Assembly (NCBI GenBank): GCA_026627345.1
Contig: JAPNUP010000183.1
Span: 1 to 62,788, forward strand
Direction of reading: 5' to 3'
Origin: Bacillota bacterium
GTDB lineage: Bacteria; Bacillota; Bacilli; Alicyclobacillales; SLC66
DNA: 62,788 nt
Part shown: in pieces, positions 1-62,788 of the stretch
Numbering within the stretch: position 1 is the stretch's first letter
Layout of the letters: each line of letters starts with the position of its first letter
Made by a program: the position numbers and the translations under genes
The notes under the pieces: model-generated
Seen by the model: the letters and a program-made list of their open reading frames with translations, nothing else
Databases searched by the model: none
Told to the model about the DNA's origin: nothing

Positions 1-30
1 GAGGTCCCTTCCTTGGAAGGGACCTCTTTT
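1..30 (+). terminator. pyr operon attenuator terminator
   Basis: An 11-12 bp inverted repeat (GAGGTCCCTTCC with GGAAGGGACCTC) is followed directly by TTTT, a textbook intrinsic terminator. It lies 31 nt before pyrR. In Bacillota, PyrR bound to UMP favours such a terminator by blocking an upstream antiterminator. The window begins at the hairpin, so the PyrR-binding loop and promoter cannot be seen. Confidence 0.85.
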
Positions 31-60
31 CATGCAGAGGATCGGTGAGGAGGATGCGAT

Positions 61-612
61 ATGAACGAGGGCAGCGTGGTTTTGCTAGACGAGGCAGGAA
101 TGCGTCGGGCTCTTGCGCGTATTGCGTATGAGATCATTGAACGGAGCGGCTCCGCGCTCGACGAGTTGTCGCTCGTAGGCGTTCGTACGCGCGGGTATGA
201 CCTCGCCCTTCGGCTCGTTGCGAGAATCGCGGAGATCGAGCAGGTGGGCATTCCGTGTCATGCGCTCGATGTATCCTCATTTCGCGATGACATCTCCACA
301 TCTGCTTTGTTGCCGCGCCAGCAGCTTGACCCTACTTTCTTGGGGGCGATCGACAAGCGGCGCATCATACTGGTGGATGATGTGCTGTTCACCGGGCGTA
401 CGGTACGAGCGGCTTTGGATGCACTGACCACAGGCGCGCGCCCGTCTCTTATCCAACTGGCGGTGCTCATAGATCGCGGACATCGCGAGTTGCCGATACG
501 TCCAGACTATGTTGGGAAGAATATCCCGACAGCACGTAGCGAGCGGGTGCGCGTACACGTTGTGGAGCGCGATCAAAAAGATGATGTGATCTTGCAAAAA
601 AGAGGATGGTGA
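61..612 (+). CDS. pyrR: Bifunctional pyr operon transcriptional regulator / uracil phosphoribosyltransferase PyrR
   Basis: PyrR senses UMP/UTP and PRPP, binds the pyr leader RNA to promote attenuation, and can convert uracil plus PRPP to UMP. The 183-residue length matches the family. The type I PRPP-binding loop is visible as ILVDDVLFTGRTVRAAL around residues 101-117, with GVRTRG near residue 40. The ATG follows a GAGGAGG Shine-Dalgarno sequence. It is the first gene of a nine-gene pyrimidine operon and sits directly behind the hairpin it is expected to control. pyrB begins 8 nt after its stop. Confidence 0.96.
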   Translation: MNEGSVVLLDEAGMRRALARIAYEIIERSGSALDELSLVGVRTRGYDLALRLVARIAEIEQVGIPCHALDVSSFRDDISTSALLPRQQLDPTFLGAIDKRRIILVDDVLFTGRTVRAALDALTTGARPSLIQLAVLIDRGHRELPIRPDYVGKNIPTARSERVRVHVVERDQKDDVILQKRGW

Positions 613-619
613 AATCGAC

Positions 620-1534
620 ATGAAGCACGTGATTAGCGCACAGCACTTTGACCGCTCTGAGTTGCTCGCTTTGCTTCAAAAAGCGCAGACGATGCTGCAA
701 GTGAAGGAAATGGGCGGCGCGGATACGCTACGCGGGAAAATCATGGCCGCACTTTTTTTCGAGCCTTCTACAAGGACGCGGCTGTCTTTTGAAAGCGCGA
801 TGATGCGACTCGGGGGAAATGTGATCAGTACGGAGAATGCGCGTGAGTTTTCATCCGCGATCAAAGGAGAGACTTTAGAAGATACGATTCGCGTCGTGTC
901 GGGTTACGCCGATGTGATCGTCTTGCGTCATCATGAAATAGGTGCAGGAGCGAGAGCGGCACATGTGAGTTCCGTACCTGTTTTGTCGGCAGGCGACGGC
1001 GCAGGCGAACACCCGACGCAAGCTTTGCTCGATCTGTTCACGATTCACCAAGAAATCGGACGCGTAGAAGATCTCACGGTCACCTTGATAGGCGACTTGC
1101 TGTACGGTCGGACCGTGCATTCCCTCGTCTACATACTCAGTCAGTTTAAAGGAATTCGCCTGATTTGCACTGCCCCTGCCGCCACTTCGCTGCCGTCTGA
1201 TGTCCTCGCGTATGCGACAGCGCGCGGGGTCGTAGTCGAACAAGAACCTGATTTGGCGCGAGCTTTGCAGTCCGCGGACGTGGTCTACCAGACGCGCGTG
1301 CAAAAGGAGCGGTTCGCCTCAAGTGAAGAGTATGAGAAAAACAAAGCGGCCTACGTGATTGATCAGACCGCGATGACCTACTTGCCGCCACACGCGATCC
1401 TTATGCACCCTTTGCCACGTGCAGGCGAAATTGCGCCGGTGGTCGATGCAGATCCACGCGCTGCTTATTTTCGCCAGTCTCATTACGGGGTGCCTGTACG
1501 CATGGCCCTCCTGCTTCGCGCTTTCGGACAGTAA
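620..1534 (+). CDS. pyrB: Aspartate carbamoyltransferase catalytic subunit
   Basis: Condenses carbamoyl phosphate with L-aspartate to N-carbamoyl-L-aspartate, the committed pyrimidine step. The carbamoyl-phosphate loop FEPSTRTRLSFESA is near residue 50, and HPTQALLDL and HPLPRAGEI further on are typical of the family. At 304 residues it has normal length for the catalytic chain. No pyrI regulatory subunit follows, as usual for Bacillota. It lies between pyrR (8 nt upstream) and pyrC (39 nt downstream) in the same transcript. Confidence 0.97.
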   Translation: MKHVISAQHFDRSELLALLQKAQTMLQVKEMGGADTLRGKIMAALFFEPSTRTRLSFESAMMRLGGNVISTENAREFSSAIKGETLEDTIRVVSGYADVIVLRHHEIGAGARAAHVSSVPVLSAGDGAGEHPTQALLDLFTIHQEIGRVEDLTVTLIGDLLYGRTVHSLVYILSQFKGIRLICTAPAATSLPSDVLAYATARGVVVEQEPDLARALQSADVVYQTRVQKERFASSEEYEKNKAAYVIDQTAMTYLPPHAILMHPLPRAGEIAPVVDADPRAAYFRQSHYGVPVRMALLLRAFGQ

Positions 1535-1573
1535 CGATCGGATTCGTACAAACCTGAAAATGGGGTGCTCCAC

Positions 1574-2875
1574 ATGGGATACCTGATTCGCGGCGCGCGT
1601 CTCGCTGACCCGCGCACAGGGCAAACAGACGCTTGCGATATCCTGATCGAAGGCGATATTTTTGCACAAATCGCACTGGCAGGATCGATTGATGTGGCTG
1701 GTCACGAAGTGTTAGAGGCTGATGGCTTGATCGCTTTGCCTGGGCTGATCGATGTGCACGTGCATTTACGAGAGCCTGGTTTTAGCCACAAGGAAACGAT
1801 AGCCACAGGCACTCAGGCAGCAGCTGCTGGCGGCTTCACGCAAGTGTGTTGTATGCCCAATACTTCGCCTGTGACAGATACACCGGAGGTCGTGCGTTTT
1901 ATTACTCATGAAGCCAAACGACACGGTTTCGCGACTGTACACCCGATCGCAGCCATGACCTACGGTCTAAAGGGCGAGGCCCTCACCGATTTTGGCGCCT
2001 TGAAAAAAGCGGGCGCCGTGGCTTTTTCGGATGACGGCCGCGGCCTTCAGTCAGCCGGTATGATGAAACGCGCATTGCAGCTTTCGCGTGAACAAGGCAT
2101 GCCGATTGCTGTGCACGCAGAAGATGAAACGCTGTCCGCAGGTGGCCATCTGCATGATGGAGCGGTGGCACATAGCCTGTCTATACCAGGGATCCCTACG
2201 GAAGCGGAGACGACCATGATCGCGCGCGATATTCTGTTGGCGCAAGCCACAGGGGCCCATGTGCACATGTGTCACGTAAGTCCGGAGACCGCCGTGGCCG
2301 CCATTCGCGAAGGCAAGCGCAGAGGTGTTCGCGTAACCGCTGAAGTGACGCCGCACCATCTGTTGCTCACGGAGGAAGAAGCACTCACAAAGGGCGCAGC
2401 GGCAAAGGTGAATCCGCCGCTGCGCGCGGCGACAGATCGACGGGCTTGTATCGAAGGGTTTCTCGATGGCACGCTAGACATCGTCGCGACAGATCATGCG
2501 CCGCATACGCCGGAGGAAAAGGCGCGCTCGATTCCGGAAGCGCCTTTTGGCTTCACAGGCATCGAAATCAGTTTGCCGCTGATGTACACAGCGTTTGTGC
2601 AAAGCGGGCTCCTTTCGATCGCAGAATTGGCAGCGCGTATGTCGTGGCGACCAGCGCAGCTATTCGGACTGCCGGGCGGGTTCGTAGCGGCAGGCCAAAG
2701 TGCGGATCTGACATTACTGGACCCGTCTGAGGTGCGAAAGGTGGAACCAGACAGCTTTCGATCGCTTGGGAAAACGACGCCGTTTGCAGGACGTAAACTG
2801 ACCGGCTGGCCCGTCGCGACGTTTTACCAAGGGCGACTGGTCTATGACCGCGTCTACACGCAAGGAGAGGTGTAA
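1574..2875 (+). CDS. pyrC: Dihydroorotase (class I)
   Basis: Zinc amidohydrolase that cyclises carbamoyl aspartate to dihydroorotate. The metal-binding DVHVHLREPG motif near residue 58 and DHAPHTPEEK near residue 300 mark a type I dihydroorotase of about 433 residues. A GTG at 1565 would add three residues, but GGGGTG at 1562-1567 is well placed as Shine-Dalgarno for the ATG at 1574, which is preferred. The gene ends 1 nt before the carA start, consistent with translational coupling. Confidence 0.95.
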   Translation: MGYLIRGARLADPRTGQTDACDILIEGDIFAQIALAGSIDVAGHEVLEADGLIALPGLIDVHVHLREPGFSHKETIATGTQAAAAGGFTQVCCMPNTSPVTDTPEVVRFITHEAKRHGFATVHPIAAMTYGLKGEALTDFGALKKAGAVAFSDDGRGLQSAGMMKRALQLSREQGMPIAVHAEDETLSAGGHLHDGAVAHSLSIPGIPTEAETTMIARDILLAQATGAHVHMCHVSPETAVAAIREGKRRGVRVTAEVTPHHLLLTEEEALTKGAAAKVNPPLRAATDRRACIEGFLDGTLDIVATDHAPHTPEEKARSIPEAPFGFTGIEISLPLMYTAFVQSGLLSIAELAARMSWRPAQLFGLPGGFVAAGQSADLTLLDPSEVRKVEPDSFRSLGKTTPFAGRKLTGWPVATFYQGRLVYDRVYTQGEV

Positions 2876-2876
2876 C

Positions 2877-3968
2877 ATGAGAGCTCGTTTGCTGCTCGAA
2901 GACGGTACGGTCTTTACAGGAACAGGTTTTGGCGCGACAGGAGAGTCGTTCGGAGAAGTCGTGTTTAACACCGGGATGACCGGGTATCAAGAAGTGTTGA
3001 CCGACCCATCGTACTACGGGCAGATCGTGACCATGACCTACCCGCTGATCGGGAATTATGGATGCAATGTGGATGATATCGAATCGATGCGCTCGCATGT
3101 CAGAGGATTCGTCGTACGCGAATGGGCACAGGTGCCGAGTCATTACCGTAGCCGCTTTACGCTCGATACCTTCTTAAAGCGGGAACGGGTCATCGGTATT
3201 GCCGATCTTGACACGCGCAAGCTGACTCGCATTTTGCGCGTACACGGGACGATGCGGGCAGTGCTGACGACAGGTGACGACTCTGTAGATACCTTACTGA
3301 CAAAGCTCCATGATCATACATGGCCGCGCGATCAGGTCGCGCAAGTGACCACGCGCGACGCATACCGGGTACCAGGCGAAGGCCGGCGTATCGTGCTGCT
3401 CGACTTCGGCACTAAGATGGGTACCTTGCGTTCACTGCGCGCGCGCAGTGCGGATGTCATCGTACTTCCGGCCGCCAGCAGTGCCGCCGACATCATGTCG
3501 TGGCAACCGCAAGGGATTATGATGTCAAATGGACCTGGAGATCCGGACGACCTGCCAGATATCGTGTCGACGGTCCAAGAATTGATTGGTCGCGTGCCAC
3601 TTTTCGGTATTTGTATGGGACATCAGATTCTCGCCAAAGCGTGTGGCGCCCGTACGGCGAAATTGCGCTTCGGTCACCGCGGGGTGAATCACCCGGTCAA
3701 AGATCTTAGTACAGGTCGCATCTATATGACTTCGCAGAATCACGGATACGTGGTCACCCCAGAGTCACTGGTCGGCACTGATTTGCAGCTGACACATATC
3801 AACCAGAATGACGGGACAGTTGAAGGCGTTCGCCACAAAGAGGCTATGGCGTTTTCTGTTCAGTACCATCCGGAAGCGCGTCCGGGCCCTGATGACAGTG
3901 ACTATTTGTTCGATGAGTTCTTAGATCAAGTCGAGACGTTTGCCAAAGGAGGTGGGACGCATGCCTAA
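2877..3968 (+). CDS. carA: Carbamoyl-phosphate synthase small (glutaminase) subunit
   Basis: Class I glutamine amidotransferase that releases ammonia from glutamine for the CarB subunit. The N-terminal signature [17 protein letters not shown] is present. The nucleophilic cysteine lies in FGICMGHQ near residue 246, and YHPEA carries the partner His and Glu. The ATG at 2877 is preceded by AAGGAGAGGTG; an upstream in-frame ATG at 2844 lies inside pyrC. Length is 363 residues. The 3' end overlaps carB by 8 nt. Confidence 0.96.
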
Positions 3969-6900
3969 GTGGGAACATATTCGCTCGATTCTGGTCATCG
4001 GTTCCGGCCCTATCGTGATCGGCCAAGCGGCAGAATTTGACTATGCAGGCACGCAGGCTTGCCACGCGCTGCGCGAAGAAGGCATCCGCGTGGTCCTCGT
4101 AAATTCCAACCCAGCGACGATCATGACGGATCCGGAAGTGGCAGACCGCGTATATGTGGAGCCGCTGACTGTGGAATTTCTCTCGCAAATTATCCGTCAG
4201 GAAAAACCGGATGGCCTGCTTGCGACCCTCGGTGGTCAAACAGGTCTGAACCTCGCCGTAGCCTTGTCAGAATCGGGGGTATTGGCCGAAGAGGGAGTCG
4301 AACTGCTCGGCACCCATCTGAGCTCCATCAAAATGGCGGAAGACCGGGAGCAGTTTCGCAATCTGATGAAACGACTCGATGAACCGGTCCCAGACAGCGC
4401 GATTGTGACCAGCATGGAAGAAGCACAGCAGTTTCGCGAAGAAGTCGGGTTGCCTATTATTATCCGCCCGGCTTACACGCTCGGCGGCACGGGCGGTGGG
4501 ATCGCCGCGACGGAGCAAGAGTATGTCAGCATTGTGAGCCTAGGTCTCGCGCTCTCACCGATCGGGCAAGTACTGGTGGAACGCAGCATCGCGGGCTGTA
4601 AAGAGATTGAATACGAAGTCATGCGCGATCGCGCCGATAACTGTATCGTCGTTTGTAACATGGAAAACATCGACCCAGTTGGTGTGCACACAGGAGACAG
4701 CATCGTGGTAGCGCCGAGCCAGACACTGACGGACGGCGATTATCAGATGCTGCGCACCGCGTCGCTGCGCATTATACGTGCCCTTGGCATCGAAGGCGGC
4801 TGTAACATTCAGTTCGCACTCGACCCCGATAGCGATCAGTACTATGTGATTGAGGTCAATCCCCGCGTTAGCCGCTCGAGCGCACTGGCGTCCAAAGCGA
4901 CGGGTTATCCGATCGCGAAGATCGCGGCCAAAATTGCGCTCGGCTATACGCTTGATGAACTGAAAAATCCTATTACTGGCCAAACGTACGCCTGCTTCGA
5001 ACCTGCCCTTGACTATATCGTGACGAAGATTCCGCGCTGGCCGTTTGATAAGTTTGCATCCGCGGACAGACGACTTGGCACCCAGATGAAAGCCACTGGT
5101 GAAGTCATGGCGCTCGGTCGCTCTTTTGAAGAATCGTTGCATAAGGCCATCCGGTCTCTCGAGATCGGGATGGATTCGCTCGAATTGCCTTCTTTGGCGA
5201 TGGCCGCAACAGATCTGCTCTGGCAACGCGCTGTGCATGCAGACGACGAACGTCTCTATGTGCTCTTTGAACTGATCAGACGTGGGATCGATATCCTTGA
5301 ACTGCATGAGCGGACAGCCGTCAATGAATTCTTTCTCGCCAAATTGGCTGGTATTGAGTCACTTGCCCGTGAACTTCATGATGGAGGTCTTACGCCACCG
5401 GCTTTGCGTCTCGCCAAGCGGATGGGGTTTGCGGATACGTATATCGCCCGCTTGACAGGTCAGACGCAAGAAAGCATTCGGGCAATGCGTTACGCCGAGG
5501 GTCTGCGTCCTGTATACAAGATGGTTGACACGTGTGCAGCTGAATTTGCCGCGCAAACGCCGTACTATTACTCGTCGTATGAAGAGGAAGACGAAGTTTG
5601 CGAATCTGCTGGACGTAAGGTGTTGGTTTTAGGTTCTGGCCCGATTCGCATTGGTCAAGGCATCGAATTTGACTACTGTTCTGTACATGCCTCTTTGGCC
5701 TTGCGGGCGTGTGGACGCGAGTCGATCATCATCAATAACAACCCGGAGACGGTGTCGACTGACTTCAATATGTCTGATCGCCTCTATTTCGAACCCTTGG
5801 CACTCGAAGACGTCTTGCATGTCATCGATCGTGAGCAGCCAGAAGGCGTGATTGTCCAATTCGGTGGGCAAACGGCGATCAATCTTGCGGGGCCACTGGA
5901 AAAACTGGGGGTGCCGATTCTCGGAACGGCCGTCGAGGATATCGATCGCGCAGAGAATCGCGAGAAGTTCGACGATCTTTTGACCACGCTGAAGATCGCC
6001 CGCCCAGCTGGTAAGGCTGTCTTTAGCACGAGTGAGGCGCTGCGGGCAGCTGAAGAGCTCGATTACCCGGTTCTGGTCAGGCCGTCTTATGTTCTCGGCG
6101 GTCGCGCTATGCAAATCGTATACTCGGCCGATGAGTTGGAGCAGTACATGCACGACGCTGTCATGGCGTCCAAAGAGCATCCGATCCTGGTAGACCGCTA
6201 CCTTGTGGGAACAGAAGTGGAAGTCGACGCGATCTCGGATGGCGAGACAGTCGTTATACCAGGCATTATGGAACATGTGGAGCGAGCCGGCGTTCACTCT
6301 GGAGATTCGATCGCCGTCTATCCGCCGCAATCGCTTAGTGCCGGTGTCATCGAACATATTGTAGGTGATACGGTACGCATCGCTCGCGCACTACGCGTCA
6401 AAGGCCTGATCAACCTGCAGTTTGTCGTGCAAGGAGAGCAAGTCTTCGTGCTAGAGGTCAATCCGCGATCATCGCGTACCGTGCCATTTCTGAGTAAGGT
6501 CACGGGTGTGGCGATGGTTGATGTCGCTATGCGCGCGATTCTAGGGGAGCGTTTGGCCGATCTCGGGTTTACGACAGGGCTGTTACCAGCAGGTGACTCA
6601 GTGTCGGTCAAGGTGCCTGTGTTCTCATTTGCAAAATTGCGCTCGGTCGATGTGACCCTAGGCCCAGAGATGAAATCAACGGGTGAAGTGATGGGCACAG
6701 GTGAAACGTTTGCCAAAGCACTATACAAAGGTATGCTGGCCGCAGGCTTTCGCTTTCCCGGTCATGGCGCCATCTTGGCTACGATCGCAGACAAAGATAA
6801 GCAAGAAGCACTGCCGATCCTGCGCGGCTTAGCGGAATTCGGCTATCACTTGTTTGCTACCGAAGGTACGGCGCAATTTCTCGAGCGTTACGGGATTCGC

Positions 6901-7185
6901 GCAACGACCGTTGAGAAGATTTCTTCTGGCGAAAGTAGCCTACTAGATCTCATCCGCAGCCAAGAAGCCACGATGGTCATCAATACGCTGACGCGCGGCA
7001 AAACCCCACAGCGCGATGGCTTTCGCATACGCCGCGAGGCAGTCGAACACGCAGTGCCGTGTCTGACGTCGCTCGATACTGCCCGGGCCGTGTACGATGT
7101 TCTGGCGTCGCTACGTGTTTCGACGCAACCGCTGCGGGGCAGTCGGAAGGCGGGTGAAGCCGGATGGCTACCGTCGAAGTCGTAG
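3961..7185 (+). CDS. carB: Carbamoyl-phosphate synthase large subunit
   Basis: Makes carbamoyl phosphate from ammonia, bicarbonate and two ATP. It shows the internal duplication of the family: [19 protein letters not shown] near residue 17 and [19 protein letters not shown] near residue 560, each followed by an ATP-grasp domain, with a C-terminal MGS-like allosteric domain from about residue 935. The length of 1074 residues is normal. The start at 3961 follows AAAGGAGGTGG inside the end of carA. No separate arginine-specific copy is visible, so it probably feeds both pyrimidine and arginine synthesis. Confidence 0.97.
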
Positions 7186-7946
7186 AACAAATGGCGGTCG
7201 GCGACGGACTCTTCTCTCTGCGCTTTCGATCACCGGTCGATCTGCGTCTAGCAGGGGCGTATCATCCAGGTCAGTTTTTACACATTCGCGTATCAGACTC
7301 GTTCGACTTTCTTTTGCGCCGGCCTTTGTCATTGTGCAAAGCTGACGTCAGTCGCAATGAGTTGACGGTCATCTACCGCGCGCAAGGGGAAGGCACCAAA
7401 CGACTTTCACGTGTACGCGCAGGGGATCAGTTAGACGTGTTAGGGCCACTGGGTCGGGGCTTCCCCATTCATGACGGCGATCGTCACGCGTTATTGGTCG
7501 CAGGCGGCATTGGCGTGCCACCGATGCTTGAGCTGGCGCATGCGCTCAAGGCGCGTGGACAGCAGGTGACAGCTGTGCTTGGCTTTCAGAATGCGAGACA
7601 CGTGATTCTGCAAGAGGAACTGATGGCGTATGGCACGGTACACATCGCCAGTGACGACGGAACAGTCGGTACCAAAGGTCTCGTGACGGATCTACTCACT
7701 GACGCGCTGTGCACGGGAGTGAACCGCTACTACGCTTGCGGGCCGACCCCGATGCTGCGCGCGGTGCAGGCGGCTATGCAAGGGTGCTCAGTTCCCGGTT
7801 ACTTGTCGCTCGAAGAGCGGATGGGTTGTGGAATCGGCATCTGCGTAGGCTGCGTGCATCCTATTCGGCGCGGGGGTGACGTCAAACAGGTGAAAACGTG
7901 CAAAGAAGGTCCAGTATTTTCGAGCGAGGAGGTGGTATTCACGTGA
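7164..7946 (+). CDS. pyrK: Dihydroorotate dehydrogenase B electron-transfer subunit (PyrK)
   Basis: FAD/[2Fe-2S] partner that passes electrons from PyrD to NAD+. A ferredoxin-reductase-like FAD domain ([10 protein letters not shown] near residue 53) is followed by a nucleotide-binding region with YACGPTPML near residue 192. A C-terminal cysteine cluster, [15 protein letters not shown] plus a later Cys, suits a [2Fe-2S] centre. Length is 260 residues. Its start overlaps carB by 22 nt and its end overlaps pyrD by 4 nt, so the subunits are probably coupled. Confidence 0.95.
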
Positions 7947-8893
7947 GTGAGACAACACCTGTGGATCTCTCTGTCGATTTGCTGGGACGTACGCTCAAAA
8001 ATCCGGTCATGCCAGCATCCGGATGTTTCTCCTTCGGACGGGAAGTGGCCGCCTACTATGACCTTGGCCTACTCGGCGCGATCGTAGTCAAAGCGACCAC
8101 TCTGGAGGAAAGGCAGGGGAATCCGACGCCGCGGCTGGCGGAGACACCAGCGGGGATGCTCAACGCCATCGGGCTGCAAAACCCAGGCGTGCAAAAGGTC
8201 ATGGCTGATGAATTGCCTTTTTTGCGCATATTTGAAGACTTACCGGTTATTGTAAACGTCGCAGGCACTGCGGTCGACGATTATGTGGAGGTTGTCAAAC
8301 AACTTACCTTGTCCCCAGACGTATTTGCCATCGAACTGAATATCTCGTGTCCGAACGTCAAGTGCGGAGGCATTCAGTTTGGTACTGACCCGCAGATGGC
8401 AGCCGACATGGTTCGCGCGATTAAGGCAGTCGCACACGTTCCTGTGATTGTCAAATTATCGCCTAATGTGACGGACATCGTCGCGATGGCGGTGGCCTGC
8501 GAGGAAGCCGGTGCGGACGCCTTGTCGCTGATCAATACGTTAGTTGGCATGCAGATCGATGTCGACCGCAGGCGCCCGCTGCTTGCGAATCGCAGTGGCG
8601 GTTTGTCGGGACCGGCGATTCGCCCGATCGCCGTACGCATGGTATACGATGTCACGGAGCGTGTACGTATCCCGGTGATCGGCATCGGTGGCATCATGAC
8701 TGGACGGGATGTGGTAGAGTTTTTGATGGCGGGCGCAACCGCCGTCGAAGTGGGCACTGCCAATTTTGTCGATCCGCTCGCCTGCCCACGCATCATCGAC
8801 GAACTGCGTGACTGGTGTGTGCAGCATCGGGTTACATCGGTGCGCGAGTTGATCGGTGCCGCCAAGGAAGGGGGCTTGCGAGATGGCGCTTGA
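7943..8893 (+). CDS. pyrD: Dihydroorotate dehydrogenase B catalytic subunit
   Basis: FMN enzyme that oxidises dihydroorotate to orotate. [10 protein letters not shown] near residue 130 carries the catalytic cysteine that distinguishes class 1 enzymes from the membrane class 2 type, and [10 protein letters not shown] binds the FMN phosphate. The adjacent pyrK makes this class 1B (NAD-dependent). The chosen start is GTG 7943, preceded by GAGGAGGTGG and overlapping the pyrK stop in a GTGA. The product is 316 residues. An upstream in-frame start at 7898 lies inside pyrK and has no ribosome site. Confidence 0.95.
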
Positions 8894-9677
8894 CAGTAAG
8901 ATACGACCGTTGCCCGTGTATATTGCTCTGGACGTGGATACGTATGAAGAGGCCGTAGCTGTGGTAAACGCACTTGGCGACGATGCCATGTACTACAAAG
9001 TGGGCTTACAGCTGTTTAGCGCGGCCGGCCGTTCTATCGTAGAGTGGCTGCGCGCAAAAGGAAAAAGCGTATTTCTCGACCTCAAATTTCACGATATTCC
9101 GCAAACGGTCGAAAAGGCGGTGCGACAAGCCGCGATGCTCGGCGTGCAGCTCTGTACGGTCCACTCGTTGGCGGGACGCGAGGCGCTCGTGCGCGCTGTG
9201 GGGGCCGCACAGGAGTACGGAGCTGCGTCAGCTACCAAAGATGATCAGATGGGGATTCTCGCTGTCACGTTGCTGACTAGTATCGAGGACAAGACTGCCC
9301 AAGAGATCGGTCTTGCAAAAAAGTCGATCGCCGAGCACGTGCGAAGCTTGGCGCTCTTGGCACAAGCGGCAGGCGCTCATGGCGTCGTTTGTTCTGCCGC
9401 AGAATTGCAAGAGATCAAGCGTGCATGTCCGCAGTTGCGGGCGCTGGTGCCAGGCATTCGCCCGGCCGGAGCCGATCGACATGACCAAGCGCGCGTGGCG
9501 ACACCTTCTGATGCGGCGCGATGGGGAGCAGATTACCTCGTAGTCGGCCGAGCTGTGACGACGGCAACGGATCGACGAGCCGCTTATCTCGATATTTTGC
9601 GTGAACTTGCAGATGCCGGGTATTATGAGAGGTGTGGAGGGATGAGACATGACGATCAAAGAAACCATTGCCACTGA
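8883..9677 (+). CDS. pyrF: Orotidine 5'-phosphate decarboxylase
   Basis: Last step to UMP: decarboxylation of OMP. The catalytic Asp-Lys-Asp array lies in [13 protein letters not shown] near residue 63, and the phosphate-binding VPGIRP segment is near residue 190. The ATG at 8883 overlaps the 3' end of pyrD; the longer frame from 8856 adds nine residues with no homologous counterpart. At 264 residues it is slightly long because its tail runs 29 nt into pyrE. Confidence 0.95.
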
Positions 9678-10275
9678 ACTGTTGGCCATCGGCGCCGTGA
9701 CTCTGCGGCCTGAAGACCCCTATACGTGGACGTCCGGGATTCGTTCGCCGATGTACTGCGACAACCGCTTGACGTTGTCGTACCCACTCATTCGCAGTCA
9801 CATCGCCGATGCCTTTTGTGACATTTTGCAGTCTACCTATCCTGCCGTGGAATGCATCGCGGGCACCGCTACCGCCGGTATCTCGCATGCGGCACTCATC
9901 GCCGATCGTCTAGGGTTGCCCATGGTGTACGTACGCACAAGCGCCAAAGGCCACGGTAAGCAGAATCTGATCGAGGGTCGCTTGCTACGCGGACAACGTA
10001 CCGTTGTGGTGGAAGACACGATTTCAACCGGGGGCAGTGCTTTGGCGGCAGTGGCAGCACTGCGTGCGCAACAAGTGGAGGTACCCCTGACGCTTGCCAT
10101 TTTCGATTATGGGTTTGCCGAAAGCAAGCGGGCTTTTGTAGATGCTGGTGTCTTGTTGCGCACACTCACCGACTTTCCCGCACTCGTCGATGCAGGCGTC
10201 CGGCAAGGGTTGATTAGCGAGACTGACGTGGCACGGCTCCTTTCTTTTGTGCAGGACCCCAAAGCCTATGCCTGA
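9649..10275 (+). CDS. pyrE: Orotate phosphoribosyltransferase
   Basis: Joins orotate to PRPP giving OMP. The PRPP loop is VVEDTISTGGSALAA near residue 120, and the preceding YVRTSAKGHGK matches the catalytic lysine-rich loop. The length of 208 residues is normal. The ATG follows GGAGGGATGAG within pyrF. It is the last biosynthetic gene of the operon; the next gene, an MFS transporter, starts inside its last codons. Confidence 0.96.
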   Translation: MTIKETIATELLAIGAVTLRPEDPYTWTSGIRSPMYCDNRLTLSYPLIRSHIADAFCDILQSTYPAVECIAGTATAGISHAALIADRLGLPMVYVRTSAKGHGKQNLIEGRLLRGQRTVVVEDTISTGGSALAAVAALRAQQVEVPLTLAIFDYGFAESKRAFVDAGVLLRTLTDFPALVDAGVRQGLISETDVARLLSFVQDPKAYA

Positions 10276-11548
10276 TTCATTGGCTCATCCGTATACACTG
10301 GAAGAAGTGCAGTCTAATGAGCGCCTGAGTATCCTCAATGGGAACTTTGCGATCATCGGCATCAGTATCGTCAGCAACTTTGCGCCGCTTTTTGTCATCG
10401 ACGCACTCCATGCGACGGCCACTGAAGTAGGGTTGCTGAACGCGCTGCCAGCATTGATGGCGATCATCGCCACGTGGTTTGGCGCTGTGTTAATGGCAAA
10501 AACGCCGAGCAAGCGGTGGTTTTGTGTACGCTCGACTTTCATCGGTCGAGTGTTCTATCTCATTGTCGCATTCCTGCCATTCGTGGTACACGGGCCGGCG
10601 CTGGCGCTCGTGGTGGTCTTGGCTATTGCACTGATGAACTTCCCCGCCTCCTTTAGCGCGCTGTCTTGGCAGTCGCTCATCGGGGACCTTATTCCAGAGA
10701 ATCGGCGTGCACAGTTTTTCGCCCGCCGCAATCGCATGACGACGATCGTGGGCATGCTGGCAACACTAATTCCAGGCCTTATCTTGCAGGCTTATCCAGT
10801 CACTGATGTACATCCTTATCAAGTCTTTTTCGTGTTGTCGTTTTTCATGTCCCTACTTGAGGTGTACTATCTCTATCACCACAATGAACACGCGGAGCAG
10901 ACGCCGGACCTCGCGTCGATGACCATTCTTACGCCGCGGCGATTCGTACAATGTCTTCGCCGTCGCTCGTACTTGGTGTACCTCGTTGGCATCTTCGTGT
11001 TTAACCTAGGTTGGCAGATGGCGTGGCCGCTATTTAACATTTATCAAATCGACTACGCCGGAGCCACGGCCATCTGGGTGAGCGCCTTTACGGTCGCCAA
11101 TCAGGTGTCGCAGATTCTGACTTACAGTTATTGGGGACGCTTGTCTGAGCGCTTCGGCAACACATTCATGCTGTCGGTGGCCTGTTTTGGCATGGCGCTC
11201 ACGCCGGTTCTCATGATCGTCTCCAAAGATTTAGTCTACCTTGTGGTGATGAATCTTGCGACTGGGACGTTTGTCGCGGGGATTTCGTTGCTGCAGTTCA
11301 ACCACCTGCTTGAGGTCGTGCCGGGTCGTGAACGTACCACTTACATTGCACATTTCAACATTATGCTCGGCGCAGTAGGATTTGTATCGCCAGAAGTCGG
11401 CGTGCTACTCCTACATCTCCTGCATATGAATGCGGCCATGATCGCATCGACGTTTGTGCGGCTTCTGGGTACTCTGTATTTCCTGTGGTTTGCCCTGCGT
11501 TCAATAAAAGCGCAAAGGCGCTTTGCAGCACTGGACGGCGACGAGTAG
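10268..11548 (+). CDS. MFS transporter of unknown substrate
   Basis: A hydrophobic 426-residue protein with about twelve membrane segments and the general layout of the major facilitator superfamily. The first helix (ILNGNFAIIGISIVSNFAP) starts near residue 24, and two six-helix halves flank a polar loop near residue 210. The substrate cannot be read from the sequence. The ATG at 10268 overlaps pyrE by 8 nt, so it is probably made from the pyr transcript. Transport of a pyrimidine or related metabolite is possible but is inference from position only. An earlier GTG at 10247 is less likely. Confidence 0.8.
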   Translation: MPDSLAHPYTLEEVQSNERLSILNGNFAIIGISIVSNFAPLFVIDALHATATEVGLLNALPALMAIIATWFGAVLMAKTPSKRWFCVRSTFIGRVFYLIVAFLPFVVHGPALALVVVLAIALMNFPASFSALSWQSLIGDLIPENRRAQFFARRNRMTTIVGMLATLIPGLILQAYPVTDVHPYQVFFVLSFFMSLLEVYYLYHHNEHAEQTPDLASMTILTPRRFVQCLRRRSYLVYLVGIFVFNLGWQMAWPLFNIYQIDYAGATAIWVSAFTVANQVSQILTYSYWGRLSERFGNTFMLSVACFGMALTPVLMIVSKDLVYLVVMNLATGTFVAGISLLQFNHLLEVVPGRERTTYIAHFNIMLGAVGFVSPEVGVLLLHLLHMNAAMIASTFVRLLGTLYFLWFALRSIKAQRRFAALDGDE

Positions 11549-11560
11549 GCTTCGATAATT

Positions 11561-11595
11561 CCTCCCTCCTGCGGGCACGCTACGCAGGAGGGAGG
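11561..11595 (+). promoter_or_regulatory. Hairpin enclosing the ribosome binding site of the DUF2254-like gene
   Basis: A perfect 13-bp inverted repeat (11561-11573 with 11583-11595) encloses a 9-nt loop. The 3' arm contains GGAGGGAGG, which is the only Shine-Dalgarno candidate for the next gene. No T-run follows, so it is a poor terminator. In RNA the arm would hide the ribosome site. Regulation by unfolding is inference. Confidence 0.6.
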
Positions 11596-11605
11596 TGTGT
11601 GTCGG

Positions 11606-13123
11606 GTGTTTGGCAAATGGACAGCACACGCGGTCGGATCACTCCTGATCATCGGACTCGTGTTCACACTTTCTCCGCGTGTTTTTGCCGGTGATACGGA
11701 TACGGCGCGCAATTACCTCAGTACCATCGTCTCTTGTTTGTCCACTATATTCGCCCTATGCATCTCCATCACCCTGGTGGCGATCCAATTGACAGCGAGT
11801 CGCTATACACATCGCGTACTCGATTTGTTTATCAAACTGCCGTTCAATGTTTCGCTGACGCTGTTTTATTTCGTGACGATCATTCAAAGCCTATTTTTAC
11901 TCTCGCGCATCACCGAGCCTATTCATGTCACCTTGCCTTCGTATCTACAACCGCAAATGAATGCCGACATGGTGCTGGTCGTCATGTGCTTCGTGATTCT
12001 GGTGGCGTATATGTACGCGGTTATGCGTATGCTCAAACCAGAGCAAATCGTCGCTGCAATTGAACGGGAATTTCGCATTGGCATTATCCGGCATAAAGAG
12101 CGAGACGCCTTGTTGCGCGTTGAGCAAATCTGTGATATCGCGAAACGGGCGGCCGGCGACATGGATTCTACTACAGGGATGATTGCGGTATCGGCCTTGC
12201 AAAAGATGGCGTCTACAGGCACCCGCGAAACCCGTGCAAGTGTGACACGGCAATACATAGAGATCGGCGGCATTGCCGCCAAGGAACGAGAAGCGGGGAT
12301 GCTAAGCGCTGTGCTGCATAGTCTGACGGCGATCGGGCAAGCCGCTCTCGCGGAGCGGCGCCTCGATGACGCAAGAGACGTGATCCGCGCTTTTGAACGC
12401 ATCGTGCGATCGGGACTCATCGGTCAGCAACTGTTTCACTTCATCGAAGAAGCGGTTTCCGCCATCTACGACTTGGCAGGCAAGGCGATCGCCTTGTCTG
12501 GAGAAGGTGTGAAAGAGCGGGTACGCGCTGAATCATTTGCAGAGGACGCCTTTGGCTCCGTGAGGAAAATTGGCGAAGAGGTGCTGGCGCGCGAAAGTGA
12601 GGGAGCGTCCTATGTGGCCCGTACCCTTCTTGCCGTCAATTTTGGACGCCTCCTATCACAGATAGCGAGTCTGGCGGCACAAGAGGCCGCCATCACAGAA
12701 GCTTGCTGGCGGCTGTTATGCGGGTATCTGAGTCTGGCGCGAACGCTGCTCGTCAAGGCTGAATTGCGGGATTTGACAGCGATTACCTCGTGGCTGCGTG
12801 AGGAACTGCCTCCGGCAGATGACCCCAGTGCCGGTAACGATGCTCCAACTTCACCCACGGCAGTCTTGTACACGCCATGTTTGCTGGCCGCAATCGCGAC
12901 TTTTGTGCAACGGAAAGACGCTATGCAACTGATTGTGCACGCAGTGGCAGGCCGTCGTTCGTGGCCGCTTGAGCTTTTTTCCGGGATCGAACAGCGGCGC
13001 GTCTTGATCCGCGTGCTATTTGACTATCGAGACCCGGCGCCCTTTGTCGCTACGGCAAAAGAAGAATGGGATTCCTACCGCAGGCAGCGAGAGACGTGCT
13101 CACGACCGGTCTTCTCTAAATGA
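11606..13123 (+). CDS. DUF2254-like membrane protein
   Basis: The function is not known. The N-terminal third holds about four hydrophobic segments, including a signal-like stretch (residues 10-28) and LSTIFALCISITLVAIQLTA. The following QLTASRYTHRVLDLF resembles the conserved region of DUF2254 predicted membrane proteins. The remaining 350 residues are soluble and helix-rich with no recognised catalytic motif. Starts are GTG 11597 or GTG 11606; GGAGG at 11591-11595 fits only the latter, giving 505 residues. The 3' end overlaps the convergent esterase gene by 24 nt. Confidence 0.7.
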   Translation: MFGKWTAHAVGSLLIIGLVFTLSPRVFAGDTDTARNYLSTIVSCLSTIFALCISITLVAIQLTASRYTHRVLDLFIKLPFNVSLTLFYFVTIIQSLFLLSRITEPIHVTLPSYLQPQMNADMVLVVMCFVILVAYMYAVMRMLKPEQIVAAIEREFRIGIIRHKERDALLRVEQICDIAKRAAGDMDSTTGMIAVSALQKMASTGTRETRASVTRQYIEIGGIAAKEREAGMLSAVLHSLTAIGQAALAERRLDDARDVIRAFERIVRSGLIGQQLFHFIEEAVSAIYDLAGKAIALSGEGVKERVRAESFAEDAFGSVRKIGEEVLARESEGASYVARTLLAVNFGRLLSQIASLAAQEAAITEACWRLLCGYLSLARTLLVKAELRDLTAITSWLREELPPADDPSAGNDAPTSPTAVLYTPCLLAAIATFVQRKDAMQLIVHAVAGRRSWPLELFSGIEQRRVLIRVLFDYRDPAPFVATAKEEWDSYRRQRETCSRPVFSK

Positions 13124-13840
13124 CAACGATTTAGAAAATGCTGTGAGAAGCGCTGGCAGGTCTCCTTGCCAGGCATCCCATCCGTGCCCCCCTGGTCGGA
13201 TGATCTGTTCTACCTGTGCGCCTGCTCGACTGAGTGCGTCTGTACACGCCTGGGCTTCACTGATAAAGTCACGAGCGTCTGTTGATGGTCCTTCGTTTTC
13301 ACCTACGATCACATGCGCATCAAGCCCTGTCAAAAAATCTGGGGGAGCGTCCGACAGGCGGGTGCATAGTTCGCCACGAAACGCAGGTGATTGCCCGTAG
13401 AAGTGTCCGAAGCGCCGCGGATAGTGGACGATCATAGACAACGCCATCGCAGCGCCGAGAGAAGACCCTCCGATCGCTCGCGCACCGCGTATCGGCATCA
13501 GCGTGAAACGCTGCTCCATCGTGCGTAACAAGGGCCCTGCAACAGCGTGAAGGAGCGCTGTGTGGCGAGTCCTCGCGCCCGTGTCTGATGATAAACCGTA
13601 CGTTTGCGTTCGCTGTGCCGCGTCAACCGGAAGCAACGCGATGAGAAAAGGCAGACGACCCCCGAAGTGGTCGGAGATCACGCGCGAGAGTCGCCCTTGT
13701 CGCCAGTAGTCGAGTCCATCAAAAAGCAGGAGCAAACCGTATTTGTATAGTGCAGAATAATCGTTTGGAATAAACACGAGCGCCTCTTCTTCACGCCCTG
13801 CCACTGGGTACAGCACGGTTTCCATCTGTCCATTTTTCAT
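13100..13840 (-). CDS. Esterase D-type alpha/beta hydrolase
   Basis: A 246-residue protein of the putative-esterase family (Enterochelin esterase/EstD type). The nucleophile elbow GGSSLGAAMAL lies near residue 125, a Glu/Asp-rich GENEG segment near residue 188 may hold the acid, and GGHGWDAW near residue 219 supplies the histidine. There is no signal peptide, so it is probably cytoplasmic; the substrate is unknown. The ATG has a GGAGGAAG ribosome site and overlaps the rqcH stop by 4 nt, so it is the last gene of an SDR-rqcH-esterase operon. Confidence 0.82.
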   Translation of the reverse strand: MKNGQMETVLYPVAGREEEALVFIPNDYSALYKYGLLLLFDGLDYWRQGRLSRVISDHFGGRLPFLIALLPVDAAQRTQTYGLSSDTGARTRHTALLHAVAGPLLRTMEQRFTLMPIRGARAIGGSSLGAAMALSMIVHYPRRFGHFYGQSPAFRGELCTRLSDAPPDFLTGLDAHVIVGENEGPSTDARDFISEAQACTDALSRAGAQVEQIIRPGGHGWDAWQGDLPALLTAFSKSLSFREDRS

Positions 13841-15672
13841 CGCGCTTCCTCCTGTGCCGTGTCCATAAGCCGTCTTGGTGATTTTCCGAGTGTCGTCAAC
13901 AGGGCTTCGATACGCGTCTTATCCATCGTGACGACGATTGTCTCTTGTCCTTCAAATAGCGTGAAGCCGGGTCGCGCGCGATTGGGCCGCCAAAGCTGGC
14001 GGACAGGGACGACATCCACCTCTACTTTGGAAGAATCTCGCAGTTGGCTGAAGTGTGCTGCCAAGAGTGCCGCGTCGTAAATCGCCGCCGCTGTCGGATT
14101 GGCGACCGGCAGGATGACATGAGAGCCTGGCGCGTTTTTGACGTGCAGCCACAGATCGCTCTTTTTGGCTGTTTTGAAAGTGATCAGATCGTTCTCGCGG
14201 TTATTGCGGCCAACCCAAATCGGGGTATCGTCTGTCGCGCAGTAGACGGGAAAGGTAGGCTTCTCACGAGTCGGGCCGGTTTTGTCGGGGGCTTTGCTCC
14301 CACCGCGTTTCCCCGGCTTGCCAGGCCCCGATTCTTTGCGCGGCTTTACTTTTTCTGTGGGCAAAAAGCCCGCTTCCCGCAACTCTGCCTCGATCGCCGG
14401 GATCTCATCGACTCTGCAGTGCTCAAGTTCGTGCAAGACAGACTCTAGATACCGGGCATCTTCGGATGCAAGACTCAACTGCTCGGCGGTGATCGCCAGA
14501 CCTTTTTTATATTTTGCGTACCGTTTGAAATAGGCATTGGCATTGTCTAGCGGCGTTTTGGCCGGGTCTAATTCAATGGTTAGCGGCTGTTCACCATCAT
14601 AAAAATTTGCCAAGGTGACAGTTGACGCGCCGCGAGGCACTTCATGCAGGTAGGCTGTGAGCAGTTCACCTGCTACCCGCCATGCTTCTGCATCATTGCC
14701 TGCCGCGAGCAGATCGCTAAATTTTTGCGCGCGGGCAACCGCCTTGTCGCGTTCCTGGCGGACCAATCGCAAGTAGTTCGCCGTTTTGGCGCGCGCAATG
14801 TCACTCATGGCGCGCGCGGAGTAAAACTGGTCGACGCATTCATTGACCGATTCGCACAAGAGAAGTTCGCCTGTGACATGGCGAGGAACAAATACGTAAA
14901 AGGCGAACATATGGCCGAGCTTGTCGCGCAAGATGACAGGTTGTTGATGATCGAGTGCGGCTTGTAGGAGGTCCGCGAAGATGCGCCACTCGCCAAGCGC
15001 GTCGACGTGTGTGAGCAAATCACGGTGATAAAGGACTTCCTTGCCGAAAAAAGGGCTAATACCCATGTAATGTTCAGCCAGAAACTTGTGAATCGGCGTG
15101 TGTGGATCGACTGTCCGCTTTTCCAGAAACCCTTTTTCGGTTTCGTACAGCGGGTCTGCTTTTGAAATATGCGGCGGGTATTCATAAGGACGCCCCGGGA
15201 GCACTTCACGGTGGCGGTTCGCCGCTTTCGACATATGTGTGGTCGCGTCGATGATCGTGCCATCCGGGCGATCGAGCAATAGGATGTTGCTGTGCCGCCC
15301 CATCACTTCAATGACCAGACGGCGAACGGCGCGCTCACCGAGTTCGTCATATGTCTCTATATCGATAAAGACGATGCGTTCGCGCTTGAACTGTGAAACG
15401 CGTTGCACGCGGCCCCCTTCCAGATGCTTGCGAAGTAGCATGCAAAACATCGGCGGATTAGCTGGCGACTGCGCGACAAACTGCGTGGTCAAATGCATGC
15501 GTGGATAGGACTTGTTGGAAGACAATAGGAGGCGCTTGTTGGCGCGGTCGGCGCGGATGATCAGTACGACATCGTCGTTGCTATACTGCTGAATCTTATC
15601 GATGCGGCCGCCCGCCAGTTCCTTGTCCAGTTCGTTTGTCAATCCACTGAGTAAGAGCCCGTCATACGCCAT
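13837..15672 (-). CDS. rqcH: Rqc2/RqcH-type ribosome quality control protein (NFACT family)
   Basis: RqcH binds stalled 50S subunits carrying peptidyl-tRNA and recruits tRNA-Ala to add C-terminal alanine tails that mark the chain for degradation. The 611-residue protein begins MAYDGLLLSGLTNEL, has VIEVMGRHSNILLLD near residue 125 (NFACT-N), a central coiled coil (about 285-440), a Lys/Gly-rich linker, and the NFACT-R segment SDLWLHVKNAPGSHVIL near residue 505. B. subtilis yloA occupies the same place beside the P-ATPase and yicC. Its start overlaps the upstream SDR gene by 11 nt. Confidence 0.92.
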   Translation of the reverse strand: MAYDGLLLSGLTNELDKELAGGRIDKIQQYSNDDVVLIIRADRANKRLLLSSNKSYPRMHLTTQFVAQSPANPPMFCMLLRKHLEGGRVQRVSQFKRERIVFIDIETYDELGERAVRRLVIEVMGRHSNILLLDRPDGTIIDATTHMSKAANRHREVLPGRPYEYPPHISKADPLYETEKGFLEKRTVDPHTPIHKFLAEHYMGISPFFGKEVLYHRDLLTHVDALGEWRIFADLLQAALDHQQPVILRDKLGHMFAFYVFVPRHVTGELLLCESVNECVDQFYSARAMSDIARAKTANYLRLVRQERDKAVARAQKFSDLLAAGNDAEAWRVAGELLTAYLHEVPRGASTVTLANFYDGEQPLTIELDPAKTPLDNANAYFKRYAKYKKGLAITAEQLSLASEDARYLESVLHELEHCRVDEIPAIEAELREAGFLPTEKVKPRKESGPGKPGKRGGSKAPDKTGPTREKPTFPVYCATDDTPIWVGRNNRENDLITFKTAKKSDLWLHVKNAPGSHVILPVANPTAAAIYDAALLAAHFSQLRDSSKVEVDVVPVRQLWRPNRARPGFTLFEGQETIVVTMDKTRIEALLTTLGKSPRRLMDTAQEEAR

Positions 15673-16609
15673 CTTCTGTCGCCTCCTTCAAATGATCAAT
15701 GGTAAATTCAGCTTGGGTGTGACCAGCCTGTACAGTGTACAAGGACCGCTGATTGTGGCGATCGACGCGTTTGATCACGTGCCCAACCGTTCCCCAGGGC
15801 AAAATATGAACGCGCGCACCTTCGTTTAGGGTGATCTTGTCGATCACCTCTTGTTTGCCGTGATCGAAGTGATGAACGACATCGACAAACCCGCTGACAG
15901 CGAGCATGTTGCCACTGACGTATTGTGCAGCAGGCGACACCAAAAAACCGACCAGCGCTGCCAGGTCGCCACCCACCAGAGCCCGAAGTGGCATCCACGG
16001 TCCGTCATGTGGTAGGTCCTTTTCCTTGTTTCCCCCGCGGATGTCACCTGGACAAATCATGTTGGCGGTGATGCCGTTTTCGCGTTCTTCTTGCGCCACC
16101 GTGCGTGTCAGTGAAGCCAGTCCGGTCTTAGCAGCAGCGTAGGCGGAGCGATAGACCCAGCCAGGTGCATCTTCCACGTGTTCAAAGCCGACCGTGATAA
16201 TGCGACCGAAGCCTTGGGGGCGCATGAGTGGAATCGCTCGACGCAAAAGCAAGAACGCTGAAGTCAAATTTCCGGCGATCATTTCATTCCAATTTTCATC
16301 GCTGTACTCGGTTAGACGCTTGCGCTCGAAAAGATAGGGGCCTGCGCTGTGTACGAGGACATCGAGCCGACCGTATGTAGCGGTGATCTGCGACATCATG
16401 TGCTCTATATCGGCAGCGCTTGTCATATCCGCACCTATGGCACTGGTGCGAACGCCATACTGTTGCGTGAGGACGTCGCACAGACGCTGACACGCCTCCT
16501 TGGAGTGTCGGTAGTTCAGCACAAGGGAATATCCGGCGCGCGCCAATTCGTTTGCGAACGTCACCGCCAGCCCGGTGGCGCTGCCTGTAATAAGTGCGAT
16601 CTTTTCCAC
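15662..16609 (-). CDS. SDR-fold protein with extra C-terminal domain
   Basis: Residues 1-240 form a short-chain dehydrogenase/reductase with a Rossmann motif TGSATGLA at the N-terminus and the Tyr-Lys pair in SAYAAAKTG. The serine expected 13 residues before the catalytic Tyr is a histidine (GFEHVEDAP), so classic catalysis is doubtful. Residues 245-315 add a beta-rich domain (GARVHILPWGTVGHVIKRV) resembling an SH3/KOW-like fold, not usual in SDRs. The start is GTG 16609 after GGGAGGA. It is the first gene of the operon with rqcH and the esterase. Substrate unknown. Confidence 0.8.
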   Translation of the reverse strand: MEKIALITGSATGLAVTFANELARAGYSLVLNYRHSKEACQRLCDVLTQQYGVRTSAIGADMTSAADIEHMMSQITATYGRLDVLVHSAGPYLFERKRLTEYSDENWNEMIAGNLTSAFLLLRRAIPLMRPQGFGRIITVGFEHVEDAPGWVYRSAYAAAKTGLASLTRTVAQEERENGITANMICPGDIRGGNKEKDLPHDGPWMPLRALVGGDLAALVGFLVSPAAQYVSGNMLAVSGFVDVVHHFDHGKQEVIDKITLNEGARVHILPWGTVGHVIKRVDRHNQRSLYTVQAGHTQAEFTIDHLKEATEDGV

Positions 16610-16705
16610 GTATGTCCTCCCTCACAAAGCCTCCGACACGCCCCACTTCATAGAGGTCACGGATCGCCACGTCTTTAGTGCGCGAAGCCTCGCATATGTA
16701 CTGCC

Positions 16706-16714
16706 AGTATACCA
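16706..16714 (-). promoter_or_regulatory. Extended -10 promoter for the SDR-rqcH-esterase operon
   Basis: On the minus strand TGGTATACT forms an extended -10 element (TGn then TATACT) about 97 nt upstream of the SDR start. No good -35 hexamer is visible, as is common for extended -10 promoters. The rest of the 16610-16823 divergent spacer holds no gene that I can see. Confidence 0.4.
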
Positions 16715-16823
16715 GAGCACTCGCCAAAACGGTGGTAGTCGTATCGGGCGGCATGTCCGCATACGCTGTACAAGATGTCCCTACACACACTGCTACTTCA
16801 GGGCGCAAGGACGGTGTTCAGGT

Positions 16824-19505
16824 TTGGCTGATCAAGAGAACTGGCATGCACTGACAAGTAACGAGGTTTTTGCAATCCTTGAAGCGGGGCCCGAAGGGCT
16901 CGATACGGTGACGGCGACAGAGCGTCTCCAGGTCTACGGGCCGAATCAACTCAAAGAGAAGCGTCGCGTGTCTACGATTACCGTATTTTTTGACCAGTTT
17001 AGAAATTTCATGGTTATTGTGCTGCTCATCGCGACCTTGATTTCAGGTTTGCTAGGGGAGTTCACGGATGCGATCACGATTATCATCATCATTATCGCTA
17101 ATGCGGTTCTCGGCTTTTTTCAACAACTGCGTGCAGAAAAGTCGCTCGCGTCGTTGCGTGAACTGACTGCACCTTTAGCGCGAGTCGTGCGTGACAAAAA
17201 GGTGGCGGAGATTAAAGCCCGCGATCTGACGCCAGGCGATCTCGTGCTGCTCGAAGCCGGCGATCGGGTTCCGGCGGATATCCGCTTGCTGCAGGCGCAG
17301 TCTCTGGAAGTGGAGGAATCTTCGCTCACGGGTGAATCTGTGCCAGTTGAGAAAAATGCGGCGCCTGTTGCCCAAGTGGACGCCTCACTAGGGGATCGTC
17401 GGTCGATGGTCTACCTCGGGACCATGGTGTCGCGCGGCACGGCTCGCGGCATCGTGGTTGCGACTGGTATGCATACGGAAATGGGCAAGATTGCTGACCT
17501 GATTATGACCAGCGAAGAGACGGCCACTCCGCTCGAGCGAAAACTCGATCAACTAGGGCAGGTTCTGGTCTACGTCTCGATTGCGATCACCGTAGTGGTT
17601 GCGATCGCAGGCATCTTGCACGGGCACGATGTGTACGAGATGTTTCTCGCAGGTGTGTCCCTTGCCGTAGCGGCCATCCCTGAAGGACTTCCGGCTATTG
17701 TCACCATCGCTCTTGCGCTAGGCGTACAGCGAATGATCAAACGCAAGGCCATTGTGCGCAGATTGCCATCTGTTGAAACACTGGGTTGTGCCACTGTCAT
17801 CTGCTCTGACAAGACAGGTACTCTGACGCAGAATCAAATGACCGTCAAGGAGATCTTTGTGGACGGTCGCCGGTTGTTAGTCGAAGGGGACGGTTACGAC
17901 GGAGTCGGCCGCGTACTCGATGGCAAGCGTCCACTGACAAGCGCGGACACCAGTTTGAAGCGGTTAGCGCAAATTGGCCTGTTGTGCAACAACGCGAGTC
18001 TAGTCACGGACTCTGGCCGTGTGGTTGCGCTAGGAGATCCGACGGAAGCCGCTTTGCTTGCGCTGGCGCAAAAGCTTGAGCTCGCCCCACAAGGCAAGCG
18101 GGTTGGCGAAGCTCCTTTTGACGCGGAAAGAAAAAGAATGTCGGTCATTCAAGAGATCGATGGCCGCTATGAAATGCTGGTGAAAGGTGCGCCCGATCTA
18201 CTGCTTGCCCAGTGCACGCAGATTTTGCAGGGAGGACGCGAGGTGGCGCTGACAGAAACCTTGCGCCAGCAGCTACGCGCGCGGTTAGATGAGATGGCAG
18301 GGCGGGCTTTGCGCACACTCGCGTTTGCAGTACGCAGTGTTCAGACTGCGGTGGCAGACCCGCAAACACTAGAGCAGAATCTGACGTTCGTGGGCATGGT
18401 CGGCATTATGGATCCGCCACGTAAGGAAGTGGCGCAAGCGATCGCGACTTGCAAAGGGGCAGGCATACGCACGGTGATGATCACAGGCGACCACCGGATG
18501 ACAGCCGAAGCGATCGCGCGTGAACTCGGTATTTTGCCGAAGCATGGGCAGGTGCTGACAGGGCAGGAATTGGACCGGCTCAGCGATCGTGAATTGGCGG
18601 ATCGCGTAGATGATATCTACGTCTTCGCCCGGGTTTCGCCCTTTCATAAAATGCGGATCGTGCGTGCACTTCAAGCCAATGGCCATGTGGTGGCGATGAC
18701 AGGTGACGGCGTCAATGATGCGCCAGCCATCAAAGCGTCGGATATCGGCATCGCGATGGGGAGAACCGGAACGGATGTGGCCAAGGACGCATCATCCTTA
18801 ATCCTCGCTGACGATAACTTCGCCACGATCGTAGCGGCCATTGAAGAAGGCCGCAGTATCTATGACAATATCCGCAAGTTCATTCGTTACTTGCTTACTT
18901 CAAACGTCGGCGAGATCATCACGATGTTTGCCGCGATGGTCATGGGGTTGCCATTGCCCCTGATCCCGATTCAAATCTTATGGGTGAATCTCGTGACGGA
19001 CGGACTTCCCGCTATCGCACTGGGCGTCGACTCAGCCGAAGAAGATACGATGGAACGCCCGCCACGAAGTGTACGTGAAGGCATCTTTGCACGCGGACTT
19101 GGCCGTAAAATTATCATTCGCGGGTTTTTGATTGGGCTCATGACACTCGCTGTTTTCGCAGGCGCCTTAACATTCGGGCACGTGGCGTTGCCAGAGGCGC
19201 AGACGATGGCGTTTGCTACCCTTGTCATGGCACAGCTCATTCATGTATTCGACTGCCGCTCTGTGCAGTATGGCGTGCTGAGCAGAGGTATTCTAGGGAA
19301 TCTCTGGCTGGTTGGCGCAGTCGCAAGTTCTTTGCTACTGCTGTTGATCGTCATCTACATTCCCTCACTGCAGCCCGCTTTTCACACGCGTCCCCTGAGC
19401 TTTGTTGAGTGGCTGGTGATCCTACCGGCTGCAGCCGTGCCGACCTTTATCGCGCAGGCGCGTCGTCCGCGTAAAGGTGTATGGCGGCGGGCACTTGCGC
19501 GATGA
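16824..19505 (+). CDS. Cation-transporting P-type ATPase (Ca2+ P2A type)
   Basis: A membrane pump driven by ATP, about 893 residues. Visible landmarks are the N-terminal actuator domain, [20 protein letters not shown] in the fourth helix, the phosphorylation site [18 protein letters not shown] in the nucleotide domain, [13 protein letters not shown] in the hinge, and NLVTDGLPA in the sixth helix. The EGLP and N-x-x-T-D residues favour a calcium-type pump like B. subtilis YloB, which has the same neighbours. The frame extends upstream without an ATG; TTG 16824 ([10 protein letters not shown]) fits the family N-terminus, but its ribosome site (AAGGA) is about 12 nt away, so the start is uncertain. 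Confidence 0.9.
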
Positions 19506-19514
19506 GCGTGCAGT

Positions 19515-19542
19515 TTGGTTTTGTGAGATCGTATGGTACAAT
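19515..19542 (+). promoter_or_regulatory. Candidate sigma-A promoter upstream of yicC
   Basis: TTGGTT and TACAAT are separated by 16 nt, just after the ATPase stop and about 30 nt before the yicC ribosome site. The -10 is good and the -35 moderate. Confidence 0.45.
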
Positions 19543-19573
19543 ATCGTAGCCAGAGTGTGCGGAGGGATGTGCG

Positions 19574-20458
19574 CTGTTAACGAGTATGACAGGCTACGGA
19601 CGCGCGGAATGTATTCGCGCAGATTTCGTGGCCGTCGTGGAGATGAAAGCTGTCAATCACCGCTTTACGGATGTCTCGCTGCGCTTTGGCCGTGAATTGT
19701 TTGCAGCGGAAGAGCGTGTGCGTGCGATGGTCGCTTCTGCTTGTGGCCGTGGTCGCATCGACGTGTATGCGACGATCGCGAACGCGCAAGGCCAGAGTGG
19801 GCGTCAGTACGTGGTCAACCAACCTCTCCTGCAGGCGGCGCTTAGGTTCGCCTGTCAGGTGACGGCAGACGCGCCGATCGATATGGATGGTCCAGGCGTG
19901 GGGCATCTGTTGGCGTTACCTGGTTTGTTTGTTGAACAAACGGATCTGCGTGATCCGCAGGTGATGGTACAGGCGGTGGTGGAAGCGGCCGAGCGAGCGC
20001 TCGCTGAACTGTTGCAGATGAAGCAGCGAGAAGGCGTTCGATTGACGGATCACTTGCTCCGGCGCGCGGACGATTTACAAGAGGTATGCGACCGACTGAA
20101 GGCGCGAGCGCCGCAGTCGGTACTTGCTTACCGCGAGAAACTGGCGCAGCGACTGAGCGAACTGTTGTCACAGCTGACGCCTGACGCGCAGCGGATGGCT
20201 TTTGAGGTCGCTTTGTTTGCCGAAAAGACGTCGGTAGAAGAAGAACTAGAACGCTTGGACAGCCATGTGATGCAGTGGCGGCAGGTGATTGCGGGCGGCG
20301 GTACGGTCGGCAAGCAGCTCGATTTTTTGTTGCAGGAGATGGCGCGTGAACTCAGTACGATCGGCGCCAAAGTCGGAGATCTCGACATGACGCAAGCGGT
20401 GCTTTTGGGTAAGCATATTCTCGAACAGATGCGCGAACAGGTGCAAAACGTAGAGTAA
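19574..20458 (+). CDS. yicC: YicC/YloC family endoribonuclease
   Basis: The YicC family comprises about 290-residue RNA-binding/endoribonuclease proteins; MTGYGRAE near the N-terminus, EMKAVNHRFTDVSLRF, and a C-terminal EELERLDSHVMQWR and QEMARELSTIGAK are family hallmarks. Relatives begin M-x-x-S-M-T-G-Y-G. Here the matching codon is CTG at 19574 (giving L-L-T-S-M-T-G), and GGAGGG at 19561-19566 sits 8 nt before it. The only ATG (19586) is about 20 nt from the ribosome site. I therefore place the start at CTG 19574, with ATG 19586 as alternative. It is followed directly by rpoZ; remA and gmk are absent. Confidence 0.88.
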   Translation: MLTSMTGYGRAECIRADFVAVVEMKAVNHRFTDVSLRFGRELFAAEERVRAMVASACGRGRIDVYATIANAQGQSGRQYVVNQPLLQAALRFACQVTADAPIDMDGPGVGHLLALPGLFVEQTDLRDPQVMVQAVVEAAERALAELLQMKQREGVRLTDHLLRRADDLQEVCDRLKARAPQSVLAYREKLAQRLSELLSQLTPDAQRMAFEVALFAEKTSVEEELERLDSHVMQWRQVIAGGGTVGKQLDFLLQEMARELSTIGAKVGDLDMTQAVLLGKHILEQMREQVQNVE

Positions 20459-20488
20459 TATCCGCAAGTATTCAGGAGGTATATACTG

Positions 20489-20698
20489 ATGATACTCTAT
20501 CCTTCCATCGACTCTTTGATGAGACTGGTTGACAGCAAATACACGCTGGTCATTGCAGCTTCAAAACGAGCTCGGGCTTTGCAAGAAGGGGCCAAGCCGC
20601 ATCTCGAAGTCAAGTCAGGAAAGCTTGTCAGTGTCGCTTTGAAAGAACTCGACACCGCAAAAATCACGTATGTGCATACGAAAGATGGCGTCAAGTAG
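20489..20698 (+). CDS. rpoZ: DNA-directed RNA polymerase omega subunit
   Basis: A small 69-residue subunit that stabilises the beta' subunit of RNA polymerase. [20 protein letters not shown] and [12 protein letters not shown] match the Bacillota omega N-terminus and the conserved KRARxLxxG helix. The ATG follows AGGAGGT. It starts 30 nt after yicC, where remA and gmk would normally intervene, and overlaps coaBC by 14 nt. Confidence 0.93.
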
Positions 20699-21890
20699 GC
20701 TATTTGGCAAGACGATTGTACTCGGTATCTGCGGCGGGATCGCGGCCTACAAGGCGGCGGCGCTGGCCAGTCTATTGACCAAGCGTGGCGCGATCGTGCG
20801 TACGGTGATGACGCGCGGGGCCACGGAGTTTATTACCCCCTTGACGCTGCAAAGCCTGACTCGTCAACCCGTGTATGTGGATGTGTACGATGAGCGCGAT
20901 CCGGGTCAGATCACGCACATCGCGCTAGCCGATGCAGCCGATCTCGTCGTCGTGGCACCCGCAACAGCGGACCTGATTGCCCGTGCTGCGCAAGGTAGCG
21001 CAGGTGACATGCTGACCGCTGTGCTACTGGCCACTCGCGCCCCTGTTGTACTCGCTCCTGCTATGAATGTACACATGCTTGAGCACCCACTGGTGGTGCG
21101 CAATCTCGCTGTGCTCGAAGGAATTGGCTATACGGTGCTTCAGTCTGGCGTAGGTGCGCTCGCTTGCGGCTACACAGGCCGTGGTCGCCTCCTTGAGCCG
21201 GAGGAGATTGCGGAATCGCTCGAGATGCAGTTGACACCGAAAGTGCTTGCCGGTAAGCGTGTTCTCGTTACGGCTGGTCCAACGCGCGAGCGTCTGGACC
21301 CTGTTCGTTTTTTGAGCAATGACTCTACCGGCGCCATGGGCTACGCAGTTGCACAAGCCGCTTGGCGTGCAGGCGCTGAGGTGACACTTGTATCGGGCGC
21401 GCCTGATCGCAAAGCACCGCTTGGCGTACAGGTCGTCGCAGTCGAAAGCGCGCGCGATATGCTGTCACAAGTGTCCGAGCGAATGGCGGATAGCGACATG
21501 CTTGTGATGACAGCAGCGGTGGCGGATTATCGGCCAGTTGCGCAAGAACCGCGAAAAATCAAGAAAAATGAGTCTGACCTCACCTTGTCGTTGACGAGAA
21601 ACGCGGACGTGTTGATGCAGGTGCAAGCGATGCGCAAGCCGGGGGCGATCGTCGTCGGATTTGCGGCCGAGACGCACGACGGTGATTTTTATGCGCGCGA
21701 AAAGTTGCGCAAGAAGTCACTCGATGTCCTTGCCTTAAACAACGTATTGGAGCCGGGCGCAGGATTTGGTGAGGGAACGAATCGGCTGACGCTGTATTTT
21801 CGCGATGGGCGTGTGATTCCACTCGATTTGGCAGAAAAGCTTGACGTGGCAACGAATTTGATTGAACAGGTGGCGGGTCTTTATTGCTGA
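20685..21890 (+). CDS. coaBC: Bifunctional phosphopantothenoylcysteine decarboxylase / phosphopantothenate-cysteine ligase
   Basis: Carries out two consecutive steps of coenzyme A synthesis. The CoaC half (residues 1-180) has GGIAAYKAA, the substrate motif APAMNVHML, and the lid cysteine in [12 protein letters not shown]. The CoaB half starts at [17 protein letters not shown] and includes [13 protein letters not shown] for CTP-dependent ligation. The length of 401 residues is usual. ATG 20685 lies inside rpoZ. The priA start overlaps its stop. Confidence 0.95.
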
Positions 21891-24322
21891 TTGCATCGGT
21901 CGCCTTGACAATGCGCGCGAAACCGCTCGACAAGCTGTATGACTATTTTGCGTCAGAAGCGTTAGGTCTGCGTCTCGGGGATTGTGTCGAGGCGCCTTTT
22001 GGTGCGCGCCGGGTCGAAGGCTACGTGATGAGTCTCCGGATGGCGACGGACATGCAAGTCGCGACAGGCCATCTCGGAGACGAGGGTGAAGGGCCTGCGC
22101 TGCGCGAACTCGTGCGCTCGCACGATTCCGAAGAAAAGCCGCTGCCGGTGGAGTGGGTGCCGATGATCACCTTCTTGCGGACGCGGTACTTTTGTTCGTG
22201 GGTGGCTGCACTGCAAACGGTCATGCCTGCTGTCACAAGGGTCGCGGAAGAACGCTACCTGACGCTCGGGGACCTCGGAGCGCGTCACTCACTGACGTCA
22301 CCGATGGTGCAGATGCTCGAGGGCGGTCGCAGTGTGACGCAAAAGCGGTTTGGCGAGCGTTTTGGTCTGTCTGATGAACAGATTACACGTCTTGTTGCAC
22401 AGGGCTGGCTTGTACGCTCGCGAACCACGAACCCGCGCAGAAAGCCGCGGGTTCTGCCTTGCTTGACACTTGTCCCAGACGCTTTGCACGGCGCGGCAGG
22501 CATTCGCAGCGTCAAACAACAGGCCCTGATAGCCGCTCTTTCAGAGCGCAAGGGACAAGCGTTATGGCGCGACCTTGCCCGCGCCACGGGCGTCGAGATG
22601 GCCGTGGCGCGGGCACTCGAACGGCGCGGAGTGCTCGTGATCACGGAAGTGCCTGAAGAGCAAGCGGTCGGTGAGGAAGATCGTGAAGAAGGCTTTACGC
22701 TCACTGGCGAGCAGGCAGCGGCTGTGTCAGAGATCGCACAGGCTTTGGTGACACGAGACCTGACGCCGATCGTGTTGAAAGGCGTCACAGGAAGCGGCAA
22801 GACCGAGGTCTACCTGCAGGCGATTGCGCATACGCTCGCTCACGGCCGTACCGCAGTTGTCTTGCTGCCTGAGATCGCCTTGACTACGCAGATGACTGAG
22901 CGTTTTCGGCGTCGCTTTGGCGACCGTGTAGCTGTCTTGCATAGCGGGTTGTCCGATGCCAAGAAATACGCACAGTGGCAGCGCATCCGCCGGGGTGAAG
23001 CGCCGGTCGTTCTTGGCGCGCGCTCAGCGGTTTTTGCGCCGCTCGCAGATATCGGGCTGATCGTCATGGATGAGGAGCATGAGACGAGTTACAAACAAGA
23101 CCGCGACCCGCGCTATGTCACCCGCGAAGTAGCGATATGGCGCAGTCGGCAGACCGGCGCGGTCACTGTTCTCGGTAGCGCGACACCCTCTATGGAATCG
23201 ATGTATCGCGCGACGATGGGCCATTATCGGCTGTTGACGCTCGGTCAAAGGGTAGGAGCGCGGCCGCTCCCGGAAGTTGAAGTGGTCGACATGCGCCGGA
23301 GTGACAGTGGCGGTCAGCAGTCTTTGTTCAGTCGCTCGTTGCAACGAGAAATTGCACTGCGCCTCGAACGCAAGGAACAGAGCATCTTGTTTCTCAATCG
23401 GCGCGGCTACTCCACAATTTTACTTTGCCGGGACTGCGGAGAAGTCGCCACTTGCCCTTCGTGTGACATCTCTTTGACACTCCACCGGGCCCATGGGGCA
23501 CAACTGCGTTGTCATTTCTGTGGCTATCGAGAAAATCAGCGCACGCAGTGTGCGAGCTGTGGCAGTGACCGCATTCGTGCGTTTGGAGCGGGTACGCAGC
23601 GAGTGGAAAGCGAGTTGCTCGAACGCTACCCAGGTATTCGCGTGATCCGCATGGACGTGGATACAACCAGCGCTAAAGGTGCGCATGAGCGAATGCTCAG
23701 TGAGTTCGCGCGTAAAGAAGCGGATGTGCTACTCGGGACGCAGATGATCGCTAAAGGGCTCGATTTTCCGAGTGTCACGCTAGTCGGCGTGATCGCCGCA
23801 GACACCGCCTTGCGGGTGCCAGATTTTCGGGCCGCCGAACGGACTTTTCAGTTGCTTGTCCAGGTTAGCGGGCGCGCAGGACGCCACGAGTTGCCAGGGA
23901 AGGTGGTTGTACAGACATTTGCGCCTGAACACTACGCCATTCAAACGGCGGCAGCGCAAGACTATGACCACTTCTTTGAGTTGGAATTGGCAACACGGGC
24001 TGCGATGAGGTATCCTCCTTACACAGAGATCTGCAAGTTTTTAGTGGCCAGTCACGCAGAGACAGAGGCGCGCCTGCATGCGCAGAGATTGCACGATAGG
24101 CTTTGCGAAGCACTGCATAGCTTGAGCGACGTCAAGATTCTCGCGGCCGTTCCAGCGACATTCGCTCGTCTGCGCGACCAGTTTAGATACCAAATCATCC
24201 TTATATATCCATCCTTTCATCAGGTGCGCCCCTATTTGCAATCGGCGTATCAAGAAGCCTTGCAAGCAGCCGGAAGTGACGTGTTGATCCACATCGATAT
24301 CAATGCCCATTCGCTGATGTGA
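21884..24322 (+). CDS. priA: Primosomal protein N' (replication restart helicase PriA)
   Basis: A 3'-5' helicase that reloads the replisome at abandoned forks. An N-terminal DNA-binding domain (residues 1-110) and winged helix are followed by Walker A GVTGSGKTEVYLQ near residue 302 and the DEEH box in MDEEHETSYKQD. An eight-cysteine zinc region (CRDCGEVATCPSC, then CHFCGY and CASCGS) follows, with motif VI QVSGRAGR near residue 655. The 812 residues are normal. The start is TTG 21884, overlapping the coaBC stop; no ATG exists near the conserved N-terminus. Confidence 0.95.
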   Translation: MLIASVALTMRAKPLDKLYDYFASEALGLRLGDCVEAPFGARRVEGYVMSLRMATDMQVATGHLGDEGEGPALRELVRSHDSEEKPLPVEWVPMITFLRTRYFCSWVAALQTVMPAVTRVAEERYLTLGDLGARHSLTSPMVQMLEGGRSVTQKRFGERFGLSDEQITRLVAQGWLVRSRTTNPRRKPRVLPCLTLVPDALHGAAGIRSVKQQALIAALSERKGQALWRDLARATGVEMAVARALERRGVLVITEVPEEQAVGEEDREEGFTLTGEQAAAVSEIAQALVTRDLTPIVLKGVTGSGKTEVYLQAIAHTLAHGRTAVVLLPEIALTTQMTERFRRRFGDRVAVLHSGLSDAKKYAQWQRIRRGEAPVVLGARSAVFAPLADIGLIVMDEEHETSYKQDRDPRYVTREVAIWRSRQTGAVTVLGSATPSMESMYRATMGHYRLLTLGQRVGARPLPEVEVVDMRRSDSGGQQSLFSRSLQREIALRLERKEQSILFLNRRGYSTILLCRDCGEVATCPSCDISLTLHRAHGAQLRCHFCGYRENQRTQCASCGSDRIRAFGAGTQRVESELLERYPGIRVIRMDVDTTSAKGAHERMLSEFARKEADVLLGTQMIAKGLDFPSVTLVGVIAADTALRVPDFRAAERTFQLLVQVSGRAGRHELPGKVVVQTFAPEHYAIQTAAAQDYDHFFELELATRAAMRYPPYTEICKFLVASHAETEARLHAQRLHDRLCEALHSLSDVKILAAVPATFARLRDQFRYQIILIYPSFHQVRPYLQSAYQEALQAAGSDVLIHIDINAHSLM

Positions 24323-24347
24323 ATGGGCAACAAGGGAGAGAGGCTGC

Positions 24348-24833
24348 GTGAGCGTGCGCACCATTCGCTCATTAGGAGACCGAGTGTTACGTCAGCGTGC
24401 GAGGTCCGTCACTGCGTTTGACTCGTACCTGCCAACTTTGATCAGGGATATGGCAGATACGATGTACAAGTCGCAAGGCATTGGCCTGGCAGCCAATCAG
24501 ATCGGTATTTTAAAACGCGTCATCGTCGCGGACGTAGGCTCTGGTCTCGTGTCAGTGATCAATCCTGTGATCATCGCGTCAGAGGGTGAACAGTTAGCGG
24601 CGGAAGGTTGCTTGAGTGTTCCAGGCGTGCGCCTTTGGGTGCGACGCAGCCAGCGGGTGGTGGTGCGCGGGTACGACTCATTTTTGCAAGTGGTCGAATT
24701 GTCTGCAAACGGTTTGTTGGCTCGCTGTTTGCAACATGAAATCGATCATTTGGACGGTGTGTTGATCACCGATCGGCAATACGCACTAGGAGAGGAGGCG
24801 GAGATGTCTTATGGCGATTGTCAACATGCGTGA
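24348..24833 (+). CDS. def: Peptide deformylase
   Basis: Removes the N-terminal formyl group from new proteins. All three metal-site motifs are present: GIGLAANQIG near residue 43, EGCLSVPG near residue 86, and QHEIDHLDG near residue 128. The length of 161 residues is typical of type 1 enzymes. The GTG start follows AAGGGAGAGAGG. It overlaps fmt by 23 nt, which pairs the enzymes that remove and add the formyl group. Confidence 0.96.
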   Translation: MSVRTIRSLGDRVLRQRARSVTAFDSYLPTLIRDMADTMYKSQGIGLAANQIGILKRVIVADVGSGLVSVINPVIIASEGEQLAAEGCLSVPGVRLWVRRSQRVVVRGYDSFLQVVELSANGLLARCLQHEIDHLDGVLITDRQYALGEEAEMSYGDCQHA

Positions 24834-25791
24834 GTGCCGGGTGGTTTTCATGGGCACACCCGATTTTGCCGCGACGATTCTGCAAGCGTTGCTCGCTGCA
24901 CATTGGCAGATTGTTGCAGTTGTTACACAGCCTGACCGACCAGTCGGGCGCAAGCGCGTTTTGACGAGCAGTCCGGTGAAAGAACTCGCCTTGGCGCATG
25001 GGATCAAGGTCCTTCAGCCGTCAAGGCTACGGCATGCGGATGCGCTTGCAGAACTCGCAGCCTGCACGCCTGATGTCATTGTGACCGCCGCTTATGGCCA
25101 GATCCTCTCTGAGGCGGCTCTTGCGCTGCCTGGGCTTGGGGCCTACAATGTGCATGCTTCACTCTTGCCTGCCTATCGCGGTGCGGCGCCAATCCAGTGG
25201 GCCATTCGCCGCGGAGAGACTGTGACTGGCGTATCGCTGATGACGATGGTCAAGGCGATGGACGCAGGCCCCGTGTGGGATACGGCGACGGTACCGATCG
25301 CGCCAGAGGCGACATACAAAGAGGTGCACGACTTGCTCGCGACAGCTGGCGCACGACTGACACTCGAGGGTCTGCCGCGCGTGCTGTCAGGCGACTTACA
25401 GCCACAGGAGCAAGATCCCGCCCGCGTCACTTTTGCGCCTCCGATCACGCGCGCCGATGAACGACTCGACTGGCAGCAAAGCGCTCGGCAGATCGTCGAT
25501 CAGATTCGTTCACTGGCGCCGCAACCAGGTGCGTTTACAACCATGGAGGGCCAAGTATTAAAGCTGTATAGGGCCTCTGTAATAGATATCTCTCGCGACA
25601 CGCAACAGGCAGTGCCCGGACAGGTGATGAGCATCCACGCAGACGGCCCGATTGTGTACTGCGGTGACGGATTATCCGTGCTCGTCCATGAGTTACAGCC
25701 TTCCGGTCGCTCTGTGCAATCCGGACGCGAGTTCGTGCGCGGGCGCCCTAAGCTCACAGGCGTGATCCTCGGAGAAGGTGATCCGCTGTGA
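24811..25791 (+). CDS. fmt: Methionyl-tRNA formyltransferase
   Basis: Formylates initiator Met-tRNA with 10-formyltetrahydrofolate. VVFMGTPDFAATIL at the N-terminus, the folate-site HASLLPAYRGAAPI near residue 112, and a C-terminal OB-like domain from about residue 210 identify it. It has 326 residues from ATG 24811; ATG 24826 is also possible. The end overlaps rsmB in a GTGA. Confidence 0.95.
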   Translation: MAIVNMRECRVVFMGTPDFAATILQALLAAHWQIVAVVTQPDRPVGRKRVLTSSPVKELALAHGIKVLQPSRLRHADALAELAACTPDVIVTAAYGQILSEAALALPGLGAYNVHASLLPAYRGAAPIQWAIRRGETVTGVSLMTMVKAMDAGPVWDTATVPIAPEATYKEVHDLLATAGARLTLEGLPRVLSGDLQPQEQDPARVTFAPPITRADERLDWQQSARQIVDQIRSLAPQPGAFTTMEGQVLKLYRASVIDISRDTQQAVPGQVMSIHADGPIVYCGDGLSVLVHELQPSGRSVQSGREFVRGRPKLTGVILGEGDPL

Positions 25792-27176
25792 CGGTTTCGA
25801 TTGCCCGCCAAATTGCTTTTCGCGCACTCAGTGCGATCGAACAAAAAGGCGCCTACACACACCTAGCTTTGCGTGCCGCCCTGGAAGAGACCACACCGCA
25901 ACCTAGTGATGCGGCGCTCGCCAGTGAAATCGTGCATGGCGTCACTGTCTGGCGACGCTTGCTCGATCACTGGATCGAAACATTGACCAAAGACCATTCT
26001 GGACACATGCAGCATACAGTGCGCACCCTTTTGCGCATGGCTTTGTATCAGATGCGCTTTTTGGAGCGCGTACCGCCATATGCGGTAGTGAATGACGCCG
26101 TCGAACAGACGAAAATCTATGCGCAAAGGGCAGCTGGTTTTGTCAATGGTGTGCTTCGCGCAGCACTGCGTCAGACAGCCTATCTGCAGCCTGCGCGTAC
26201 TGTGGACGATCTCGCTGACTGCGCTGTAGAGCAACTGGCGCTGCGCCTCTCTTATCCAGATTGGTTGGCGCAGTCACTGATTGCAACATACGGACGAACA
26301 GTTGCCATCAGCGCGATGGTAGCCATGAATGAGAGTCCTGTGCGGACCGTGCGAGTCAATCGCCTGGTCGCTACACGCGAGGAAGTGTTGGCCAGCCTGG
26401 CAGAGTCTGGTGTGCAGGCCGAGGCCTGCGCGCTTTCGCCGGAAGGCATCCGGTTGCTCTCACGAACGCAACCGGAGACCATTCCTGACGTGATGGCCGG
26501 ACGTTGTACGCTGCAAGGAGAGAGTTCGATGTTGGTAGCCCCGGTACTTGCGCCAAAACCAGGGCAAAAGGTGCTTGACGCCTGCGCGGCACCAGGTGGC
26601 AAAGCGACGCACTTGGCCGAACTCAGTCTCGATCAGGCGGATATTACAGCGATGGACCTGCATGAGCATCGCGCACGTGCCATCGCCAGGACGGCGCGCC
26701 ATCTTGGGCTTCACAGTGTGCGGGCGGTGACCGGTGACGCCCGCGAGGTACAAGAAGACTTTGATGCGATTTTGCTCGATGCCCCGTGCTCTGGAATCGG
26801 GACGATCGCGCGCAAATCTGATCTGAAGTGGACGGCCGCGCCTCTTAAAACCGCTGCGATTGTACAACTACAAAGGGAACTGTTGTCCGCCTTAGCCAAG
26901 CGCGTCAAGCCAGGCGGCAAACTCTTGTACAGCACTTGTACACTTTTGCCCGAAGAAAATGAACAGCAACGCGAACAGTTTTTGCGTGATCACCCCGACT
27001 TTGTCGCGGAACCGTTTGATCTGCCTGGTTTACGACAAATCGATGCGTCGCGAAGTGCAGGTGCGGATGGACAAGCGCGGATTTGGCCGCAAGATTTCGG
27101 TGGGGACGGGTTTTATCTCGCGCTGTTTAGACGCATCCCGGACTGGACGAATCAGGCTAAGGAGGAAAGTGTATGA
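25788..27176 (+). CDS. rsmB: 16S rRNA (cytosine-967-C5)-methyltransferase
   Basis: Methylates C967 (E. coli numbering) in the 30S decoding region. An N-terminal NusB-like helical domain (residues 1-140) precedes a Rossmann methyltransferase with the SAM loop DACAAPGGKATHLAEL near residue 264, DAPCSGIGTIARKSDLKW near residue 329, and the catalytic YSTCTLLPEENE near residue 384. It has 462 residues with a GTG start overlapping fmt by 4 nt, and its stop overlaps the rlmN ATG. Confidence 0.94.
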   Translation: MTVSIARQIAFRALSAIEQKGAYTHLALRAALEETTPQPSDAALASEIVHGVTVWRRLLDHWIETLTKDHSGHMQHTVRTLLRMALYQMRFLERVPPYAVVNDAVEQTKIYAQRAAGFVNGVLRAALRQTAYLQPARTVDDLADCAVEQLALRLSYPDWLAQSLIATYGRTVAISAMVAMNESPVRTVRVNRLVATREEVLASLAESGVQAEACALSPEGIRLLSRTQPETIPDVMAGRCTLQGESSMLVAPVLAPKPGQKVLDACAAPGGKATHLAELSLDQADITAMDLHEHRARAIARTARHLGLHSVRAVTGDAREVQEDFDAILLDAPCSGIGTIARKSDLKWTAAPLKTAAIVQLQRELLSALAKRVKPGGKLLYSTCTLLPEENEQQREQFLRDHPDFVAEPFDLPGLRQIDASRSAGADGQARIWPQDFGGDGFYLALFRRIPDWTNQAKEESV

Positions 27177-28237
27177 ATGACCAAAGTGTGGCGCTCTATG
27201 ACATGACGTTCCCGCAGATGCAAGACTGGGTGGTGCAGACGCTCGGACAGCCCAAGTATCGGGCACTACAGCTGTATCACTGGCTGTATCAGCGACGCGT
27301 CGTCGATATCGCGGACATGACCGACCTGCCGAAAGCCTTGCGGGACACAATGTCTGCGCGTGGGCAAGTGATGACGATTCGAGAGGTGACGCGCCAAGTA
27401 TCGCGTATCGACAAGACAACGAAATTCCTGTTCGCCTTGTCAGATGGAGTGACGATCGAGACTGTGATCATGCGTCACGACTACGGGATCAGCGTCTGCG
27501 TCTCTACACAGGTAGGCTGCAAAATGGGATGTAAATTTTGTGCATCCACTCTCGGTGGTCTGATTCGCCATCTGCGTCCCGGCGAGATCGTGGAGCAACT
27601 CATTTTTGCCCAGCGCCTGCTGGATGAAGAAGGGCTGCGTGTGTCGAGCGTCGTGTTGATGGGCTCTGGTGAACCTTTGGAAAACTATGACGCCTCGATG
27701 GCTTTTGTCGATATTGTCACGCATCCGGAAGGGCTGAAGATCGGCCAACGGCATATCACGGTCTCTACCGTCGGACTGGTGCCCGCCATCTACAAACTGG
27801 CCGAGGAACGGCGAGGCATTACACTCGCTGTATCCTTGCATGCGGCAGATGACGAAACACGTTCACGGATGATGCCGATAAATAAGGCTTATGATATTGC
27901 GAGATTGCTAGAAGCATGTCACTATTACTATGAGCAAACGGGCAGGCGCATTACGTTTGAATATGCGCTGATCGCGGATCACAACGACAGTGTGGATGAT
28001 GCGCGCAAGTTGGCTGCACTTTTGCAGGAGTTGCCGTGCCACGTCAATTTGATTCCAGTCAATTATGTGCCGGAACGTGATTTGCAGCGCACCGCGCCAG
28101 CACAGATTCGAACGTTTGCCGAGGAATTGAATAGTTTGGGTATTCCAGCTACCGTACGCAGAGAGATGGGCGGCGATATCGCAGCTGCCTGTGGGCAACT
28201 ACGGGCATTGCACAGCCCCCAGGAAGTGACTCGCTAA
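27173..28237 (+). CDS. rlmN: Dual-specificity 23S rRNA (A2503-C2) / tRNA (A37-C2) methyltransferase
   Basis: A radical-SAM enzyme that methylates A2503 of 23S rRNA and A37 of some tRNAs. The iron-sulfur motif CKMGCKFC (Cx3Cx2C) is near residue 119. The GEPLENYD segment and the C-terminal REMGGDIAAACGQL with its conserved methyl-carrying cysteine are present. The 354-residue length matches the family. The ATG overlaps the rsmB stop. A Cfr resistance paralog is less likely, given this conserved rsmB-rlmN-prpC position. Confidence 0.95.
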   Translation: MNDQSVALYDMTFPQMQDWVVQTLGQPKYRALQLYHWLYQRRVVDIADMTDLPKALRDTMSARGQVMTIREVTRQVSRIDKTTKFLFALSDGVTIETVIMRHDYGISVCVSTQVGCKMGCKFCASTLGGLIRHLRPGEIVEQLIFAQRLLDEEGLRVSSVVLMGSGEPLENYDASMAFVDIVTHPEGLKIGQRHITVSTVGLVPAIYKLAEERRGITLAVSLHAADDETRSRMMPINKAYDIARLLEACHYYYEQTGRRITFEYALIADHNDSVDDARKLAALLQELPCHVNLIPVNYVPERDLQRTAPAQIRTFAEELNSLGIPATVRREMGGDIAAACGQLRALHSPQEVTR

Positions 28238-28270
28238 AGTCTCTGTGGAATCTTGAGGAGTGAGCGCATA

Positions 28271-29017
28271 ATGGAATATGCTGCCGCGTCCCAAATGGGA
28301 AAAGCACATAGCATCAATCAGGACGGTTATCGTCTAGAACGAGTGGATACAGACGGGTACGTGGCGATCGTGGCTGATGGCATGGGCGGTCATGTGGCAG
28401 GCGAAGTTGCGAGCGCACTCGCCGTGGCCACTGTTTGGGAGACGCTTGTCGCACAGAAGGATCAGGCGCCTGACGAGCGGTTACTGCGCGCCGTACAAGT
28501 GGCCAATACAGCCATCTATCTCCGCGCGCAGGAAGATGTTGCGTACGCGGGGATGGGAACGACGGTCGTGGCCATCATCGCCGATGAATCGCACCTGCAT
28601 GTCGCCCACGTCGGCGATAGCCGCGCGTATCTGTTTCATGACGGTGAACTTACGGCCCTGACCAGTGATCATAGTTATGTCAATGAACTGGTTCGGCGTG
28701 GACAGTTGACGCCTGAAGCAGCCCATGTGCATCCGCAGCGCAATCTGTTGCTGCGATCGCTAGGAACGCTTCCTGAGGTGCTCGTTGAGTATCAGACTTT
28801 TGAATGGCAGCGCGGCGATTTGTTGCTCCTTTGTTCAGATGGGCTTACCAACCCGTTGACTGATGCACAGATTGCTGCCATTGTCTCGTCCGACAAGGAC
28901 CTCTCAGTACGGGCAAGCGAACTCGTGCAGGCGGCCGTTCTCGCAGGCGGTCGCGATGACATCACGGCGGCGCTTCTCGTCAATCACGAGGCGTCACAGC
29001 GGAGGGATATGCAATGA
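28271..29017 (+). CDS. prpC: PP2C-family serine/threonine phosphatase (Stp/PrpC)
   Basis: Dephosphorylates targets of the neighbouring PrkC kinase. Metal-binding PP2C motifs are in order: NQDGY near residue 18, VADGMGGHVAGEVAS near residue 36, VGDSRAYLF near residue 117, CSDGLTNPLTD near residue 188, and GGRDDITAALL near the end. ATG 28271 follows GAGGAGTGAG; a start at 28253 would add six unsupported residues. The product is 248 residues and overlaps prkC by 4 nt. Confidence 0.95.
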   Translation: MEYAAASQMGKAHSINQDGYRLERVDTDGYVAIVADGMGGHVAGEVASALAVATVWETLVAQKDQAPDERLLRAVQVANTAIYLRAQEDVAYAGMGTTVVAIIADESHLHVAHVGDSRAYLFHDGELTALTSDHSYVNELVRRGQLTPEAAHVHPQRNLLLRSLGTLPEVLVEYQTFEWQRGDLLLLCSDGLTNPLTDAQIAAIVSSDKDLSVRASELVQAAVLAGGRDDITAALLVNHEASQRRDMQ

Positions 29018-31296
29018 TAGGCAGGATACTCGGAGGACGCTACCAGATCCTCGAAAGAATCGGCGGCGGCGGTATGGCCATCGTTTATCGCGGACTCGAT
29101 GTGCTTTTGCATCGCCCTGTTTCCGTCAAGACGCTGCGGCCTGAGTTTGTCAGCGATGCGGAATTTGTGCGACTGTTCAAACGCGAGGCGCAGGCGGCAG
29201 CCAGCCTGTCCAACCCCAGCATCGTCAATATCTACGATGTGGGTCAAGACGCTGAAGTGCATTATATTGTGATGGAATTTGTCGATGGACAAACGCTCAA
29301 ACAAGTCATCGAAGAGCGGGCGCCGCTGCCAGTCGATGAGGCTGTGGGGATTGCTCGCCAGATTTGCGATGCGTTGGCGCATGCACATGATCACAACATC
29401 ATACATAGGGATGTCAAACCGCATAATATCTTGATCAGCAAAGCGGGACGTGTCAAAGTGACTGACTTTGGCATCGCTCGCGCCATTACCGCCAATACCA
29501 TTACGCATCATAACTCATCCGTCTTGGGGTCTGTGCACTACTTTTCTCCTGAGCAGGCGCGCGGCAGTGTGGCAGACGCAAAATCAGACGTCTACTCGCT
29601 CGGTATTGTGATGTATGAGATGCTGACTGGACAGTTACCATTCTCTGGAGAAACGGCGATCAGCGTGGCACTCAAACACCTGCAAGAAACATTTGTAGAG
29701 CCGCGTCAGATTGCGCCGCGCATCCCGCAAAGCGTGGAAAACATCGTATTGCGGGCCTTGATGAAAGACCCGGCTGCACGTTATCAGACGGTTCAACAGC
29801 TTGCGGCTGACCTCGATCGCGCTCTTCTTTTGCCGGATGTTCCGAAGTTTATGGCACCCCCTCAAAAAGAAGAGGATCGCAGCTTGGAAGATAGTCCGAC
29901 CATTGTCATTTCACCGCTGCTCGCTTTTGACGAGACAGTTCGCCATGATGTTGTAGACGAAGAATTTGAAGATGAGGAATTACCTCGCCCACTATGGAAA
30001 AGAATACTGATCGTTCTCGCTTGGATCATTGGCATGTTAGTACTCGCAGGGGTTGCGGCAGTGGCTGCCATCTACCTATTTGCGGCTTTCAATAAACCGC
30101 GCACGGTGGACTTGCCAAGGGTGGTCGGGAAATCGTACGCAGAAGCGCGCAACACGCTGATACACAGCAACATCCCAGCGAGCCAGATACATGAACAACT
30201 AGATCAAAACTCGACCTCATCGGTCAAGATGGGGCAAGTGGAGAGCCAGGATCCGGCAGCTGGGGTCGTGCCGATCGATTCTCAGATCACGCTTGTCGTG
30301 AAGGACGGTACAGCACAGTTACAGATGCCGGACTTGGCCGGAATGCTGGAGGGCGCTGCCCAAAGTGAACTCGTCAGTGATGGCGTGCCCGGAGGTAACA
30401 TCAGTGTGACCTCTCAACAAAGCGCTACCTACCCGGTGAATCAGGTGATCTCGACTACCCCTGCGGCAGGGACCGAGTTCAACACATCGACCACGCCGAT
30501 CACGCTGGTGATCAGTTCCGGTGTGCAATCTGCAGCCGTTCCCGATGTCCAGACTAAGCCTCTGTCGCAAGCCAAGTCTATGCTGACCGCTGACGGGTTC
30601 GTGGTTGGGGCGGTTACACAGGAGTCCTCCTTCACGATTCCTGCAGGCACTGTGATCAAGCAGACACCGGCGCCTGGCCAACAAGTCAATGCTGGTACAT
30701 CGGTGGATCTGGTTGTCAGTTCAGGACAGCCTGCCGGTACGACGGTGACACCTGTCAATGTGCAGGTCAGCCTGTCGGCAGGCACTTTGCTTCCTGCAAC
30801 CGTCAAGATTGAAGTGACTGACGCGCTGGGCAAGTCGACGCCGATCAACGTGCAGCAGAGTGCCCCACAGGCGACCTATCCGGTGAAAGTGACGACGACA
30901 CCGGCGCAATCAGGCCAAATCAGCGTCTATGAAAATGGTCAGCTGCTGCAGACTGATACGGTCAACAACAACGGCACGATTACCACCACTCCGTACCAAA
31001 CGACTGGCACGGGAACAACGCAGAGTGGAACGGGCACCACTCCTCCTGGAGGCACTGGTACTGGCACAGGCTCGGGGAGTGGCACGGGTAGCAGTGGCAC
31101 CGGCACGACGCCAAGTGGAACGACGGGTACTGGCACAAGCTCGGGTAGTGGGACTGGTGCCACGGGCGCGGCTCCTGGTACAGGTACCGCTGCAGGCGGT
31201 GGTGCGCCTGCGACGGGCGGCGGACCTGGCGGCCCAGGGCAGACGGCGGGAAATCCGCCGGGCAGTGGCAATGGGAACGGGTCTGCTGCCGGATGA
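29014..31296 (+). CDS. prkC: PASTA-domain serine/threonine kinase PrkC
   Basis: A membrane kinase that senses muropeptide/cell-wall state. The cytoplasmic kinase (residues 1-275) has the Gly loop GGGGMAIVY, VKTL, IIHRDVKPHN and DFGIA. A single membrane helix lies near residues 330-352, followed by three PASTA repeats (about 366-575) and a further beta-type domain (about 575-655). The last 100 residues are almost only Gly, Thr, Ser, Ala and Pro, with repeated GTG/GSG units, a tail not seen in B. subtilis PrkC and perhaps wall-spanning. It has 760 residues and its start overlaps prpC by 4 nt. Confidence 0.94.
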   Translation: MIGRILGGRYQILERIGGGGMAIVYRGLDVLLHRPVSVKTLRPEFVSDAEFVRLFKREAQAAASLSNPSIVNIYDVGQDAEVHYIVMEFVDGQTLKQVIEERAPLPVDEAVGIARQICDALAHAHDHNIIHRDVKPHNILISKAGRVKVTDFGIARAITANTITHHNSSVLGSVHYFSPEQARGSVADAKSDVYSLGIVMYEMLTGQLPFSGETAISVALKHLQETFVEPRQIAPRIPQSVENIVLRALMKDPAARYQTVQQLAADLDRALLLPDVPKFMAPPQKEEDRSLEDSPTIVISPLLAFDETVRHDVVDEEFEDEELPRPLWKRILIVLAWIIGMLVLAGVAAVAAIYLFAAFNKPRTVDLPRVVGKSYAEARNTLIHSNIPASQIHEQLDQNSTSSVKMGQVESQDPAAGVVPIDSQITLVVKDGTAQLQMPDLAGMLEGAAQSELVSDGVPGGNISVTSQQSATYPVNQVISTTPAAGTEFNTSTTPITLVISSGVQSAAVPDVQTKPLSQAKSMLTADGFVVGAVTQESSFTIPAGTVIKQTPAPGQQVNAGTSVDLVVSSGQPAGTTVTPVNVQVSLSAGTLLPATVKIEVTDALGKSTPINVQQSAPQATYPVKVTTTPAQSGQISVYENGQLLQTDTVNNNGTITTTPYQTTGTGTTQSGTGTTPPGGTGTGTGSGSGTGSSGTGTTPSGTTGTGTSSGSGTGATGAAPGTGTAAGGGAPATGGGPGGPGQTAGNPPGSGNGNGSAAG

Positions 31297-31343
31297 AGAT
31301 GGCGGTCGATCGAACGACAGCGTGATTACCAAATCATTGACAG

Positions 31344-32258
31344 GTGGTGCAGGCGCACTTCGTGGAACTGTTGACCGGTAGAATCGTCAAAGCCATATCG
31401 GGATTTTACTATGTGTTTACTGCAGAGCAACGGGTGCGCTGTTGCCGCGCGCGTGGTGTGTTTAAGAAACGTGGGATTAGTCCAGTTGTAGGCGATCAGG
31501 TAGAGGTTGAACCGATCGGCGCGAACGAGGGCATTGTCGTCTCTGTCGCACAGCGCACCAACCAGCTGGTTCGCCCAGTGATTTCCAATGTCGATCAAGC
31601 TCTGTTGGTCTTTGCTTTGGTAGATCCACCGCTGTCCTTCTTTCAGCTCGACAAGATGATCGCGGCGATCGAGCGCGAGCGTGTGGCGATCGCTATCGCC
31701 TTTACGAAGGGGGACTTGCCTGGGGCTGATGCTGTCTTTGCTGCCGCGAATGCGATCTACTCAGCGATCGGCTACCCTGTCACGCGCCTGTCTGTTAAGC
31801 AGGGGCTGGGGCTGGGGCGGACAGAACTCAGCCATCTCTTAGCTGACAAAGTCACCGTGATGGCCGGGCAATCCGGTGTCGGGAAGTCCACTATTTTAAG
31901 CCATCTGTCTCCAGAGTCAGGCGCCATAACAGGGGCCGTCGGCGAGCGTAGTCATCGCGGGCGGCACACGACGACTCATGTGGAACTGTTTCCTGTAGAC
32001 AGCGGATTTCTGGCAGATACTCCGGGCTTTTCGCAAATTGACTTGACGGATCTGGAACTCGATGATCTGGGTCCACTGTTTCGCGATTTTGTTCAGCAGG
32101 CACCGCAGTGCGAATTTCGCGGCTGTCTTCACGAAGTAGAACAAGGCTGTGAGGTGCGAGTGGCAGTGGAGCAACAGCGCATTGTGCGCTCGCGGTACAC
32201 GCACTATTTGCAGCTACTGCAAGAACTCAAAGAGGCGAAGGCGAGGCGGTATTCGTGA
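31344..32258 (+). CDS. rsgA: Ribosome small subunit GTPase RsgA
   Basis: A circularly permuted GTPase that checks late 30S assembly. An N-terminal OB domain (ISGFYYVF) is followed by the permuted G motifs, with AGQSGVGKSTIL near residue 174 and DTPGFSQIDL near residue 220. A C-terminal zinc knuckle, CEFRGCLHEVEQGC, is also present. The start is uncertain: GTG 31344, GTG 31362 and TTG 31371 are in frame and all have weak ribosome sites. Relatives begin a few residues before G-R-I-V-K-A-I-S-G, favouring the later ones. The coordinates given are the maximal frame. Confidence 0.92.
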   Translation: MVQAHFVELLTGRIVKAISGFYYVFTAEQRVRCCRARGVFKKRGISPVVGDQVEVEPIGANEGIVVSVAQRTNQLVRPVISNVDQALLVFALVDPPLSFFQLDKMIAAIERERVAIAIAFTKGDLPGADAVFAAANAIYSAIGYPVTRLSVKQGLGLGRTELSHLLADKVTVMAGQSGVGKSTILSHLSPESGAITGAVGERSHRGRHTTTHVELFPVDSGFLADTPGFSQIDLTDLELDDLGPLFRDFVQQAPQCEFRGCLHEVEQGCEVRVAVEQQRIVRSRYTHYLQLLQELKEAKARRYS

Positions 32259-32905
32259 GTGTGCTCATTGCCCCTTCTATACTGTCGGGGGACTTTGCGA
32301 ATCTTGGTCAGACGGTAGAGGATCTGCAAGCGTCTGGTGCAGACTGGATTCACGTTGATGTGATGGACGGTTGTTTCGTGCCGAATCTGACGATCGGACC
32401 GCAGGTGGTCGCGGCTCTTCGTCCGTATGCCAAGATTCCGTTTGACGTACATCTGATGATTGCACAGCCGGAGCGCTCTATTGACCACTACGTGCGAGCA
32501 GGCGCTGATCGTATCACCGTGCATGCGGAGGCCACTGTCCATTTGCAGCGCACACTGACTGCGATTCGCGAGGCGGGTGCAAAGGTTGGCGTGGCGTTTA
32601 ATCCTTCTACGTCGGTGGAAATCTTGCCGTATATAGCTGACGTGATCGATTTAGTCCTCGTGATGACCGTCAATCCTGGTTTTGGCGGGCAGTCATTTAT
32701 TCCAGCGACGCTGCATAAGATCAAAAGTGTGCATGAAAAGCTCAGGGAACTCGGGCGTGAAAGCGTGGAAATTGAAGTGGATGGCGGTGTCAATGAACAG
32801 ACCGCACGCCTATGCACAGAAGCTGGCGCAACGGTGTTGGTGGCAGGATCCCACGTCTTTTCCGCCCCGTCATTGGCCCACGGGATCACCAGTTTGCGTG
32901 TGTGA
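32255..32905 (+). CDS. rpe: Ribulose-phosphate 3-epimerase
   Basis: Interconverts ribulose-5-P and xylulose-5-P in the pentose phosphate pathway. IAPSILSGDFANLG at the N-terminus, HVDVMDGCFVPNLTIG with the metal/catalytic Asp near residue 36, VMTVNPGFGGQSFI near residue 140, and VDGGVN near residue 175 are diagnostic. The 216 residues are normal. The GTG start overlaps rsgA by 4 nt. The thiN gene that follows in B. subtilis is absent here. Confidence 0.95.
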   Translation: MSVLIAPSILSGDFANLGQTVEDLQASGADWIHVDVMDGCFVPNLTIGPQVVAALRPYAKIPFDVHLMIAQPERSIDHYVRAGADRITVHAEATVHLQRTLTAIREAGAKVGVAFNPSTSVEILPYIADVIDLVLVMTVNPGFGGQSFIPATLHKIKSVHEKLRELGRESVEIEVDGGVNEQTARLCTEAGATVLVAGSHVFSAPSLAHGITSLRV

Positions 32906-33037
32906 GCGAGGTTGCGCTTCATATCAGAGGCACATTGGGCACATTTATTGGATCATTTGCATAGAGTAGAGTATGTGACTTCTAGCCTCACGCTATAGCG
33001 GTCATGAAAGTATCCAACCTGTGGGGGGGAAGCGAAT

Positions 33038-33115
33038 ATGCGATTTTATACGATAAAACTGCCGCGGTTTCTCGGCGGGCTCGTCAGGGCGCTTCTGGGG
33101 TCACGCAAATCCTAG
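33038..33115 (+). CDS. spoVM: Stage V sporulation protein M (SpoVM)
   Basis: A 25-residue amphipathic peptide that recognises the curvature of the forespore membrane and anchors the spore coat base SpoIVA. The protein begins MRFYTIKLPRFLGG and continues with a V-R-A-L-L-G-S segment, almost matching B. subtilis SpoVM, including the conserved proline at position 9. GGGGGGGA at 33023-33030 is its ribosome site. It lies between rpe and rpmB, exactly where spoVM sits in other spore formers. It is easily missed by gene callers because of its size. Confidence 0.93.
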   Translation: MRFYTIKLPRFLGGLVRALLGSRKS

Positions 33116-33290
33116 TCTGCTGCGGTGCGGCAGGTCTTTGATCCCACATTTCACGTCGTATGGGCGGCCGTCTCGCCCAGGCCGGATCATCAGTGAAAGA
33201 GCGCACTTTTCCTTCTCTCATCGCCACAACTGTGCTTCGATTCCGAGCGGCCGGGCGATGCAGCTTCAGGTAAGCCTATTATGATAAGAC

Positions 33291-33316
33291 AAAAAGCACC
33301 CAAAAGGTGCTTTTTT
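33291..33316. terminator. Bidirectional intrinsic terminator between spoVM and rpmB
   Basis: AAAAAGCACC and GGTGCTTTTTT pair around CAAAA, giving T-runs on both strands. It can end spoVM transcripts on the plus strand and rpmB transcripts on the minus strand. The 33116-33290 stretch before it holds no gene I can support. Confidence 0.85.
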
Positions 33317-33348
33317 CATGTCTCCCGGTTGTCAATTGCACCTGGCAA

Positions 33349-33540
33349 TCAGACAGCGCGCTGCACTTTACCGCTTTTCAAACAACGGGTGCAAACGCGA
33401 ATGCGTTTTACCGTTCCGTTCACGTTGGCGCGAACAGACTGTAGATTAGGCAACCAGCGCCGCTTTGTCAGGACGTGCGAGTGGCTCACAGCGTTCCCTA
33501 CTTGCGGACCTTTTCCACATACTTCACAACGTCTCGCCAT
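33349..33540 (-). CDS. rpmB: 50S ribosomal protein L28
   Basis: A 63-residue large-subunit protein beginning [16 protein letters not shown], with a second CTRCLKSGK segment, so it is a zinc-binding (C+) L28 with two CxxC pairs. The reading frame continues upstream, but the ATG at 33540 has the AGGAGGT-type ribosome site (complement of CCTCC at 33551-33555) and matches the family start. It is transcribed opposite to its neighbours, as in B. subtilis. Confidence 0.96.
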
Positions 33541-33575
33541 GACCGAGCACCTCCTTTGCCGACAATAACTTAAGT

Positions 33576-33605
33576 ATTGTAGCACAGGCTTCTGCTGACT
33601 CGCAA
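33576..33605 (-). promoter_or_regulatory. sigma-A promoter for rpmB
   Basis: On the minus strand TTGCGA and TACAAT are separated by 18 nt, about 36 nt upstream of the rpmB ATG. The -10 element is strong. Confidence 0.6.
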
Positions 33606-33664
33606 GATGGCTTTATTTGCCCGACAAGAGGGGGCACTCGCGTTTGTCTCGCACTCATCACTCA

Positions 33665-35674
33665 TCAGATGTTAAATTCACCCGAGCGAGTAGCCCAGTG
33701 CGCAAGGCCTGCACGAGTCTTGACACCGACTTCGGAGAAAATTCGTCGCAGGTGGGCATCCACAGTACGCGAGCTGATGATGAGTTGCGCAGCGATTTCT
33801 TTGTTCGTGTAGCCATGCATGACAAGGTAAATGACCTGCCGTTCTCTTCGGGTCAGTTGTGCTTCGTGGTTGCCTGCTGTCTTATTTGAATCCCCTTGCT
33901 GGGATAGAGGACTGGGACCTGCGCTTACCAAGGGGATCTCTTCTCCCTGGTCGACGATATGCATATTATCGTCTAGCAAGAGATGTACAAGCCAAGACCC
34001 GAGAGAGCGGTGACGAAAGTCTAGGCTGTAGACGTCAAGGATAGTGTTACCTTTGCGTACAGAAGACATATGTACGTATCCTAATTGATCGTAAAAGGTC
34101 TGCACCGCTGTCATCGAACTTACTAACAGGCAACGCTGTCCCTGTGATAGTTCTGACCAGCCCGTGATTTTTAATGCCAGCAATAGATCGAGAAATGTGT
34201 ATTCGGTAGGGGCTTGCGTCACGCAGCTAAGAAAACTCAACAGCGTATCCGTTTCTAAAAGTGGCAGGTCTGCGTATAGGCGCAACTCGCTTCCAAGACA
34301 GCCGTCCAGCACTTCCTTAGCATAGGCTGGGAGGCGCACAAGTGCCTCTTTACATAAAGGCAAAAGCGTCGCGAAAGCTACTGGCGTACCGGTTGTCAGG
34401 CGAATGATGCGAAAGCTCTCCGGGAAAAATTTCAACATGATATCCAGGAGACGATGATCATCCTTTTTAGAGATCCCAATCAGTCCAGTGGCCATTTCGT
34501 GATCGAGCAAGTTATGAAGCGTGGGGATGTCGGTCTCGAGAACGGGCTCACAAGTTGGTAGCGGGCGAAGCGATAGTTTCCATGGGACGTCGACCGCGGG
34601 AAACATCAGGGGTGAAGCACCGTAGATGCATAACGTGGCCAAGTTGTGTGACACCTCATAAGTGTGCCGACCTGAGGTCTCCTCTAGCAAGCGTCCGAGA
34701 GTAACAACCGTATTGCGAAAGAGATCGGAAAAACGCTGGGGATTTCGCTGTTTCAGGTCGTGCAGCAAATAACTGCGAGCCACATCGTGAACGACAAGCC
34801 CGCGCACGGTGGGGCGCACGAACGAAAGTTCTGATAGCTCTCGAAAATCCTCGTCCGAGATATCCGTTCCCACAACCGCACCAAGTACGTTCTGCGTACC
34901 GGTTCTCATCAGTGCCAGTGCTTCGACTAGCGGGTATAAGCGAGGTGTCACCTCACGGATCAGGTTGGCGGAGATATTGCGTACGGAATCGATCTCCTGC
35001 TCACTTTGCAACGCATACTGAACGGCGACGGCGAGGGACAAAGGATATCCCGCCGTATCTCTCGCGATACGCTGTGCTAACGCTTCACTCTCAACCCCTG
35101 CGCGGCGCGTATATTCAAGTGACTGACTCCAACTGAAATAATCAAGTGAAAAACCCTCGTTGCGCATCAGGATTGTCGGATCGGTGCGCCAGCTTAGTGA
35201 GAGACCCGAACGCGACGCGAAGGCCAAGAGGACGCCTCTCTCAGGCAATGAAGGAATGAACTGCGTCCGCAAGAAAAGTTCCAAATACGCCATCGCTTCC
35301 AAATGATCAAACAGCCAGACACTCTTCTTTCCCGTAACCTCGCGAGACAGGTCGTCGATCTGTTGTCTTGCTGTCCTAGTGGTCACATTCGAGAACATAC
35401 CGAGCTGTGCAGACAAATGTTCGATCAAGTCAAGGGGCCCAGTATATCCCATCATGCCGTCACAATGCAGCACCCGAATTCCGTGCTCGCAAACAAGGTT
35501 GGATATTTGATCCAAGAAGGTTGTCTTGCCTATCCCGCCGATCCCACTGATCGACCAGATCTTTGTAGGCGCCTGTGAGTCGAGAAGCCATTTCTCAAGG
35601 CGTGCCAATTCGGGCTGGCGTGCCACCCAAAGCTGCCTTTTCACGGTGTTCAACCGTTCGATGCCATCACTCAA
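33665..35674 (-). CDS. STAND-type NTPase with C-terminal LuxR DNA-binding domain
   Basis: A large signal-responsive transcription regulator. A P-loop ATPase near the N-terminus (ISGIGGIGKTTFLDQI, about residue 42) is followed by a NACHT/NB-ARC-like middle region with LFDHLEAM as a probable Walker B. A long alpha-helical sensor region precedes a GerE/LuxR helix-turn-helix at the C-terminus (LTRRERQVIYLVMHGYTNKE). A start 13 codons earlier (ATG 35713) lacks a ribosome site, while TTG 35674 has a perfect AGGAGG 9 nt upstream, so TTG is preferred (669 residues). The ligand and targets are unknown. It is absent from the usual rpmB-asp23 order, so it is probably an insertion. Confidence 0.85.
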   Translation of the reverse strand: MSDGIERLNTVKRQLWVARQPELARLEKWLLDSQAPTKIWSISGIGGIGKTTFLDQISNLVCEHGIRVLHCDGMMGYTGPLDLIEHLSAQLGMFSNVTTRTARQQIDDLSREVTGKKSVWLFDHLEAMAYLELFLRTQFIPSLPERGVLLAFASRSGLSLSWRTDPTILMRNEGFSLDYFSWSQSLEYTRRAGVESEALAQRIARDTAGYPLSLAVAVQYALQSEQEIDSVRNISANLIREVTPRLYPLVEALALMRTGTQNVLGAVVGTDISDEDFRELSELSFVRPTVRGLVVHDVARSYLLHDLKQRNPQRFSDLFRNTVVTLGRLLEETSGRHTYEVSHNLATLCIYGASPLMFPAVDVPWKLSLRPLPTCEPVLETDIPTLHNLLDHEMATGLIGISKKDDHRLLDIMLKFFPESFRIIRLTTGTPVAFATLLPLCKEALVRLPAYAKEVLDGCLGSELRLYADLPLLETDTLLSFLSCVTQAPTEYTFLDLLLALKITGWSELSQGQRCLLVSSMTAVQTFYDQLGYVHMSSVRKGNTILDVYSLDFRHRSLGSWLVHLLLDDNMHIVDQGEEIPLVSAGPSPLSQQGDSNKTAGNHEAQLTRRERQVIYLVMHGYTNKEIAAQLIISSRTVDAHLRRIFSEVGVKTRAGLAHWATRSGEFNI

Positions 35675-36060
35675 TTCATATTTCCTCCTGATCGTCTCTG
35701 AGCCTCTCGCCATTCGTTACGAATGGATGTACGGATGTGACTAGAGTCAGTGGATCGCGAAATATGTAGGGGTAGTGGATATTAGGTAAATGGCGGAAGA
35801 CACCCTGTTAGACGCGCACTGATTAATAGCACCATTTTTGCGGTGGCATTGTACGCACCAACAGAACCAACATCCCCCAGCAAAATGCTGGCTTCTCTCT
35901 TGATACTATCATCATCAAACTTTCCAGTCTATATATCCCAGATAGAGAGCGCTTGGCACGTCGCGTGTTGCGATATGCTTCGCCATGAGCATATCAAAAA
36001 GCAGGAGGGTCATGAGTGCGACCCTCCTGCTTTGCAGACCTGACTATCTTCTGCAGACAC
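35675..36060. other. Intergenic region between regulator and beta-helix gene
   Basis: This region of 386 nt has no gene that I can support. It contains the upstream part of the regulator gene and, at its left, the SD/TTG start region. A hairpin GATATGCT/AGCATATC (35972-35995) and the terminator of the beta-helix gene (35996-36031) lie at the right. It is AT-richer than its surroundings. No clear promoter for the regulator was recognised. Confidence 0.6.
35996..36031 (-). terminator. Terminator of the beta-helix protein gene
   Basis: A 12-bp perfect stem (36000-36011 with 36020-36031) encloses an 8-nt loop and is followed on the minus strand by TTTTT. It lies 30 nt past the stop of the 36061-37659 gene. 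Confidence 0.88.
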
Positions 36061-37659
36061 TTACGAAATGGCTGTATCGGTAAGGGTCCAAGTCACGCCA
36101 TTCCATACATTTTGGACGCCAAGCGACGTTACGATGTCAGCGATGTCCTTCATCGGTAGATAGGTGGTCACGTGGCCGCTCGAGTTTGGTGCGTATAATG
36201 GCGACGCTTGACCAATCGGCATCTGATTCAGTGTGATTTTGATCGGACCTGCGCCAACATAGGCTGAGAGAATGGATGACGGCGTGACAGGGGAAGTGAT
36301 GGCCCATGTATGTCCATTCCATGAACTTTGCACGCCGAATGTATTCATCATTTGCATGACGTACCAGATAGCCACGTACGTGGTTCCGTTGTTATTAATC
36401 ATCGGCAGTTGGGCGGCTAGTGTATTGTTAAGCAAGACAGGAACGCCGGTATTGACACCATATACAGTTGTTGTCACACCTGCTTCGTGGGCATTGCCGG
36501 CGAGGGTGGTGCCGATCGCGTTAGCTCCCCAGATACCGTAGTACTCGTTGGAAATCGTATTGTTCGTCACAGTGGTTTCCGTCACCGGGGCATTGTCCCC
36601 AATCAGAGCGATGCCGGTGGGTTTGCCTATGACCGTTACGCCTCGATCGATGAAGGGGCCATTGCCGCTAACGGTGTTACCACTGACAATCGAGCCAGAG
36701 AGGGTGTCCCCTTTGTTGGTGCTGTGGACGAGAATGCCGGTGCCAAGATTGTTTGTCACGGTGTTGTCGACGATACTGTTGTCGATCGCCTGCGTACCAG
36801 GAATAAATCCCGTTCCGATATCAATACCGAGGGGAGAGCCGGACACGGTATTGCCGATCACTTGGGTATCAAAAAGGCCACCGCCAGGATTAAAGGCGCC
36901 GGTTACGATCGCGCAGCCGTTCAGATTGCCGGTGATGGTATTGTCCGATATGACATTTCCGATCGCAGGGATCGGTACAATCGCGGGCGCTGCGCTGCCC
37001 GAGTTCCCGCTAGGCGGCGCCTGCATCGGACTGCCGGGGTTCATAGCTCCGTTGTCAGTCACTGAAATGGCTCCGTCTGCTTGATTGTTTGTAATGGTGT
37101 TGTTGGAGATCACCGAGTAGGAGACGCCATCCAATTGAATGGGCTTATTCTCGGGTATGGCTGTGTTTGGGGCCAGTCCGTTGTCTGTGATGAAGTTGTT
37201 GGCAATCAAGAGATGCGCTGAGTCTTGCGCCCATATCGCCTTGTTATTTGCATGTTCGATGGTCAGTCCCGTGATTACCGTCCCTGCGCTGGCGCTACCT
37301 GATACATCGATACCGTCATTTTGCCCGGTAGCGTCTAGGATCGTTGACTGGGTAGCGGATGGCTCGGAGGGATCCGACTCGATGGTGAGTTGCTTGTCGA
37401 TAGACAATGATTCCTTATAGACGCCGGGTTCGACGATGATCGTGCTGCCAGGAGTGGCTTCACTGATCGCATAAGAGATCGTTTGATATGGCGCCGTTAT
37501 AGTCCCTTGTCCGGTTGTGTTGCTGCCAGTAGTGCTTACATAGAGTGCAAACGAAACGGCAGACGTGGTCTGTGCATAGGCTGGAGCTGCCAGACAGGCC
37601 CCCATGGCCAGAGACATGGCTGTGACGCCCACTAGGCCTCGTGTCTTTGACTTCCACAT
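36061..37659 (-). CDS. Secreted right-handed beta-helix protein with stalk-like C-terminal repeats
   Basis: Residues 1-29 are a classic signal peptide ending AYA. Residues 40-400 form a parallel beta-helix of the DUF1565/NosD type, seen as repeated Asn/Thr/Gly-rich turns (SNNTITNN, SGNTVSGN, TNNTISNEYYG). The C-terminus has two similar copies (TTYVAIWYVMQMMNTFGVQ and TTYLPMKDIADIVTSLGVQ, each followed by W-N-G-x-x-W) resembling the copper-amine-oxidase N-terminal/stalk domain. It is probably exported and may bind polysaccharide; the exact role is unknown. An AAGGGGG ribosome site supports ATG 37659. It has 532 residues. Confidence 0.82.
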   Translation of the reverse strand: MWKSKTRGLVGVTAMSLAMGACLAAPAYAQTTSAVSFALYVSTTGSNTTGQGTITAPYQTISYAISEATPGSTIIVEPGVYKESLSIDKQLTIESDPSEPSATQSTILDATGQNDGIDVSGSASAGTVITGLTIEHANNKAIWAQDSAHLLIANNFITDNGLAPNTAIPENKPIQLDGVSYSVISNNTITNNQADGAISVTDNGAMNPGSPMQAPPSGNSGSAAPAIVPIPAIGNVISDNTITGNLNGCAIVTGAFNPGGGLFDTQVIGNTVSGSPLGIDIGTGFIPGTQAIDNSIVDNTVTNNLGTGILVHSTNKGDTLSGSIVSGNTVSGNGPFIDRGVTVIGKPTGIALIGDNAPVTETTVTNNTISNEYYGIWGANAIGTTLAGNAHEAGVTTTVYGVNTGVPVLLNNTLAAQLPMINNNGTTYVAIWYVMQMMNTFGVQSSWNGHTWAITSPVTPSSILSAYVGAGPIKITLNQMPIGQASPLYAPNSSGHVTTYLPMKDIADIVTSLGVQNVWNGVTWTLTDTAIS

Positions 37660-37890
37660 ACTTTAGTGCCCCCTTGTTAAATAGTAATCAACGCCCTCAG
37701 ACGCACATAGTATTTTGCAATAATTACCTGACTGGCGCATCGGGTATTCTACCTATTTTTTACGTGCACGGCGATGACTCCACGCGGACAGTCCTTTGAC
37801 AACTTACCCGTGAGCACTGTATTTGCCCTATGCACCTGTAGTACACTAGAGAAAATAGACTGAGTCACACTCAGGCTGGGAGGTGGCGCG

Positions 37891-38256
37891 ATGCCTACGG
37901 TCATCGAGAGTCCACAAGGGCGAACAGTGATTGCGGATGAAGTCATTGCGACAGCGGCAGGTATCGCCGCACTGGACTGTTATGGATTGGCGGATATGGC
38001 CCCGAAAAAAGGCGTGCAAGACAGGCTGTCGGGTATTCTCGGTCGCGATAATCCAGGTCGCGGTGTCGATGTAAAGAATATGCCGGATGGTCTTGTGATC
38101 GAGTTGTCCATTATCGTCAGCTATGGGACGCGGATTCCTGAGGTCGCAGCCAATTTGCGGGAAAAAGTTGGCTACACCCTTCAAGAGACGCTGGGCATCT
38201 TTCCGGAGCGAATCAATATCAGCGTGCAAGGCGTGCGCGTGGCCGACGAGAAATAA
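37891..38256 (+). CDS. Asp23/Gls24 family envelope stress response protein
   Basis: A 121-residue protein with the Asp23 layout: VIADEVIATAAGIAALDCYGL, LVIELSIIVSYGTRIPEVA, then GIFPERINISVQGVRV. The family tethers to the membrane or acts in envelope homeostasis; the exact role is unclear. It corresponds to B. subtilis YloU and lies just upstream of the FakA gene as there. The ATG follows GGGAGGTGG. A TTGACA at 37796 lies in the upstream spacer but lacks a good -10. Confidence 0.9.
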   Translation: MPTVIESPQGRTVIADEVIATAAGIAALDCYGLADMAPKKGVQDRLSGILGRDNPGRGVDVKNMPDGLVIELSIIVSYGTRIPEVAANLREKVGYTLQETLGIFPERINISVQGVRVADEK

Positions 38257-38271
38257 GGAGGGCGCTCTAAG

Positions 38272-39969
38272 GTGGTGCAACACGAGAGTCTCGACAACAG
38301 GCAGTTTGCCTGGATGATGCAACTGGGACAGCGCGAGTTGGCGGCGCACAAAGAGGAGATCAATGCTCTGAACGTCTTTCCGGTACCGGACGGCGACACA
38401 GGGACGAACATGACCCTTTCTTTTACGGCTGGACTTGAGCAGATGTCACAGTTGAGCCCGGATGCGCGACTGGATCAACTGACGGCCGCCCTCTCTGCAG
38501 GTTTGCTGATGGGGGCGCGCGGGAATTCCGGCGTGATCTTGTCACAACTTTGTCGAGGCTTTCAGGCCGCTTTCGGTCATGAAGATCTAGTTGATGCCAA
38601 ACTTTTCGCCAAGGCGCTTTCAGTCGGCGTTCACACGGCCTACAAGGCGGTGTCACGACCTGTGGAGGGCACTATTCTCACAGTAGCGAGGGAAGCAGCC
38701 CAAGCGGCAGAGAGTGCAGCTAAGCGCGCTGACGCTACGCTTGGCGACGTTTTGCTGGCAGCGTATCGCCAAGCACAAGTCGCGCTTTCGCGCACGCCGG
38801 ATCAGCTTCCGGTCTTGCGTCAAGCGGGGGTTGTCGATTCTGGCGGCCAAGGGTATGTTCATTTGCTAAATGGGTTCTTGCAAGCGTTTGAGCTCGGGCA
38901 AGACGCCGTGGCTTCAGGGTCCGTCACTGCCTCCCCAGTTGCTCCTGTCACACCAAGCGCTCTTTTTGTGGCGGAAGAGAGTCATGGTCAAGGCGAGTTT
39001 GGCTTTTGTACAGAGATGATCATTCGTGTGAAAACGACCGATGTCGACGGGATCGAGCAACGCGTGCGCGGCACCATGGAGGTGCTAGGAGATTCGCTTT
39101 TGGTCGTTGCAGTCGAGGATCCGGCAAGCACAGGTACCTTGGTCAAAGTCCACGTTCACACGGAGCATCCGGGCCAAGCACTCGAAGCAGGGCTGTCTTT
39201 CGGCGAATTGACCCGCATCAAAATTGACAACATGACGGAACAGTGGCAGGGGCTACGCACGGGGTCAACTGCGCCAGATGCTCGAAAGGAAGAAAGCGCG
39301 GGGGACAAAGACGCTCGTTGCGGGTTGATTGCGGTAGTGGCTGGTGACGGCTTGGCAGAGGTGTTTCGCGGATTGTCTGTCGATGTCGTGATTGCCTGCC
39401 AAGGCTCCATGAATCCCTCTACAGAGGAGATCGTGCAAGCCTATAAGGCGGTGTCTGCGGAGCATGTCATCGTATTGCCGAATCACCCCAACGTGATTAT
39501 GGCAGCGCAGCAGGCAGCGCGCCTTAGTGGCGATCGTCTGACCGTCGTACCTACGAAGTCAATCGGTGCAGGGCTAGGAGCTGCGCTTGCGTTCTCGGCC
39601 TCCCGTTCGGTGAAGGAAAATGAACAGGCGATGCGCGAGGCGGGCGAGCGTATTCGCTCTGGTGCTGTTACAGTCGCCTCGCGAGATGCGGAAATGGACG
39701 GGAAAACGATCGTCAAAGGTGCTTATATCGGTGTGATCGATTCAGTGATCGGCGTTGTCGATCCGACGCGTCAAGGCGCTTTACAAGCCGTTATAGATCG
39801 TCTCTGTAGTAGTGGCGCGGAGATTTGCACGGTTTTTTGTGCTCGTCACGAGGATGCGCACGAGGCTGATCTTGCTGCGCGCATGGCGCAGTCGAAGTAT
39901 CCTGCAGTTGAGTTTGAGATTCAGTACGGCGGGCAACCCGTATACGATTTCATCCTCGCCGCTGAGTGA
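38272..39969 (+). CDS. fakA: Fatty acid kinase catalytic subunit FakA-like (DAK2 domain)
   Basis: FakA phosphorylates exogenous fatty acids held by FakB proteins. The N-terminal DAK2 kinase domain (residues 1-205) has NVFPVPDGDTGTNM near residue 37, with the Asp residues that bind Mg-ATP, and GARGNSGVILSQLCRG. The C-terminal domain (residues 245-565) binds FakB. The 565 residues match B. subtilis YloV. The start is GTG 38272 (or 38275) after AAGGAGGG. It sits beside the fatty acid genes further down the window. Confidence 0.9.
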   Translation: MVQHESLDNRQFAWMMQLGQRELAAHKEEINALNVFPVPDGDTGTNMTLSFTAGLEQMSQLSPDARLDQLTAALSAGLLMGARGNSGVILSQLCRGFQAAFGHEDLVDAKLFAKALSVGVHTAYKAVSRPVEGTILTVAREAAQAAESAAKRADATLGDVLLAAYRQAQVALSRTPDQLPVLRQAGVVDSGGQGYVHLLNGFLQAFELGQDAVASGSVTASPVAPVTPSALFVAEESHGQGEFGFCTEMIIRVKTTDVDGIEQRVRGTMEVLGDSLLVVAVEDPASTGTLVKVHVHTEHPGQALEAGLSFGELTRIKIDNMTEQWQGLRTGSTAPDARKEESAGDKDARCGLIAVVAGDGLAEVFRGLSVDVVIACQGSMNPSTEEIVQAYKAVSAEHVIVLPNHPNVIMAAQQAARLSGDRLTVVPTKSIGAGLGAALAFSASRSVKENEQAMREAGERIRSGAVTVASRDAEMDGKTIVKGAYIGVIDSVIGVVDPTRQGALQAVIDRLCSSGAEICTVFCARHEDAHEADLAARMAQSKYPAVEFEIQYGGQPVYDFILAAE

Positions 39970-39983
39970 AAGGTGTGTCTACA

Positions 39984-42050
39984 GTGGCGACGGATGCTAA
40001 CTCGATCGGTTCTCTTCGCGAGATGAGCGTGCTGATGGTGCCCGGAATTGGTCCGGAGCGCGCGCTGCGTCTGGAGAGACTGGGCATTCGCAGCGTGCGT
40101 GACTTACTTCTTTACTTTCCCTACCGCTATGATTCCTTGTCGCAAAGTGATGACTTGTCAGCGCTTCACGGGTCGGCTGTCACCGTGGTCGGTGTCGTGC
40201 GAGGTCCGGTGTCGGTGCGCTATCGGTCGGGCCGATCAGTATTGACCGTGACTGTCGTGTTAGAAGGCGAGCGTGAGCAAAGTCTGCAAGCCGTATTCTT
40301 TAACCAACCCTATTTGCGTCATCAGCTACAAGATGGCAAAATCCTTCAACTGACGGGCAAATACGATGCCCATCGCAGTTCCTTGACGGTGTCGTCCTAT
40401 TCGCTCAAAGTCGAGCGAACAGCTTCTGAACAACCCGTTTATCGCGTCAACTCGCAGATCTCCGTTCATACACTGCGCACGTACATAGGCAAAGCAATCG
40501 AGCTGTTCGGTCATCGTCTGGAGGATGAATTACCGCTTGTCTTGCGTGAGCGGTTTCGCCTCGTCAGCTACGCGAATGCGATCCTGTCTATCCATTTTCC
40601 AAAAGATGCACAAGCCCTTCGTCAAGCGCGTAGACGCCTTGTCTTTGAAGAGTTCTTGCGTTTCCAACTAGCGGTCCAAGGATTTCGCCATATACGCGCG
40701 AAAGAGGTCCGCCCAAGGCTCGATTTGGGTGCGCTGGCAGGCGGTGTCGCCGCGTTCACTGCGCGGTTGCCGTTTACGCTGACAGGGGCGCAGGCGCAGG
40801 CGATTGAAGAGATTTCGTCCGATGTGTGCGACGTGCATCCGATGCACCGACTACTGCAAGGGGACGTAGGCTCCGGAAAGACGGCGGTGGCTTTTGCGCT
40901 GGCGGCTGGGTTGGCAGGTCTTGGCTGGCAAACCGCACTGATGGCACCAACCGGAATCCTTGCGCTGCAGCATCGCCAAGATGCGGCTCGCTGGTTGACC
41001 CCGCACGGGGTACGTGTGGCCGATCTGACGTCGCGTATGCCCGCCAAGACGCGCAGAGAGACGATCGATGCGATTGCGCACGGGGATGTGGACGTGGTCA
41101 TCGGAACACACGCTTTGGTGTCCGAACAGGTGACTTTTCAACGTCTGCGGCTGGTGATTACTGATGAACAGCATCGTTTTGGTGTCGGTGTGCGTCGATT
41201 GTTGCGGGAAAAAGGCCGTGACGTGGATGTACTTCAACTGTCGGCCACGCCTATTCCACGAACGCTTGCGCTCACGTTGTACGGCGATGTGGCGATCACG
41301 TCGATGCGGGAAAGACCGGCTGGCCGACAACCGATTGAAACGTTGTGGGTCCGTCCAAAGGCCCAGGAGCAAGCATTTCGCTTACTGCGTCGGGAATTGA
41401 CAAAAGGGCATCAAGTATTTGTCGTAGCGGCACGGATCGACCCGTCCGATGATGGACCTGGGTTTAGTGCCGTCGAACTCTATGACCTGTGTCAGGATGA
41501 ATTGGCTAATTGGCAAGTCGGGATCTTGCATGGCCAAATGCCAGAAGCCGAACGCGAGCGGGTGATGGACGCTTTTGTTCGCGGTGAGGTACAAGTGCTG
41601 GTGGCCACCACCATCGTGGAAGTTGGCGTCAGCGTGGCTAATGCCACGGCGATCGTGATCTTTGAGGCAGATCGTTTCGGCGTTGCCACGTTGCATCAGT
41701 TGCGCGGTCGCGTAGGACGTTCTGAATTCCCGTCTTATTGTGTGCTCGTCTCTGACCTACCTACTATCGCGGCCAAAAGTAGGATTCACGCGTTGCGCGA
41801 GTCGCAAGACGGTTTCAGTCTGGCGGAACAGGACCTCATCTTACGCGGGCCGGGCGAAGCGTTCGGAGATCGTCAAAGCGGACTGCCGGTCTTTGCGATC
41901 GGGGATGTGATCGCAGATCGGCGGGTGATGGAAGTTGCACGTGATGTCGCACGGGAACTGTTGCAAGGCGTGGATTTCTGGATTTTGCCCAGCTTTTCTT
42001 CACTGCGCCAAATCGCGATCGAGCAAGTGGATGAACATGCGGACTCGTGA
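39984..42050 (+). CDS. recG: ATP-dependent DNA helicase RecG
   Basis: Remodels stalled forks and Holliday junctions. An N-terminal wedge/OB domain (YFPYRYDS, then the beta-barrel) precedes Walker A LLQGDVGSGKTAVAFA near residue 292, a DEQH box in VITDEQHRFGV near residue 393, and motif VI HQLRGRVGRSEFPSYC near residue 570. The family-typical TRG-like C-terminus is present. GTG 39984, preceded by GAAAGGTG, is preferred to GTG 39966. The product is 688 residues. Confidence 0.94.
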   Translation: MATDANSIGSLREMSVLMVPGIGPERALRLERLGIRSVRDLLLYFPYRYDSLSQSDDLSALHGSAVTVVGVVRGPVSVRYRSGRSVLTVTVVLEGEREQSLQAVFFNQPYLRHQLQDGKILQLTGKYDAHRSSLTVSSYSLKVERTASEQPVYRVNSQISVHTLRTYIGKAIELFGHRLEDELPLVLRERFRLVSYANAILSIHFPKDAQALRQARRRLVFEEFLRFQLAVQGFRHIRAKEVRPRLDLGALAGGVAAFTARLPFTLTGAQAQAIEEISSDVCDVHPMHRLLQGDVGSGKTAVAFALAAGLAGLGWQTALMAPTGILALQHRQDAARWLTPHGVRVADLTSRMPAKTRRETIDAIAHGDVDVVIGTHALVSEQVTFQRLRLVITDEQHRFGVGVRRLLREKGRDVDVLQLSATPIPRTLALTLYGDVAITSMRERPAGRQPIETLWVRPKAQEQAFRLLRRELTKGHQVFVVAARIDPSDDGPGFSAVELYDLCQDELANWQVGILHGQMPEAERERVMDAFVRGEVQVLVATTIVEVGVSVANATAIVIFEADRFGVATLHQLRGRVGRSEFPSYCVLVSDLPTIAAKSRIHALRESQDGFSLAEQDLILRGPGEAFGDRQSGLPVFAIGDVIADRRVMEVARDVARELLQGVDFWILPSFSSLRQIAIEQVDEHADS

Positions 42051-42104
42051 GTGTGATCTAGCCATGCAAAAAGGGATTCAGGGCCTGTGAGAGGGGACAA
42101 AGAG

Positions 42105-42956
42105 GTGAACACAGCGCACAGACGTTGGCGCCATCGCGTGTGCGCAGCGTGCCTGCAGGTTCTTCCGAAGCGGTTGCTGACGACTTTGGCGGGTCATGTG
42201 TTGCGCAGTCGCAGCAGTCGCATCTTGGTGCGCGGGTTCGCAGCTGTCTATAGAATCTCACTGACGGACTGCGAACAGCCATGGCAATCGTACCGCTCGC
42301 TGGCCGAGTTCTTTGCCCGCCGACTGCGACCAGGCTTACGGGCATTAGACGGAGATGACCGCGTGATTGCGTCGCCGGTAGACGGTACTGTATCCGAACT
42401 CGGTCGGATCGAGCGCGGGACAGCGATACAGGCTAAAGGGTACGCATACGCGGTCTCGTCCCTTCTTGCCGATCGTGCACACGCTTTTGAGGGTGGTCAA
42501 TATCTGACTATTTACTTAAGCCCAAGTGATTACCACCGGATTCATGCGCCTTTTTCTGCAACCGTGGACAAAGCGATACGCATCCCAGGCACCCTTTTTC
42601 CGGTTAACAGCCTAGGCAGCCAATCGATTCAAAGTCTGTTTACGCGCAATGAGCGCGTCGTGGCATGGCTCAAAGCAGAAGAGCGCGACCTGGCAATGGC
42701 GGCGATCGGATCATTTGTCGTAGGAAGTGTACAGTTAAGCTTGCCCACGGCCACGGTTGCCCGGGCAAGGCGCAACAGCGGCCCCCCTGCCACACTTCTC
42801 ATGAAACCTGTCCCGATCGATCGTGGAGAAGAATTTGGGTGGTTCGAGTTTGGTAGCACAGTGGTCCTCTTATTTGGCCCTGACCAGGCGCAACTTACTG
42901 TACAATCCGGTGAGCGCGTTAAGGCGCTGTCAGGGATCGGCTTCTGGCGGACCTAG
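42105..42956 (+). CDS. psd: Phosphatidylserine decarboxylase proenzyme
   Basis: Makes phosphatidylethanolamine at the membrane; the chain self-cleaves to give a pyruvoyl alpha subunit. The DYHRIHAP motif near residue 141 and the processing site FEFGSTVVLLF near residue 250 (cleaved between Gly and Ser) are present. The central FPVNSLG is also typical. The GTG at 42105 has AGAGGGG upstream and is preferred to GTG 42087. It has 283 residues. It lies between recG and rsmD, not a usual place for psd. Confidence 0.92.
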   Translation: MNTAHRRWRHRVCAACLQVLPKRLLTTLAGHVLRSRSSRILVRGFAAVYRISLTDCEQPWQSYRSLAEFFARRLRPGLRALDGDDRVIASPVDGTVSELGRIERGTAIQAKGYAYAVSSLLADRAHAFEGGQYLTIYLSPSDYHRIHAPFSATVDKAIRIPGTLFPVNSLGSQSIQSLFTRNERVVAWLKAEERDLAMAAIGSFVVGSVQLSLPTATVARARRNSGPPATLLMKPVPIDRGEEFGWFEFGSTVVLLFGPDQAQLTVQSGERVKALSGIGFWRT

Positions 42957-42972
42957 TTTTGTACAGGTATGT

Positions 42973-43014
42973 AAAAAGCGGAGCCGACCCGCTTGGGGCC
43001 GACTCCGCTTTTTT
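42973..43014. terminator. Bidirectional terminator between psd and the small membrane genes
   Basis: AAAAAGCGGAG and CTCCGCTTTTTT form the outer stem, extended by GC pairs with two mismatches, around a 4-5 nt loop. T-runs on both strands allow termination of psd (plus) and of the two small genes (minus). Confidence 0.87.
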
Positions 43015-43026
43015 GCCTTGCGGGGA

Positions 43027-43158
43027 TTAGTACGCTGCGCCAGCGCCAGCGCCTGCGCCGTACCCTGCTCCGCCGAATGCAGGAACGAGAAGGAAGAACA
43101 GAACGAAGATGATCAGAAAGACGACTGCCCAACGTGTGTAACCGCCAAATGTACCCAT
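43027..43158 (-). CDS. Small single-helix membrane protein, paralog 1 (YjcZ-like)
   Basis: A 43-residue protein: a short polar start (MGTFGGYTRW), one hydrophobic helix, and a Gly/Ala-rich tail. GGYTRWAVVFLIIFVLFF is shared almost exactly with the neighbouring 39-residue gene, so they are paralogs. The aromatic start and single helix resemble the small YjcZ-type sporulation proteins; that assignment is tentative. A strong AAGGAGG ribosome site lies upstream. It ends in the terminator at 42973-43014. Missed by standard length cut-offs. Confidence 0.72.
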   Translation of the reverse strand: MGTFGGYTRWAVVFLIIFVLFFLLVPAFGGAGYGAGAGAGAAY

Positions 43159-43221
43159 TTTAAATGGCCTCCTTAGTGTGTGCTACTAGTATCTACTGCA
43201 GACAAGATGCACTGGGCTCGC

Positions 43222-43341
43222 TTAGTAGACAGGCACAGTCGTGCACTGTTGCGTGTAAGCTGGGACCAGCAGGAAGAACAGTACAAAGATGATCAGAAAT
43301 ACGACAGCCCACCGCGTGTATCCACCGAACGTTCCTTCCAT
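43222..43341 (-). CDS. Small single-helix membrane protein, paralog 2 (YjcZ-like)
   Basis: A 39-residue protein starting MEGTFGGYTRW, with the same hydrophobic helix as paralog 1 but a different tail (AYTQQCTTVPVY) containing one cysteine. GAGGAGGT supplies a strong ribosome site. It lies 63 nt upstream of paralog 1 on the same strand, so they are probably co-transcribed. An intrinsic terminator and structured segment lie upstream, between 43432 and 43716. Spore or envelope localisation is a guess. Confidence 0.72.
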   Translation of the reverse strand: MEGTFGGYTRWAVVFLIIFVLFFLLVPAYTQQCTTVPVY

Positions 43342-43431
43342 TTGCAATGACCTCCTCGTTGTTGTTTCGTTTGCTACACTCCAACAGATGCGAGTCGCAT
43401 GCTTTCTGTAAGGGCATCCGCCCGGGCATAC

Positions 43432-43465
43432 AAAAAATCCCCCTCGCCCGGGTACGCGAGGGGGA
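43432..43465 (-). terminator. Intrinsic terminator upstream of the small membrane gene pair
   Basis: A 10-bp stem (43438-43447 with 43456-43465) around an 8-nt loop is followed on the minus strand by six T. No T-run exists on the plus strand, so it works on minus transcripts only. It lies about 90 nt before the 39-residue gene, so it either ends an upstream RNA or acts as an attenuator of the small genes. Confidence 0.85.
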
Positions 43466-43716
43466 AAACCTGAGCTTCACACATGCAGTCGGCAGATGCT
43501 TGCGGCCATCCGCTTATGTAGAGGCGCAAAACTCAGTTACTGGGAGAGGAGAAACCGGAAGAGAGTGCTTGCGCGCTCTCTTTGGTTGCCTTGCGGCGTC
43601 TCCGCCGCTATCTGCAGTGTGGTCAGCCGGTAGTGGCGATATACCTGACGCGGCAGATTTTATGAGTACCGAGCTTTGTGATACAGTGGACATTGTGGAA
43701 AGGGGCGAGCGATCCC
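43466..43716 (-). ncRNA. Candidate structured RNA or leader on the minus strand
   Basis: This stretch encodes no convincing protein. On the minus strand it holds two hairpins with GNRA tetraloops: 43593-43608 (6 bp, GAGA loop) and 43559-43582 (10 positions, GCAA loop, one mismatch). The terminator at 43432-43465 follows. This layout suits a small RNA or a riboswitch-like leader for the two small membrane genes. I matched it to no known class. The same hairpins can fold on the plus strand as an rsmD leader. Confidence 0.4.
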
Positions 43717-44295
43717 TTGAGAATCATCGCGGGTACGCATAAGGGCCGCGTGCTCACGGCTCCTAAAGGCGATTTCACAAGACCGACTGCAGACCGAGTC
43801 AAAGAAGCCGTTTTTTCGATGATCGGACCTTATTTAGATGGTGGGGTCGTCCTTGATCTGTTCGCGGGAACTGGCGCTCTGGGCATCGAATCTTTGAGCC
43901 GTGGCGCCGAGCACAGTGTCTTTGTGGATAAGCACACTGCGGACGTTATCGAAACGAACTTGCGCAACTTCGGATTGCAAAGCCGCAGTACGGTGTTGCG
44001 CGCGGCCTACCCTGCCGTGTGGAAACGATTGGTCAGTGGTGGTTGGCGTTATCAGTGGGTATTTCTAGACCCTCCGTATCGTATGGAGGTGTGTGCGCAG
44101 TGTATGCGTGACTTAGCCGAGGGTGGACTACTGCAAAGCCGGGCGACCATCGTGACAGAGTTAGGCCGCGACGCGGTCACGCCGAGTGTAGAAGGGTTTC
44201 GGTGCGTGCGTGAAAGTCGCTATGGAGATACTAAAATTGCCGTGTTCAGATGGGAGGGTGAGGATGCGAGTAGCCGTATTTCCCGGGAGTTTTGA
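43717..44295 (+). CDS. rsmD: 16S rRNA (guanine-966-N2)-methyltransferase
   Basis: Methylates G966 (E. coli numbering) of 16S rRNA. The family start (R-I-I-A-G-x-x-x-G-R) appears here as LRIIAGTHKGRVL, with TTG 43717 as the start codon and AAAGGGG upstream. The SAM site LDLFAGTGALGIE is near residue 46, and the catalytic FLDPPY near residue 118. It has 192 residues. The in-frame stretch upstream (43678) shows no homology. It overlaps coaD by 32 nt. Confidence 0.93.
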   Translation: MRIIAGTHKGRVLTAPKGDFTRPTADRVKEAVFSMIGPYLDGGVVLDLFAGTGALGIESLSRGAEHSVFVDKHTADVIETNLRNFGLQSRSTVLRAAYPAVWKRLVSGGWRYQWVFLDPPYRMEVCAQCMRDLAEGGLLQSRATIVTELGRDAVTPSVEGFRCVRESRYGDTKIAVFRWEGEDASSRISREF

Positions 44296-44734
44296 TCCCA
44301 TTACCAATGGTCATTTGAATATGATCGAGCGCGCATCCAAGTTATTTGATCGCTTGTTCGTTGCCGTCTTCGTCAATGCGCAGAAGCAACCGCGATTTTC
44401 AGTCGCACAGCGCGTCGATTTTATCCGGGAAAGCGTTCGCCATTTGCCGCAAGTGGAAGTCGATCAGTTTAGCGGCTTGGTGGTCGACTACTTGAAGCAA
44501 CGGCAGTGTACAGTGCTAGTCAGAGGCCTGCGCACCAGTACAGACTTCGAGAGCGAGTGGCAGTTGGCCGCCATGAATCACGCCCTTCATGCCGACGTGG
44601 AAACGGTGTTGCTACCTTCCTGGGGTGAGCATTTGCAGATCAGCTCCAGCCTCATTAAAGACATTGCCAGTCACGGTGGCGACATCACGCCTTTTGTACC
44701 GCCTGTTGTGCTACAAGGCTTTTTGTCTTCGTAA
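44264..44734 (+). CDS. coaD: Phosphopantetheine adenylyltransferase
   Basis: Penultimate step of CoA synthesis: 4'-phosphopantetheine plus ATP gives dephospho-CoA. The nucleotidyltransferase motif PGSFDPITNGHLNMIERA is at the N-terminus, VRGLRTSTDFESEWQLA near residue 88, and the C-terminal ISSSLIKDI marks the second ATP site. The 156 residues are normal. ATG 44264 follows GGGAGGGTGAGG; an earlier start lies inside rsmD. Confidence 0.95.
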   Translation: MRVAVFPGSFDPITNGHLNMIERASKLFDRLFVAVFVNAQKQPRFSVAQRVDFIRESVRHLPQVEVDQFSGLVVDYLKQRQCTVLVRGLRTSTDFESEWQLAAMNHALHADVETVLLPSWGEHLQISSSLIKDIASHGGDITPFVPPVVLQGFLSS

Positions 44735-44786
44735 AGTGGGTAAGAGCGAGTTGCGACCCGAAACAGGGATTTCCGGGAGGTGCTTT

Positions 44787-45599
44787 ATGGATCGTCCAGC
44801 GCGTATTGGCGTTGCGCTTGGCAGCGGTGGCACCCGCGGGTTTGCCCATGTGGGCGTATTGCAGGTACTCGAGGAAGAAGGCATCGCCATCGATTATATC
44901 GCCGGATCGAGCATGGGTGCCCTTATTGCGAGTATTTATGCGACAGGGTCACCACTCACGCTCATGGAGAAATTGGCTATTCACCTTCCGCTGAGTAGGT
45001 GGGTTGATGTAACGGTGCCGCGTCTCGGACTCGTATCCGGAGAGCGATTTCATCGTCTGATCGAGCTGTTGACAAAAGGTAAGTCGTTTGCAGAGACTGT
45101 CTTGCCGCTCGCGGTTGTGGCGACTGATCTCGAACTTGGGGAACGCGTGGTCTTTACGGATGGTCCGATTCACGAAGCGGTGCGCGCCAGTATCGCCATT
45201 CCAGGCATCTTTGTTCCGCATAAGATCAATGGACGCATGCTCATCGACGGTGGTGTAATCGATCGCGTGCCTATTCGCGCCGCGCGGGAACTCGGAGCGG
45301 ACTTCGTGATTGCCGTAGACGTCGGATTGTTTGACCGGTTGCCCCCAGTGCGTCATGTGGTCGATGTGATCGTGCAGGCGATCGACATTATGGAGCGCGA
45401 GGTGTTTCGCTATCGTGTGCTCGATGCTGATTTCGTGGTGCGCCCGCACTTGGATCTCATGAGTTCGACGGCGTTTTCGGGAATCGATAAAGCGATTGCG
45501 ATAGGCCGTGCTGCTATGCGTGAGGCGATGCCGGCCTTGCGCGAAGCGCTCTCGCAGCGAAAGGATGTATGGACAGGTGAGCAGACCGAACATGCGTAA
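44787..45599 (+). CDS. Patatin-like phospholipase family protein (RssA/YlbK type)
   Basis: A 270-residue serine acyl hydrolase. ALGSGGTRGFAHVGV near residue 10 is the oxyanion loop, GSSMGALIAS near residue 41 holds the nucleophile Ser, and IDGGVIDRVP near residue 153 the catalytic Asp. No signal peptide is seen. B. subtilis YlbK has the same neighbour ylbL. ATG 44787 is preceded by GGGAGGTG. Its substrate is unknown. The last 8 nt overlap the next gene. Confidence 0.9.
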   Translation: MDRPARIGVALGSGGTRGFAHVGVLQVLEEEGIAIDYIAGSSMGALIASIYATGSPLTLMEKLAIHLPLSRWVDVTVPRLGLVSGERFHRLIELLTKGKSFAETVLPLAVVATDLELGERVVFTDGPIHEAVRASIAIPGIFVPHKINGRMLIDGGVIDRVPIRAARELGADFVIAVDVGLFDRLPPVRHVVDVIVQAIDIMEREVFRYRVLDADFVVRPHLDLMSSTAFSGIDKAIAIGRAAMREAMPALREALSQRKDVWTGEQTEHA

Positions 45600-46659
45600 A
45601 CGCGGGTTTGTGCGTGAACACGTAGGCGTGGTATCGTTAGCCGCAACTGTGGTGATCTTAGTGGTCCTTTACTTCATTCCACTGCCTTACTACTTTTTCT
45701 TGCCAGGTGAAGCGATGAATCTACAACCGCTGATCAGTGTGCAAGGTGGACACAAGACCGCCAAGGGAACCCTGATGTTGACCACTGTCGACGTGCTTTA
45801 CGCGAACAATGTGTACAGCTATCTGTACGGATTGCTCCAACCTGATCATCAGCTGTATACGGCTCAGGAGTTGAGCGGCGGCTTCTCGGATCGACAGTAC
45901 AACGACATCGAGCAGTATATGATGCAGTCTGCCCATCAGGACGCCGTGATCGCAGCGATGCGTTTCTTACACAAACCGGTGGTGGTGACTGTGCAAGGGG
46001 TGCAAGTGATTTCCGTAGATAGCAATTCACTAGCCAAGGGCGTCTTGCAGCCAGGTGACATTATTACCGCGATCGGTCATGTGTCACTCGTGAAGAATCC
46101 AGCCGCGATGTACACAGAGTTGACCCATTACAAACCAGGGCAGACGGTGACGCTGACTATCGTTCACGGTAAAAAGACGCGCACAGCGACAGTCCCGTTG
46201 ATCGGATTGCCGCCGCTGCCAGGGCAAAAAGGGACACGAGCGGGCATCGGGTTTTTACCGGCAGTCGCGCAGACAGTGTCTACGCCTGATCACGTTGTGT
46301 TTCACACAGGGAATATTGAAGGCCCGTCTGCGGGATTGATGTTTACACTGGAAATCATTAACCAACTGTATCCGGGAGAGGACTTGACGCGCGGGTACAA
46401 GATTGCCGGCACAGGAACGATTGATCCGACTGGTCAGGTGGGGCAGATCGGCGGGGCCGCGCATAAAGTTGCGGACGCCAATGCCGCAGGCGCGGAGATC
46501 TTCTTTGTGCCAGCTGATGTGGCGCCAGGTGATACCAATGCTTTGCACGCGATACAGGAAGGCAAGCAGCTCGGTACGCACATGAAAATCGTGCCGGTCC
46601 GTACACTGGCGCAAGTAGTCGCGTATCTGCGATCGCTGCCTCCAAAAGCAGGCGTTTGA
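45592..46659 (+). CDS. ylbL: Membrane-anchored PDZ/Lon-like serine protease (YlbL)
   Basis: A cell-surface protease; B. subtilis YlbL degrades the cell-division inhibitor YneA after DNA damage. One N-terminal helix (VVSLAATVVILVVLYFI), a PDZ domain around residues 125-200 (LQPGDIITAIG), and a C-terminal Lon-like domain are visible. The catalytic Ser is in EGPSAGLMFTLE near residue 245 and the Lys in AAHKVADA near residue 291. It has 355 residues from ATG 45592, which overlaps the patatin gene. Confidence 0.9.
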   Translation: MRKRGFVREHVGVVSLAATVVILVVLYFIPLPYYFFLPGEAMNLQPLISVQGGHKTAKGTLMLTTVDVLYANNVYSYLYGLLQPDHQLYTAQELSGGFSDRQYNDIEQYMMQSAHQDAVIAAMRFLHKPVVVTVQGVQVISVDSNSLAKGVLQPGDIITAIGHVSLVKNPAAMYTELTHYKPGQTVTLTIVHGKKTRTATVPLIGLPPLPGQKGTRAGIGFLPAVAQTVSTPDHVVFHTGNIEGPSAGLMFTLEIINQLYPGEDLTRGYKIAGTGTIDPTGQVGQIGGAAHKVADANAAGAEIFFVPADVAPGDTNALHAIQEGKQLGTHMKIVPVRTLAQVVAYLRSLPPKAGV

Positions 46660-46685
46660 CACAACCCTAGAGTTCTCGCTATACT
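46656..46685 (+). promoter_or_regulatory. Strong sigma-A promoter for yceD-rpmF
   Basis: TTGACA (46656-46661) and TATACT (46680-46685) with an 18-nt spacer form a near-consensus promoter. The -35 overlaps the ylbL stop codon. Transcription would start near 46692, just before the yceD ribosome site. Confidence 0.78.
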
Positions 46686-46713
46686 ATCATGTGTTGATCG
46701 GAGTGAAGAAGCT

Positions 46714-47223
46714 GTGATCATATCGTGGACGCGAGCGCAGTCACAGGGTGGCTACGATCTCGCGCAGGAAGTCGTTATCGCCCACGGGCAACCCTCCCGA
46801 CCGACTGATCCGCTGATCGATCCCGTGCAAGTTCGCGTGCATGCGCAGGTCGAAGGTGAGCAGTGTATCGTGCAGGGGGAGCTGATAACACGGGTCACGC
46901 AACCTTGCATTCGCTGTTTGACAGATGTGTTTGAGACCTCCCATATTCCATTTAGGGAAGTCTTTTCTCGTACGTCATTGACGCGTGAACAAGAAGAGTC
47001 TGATGTGGTACAAGTGCAAGGCGAGGAGTTCTCGCTGACGCCTTTGGTCGAACAGGCAATCTATTTGTCTATCCATCCACAACCTCTCTGTGACGCCAAT
47101 TGTAAAGGCCTCTGTCCGCACTGTGGCGTCAATCGCAATGACACGATCTGCTCCTGCGACCAACAGGTGACAGATCCGCGCCTTGATGCATTGGCTGCTT
47201 TTTTTGAGGATCAAGACGATTAG
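46714..47223 (+). CDS. YceD family protein (DUF177), 23S rRNA accumulation protein
   Basis: YceD proteins are linked to 23S rRNA maturation or stability and are usually encoded next to rpmF, as here. The 169-residue protein has a metal-type CIRC motif near residue 68 and a Cys-rich C-terminus (CDANCKGLCPHCGVN, then CSC) suited to zinc. The GTG start at 46714 follows GGAGTGAAG. The strong promoter at 46656 drives it. Confidence 0.88.
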   Translation: MIISWTRAQSQGGYDLAQEVVIAHGQPSRPTDPLIDPVQVRVHAQVEGEQCIVQGELITRVTQPCIRCLTDVFETSHIPFREVFSRTSLTREQEESDVVQVQGEEFSLTPLVEQAIYLSIHPQPLCDANCKGLCPHCGVNRNDTICSCDQQVTDPRLDALAAFFEDQDD

Positions 47224-47256
47224 TGCATCGAGCAGTACATAAAGGAGGTGTTATAG

Positions 47257-47433
47257 ATGGCAGTACCACAGCATAGAGCGTCGAAGACGAGAAAACGGAT
47301 GCGTCGTACGCATTTTAAATTGACTATCCCTGGCATGGTGGAATGTCCGCAGTGTCACGAGATGAAATTGTCGCATCGCGTATGCCCGAATTGCGGAACG
47401 TACAAGAAGCGTCAGATCGTAGAGCAAGCCTGA
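47257..47433 (+). CDS. rpmF: 50S ribosomal protein L32
   Basis: A 58-residue ribosomal protein starting [17 protein letters not shown], with zinc pairs CPQC and CPNC in the second half (a C+ form). The ATG is preceded by AAAGGAGGTG. It follows yceD by 33 nt and precedes the fapR cluster, the widely conserved order. Shorter than common ORF cut-offs. Confidence 0.96.
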
Positions 47434-47564
47434 TTCGGCAGTGAGTCCTACGGGCCTTCTGATGTCTGCGTATTGGGGTGATGAGAGAGGGTCTTGGTGC
47501 CGTTATTGGTTCCATGACTCTTTTTTCATGCACGAGGAGTCAGACCCCGCGGGAGGTGGCGAAG

Positions 47565-48137
47565 GTGGCCCAAGGAGCGCGGCAGTCCCGGCAGGAAGAA
47601 CTGCGTGAGCGGATAGAAGTAGAGCCTTTTTTAACGGACGAAGAGTTGGCTGAGCGATTTTCGGTCAGCGTTCAGACGATTCGACTGGATCGTCTGGCGC
47701 TTGGCATCCCTGAGTTGCGTGAACGCCTGCGCACTGTCGCGACAGAAAAGTTCAGCGGTGTACGAACCCTAGCTCCAGGCGAGGTGATTGGAGATATCGT
47801 GGACCTCGAATTAGGGAGTAGTGGGATATCTGTTTGGCGAGCAGACGCCGAGCATGGGTTAGCCCGTTCAGCGATTGTCCGCGGTCATCATCTATTTGCG
47901 CAAGCGAACTCACTGGCGATGGCAATCGTCGACGCGCAAGAAGCACTCACGGCCAAGGCGACTGTACGTTTCGTGCGCCCGGTATCCGTTGGTGTGAGTT
48001 TGGTGGCCAAGGCTGTTGTGCACGGCGAAAGGCACGGCTACATACGTGTGGATGTGCACACAAAAGCTGGTGGAGACGATGTCTTTGTCGGGGAATTTTT
48101 GATCTTGCGAGCAGGACATACACGACCTCGAGTCTAA
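47565..48137 (+). CDS. fapR: Fatty acid biosynthesis transcriptional regulator FapR
   Basis: A repressor of fatty acid and phospholipid genes, released by malonyl-CoA. The N-terminal helix-turn-helix is seen in FLTDEELAERFSVSVQTIRL near residue 24, then GIPELRER. A hot-dog malonyl-CoA-binding domain (SAIVRGHHLFAQANSLA) covers about residues 80-185. GTG 47565 with GGGAGGTGG gives 190 residues, close to B. subtilis FapR (188). Longer in-frame starts at 47478 are not supported. It heads the plsX-fabD-fabG-acpP run; no FapR operator could be recognised upstream. Confidence 0.93.
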   Translation: MAQGARQSRQEELRERIEVEPFLTDEELAERFSVSVQTIRLDRLALGIPELRERLRTVATEKFSGVRTLAPGEVIGDIVDLELGSSGISVWRADAEHGLARSAIVRGHHLFAQANSLAMAIVDAQEALTAKATVRFVRPVSVGVSLVAKAVVHGERHGYIRVDVHTKAGGDDVFVGEFLILRAGHTRPRV

Positions 48138-48164
48138 AAGTTTCGCTGGGAGAGGCGGGCTGTC

Positions 48165-49142
48165 ATGAAGATTGCAATCGATGCCATGGGGGGAGATCAT
48201 GCTCCTCATGCCACCGTCGCAGGAGTGCTGCTGGCGGCTAGGGAATTTCCTGACACTGAGTTTGTCTTGGTAGGTGATGAACAGCAGATCCGTGCACAAG
48301 CGAGCACACTGCCGGGCAATGTGTTGGTCGTGCACGCTAGTGAGGTGATTGCGCCTGGCGCAGAGCCGGTCAAATCTGTGCGGCGTCAAAAAGATTCCTC
48401 GCTCGTGGTCTGCACCAATTTGGTGCGTAGTGGTGAGGCGGATGCCATGGTCTCAGCAGGAAATACAGGTGCTTTTATGGTCGCAGGACTACTTGTGGTG
48501 GGGCGAATGGAAGGCATCGATCGCCCCGCCTTAGCTGCCATGTTGCCAACCTTTACTGGGAAAGGCTTGTTACTCATCGACGCTGGGGCCAACACGGATT
48601 GCACGCCGGACAACCTCTTGCAGTTTGCTAAAATGGGGCAAGCTTATTTGCGTTTGACGCTCGGCGTCGAGCCGGCACGCGTCGGGCTTCTGAATATCGG
48701 CACGGAAGAGTCAAAGGGCAATGAGTTGGTGAAGTCTGCCTTTCCGTTGCTTGAAGCCGGTGTTCCGCATTTTCAAGGGAACGTAGAGGCGCGCGAAGTA
48801 CTCACGGGCGTCTGTGATGTGCTCGTTTGCGATGGCTTCGTCGGTAACACTCTGCTCAAGTTTTACGAAGGCGCGGGTTCTGGGCTGATGGAATCATTAC
48901 GAAGTGTTTTTACAAGTTCGTGGCTAGGCAAGTTAGCGGCCTTGAGCGTTCGTCCAGGCCTGCGAACGTTCAAAAAACGGTTTGACTATGCAGAGCATGG
49001 AGGTAGCCCTTTTTTAGGGGTAAAGGGTATTTTAGTAAAGGCCCACGGTGCCTCTAACGCACATGCTTTTCATATGGCTCTGCGTCAGGCGCGCACCATG
49101 GGTGTCGCCGGATTGATCGCAGCGCTCGAAAGAGAACTGTAG
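48165..49142 (+). CDS. plsX: Phosphate acyltransferase PlsX
   Basis: Converts acyl-ACP to acyl phosphate, feeding phospholipid synthesis. The family start MKIAIDAMGGDHAPHA is present, with VSAGNTGAFMVAG near residue 92, DAGANTDCTPDNLLQFA near residue 140, and CDGFVGNTLLK near residue 223. The 325 residues are normal. ATG 48165 has a GGGAGAGGCGGG ribosome site. It is second in the fap-regulated run. Confidence 0.96.
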   Translation: MKIAIDAMGGDHAPHATVAGVLLAAREFPDTEFVLVGDEQQIRAQASTLPGNVLVVHASEVIAPGAEPVKSVRRQKDSSLVVCTNLVRSGEADAMVSAGNTGAFMVAGLLVVGRMEGIDRPALAAMLPTFTGKGLLLIDAGANTDCTPDNLLQFAKMGQAYLRLTLGVEPARVGLLNIGTEESKGNELVKSAFPLLEAGVPHFQGNVEAREVLTGVCDVLVCDGFVGNTLLKFYEGAGSGLMESLRSVFTSSWLGKLAALSVRPGLRTFKKRFDYAEHGGSPFLGVKGILVKAHGASNAHAFHMALRQARTMGVAGLIAALEREL

Positions 49143-49164
49143 ATGAACAGTGAAGGAGAGGTGA

Positions 49165-50130
49165 GTGGGCGTGACAGTAGCTTTTGTGTTTCCGGGGCAA
49201 GGGGCACAGTATGTCGGGATGGCGATGCGCATGTCGGAGCAGTTTGCCGAGGCGCGCGCTGTTTTGGATCAAGCAGATGAAGCCCTCGGCTTTTCACTCA
49301 CTGACATCATGGCGGCGGGGCCCGAAGACCGACTTCGCCTGACGTACTACACACAGCCGGCTATTTTGGCTGCCAGCATTGCGTGCTTGGCGGCATTAGA
49401 GACGCAAGTGGCCACGCGACCCGCTTACGTGGCGGGACACAGCCTCGGCGAGTATACCGCACTGGTCGCAGCAGGAGCGTTACCTCTTGCTGAAGCGGTT
49501 TCTCTGGTGCACTTGCGCGGGCAACTGATGGATGCTGCAGTACCTGCCGGAACAGGGGCAATGGCAGCGGTGCTCGGGGCTGACGCATCCGACTTGGCAC
49601 GGCTATGCCAGGTCATCACAGCAGAGCTCGGCGAGCCCGTAGAACTCGCAAATGTGAACTGTCCTGGTCAGATTGTCGTCTCCGGAACAGCAGCCGCTGT
49701 CGCACAACTCATCGCGCGCGTGGCCGAGGCCAAAGCGCGCCGCGCGATCGCTCTTGATGTCAGTGGGCCGTTTCACTGCTCGCTTATGCAGCCAGCACAG
49801 GCAAAACTTGCTGAACGCCTAGAGAGCACCGTCTTCGGGGCTTTACAGTGCCCAGTGATCGCCAATGTATCGGCTAAACCACTCACGAATCCCCAAGATG
49901 TCAAAGAGGCTCTTGCGCAGCAAGTCGCTTCTCCGGTACTATGGGAAGCGACGATCAATTTCTTGGTTGCTGCGGGTGTGGATACTTTTGTTGAGATCGG
50001 GCCCGGCACTGTACTGTCTGGTTTGATTAAGAAAACGGATCGCAGTGCGACTGTTTTGCATGTGGAGGATCCGGATAGTCTAATGCAGACCGTACAGGCG
50101 CTAGAAGCGAAAGGGGAGCTCGTGCATTGA
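49165..50130 (+). CDS. fabD: Malonyl-CoA:ACP transacylase
   Basis: Loads malonyl onto acyl carrier protein. FPGQGAQYVGM at the N-terminus, the catalytic serine in AGHSLGEYTALVAAG near residue 92, and the histidine in DVSGPFHCSLM near residue 201 are diagnostic. It has 321 residues. GTG 49165 lies 6 nt after AAGGAG. The stop overlaps the fabG TTG start. Confidence 0.96.
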   Translation: MGVTVAFVFPGQGAQYVGMAMRMSEQFAEARAVLDQADEALGFSLTDIMAAGPEDRLRLTYYTQPAILAASIACLAALETQVATRPAYVAGHSLGEYTALVAAGALPLAEAVSLVHLRGQLMDAAVPAGTGAMAAVLGADASDLARLCQVITAELGEPVELANVNCPGQIVVSGTAAAVAQLIARVAEAKARRAIALDVSGPFHCSLMQPAQAKLAERLESTVFGALQCPVIANVSAKPLTNPQDVKEALAQQVASPVLWEATINFLVAAGVDTFVEIGPGTVLSGLIKKTDRSATVLHVEDPDSLMQTVQALEAKGELVH

Positions 50131-50873
50131 CAGCACTCACGGGTCGAGTGTCCATTGTGACTGGCGCATCTGGCGGAATTGGACAAGCGATTGCCGAGTC
50201 CCTCGCCGATGCGGGCAGCTCAGTCGTGCTGGGGTACGGTCGCAGCACAGAAAAAGCAGAGGCTTTGCGTACGTCGATCACTGAGCGCGGAGGCCAGGCG
50301 GTCGCCGTTCAGGCGGACGTGAGCACGGCGGCCGGCGCGGCAGCCTTGGTGAAAGCCGCAGTCGATGCGTATGGCGGGCTCGATATCGTTATCAATAACG
50401 CGGGCATTACGCGTGATGGCCTGTTTATGCGGATGAAAGAAGCGGATTGGGATGCCGTCATGGACACCAATCTGAAGTCTGTCTATTACTTGGTACAGGC
50501 TGCATCCAGACAGTTACTTCGCTCGCGGTACGGTCGGGTGATCAACATTGCCTCCGTCGCTGGACTGATGGGCAATATTGGACAAGCCAACTACTCTGCG
50601 GCGAAAGCCGGGATGATGGGATTGACGAAGACGCTTGCCAGAGAGTTTGCCAGTCGCAAAGTGACGGTCAATGCCGTAGCGCCAGGGTTTATCGAAACGG
50701 AGATGACGGCTTCTCTAGGAGCTGAGATCAAGGCCCGACTACTCGAGCAGGTTCCTTTAGCACGCTTGGGGCAACCGCGCGACGTGGCAGATCTCTGCCT
50801 TTTTCTGGCTGGTGATGCAGCGTCCTACATAACTGGTCAAATCATTCAAGTCGACGGCGGGCTTGTCATGTAG
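50127..50873 (+). CDS. fabG: 3-oxoacyl-[ACP] reductase
   Basis: NADPH-dependent reduction of beta-ketoacyl-ACP. The Rossmann glycine motif [10 protein letters not shown] is near residue 14, [11 protein letters not shown] near residue 91, the catalytic serine in [11 protein letters not shown], and the Tyr-Lys in [10 protein letters not shown] near residue 155. The C-terminus QVDGGLVM is typical. It has 248 residues. The TTG start overlaps the fabD stop by 4 nt. Confidence 0.96.
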
Positions 50874-50898
50874 TATGATCTTGGAAGGAGGTGAGAGT

Positions 50899-51132
50899 AT
50901 GTCTGATGTTTATGAGCGCGTGAAGCGCATTGTCGTTGATCGCCTCGGTGTTGAGGAGTCACAGGTCACTTTGGAGGCTTCCTTTAAAGAGGATCTCGGT
51001 GCAGACTCCCTTGACGTGGTCGAACTTGTGATGGAACTGGAAGACGAGTTCGATTTGGAAATTTCCGACGAAGATGCTGAGAAGATCACAAGTGTTGGCG
51101 ATGTAGTGAAGTACATTGAATCGCACGAGTAA
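50899..51132 (+). CDS. acpP: Acyl carrier protein
   Basis: A 77-residue carrier holding growing acyl chains on 4'-phosphopantetheine. The attachment serine is in [18 protein letters not shown] near residue 38. The acidic composition is typical. ATG 50899 follows GGAAGGAGGTGAG; the frame reaches further upstream without support. A terminator lies just after it. Confidence 0.97.
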
Positions 51133-51150
51133 GTGGGCATTTTACGTATG

Positions 51151-51173
51151 CCCCGCGCACTGCGCGGGGTTTT
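51151..51173 (+). terminator. Terminator after acpP
   Basis: CCCCGCGC and GCGCGGGG pair around a 3-nt loop and are followed by TTTT. It probably ends much of the fapR-acpP transcript; fabF follows after 51 nt. Confidence 0.82.
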
Positions 51174-51224
51174 CTCGTATGTAATGAACGGTCTGCGTGC
51201 GTGGAAAGACTGGGGGGTTGTAAC

Positions 51225-52454
51225 GTGAGGCGTGTAGTGGTGACAGGCATGGGCGCAGTATCTCCGATTGGCGTGGGGACACAAGCGTTTTGGGACGGAA
51301 TTGTCGAAGGACGCTCGGGTGTTCGTTTGTTGGATCGCTTTGACACCTCGGATTTTTCTACTAAGATCGCGGCAACAGTGGAGGATTTTAACGCCGAAGA
51401 CTACGTGGATCGTAAGGAAGCGCGCAAGATGGATCGATTCGCACAGTTTGCGGTGGCTGCATCGTCGATGGCCATGCAACAAAGTGGACTTCAGATCACC
51501 CCTGAGGTTGCGCCGCGCGTAGGCGTCTACATCGGATCCGGGATCGGCGGGCTCATGACACTTGAAGAGCAGCACAAAACACTGATGGAGCGCGGACCAA
51601 AACGGGTGAGCCCGTTTTTTATCCCGATGATGATCGGCAACATGGCATCGGGGCAGGTTTCTATTCTCTTTGGGGCGCAAGGACCGAACAGCGCGCCCGT
51701 TTCGGCCTGCGCTACGGGATCTAATGCCATCGGCGACGCCTTTTCTATCATTCAACGAGGCGATGCGGACGCAATGATTTGCGGCGGTGCGGAAGCGACG
51801 ATTACGCCGCTTGCACTCGCTGGCTTTTGTTCAGCCAAAGCGATGTCTGAGCGAAACGATGAGCCGTCGCGCGCTAGCCGACCGTTTGATGCCGGTCGTG
51901 ACGGCTTTATTATGGGTGAAGGCGCCGGGGTTTTGATCTTGGAGGAGCGCGAGTTTGCACTCAGTCGTGGTGCACACATTCTCGCTGAAGTCGTAGGTTA
52001 CGGGATGAGTGGCGATGCCTTCCACCTCGTTCAACCTAATTCACAAGGAGCCGTTCGCGCCATGACATCTGCCTTGCGGCGCGCAGAGCTCACGCCTGAT
52101 GCAATCGGGTACATCAATGCGCATGGTACGTCTACTCCGGTTGGCGACATCTCGGAGACGAAGGCGATTAAAGACGTGTTTGGCGAATATGCGATGAAGT
52201 TGCCGGTGAGCTCCACGAAGTCCATGACTGGTCATTTGCTGGGAGCTGCTGGAGGTATTGAAGCCGTAGCCTGTATCATGGCGCTGCGAGAAGGGATCTT
52301 ACCTCCGACGATCAACTATGAGACACCCGATCCTCAATGCGACTTAGACTATGTCCCAAACAAGGCGCGGCCGTGTGAGATCGAGTACGCGATGTCCAAC
52401 TCTTTTGGATTTGGCGGGCATAATGCAACGCTTATTTTTAAAAGGGCTGAGTAA
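51225..52454 (+). CDS. fabF: 3-oxoacyl-[ACP] synthase II
   Basis: A condensing enzyme that extends fatty acids. The catalytic Cys-His-His triad is seen in [14 protein letters not shown] near residue 163, [11 protein letters not shown] near residue 300, and [13 protein letters not shown] near residue 334. It starts [15 protein letters not shown] at GTG 51225, which follows GGGGGGTTG; an upstream in-frame GTG at 51201 would add eight residues. It has 409 residues. It is separated from acpP by a terminator, so it may have its own promoter. Confidence 0.95.
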
Positions 52455-52494
52455 ATAGGCATAGACGTTTCTTGCTAAAGTGTGGTGAAGCACA

Positions 52495-53229
52495 GTGCTG
52501 GACAAATCAGGTATAGATGCTGCCTCGCAACTTTGTGCGGATCTGGGTCTGGTGTTTGCATCGAAGGATCTCTTGGTAGCTGCCTTGACGCACACCTCGT
52601 ACCGCAACGAACACAAGGCCCATGGTCCGGATAATGAGCGATTGGAGTTTCTCGGTGACGCAGTACTCGAGTTATGTGTAAGTCGCTATTTATATCTACG
52701 TTACCCAGATTCCCTTGAAGGAGAATTGACGCGGATGCGCGCGGCACTAGTTTGCGAGGGTTCGCTTGTCGATCTGGCGCAAAGCGTGGCGCTGGGGAAG
52801 TACCTCTTGCTAGGGCGCGGAGAAGAACAATCTGGTGGACGGGAACGATCGAGTGTGATGGCCGATGCCTGCGAAGCCCTTCTCGGCGCCTTGTATCTGG
52901 ATCAAGGTCTGGCCGCAGTTGAGGCATTCTTGCACCGGCATTTTTTTGCACGCCTTGAGACCAGCATGCTACTTGGCAGTGATGCGGCCCGTTTTCGCAA
53001 AGATTATAAGACGATGCTCCAAGAGCGCGTACAGCGTGAGAGTCTCTTGGAACTGCAATACGAGACGCTAGAAGAACGCGGGCCGGCACACGCGCGGGAG
53101 TTTGTGGTGCGCGTGTTGATCGGTACGAGGAGCGTCGGACTTGGTATCGGACGTTCGAAAAAAGAAGCGGAGCAAGAGGCCGCTCGTCAAGCACTGCAAG
53201 GCATGGCAGACGTGGATAGCGGCACCTGA
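52495..53229 (+). CDS. rnc: Ribonuclease III
   Basis: A dsRNA endonuclease processing rRNA precursors. The signature NERLEFLGDAVLEL is near residue 43, and the second acidic cluster ADACEALLGALYLD near residue 122, followed by a dsRNA-binding domain (residues 165-240). It has 244 residues. GTG 52495 has only a weak ribosome site (GGTGAAG), so the start is moderately sure. Its position before smc is conserved. Confidence 0.95.
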   Translation: MLDKSGIDAASQLCADLGLVFASKDLLVAALTHTSYRNEHKAHGPDNERLEFLGDAVLELCVSRYLYLRYPDSLEGELTRMRAALVCEGSLVDLAQSVALGKYLLLGRGEEQSGGRERSSVMADACEALLGALYLDQGLAAVEAFLHRHFFARLETSMLLGSDAARFRKDYKTMLQERVQRESLLELQYETLEERGPAHAREFVVRVLIGTRSVGLGIGRSKKEAEQEAARQALQGMADVDSGT

Positions 53230-53279
53230 TCGTTTCTGCGCCTGCCTTCGTTCTGGGGGCCAAAGGAGGTTATTGCGAT

Positions 53280-56200
53280 ATGCGCCTAAAACGCCTGGAA
53301 CTGACGGGGTTCAAGTCATTCGCCGATCGTACGGAACTGGATACCGTTCCGGGTGTGACTGCAGTAGTCGGACCAAACGGTAGCGGTAAAAGCAACATCG
53401 CCGATGCCATTCGTTGGGTTCTCGGAGAGCAAAGCGCTAAGTCGCTTCGTGGCGCCAAGATGGAGGATATCATCTTCGCGGGAAGTCAAGACCGCAAGGC
53501 AGTGAATTTCTGCGAAGTCGCTTTGACGCTCGATAACACGGATGGCACGTTGCCTTTGGAGTACGCTGAGGTAACCGTGGCCCGTCGGGTTTATCGTTCA
53601 GGAGATAGCGAATATCTGATCAATCGTCAGGCTTGTCGATTGCGCGATGTATCCGAGTTGTTCATGGACACAGGCGTAGGCCGCGAAGCTTACTCGATTA
53701 TCGGGCAAGGGCGCATCGAAGAGATTCTCTCGACCAAGTCTGAGGAACGCCGTGGCGTCTTTGAAGAGGCTGCAGGGATCGTCAAGTTTAAGTCACGGCG
53801 CAAGGAAGCAGAGAAAAAACTGGCCGAGGCTAGCCAAAACGCGTTACGCGTGCATGACATCCTGCATGAACTCGAAACGCAACTCGCTCCGCTCGAAGAA
53901 CGCTCCCGGGTGGCGCGGGCCTATCAGTCGGTGGCACAAGAGGCCGATCTGCTTCAGGTTGCCGTGTTAGTCGGTGAGATCGACGCCTTGTTGGAGCGGC
54001 GGATGCAGCTTCAGGCCGCGCATGAGCAGGCGAAGCAGTCAGCTCAGGTGAGCGCGGATAATGAGTCAGATGCACTCGCAACTCTTGCCACATTGCGTGG
54101 TCAAGCCGATGAACTAGATCGTGAATGGCAAGTGGCGCAAGGGCTGTTAGTGGAAGCGACCGCAAGGCTTGAGCAATGTGAAGCTGATCGGCGCGTGGCT
54201 TTCGAACGACAGGAACACGTGATCGCACTACTCGAGGATCTGCGCCTTTCCCGCGAACGATTGCAAACGGAGATCGAGGCGGTGTTGCGCGAACGTGCCG
54301 AACTCGCAATACGTCAAGAGCGGCTTGCAACACACGTGGATGATTTGCGAAGACAGCTCGAAGAGGAACTTGCCGCGCAAGACGGAGGCGCTTTACAGAC
54401 ACTCAGGGCGCATGTCGACGAGGCCCGGGCGGCGCTCATCGAGCGCTTGCGCGAACTGGCTACGGATCGCAATGAAATGAAAAATTTAGAGCAACAGCTC
54501 GAAGGTCACCAGCGGCGTTTACACAAAGCCAGTGAAGAAGCCGCAGTCGCGCAGGCCAATTGGCAGCGGGCCAAAGAGGAAGCGGACGCTTGCGAGGCCG
54601 CGTCTAGCGCCGCAGCCGCACGACTGCAAGACGGTGCGGCTAAGCTGCAAACAGCGCAGGCGGAGGTCCACAATAAGCGCCGTACGGTGGACGAACGGGC
54701 CGCCAAACGGCTGACTAGTGAGCGGGAACTGGTGCAAGTGCAGAGCCGGACGGCGACGCTGCGCGAACTCGACCGCGATATGGAGGGGTTTGCTAACGGT
54801 CCTAAAGCTGCCATCACTGCAGGTCGAGAGCAGCGTCTAAAGGGGATCCGCGGCGCTGTGGCAGAGCTCATGTCTGTAGACTTCACTTACACGACCGCTA
54901 TGGAGATCGCGCTAGGCGGGAGTCTGCAGCATGTGGTCGTGGAGACGGAGGCGGACGCGCGCGCTGCTATTGAGTACTTAAAGAAGCGGCAACTCGGTCG
55001 CGCCACTTTTTTGCCCTTGTCGACGATTCGTGGTCGGCGGGTTCCACTGCATGACCTGCAGATGGTGAAGAGCGCTGGAGGCTATCTCGGAGTGGCGGCC
55101 GACTTGGTTACGTACGACAAGCAATATGCCGCCATAATCGACTCGATGCTTGGTAATGTGCTGATTGCGCGCACGTTGTCTGATGCCAACGCGATCGCGC
55201 GCGTGCTGCAGCACCGCTTTCGCATAGTGACGCTCGACGGCGATGTCGTCAGCCAAGGTGGATCCATGACAGGCGGCAGCGTGCAACGGCGGGGCAGCGG
55301 TATTCTTGGGCGCGCGAAGGAACTCGAAGAACTCGAGCACAAGGCAACGACGATGGAGCGCGAGGTGGAGGCCAGGACGAAGGACCTGCAGGAGGCGGAA
55401 ACTGTGTTTTCGCAAGCCAGCGCAGCAGTCCAAGAGCTTACGCAACAGCAGGCGCGGGACACCGCACAGATGAAGCACGAAGAGGCACGCCTAGAACTGT
55501 TGCTTGCACAGATCGCAAGGGAAAACGAACGGGTAAACGCGCTATACGAGGAAGAAGCCCTCTATCGCCAGGAGGCACAAGAGGTCGAAGCAAGCATGGG
55601 TCGGCTGCGCGCTAAGGTCCAAGCGGCAGAAAATGATACCCAGCAAGCTGAAGTGGATATGAAGATGTGGGAAGAGCGCATCCGCGTCGAGGAAGAGGAG
55701 GCGGTTGGTCGCTCGGATCAACTCACGGAGTTGCGCATCGCACTGGCCAAGCAAGAAGAGGCGCTGCAAGGTGCCACCGAAGCGGTGGCGAGACTCGCTT
55801 CGCGCGAGATGAGCCTTAGGCAGGAAGACGAGCGTCTGCAGTCGGAACAGCATCAAGCGATTGCGCGGGTAGCGGAACTGCGTGCGGTGTTGTCACAATG
55901 CGAAATGAGTGGACAACAGGCGCTTGCGCAGCGCGATTCACAGCAAGAGCGCGCGGCTACATTACGGGAATTGCGCGGGCAACGCAGTCGCGCCTTGGAA
56001 GAAGCTGAACATGCAGCCACAGCGTTGCGTGCGGTGAGTCAAGCGGCGGAACATGAGTTGCACCAGCTCGAGTTATCGCGCAGCAAGACAGAAGGCGAAC
56101 TCGACACGAAAGTGCAAATTCTCGCAGATGAGCACCAACTCGGATTGGAGTTGGCGCGCGATCGGTATAAAATGGATCAGCCGCTACCAGCGGCGCGTGC

Positions 56201-56849
56201 GCATTTGGCCGATCTAAAACGCCAACTGGAGGCGTTCGGCGAGGTCAGCTTGGGTGCGATCGAGGAATTTGAGCGCGTCGGTGAGCGTTACCACTTTTTA
56301 CGTGGGCAAGCCGACGACCTGGCACAGGCGCAGAGCCAACTAGAAGGTCTCATCGCGGAGATTGACGAAGAGATGGCGAAGCGTTTTAAAGAGGCCTTTG
56401 GCGCCATTCGCTCGCAGTTTCAGGATGTGTTTCGTTCGCTGTTCGGAGGTGGAAATGCCGATGTCTATCTGCTTGACGAGGCCAGTCCACTGACGTGTGG
56501 CATTGAGATTGTCGCCGAGCCACCGGGCAAAAAGCTGCAGACGCTCTCGCTGTTGTCTGGTGGTGAGCGGGCATTGACGGCATTGTCACTACTGTTCGCC
56601 ATTCTTTGTGTAAAACCAGTCCCATTTTGCGTGCTAGACGAAGTCGAGGCCGCTCTAGACGAAGCCAATGTCAGTCGCTTTGCCGATTACTTGCGTGAAT
56701 TCTCGCACAGTACGCAATTCATTGTCATCACGCACAGACGTGGGACGATGGAAGCGGCCGACGTCTTATACGGGGTCACGATGCAAGAGTCTGGCGTATC
56801 CAAGCTCGTATCTGTTCGAGTGCTTCAAGAGGATGCTGAGTCTGCTTAA
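53280..56849 (+). CDS. smc: Chromosome segregation protein SMC
   Basis: The condensin ATPase that compacts and separates sister chromosomes. Walker A is in [15 protein letters not shown] near residue 32. Long coiled coils at about 170-500 and 680-1000 flank a hinge near residues 510-650. The C-terminal head has [16 protein letters not shown] and Walker [17 protein letters not shown]. At 1189 residues it is the usual size. ATG 53280 follows AAAGGAGGTT. It is followed by ftsY after 26 nt, the conserved smc-ftsY order. Confidence 0.97.
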
Positions 56850-56875
56850 GAAAGTCATTTGGCAAGGGGTGCCGT

Positions 56876-57787
56876 ATGGGGCTTTTCGACCGTTTCAAAG
56901 AGACGCTGAGCAAAACTAGACAGACGTTTACCTCACGTCTGGGGGCGGCCCTGCGCCGTCGCAAGATCGATGAAGATGTCTATGAAGAGCTCGAAGACGC
57001 GTTGTTAAGCGCCGATGTCGGACTCGAAACGACTACCCGGCTTCTCGAAGCTGTACAAAAGGAGGCGCGCCGCCAGCGACTCGAAACAGCTGATCAATTG
57101 ACCCCTCTGTTGCGTGAAGCGGTCGTGAGCGAGTTGGGGGAAGATGCCTGTGCGTTTGCCCTGGACGATGGATTGACTGTGATCCTGGTTGTAGGTGTCA
57201 ATGGCGCTGGCAAGACGACGACGATCGGCAAGTTGGCGCACCGCTTTCGCGGGCAGGGCAAGAAGGTGCTCGTCGCTGCAGGCGACACGTTTCGCGCGGC
57301 CGCCATTGAACAACTGCAAGTGTGGGCCGATCGCGCTGGCGTCGACGTCGTGCGGCAAAGCCAAGGCTCAGATCCCGCCGCCGTCATCTACGACGCACTG
57401 CAGGCGGCAAAGGCGCGGGGCGTACAGGTCCTGCTGTGTGACACCGCGGGGCGATTGCAAAACAAAGCGCATTTAATGGCTGAACTCGAGAAGCTCAAGC
57501 GAGTGATCGCGCGTGAGGTGCCTGGCGCTCCACACGAGGTGTTGTTGGTACTCGATGCCACGACAGGACAAAATGCTCTATCGCAGGCACAACTATTTCG
57601 GGACTCGGCAGAGGTCACAGGCATTGCGTTGACCAAACTCGACAGCACCGCCAAGGGTGGCTTTGTCATCGCGATTCGCCACGAACTGGGCATCCCGGTC
57701 AAATGGGTGGCCACGGGAGAAACGATCGAGGACCTACAACCGTTCTCGGCGCAAGAATACGCGCAAGCCCTTTTTGCCGATGTCTAG
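56876..57787 (+). CDS. ftsY: Signal recognition particle receptor FtsY
   Basis: A GTPase receptor that docks SRP-ribosome complexes at the membrane. The N domain (residues 1-95) with [19 protein letters not shown] is followed by the G domain: [15 protein letters not shown] near residue 107, [12 protein letters not shown] near residue 188, and [10 protein letters not shown] near residue 249. The acidic A domain of some species is absent, as in short Bacillota forms. It has 303 residues and the ATG follows GGGGTGCCGT. Confidence 0.95.
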
Positions 57788-57825
57788 GTATGCGGTATGA
57801 CATCACTGGTGACAAGTACTTTTGC

Positions 57826-57854
57826 TTGACAGCTAAAGGCCTATTTGCTATAGT
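57826..57854 (+). promoter_or_regulatory. Strong sigma-A promoter for ylxM-ffh
   Basis: TTGACA and TATAGT are separated by exactly 17 nt, a near-perfect sigma-A promoter. Transcription would start near 57861. This leaves 5 nt before ATG 57866 or about 23 nt before ATG 57884. Confidence 0.85.
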
Positions 57855-57883
57855 ACAGACAATAGATGGATACAGGCGTGATC

Positions 57884-58219
57884 ATGTTGGATGAAGTGCT
57901 TGAACGGATTGTCGAAACTGGCTTGTTGTTTGACCTATACCAGGCCTTACTAACACCGAGGCAACGCGATGTCTTGAGTATGCGGATGGTCGAGGACCTT
58001 TCGCTAGCCGAGGTTGCAGAGGAACTGCATATCACGCGCCAGGCGGTTTATGATACTTTGCAGCGCACAGTGGCGCAGCTTCATGAGTATGAGGCTTTAT
58101 TGGGGTTATTGCGAGCACAGAGGCTGCGGGCGACACAGGTCGCCGTCATCTCGGAAATGCTTGGTTCTCTGATGGATGTACCGCCGGAAGCGTTTGTTTT
58201 GCTAGAAGAATTGATCTGA
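57884..58219 (+). CDS. ylxM: SRP-associated helix-turn-helix protein YlxM
   Basis: A small UPF0122/YlxM-family protein; relatives stimulate SRP assembly or Ffh GTPase. The sigma-70 region-4-like helix-turn-helix is seen in LTPRQRDVLSM and SLAEVAEELHITRQAVYDTL near residues 40-60. LFDLYQALL at residue 15 aligns with the B. subtilis protein near residue 12, which favours ATG 57884 (111 residues). ATG 57866 is possible. Neither has a good ribosome site. It lies 41 nt before ffh. Confidence 0.88.
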   Translation: MLDEVLERIVETGLLFDLYQALLTPRQRDVLSMRMVEDLSLAEVAEELHITRQAVYDTLQRTVAQLHEYEALLGLLRAQRLRATQVAVISEMLGSLMDVPPEAFVLLEELI

Positions 58220-58260
58220 CACGCAAGTGCAGGCGGCGGACTTTTGGAAGAGGTGATTCG

Positions 58261-59670
58261 GTGTTCGATCGGCTATCCACTCGACTGCAAGACGCCTTCG
58301 CCAAGCTGCGCAGCAAAGGACGATTGTCCGAAGACGATGTCAAGGAAGCCTTGCGCGAGATTCGACGCGCGCTCCTCGACGCCGACGTTCACCATACCGT
58401 GGCCAAGGAGCTTACGGAACGCATTCGTGAGCAGGCGGTTGGCCAAGAAATTCTTCAGAGTCTAACAGCTGCGCAGCAAGTAGTGAAGATCGTCAACGAC
58501 GAATTAGTTGCTGTCATGGGAGGGGAGCAGGCGAAGCTCGGTCGTTCCGCCAAGCCACCCACCGTCATTCTCATGGCAGGGACACAAGGTGCAGGCAAGA
58601 CGACCGCAAGTGCTAAGTTAGCGCGCTATCTGACTGAGACGGAGCACCGGCGGGTGCTTCTCGTGGCGGCAGACGTCTATCGGCCGGCTGCGATCCAGCA
58701 GTTGGAGATCCTAGGTGCGCAGATCGGCGTTTCCGTGTTTTCGCAAGGAACCGATGTGGCGCCGCCGGAGATTGTCGGACATGCACTCGACGAGGCGCGT
58801 CGCGGCGGCTACGATACGGTGATTGTGGATACGGCTGGGCGGTTGCACGTAGATGAAGCCCTCATGGTTGAACTCGAGCAGATTCAAGCAGTGAGTACAC
58901 CGGAGGAGATTCTTCTTGTCGTCGATGCGATGACGGGGCAAGACGCGGTTAACGTTGCCGAGAGCTTTCACAAGCGTTTTCCGCTCACGGGCGTTATCTT
59001 AACCAAGATGGACAGTGATACCCGGGGCGGGGCGGCGCTGACTGTGCGTCACATCACTGGGTGTCCGGTGAAGTTCATCGGGACCGGCGAGAAGATGGAC
59101 GCTCTGGAGCCTTTTTATCCAGATCGCCTTGCTTCGCGAATACTTGGCATGGGGGACGTGCTGACGCTCATCGAGCGCGCGCAGGCGACGATCGATGAAG
59201 ATGAAGCGCGGAATCTTGAAGCCAAGTTGCGGCGAAATGAGTTTACGTTGGAAGACTTTCTTACTCAGCTCCGTCAAGTGAAGAAGTTGGGGCCGCTTGA
59301 TCAGATTCTCGGCATGTTGCCTGGTATGGGGAAACTCAAGCAACTGCAGGGGGACGCAGTTGATGATCGGCAACTGAAGAAAGTTGAAGCGATTATTCTT
59401 TCGATGACCAGGCAAGAGCGTCTGCAACCCGAACTTGTGATGAAAAGCTCCAGTCGGCGCGTTCGGATCGCAAGTGGCAGTGGCACGCAAGTTCGCGATG
59501 TGAACCAGCTTTTGAAGCAGTTTGACGATATGCGTAAGCTGTTTAAGCAGTTTTCTGGGATGGGCAAAGGTTCGCGCAAAGCGATGAGCGGTTTGGCCAA
59601 CTCGTTGCGGTCAGGTGGCGGAGGTGCAGCCTTTCCGAGCGCGGGCGGTCGCAACAAGCGCCGGCGTTGA
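58261..59670 (+). CDS. ffh: Signal recognition particle protein Ffh
   Basis: The GTPase of SRP that binds signal sequences and 4.5S/scRNA. The N domain is followed by AGTQGAGKTTASAKLA near residue 106, DTAGRLHVDEALM near residue 190, TKMDSDTRGGAAL near residue 248, and the methionine-rich M domain from residue 325 (GMLPGMGKL, MTRQERLQPELV). At 469 residues it is slightly long, ending in a basic KRRR tail. The GTG start follows GGAAGAGGTG. Confidence 0.96.
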   Translation: MFDRLSTRLQDAFAKLRSKGRLSEDDVKEALREIRRALLDADVHHTVAKELTERIREQAVGQEILQSLTAAQQVVKIVNDELVAVMGGEQAKLGRSAKPPTVILMAGTQGAGKTTASAKLARYLTETEHRRVLLVAADVYRPAAIQQLEILGAQIGVSVFSQGTDVAPPEIVGHALDEARRGGYDTVIVDTAGRLHVDEALMVELEQIQAVSTPEEILLVVDAMTGQDAVNVAESFHKRFPLTGVILTKMDSDTRGGAALTVRHITGCPVKFIGTGEKMDALEPFYPDRLASRILGMGDVLTLIERAQATIDEDEARNLEAKLRRNEFTLEDFLTQLRQVKKLGPLDQILGMLPGMGKLKQLQGDAVDDRQLKKVEAIILSMTRQERLQPELVMKSSSRRVRIASGSGTQVRDVNQLLKQFDDMRKLFKQFSGMGKGSRKAMSGLANSLRSGGGGAAFPSAGGRNKRRR

Positions 59671-59703
59671 CTTTGAGAGACTCTGATAAGGAGGTGAAAG
59701 GAT

Positions 59704-59979
59704 ATGGCAGTAAAGATTCGCTTGAAGCGTATTGGCGCAAAGAAATCCCCTTACTACCGTGTGGTAGTGGCGGATTCGCATTCGCCGCGCGACGGTCGTT
59801 TTGTCGAGGAGATCGGCACGTACAATCCGTTGACTGATCCTGCGCAAATCAATATTCGCGAAGATCGCGCTATCTACTGGTTACAAACTGGCGCGCAACC
59901 TTCTGATACCGCTAGACATTTGTTGAGTCAAGTTGGGATTATGAAGAAGGTTCATGAGCTTCGCTTGGCGAGCAAGTAA
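59704..59979 (+). CDS. rpsP: 30S ribosomal protein S16
   Basis: Begins [21 protein letters not shown], the family signature, with [15 protein letters not shown] next. It has 91 residues and an AAGGAGGTGAAAGG ribosome site. It lies in the conserved ffh-rpsP-khpA-ylqD-rimM-trmD order. Confidence 0.97.
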
Positions 59980-60018
59980 GGTCTCCAAAACTTCCGCGGA
60001 GTGGATGGAGGTTGCACT

Positions 60019-60246
60019 GTGAAGGTTCTGGTCGAATTGATCGCGCGTAGTTTAGTGGATTTGCCGGACGAAGTTCACGTACGCGAGATTCCCGGAGAAC
60101 GGGGCGTCACCTACGAACTATCTGTCGCTCCGTCGGATGTGGGGAAGGTCATCGGCAAGGGGGGTCGCATCGTCAAGGCGATGCGATCAGTAGTATCCGC
60201 TGCCGCCATTCAGGATCAAAAGCGCATAAACATCGAGATCGTCTAA
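60019..60246 (+). CDS. khpA: KH-domain RNA-binding protein KhpA (YlqC)
   Basis: A 75-residue single KH domain with VGKVIGKGGRIVKAMR, the GxxG loop that binds RNA. KhpA pairs with KhpB in cell-size and division control in other Bacillota. GTG 60019 is preceded by GGATGGAGG at 6 nt and is preferred to GTG 60001. Confidence 0.92.
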   Translation: MKVLVELIARSLVDLPDEVHVREIPGERGVTYELSVAPSDVGKVIGKGGRIVKAMRSVVSAAAIQDQKRINIEIV

Positions 60247-60264
60247 CGGTGCTCGATTGATTAG

Positions 60265-60287
60265 GGGACAGGCCTATGGCCTGACCC
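60265..60287 (+). repeat. Hairpin between khpA and ylqD
   Basis: CAGGCC-TAT-GGCCTG with an outer GGG/CCC clamp separated by an A-A mismatch. No T-run directly follows, so it may be a weak attenuator or processing site. Low evidence. Confidence 0.35.
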
Positions 60288-60350
60288 TGATTGTCTTTGT
60301 GGAACGACGCTATGCTTATGGGATTTTACTTTTGGGGAGTGTTCCAGTCT

Positions 60351-60770
60351 ATGTTAACAATTCGACAACCGGTGGCTGTCAAGTTTGTTTTGACGGAAGA
60401 AACCAAGCAAAACTGGTTGGCGGAACTTCGTCGCCTGATCAACACGACGATCGCCGAATTAGAAGAGCTTGAGTTCCGTGGCAAACAGTGGGTTCGTGAT
60501 GCTGAGAAGCAAGGGGAAGCCGCTGTGGAAGCTGCCAATCAACGCATTGAGATGGAGCGGGCACAGCGTGTGGAACGTCGCGAGCAATTGATCGCCCAAC
60601 TGTCTCAGATCCAGCAACTTGACCTGGATTCGGAAGTTCCGAACGGCACTGTAGAGACGACAGTAGAGGTCAAGGTCGGCGACGCTTGGGACCAGGTACT
60701 TCAAGGTAGCGAGATTATTGTCAAAGATGGCGTGATTGTAGAGATTCGCCAGAATGGTTCCTCTCTTTAA
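60351..60770 (+). CDS. ylqD: YlqD family protein
   Basis: An uncharacterised 139-residue protein of the YlqD family. MLTIRQPVAVKFVLTEETK at the N-terminus matches relatives, followed by a charged coiled coil (residues 20-90) and a beta-rich end (VEVKVGDAWDQ, VIVKDGVIVEI). ATG 60351 is preferred to ATG 60291, which would add 20 residues without homology. It lies between khpA and rimM, as in B. subtilis. Function unknown. Confidence 0.86.
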   Translation: MLTIRQPVAVKFVLTEETKQNWLAELRRLINTTIAELEELEFRGKQWVRDAEKQGEAAVEAANQRIEMERAQRVERREQLIAQLSQIQQLDLDSEVPNGTVETTVEVKVGDAWDQVLQGSEIIVKDGVIVEIRQNGSSL

Positions 60771-60831
60771 ACCCTTTTCTCCAGATTGACAGTTTACAAC
60801 ACGGATGGTGGTCCGCGCATTGGAAGAAGAG

Positions 60832-61347
60832 ATGTTCACAGTTGGCGTCATCACGGGAACACACGGGTTGCGTGGCGATGTGAAGGTGCTTTCGCGCACT
60901 GACTTCCCCGAACTACGTTTCGTGCAAGGCGCTCACCTTTGGCTGGTACCCGCCGAAGGTAGCAGGACGGCGCCACGGGAGGTGGTGGTCCGCACAGCTC
61001 AGTCGCATAACCGGGTGTACATCGTTTCTTTCGAAGGTTATCTTTCGATCGATGACGTGCAGGCATGGAGAGGTTCTTTACTTCGGGTGCGCCGTCAGGA
61101 CCTTCCACCTTTGCCGCAAGGCGAATACTTTATTCGCGACTTGATTGGATGCGCCGTCTATACAGAGGATGGGAATCTATTCGGTGAACTGGTCGATGTC
61201 CTGACGCCCGGCGCAAATGATGTCTACGTTGTGCAAACTTCTCTACACGGATCAGTTTTGCTGCCGGCTATACCGCAGTGCATTTTGCATGTGGACATTT
61301 CGACGAGACGGATGGATGTGCGTCTGTTGCCAGGGCTACTGGATTGA
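60832..61347 (+). CDS. rimM: Ribosome maturation factor RimM
   Basis: A 30S assembly factor acting around S19 and the 3' head of 16S rRNA. VGVITGTHGLRGDVKVLSRT at the N-terminus, then a PRC-barrel C-terminal domain (YFIRDLIGCAVYTEDGNLFG). ATG 60832 after GGAAGAAG gives 171 residues, close to B. subtilis (174); ATG 60805 has no ribosome site. It precedes trmD by 18 nt. Confidence 0.93.
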   Translation: MFTVGVITGTHGLRGDVKVLSRTDFPELRFVQGAHLWLVPAEGSRTAPREVVVRTAQSHNRVYIVSFEGYLSIDDVQAWRGSLLRVRRQDLPPLPQGEYFIRDLIGCAVYTEDGNLFGELVDVLTPGANDVYVVQTSLHGSVLLPAIPQCILHVDISTRRMDVRLLPGLLD

Positions 61348-61365
61348 GTAGGGGATGGTAGCGCC

Positions 61366-62115
61366 GTGCTGAACATTGACGTCCTGACCCTGTTTCCTGG
61401 CATTATGGAGGGAGCGCTGCGCGAGAGTATCCTCGGTCGCGCGCAGACTCAAGGCCATGTGAAGATTAACCTCACCAACTTTCGAGACTATGCCACGGAC
61501 AAGCATCGTACCGTGGATGACTATCCGTACGGTGGCGGTGCAGGTATGGTCTTGAAGGCTGAGCCTTTGTACCGTGCAGTTGAAGATATCGGCGGTGTGG
61601 ATCCGCACGCGCGCGGTCGCGTTCTTTTGATGTCACCGCAAGGCGTCCCTTTCTCGCAGAAGTTAGCCGTAGAGTTGGCTCGAGAGTCGCGATTGCTGTT
61701 CATCTGTGGGCATTATGAGGGCTTCGACGAGCGTATTCGGACGGGCCTCGTGACGGATGAAATATCGATTGGCGATTACGTGCTAACAGGCGGTGAACTT
61801 CCTGCGTTGGTGATGATCGACGCGGTGGTTCGACTATTGCCGGGCGTACTTGGCAATGACGAGAGCGCACAAACTGATTCTTTTGCAGACGGACTGCTGG
61901 AGTTTCCGCAGTATACCCGACCTGAGGTTTTTCGCGGGATGGGGATTCCACCGGTGTTATTGTCGGGGCACCATGCGCAGATTGCTAAGTGGCGCCGTCA
62001 GCAGTCTTTACTGCGTACCTTACAGCGACGCCCAGAGTTGCTTGACACAGTGGTGCTCACGCGTGAGGATCAGAAACTGCTGGACGACGCTAAACGCGAG
62101 TCGGACAATCGCTAA
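61366..62115 (+). CDS. trmD: tRNA (guanine-37-N1)-methyltransferase
   Basis: Methylates G37 of tRNAs with G36. The trefoil-knot SPOUT signature [15 protein letters not shown] near residue 109 and the [19 protein letters not shown] segment are diagnostic. It has 249 residues with GTG 61366. The usual next gene, rplS (L19), is missing; the frame is followed by a hairpin and an rRNA operon. Confidence 0.95.
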
Positions 62116-62440
62116 CAGTGGCAAAGCCGCCCGGATGTGCGGATCCCGGCGCGATCTCTATCTATAGAAGGTAAAGTGAGCCCGCAGACGAATGCGATCC
62201 CTGTATCCCTTTTGCATTCGTCTGCGGGCTCAAATCAAAGTATGCATCCTCGCGCGTTGCTGTGCCATTTCACCCCTACAGAAGCACTTGCCGACCAGCT
62301 CGTCCGAGCCGGGGATATGTGCTGACTTTACCGGTAGGCGAAAACACTGTCGCGAAAATCGCCCGCGGTTCTCTCACAAGTGATTTTCGTGGGGTTCGGA
62401 TGATGCTTTTGTTTGTCGAAAAATCCCTGTTTCGATCTTG
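62116..62440. other. Intergenic region between trmD and the rRNA operon
   Basis: This region of 325 nt has no protein gene that I can support and no rplS. It holds the long inverted repeat at 62178-62231 and then about 210 nt with no feature I recognise before the rRNA promoter. Confidence 0.6.
62178..62231. repeat. 18-bp perfect inverted repeat with 18-nt loop
   Basis: GAGCCCGCAGACGAATGC (62178-62195) is matched by its exact complement at 62214-62231. There is no T-run on either side, so it is not a classical terminator, although it may still slow transcription between trmD and the rRNA genes. Confidence 0.75.
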
Positions 62441-62470
62441 TTGACACAGGGTAGGCAGGCGTGCTATATT
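62441..62470 (+). promoter_or_regulatory. rRNA operon promoter
   Basis: TTGACA (62441-62446) and TATATT (62465-62470) with an 18-nt spacer. It lies about 230 nt upstream of 16S, the expected place for an rrn promoter. No second promoter was recognised. Confidence 0.82.
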
Positions 62471-62695
62471 ACTACTTGTCGCCGCGAGCACGGGCCGAGA
62501 AAACCCAAGCACAGAGCGGCACGACAAGCCCTTCGAAGTTGAAGTGGGGAGTCGGAAAAAGCAGTGTGGATCCTTGAAAACTAAACACGTATCCAAGTCG
62601 CTATGAGCGATCATAGCGCAATCAACCACGCGAGTAAGGCAAGTGTTCACTTTGGTGGACACCGCCGAATAAGAGAGTGACTTCGGTCACTGTCA
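62471..62695 (+). other. 16S rRNA leader
   Basis: The pre-16S leader, including CTTGAAAACTAAACAC, a common rrn spacer/leader segment. Two small hairpins are clear: CGCTATGA/TCATAGCG with a GCGA loop (62599-62618) and AGTGAC-TTCG-GTCACT (62676-62691). It may carry antitermination and processing signals. Confidence 0.6.
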
Positions 62696-62788
62696 TGATT
62701 CGAGAGTTTGATCCTGGCTCAGGACGAACGCTGGCGGCGTGCCTAATACATGCAAGTCGCACGGACACCTTCGGGTGTCAGTGGCGGA
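62696..62788 (+). rRNA. 16S ribosomal RNA, 5' end (partial)
   Basis: AGAGTTTGATCCTGGCTCAG at 62703 corresponds to E. coli positions 8-27, and GACGAACGCTGGCGGCGTGC follows. The mature 5' end is therefore near 62696. The gene runs off the window after about 93 nt, too little for species assignment. Confidence 0.95.

Follow-up and report, generated by a model that had tools for sequence, protein, structure and literature searches.

The structured stretch that adjoins rsmD in the window (the whole 62,788-nucleotide stretch of DNA that was analysed) is almost certainly csfG, a stand-alone small RNA gene carried by the minus strand. The window copy is a divergent member of CsfG, an already-known sporulation small RNA of spore-forming bacteria, for which Marchais et al. 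(2011) is reportedly the source in Bacillus subtilis. This confidence applies to the identity and the strand of the gene; the mechanism proposed below, pairing with Shine-Dalgarno sites, is graded separately. The initial annotation had left three options side by side: a riboswitch-like leader of two small genes, a leader of rsmD on the plus strand, and an independent small RNA ending at a terminator, possibly of a new kind. Only the last of these held, with a conserved promoter of its own, a terminator and covariation to support it, and the RNA is not new, as it is CsfG, filed by Rfam on the other strand as RF00516. The most conserved part, a CU-rich stretch at 43541-43556, had been missed. 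Sequence comparison supports the existence of the gene on this strand, with the structure and the probable ends given here, and shows it to be independent of its neighbours; the predicted transcript runs from 43610 to 43432 (about 180 nt), and we infer from sequence that it is expressed in the window's organism. The features are listed in Table 1.

Table 1. Features of the csfG region, in coordinates of the window.
Feature	Position	Strand	Remarks
csfG small RNA gene	43432..43610	minus	58-locus alignment, promoter, terminator, covariation; both ends predicted
−35 element GTATA of the predicted forespore (sigma-F/sigma-G type) promoter	43640..43644	minus	GTAT[AG] in 57/58 loci
−10 element GACCACACT of the same predicted promoter	43616..43624	minus	3/4 fixed positions of GGNNANNNT, spacer 15
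Hairpin 1, GCGGCG-GAGA-CGCCGC	43593..43608	minus	Folding; two-sided changes in 3/6 pairs
Hairpin 2, AACC...GGUU and AAGAGAG...CUCUCUU	43553..43587	minus	Folding, covariation; no CCCC loop
Invariant core GGUUUCUCCUCUCCCA	43541..43556	minus	Identical in 58/58 loci; predicted seed
Hairpin 3, long stem between core and terminator	43470..43536	minus	Folding; helices 4-5 of the covariation analysis; length varies in relatives
Intrinsic terminator	43432..43465	minus	10-bp stem 43438-43465, T6 43432-43437, loop with ACCC
39-aa membrane protein gene	43222..43341	minus	Downstream of csfG, outside the RNA gene; GAGGAGG ribosome site
43-aa paralogue of the 39-aa gene	43027..43158	minus	
Extended −10 TGATACAGT, predicted rsmD promoter	43679..43687	plus	Between csfG and rsmD
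rsmD (ylbH), 16S rRNA guanine-966 methyltransferase	43717..44295	plus	TTG start by homology

The initial annotation had recognised no known riboswitch class here and, indeed, no match in the region attains the gathering score of its Rfam family, the sole match in the window to do so being the end of a 16S rRNA at 62696. The covariance-model search that it had proposed gave as its best match the “ylbH leader” RF00516, at 43428-43607 on the plus strand and over the full length of the model; the score of 22.3 bits (E 0.016, under a permissive limit) is well under the gathering score of 50. This match sits directly upstream of rsmD, alias ylbH, which is the expected place of RF00516. Weak RF00516 matches were counted because their place and the conserved core confirm them; by place, ylbH alone fits among the seven weak Rfam matches, and the other six (anti-hemB, RT-19, Virus_CITE_6, potC, HOTTIP_3 and ACA64) were put down to chance. 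The csfG model finds further matches in the same genome, one of 17.4 bits (E 0.022) and another at E 9.4; the former was rejected as a second csfG copy, as it lacks the core and is a hairpin of terminator type that follows a coding region.

We searched 61 genomes with RF00516 and kept 58 loci, including that of the window, after leaving out G055 (no match), G060 (= L146, no core) and G026 (weak matches only); L135, a surplus stretch, was not used, and L016 and L123 stop before rsmD, so that 56 loci reach this gene. In all 56, a distance of 153-295 nt separates the core from the point downstream where the rsmD similarity starts. At E ≤ 10 the model matches 60 of the 61 genomes, as well as 10 of 14 control genomes; at E ≤ 0.001 it matches 46 of the 61 (counted from the table), with the genome G000 falling outside, and it scores above its cut-off in 10 of the 61 and in none of the 18 genomes of the window's own family. 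Across the class, 182 of 299 genomes match at E ≤ 0.001, and B. subtilis alone does so among the 14 controls. Since the 58 loci had been chosen with RF00516 itself, an independent check was made on 80 named loci chosen by RsmD alone: 45 of them hold the same 16 bases, GGUUUCUCCUCUCCCA, on the minus strand, every one of the 45 with a promoter match. Among the 35 named loci lacking the 16-mer on that strand, one of which (L040) starts at its own rsmD match, 16 were searched with the model, yielding one inverted copy (L059) and 15 without a match, among them the stretch from Paenibacillus L106. There was no csfG match in the five Companilactobacillus loci either, which come from a genus not known to sporulate.

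A forespore-type promoter is predicted in front of csfG from its match to the sigma-F/sigma-G consensus, which is also the basis on which we assign it to that class. On the minus strand of 57 of the 58 loci, GTAT[AG] is followed, after a spacer of 14-15, by at least three of the four fixed bases of GGNNANNNT (all four in 33 loci, three in 24); L141 is the sole exception, and the −10 element of the window has GA where the consensus has GG. Counted on both strands of the loci and with the csfG sites themselves included, the same test (spacers of 14-16) scores 0.33 per kb. The genome of the window holds both sigF (355.6 bits; cut-off 321.45) and sigG (498.1 bits; cut-off 457); this and the lack of a match in 5/5 Companilactobacillus agree with csfG being a gene found in endospore formers. 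The promoter that had been placed near 43660 (TAAAAT) is not the conserved one, which lies at 43616-43644. A scan of 42900-44000 for sigma-70-type promoters found none; the conserved promoters came to light when relatives were compared.

The two hairpins with GNRA loops first annotated at 43593-43608 and 43559-43582 are present (loops GAGA and GCAA on the minus strand) and exceed chance in shuffled sequences, and the 10-bp terminator with its T6 is as it had been described. For 43425-43716, the minus-strand fold reaches -106.7 kcal/mol (z = -3.30, 0/200 shuffles) versus z = -1.63 and 12/200 shuffles for the plus strand; for the two hairpins (43550-43615), z is -5.03 on the minus and -4.08 on the plus strand, with 0/200 shuffles each; for the terminator (43425-43475), it is -3.56 (1/200) and -3.21 (0/200), respectively. 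Because the pieces fold well on the plus strand too, single-sequence folding leaves the strand undecided. An alignment and a test for compensatory changes, both suggested at the outset, support the structure: in the 18 family sequences, 22 of the 41 consensus pairs show two-sided changes, and 96.3% of cells are paired, values that none of 500 shuffles reaches, while slid partners give 6 to 8 such pairs. Another measure of covariation came out weaker: further pair types number 39, a value that 9/500 shuffles reach, the shuffled mean being 34.0. These scores are flattered by the use of one alignment both to derive the structure and to test it, and helix 2, in which AGG faces the CCU of the core, never varies and is thus uninformative on pairing. 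In its predicted fold, the RNA begins with two hairpins at the 5′ end; the CU-rich strand, for the most part exposed, comes next, followed by a third stem and finally by the terminator. The mean unpaired probability of the core is 0.66 in the window and above 0.5 in 46 of the 58 loci (predicted folds); its CCU may pair with the AGG that precedes hairpin 2, with an unpaired probability of 0.25-0.36.

Rfam writes RF00516 on the plus strand and types it as a cis-regulatory leader, the element lies upstream of rsmD in all 56 testable loci, and the hairpin at 43559-43582 does pair without mismatch on the plus strand, as first noticed, with a G-U pair where the minus strand has its one C-A mismatch. 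That the element would be a plus-strand cis-regulatory leader of rsmD, as its Rfam name implies, is nonetheless hardly credible. The gene itself is well identified (TIGR00095, 139.1 bits; cut-off 117.5); a longer open reading frame begins at 43678, and relatives align from its residue 14. csfG adjoins rsmD on the opposite strand and points away from it, with a promoter and a terminator that both face the minus strand. In hairpin 1, a hairpin chosen regardless of strand, G-U pairs occur on the minus strand in 40 of the 58 loci, versus 3 for their plus-strand counterpart. Moreover, 36 of the 58 loci, the window included (16/18 in its family), have an extended −10, TGNTANART, in the stretch from the element to rsmD, where 0.022 would be expected per region; this pattern was chosen after seeing the sequences, and 22 loci are without it. 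The rsmD mRNA thus probably starts beyond the csfG element, at least in those 36 loci. In B. subtilis, according to the passages of PMC3574147 that deal with it, the “ylbH leader”, there credited to Barrick et al. 2004 and called an “orphan riboswitch”, was not detected as a leader, and the northern signal came solely from the reverse strand and was identified as CsfG.

The inverted copy mentioned above also speaks against an rsmD leader. In L059 (Paenibacillus cremeus), csfG is reversed relative to rsmD and lies about 740 bp before it, with an opposite ORF in between; the family model matches 2135-2260 on the other strand (26.7 bits, E 1.2e-6), and the core is absent from the minus strand. 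This copy (about 2104-2262) has GTATA at 2104, a −10 element with 3/4 bases, the hairpins and the core, as well as a terminator-like stem devoid of a clear T-run; regardless of how it is placed relative to rsmD, csfG retains its own strand. The consensus folds favour the minus strand mildly: -59.2 versus -54.9 kcal/mol for A1 (common pairs, 15 G-U versus 10 A-C) and -30.3 versus -24.1 kcal/mol for A2 (10 G-U versus 0 A-C); hairpin 1, the promoter and the terminator weigh more.

Downstream of csfG come the twin small membrane genes, the first of which, with its 39 residues and its ribosome site, was confirmed as initially annotated. The minus-strand order of structure, terminator, ribosome site and gene is that of an attenuator, and 13 of the 18 family genomes have the twin genes behind csfG; the RNA could then be a riboswitch-like leader that senses something and decides whether the terminator forms. 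We consider this very improbable: csfG is kept where the next 1200 bases hold no twin genes in 45 of the 58 loci (5/18 in the family, 40/40 outside it; the stretch is shorter than 1200 bases in six loci that end sooner), and the predicted folds offer no alternative pairing that would compete with the terminator stem. The twin-gene count is the same by an ORF filter over 420 nt and by tblastn at E ≤ 0.001 over up to 1200 nt. An RNA that persists without these genes is not their leader.

The small proteins deserve a few words of their own. Those of 39-43 aa, from the window and L002-L008, share the core GGYTRWAVVFLIIFVLFFLLVP, and a DNA search finds 11 matching places for this multi-copy group in the genome, counting the two in the window. 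The twin proteins match no Pfam or NCBIfam model above its cut-off and presumably resemble small spore proteins of the YjcZ type. By eye, a G+C-rich stem with an A-run on one side and a T-run on the other can be made out at 42972-43017, in the gap that separates psd from the twin genes (part of it is listed on the plus strand); it is perhaps a terminator for both converging transcripts.

As for what the small RNA gene csfG does, it seems fairly likely, by analogy, that CsfG acts in the forespore through pairing with Shine-Dalgarno sites. The gene would be transcribed from its forespore promoter (43616-43644) to its terminator (43432-43465), giving an RNA in which the CU-rich strand UUUCUCCUCUCCC would be exposed between hairpins and the terminator loop would display ACCC. 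The CU-rich strand would pair in trans with the G-rich Shine-Dalgarno sites of forespore mRNAs, perhaps with help from the terminator loop, and the pairing would block translation, in the manner of the C-rich regions of RoxS and FsrA. The proposal draws on this analogy and on the complement of the core, which reads like a strong ribosome site; it is the mostly unpaired CU-rich part of the core that is complementary to Shine-Dalgarno sequences.

CsfG is widespread, yet its target is reported as unknown in passages of PMC8216469 and PMC9147052, neither of which has an mRNA target to name for it; the introduction of PMC12456014, by contrast, describes CsfG and KrrA as regulators of sporulation, germination and competence mRNAs and, in the passage concerned, names no CsfG target. 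It could then be argued that the RNA, with the same identity, works by another route, by binding a forespore protein or by sponging another RNA, all the more as an identity over 16 bases in 58/58 loci seems to exceed what seed pairing with diverse sites would require. Our own target searches, from which none emerged, can be read in the same way. Outside csfG, perfect complements of 12 bases of the core number eight in the 18 family genomes versus nine for the reversed control pattern, and one-mismatch complements in the genome of the window number 12 versus 10, with no excess in either search. Against such a route stand the match of the core to the Shine-Dalgarno complement and the use of C-rich regions in this manner by RoxS and FsrA, as described in parts of PMC4409812 and PMC8216469; we regard it as possible but rather unlikely.

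Five of the eight perfect complements directly precede an open frame as ordinary ribosome sites, and ispG is the sole gene to recur, in two genomes of one genus, although no target is claimed: in L186 and L190 (about 1501-1512, minus strand), the ribosome site of ispG (TIGR00612) is identical to the 12-base complement of the core. The only perfect 12-base complement outside csfG in the genome of the window (L149, 1501-1512, minus strand) directly precedes a gene for a 472-aa MFS-type transporter, whose best NCBIfam model, a phosphate:H+ symporter, stays under its cut-off.

CsfG has been described with three C-rich regions (PMC4409812, in the part devoted to it), and these are not kept alike. 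Hairpin 2 carries CCCC in 38 of the 40 loci that do not belong to the family of the window and in 44 of the 45 named loci, versus none of the 18 loci within it, five of which have CCC there. ACCC, which the window has in its terminator loop, follows the core in 58/58 loci; within 44 nt after the core, it occurs in none of the 45 named loci. Which C-rich parts are present thus depends on the lineage, the core being the one they have in common. Tentatively, the family of the window would have kept the core and the ACCC terminator loop but lost CCCC from the loop of hairpin 2, a natural deletion experiment that would make the 16-base core the essential working part, and its set of forespore targets might have become narrower or shifted. 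Such a comparison tells which parts of csfG can go and which stay, and so narrows the choice of seed for target searches.

Among known systems, CsfG of B. subtilis is the closest by description: it, too, lies upstream of ylbH/rsmD on the opposite strand behind a forespore-type promoter, with a conserved CU-rich stretch between helices and an intrinsic terminator, and passages on the work of others report it to be under sigma-F and sigma-G control. The two differ in their far neighbour, ylbG in B. subtilis, where csfG sits between ylbG and ylbH (PMC3574147, in part), versus the twin membrane genes in the window; moreover, the family of the window is without the CCCC loop in hairpin 2 and has a core-terminator stem of varying length. 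RoxS/RsaE and FsrA share with CsfG the C-rich regions able to pair with ribosome sites, as set out in parts of PMC4409812 and PMC8216469, and differ in being other genes under other control (ResDE, Fur); here, the comparison is one of words only. The “ylbH leader” RF00516 shares with csfG of the window the conserved block GAGAGGAGAAACCGGA, the helices on either side of it and the terminator repeat, all on the complementary strand. Rfam gives it the plus strand and the type of a cis-regulatory leader, whereas our evidence, together with the relevant passages of PMC3574147, points to the other strand; the window's case thus supports a strand correction of RF00516, in a family whose csfG copies all lie under the Rfam cut-off (18/18 genomes).
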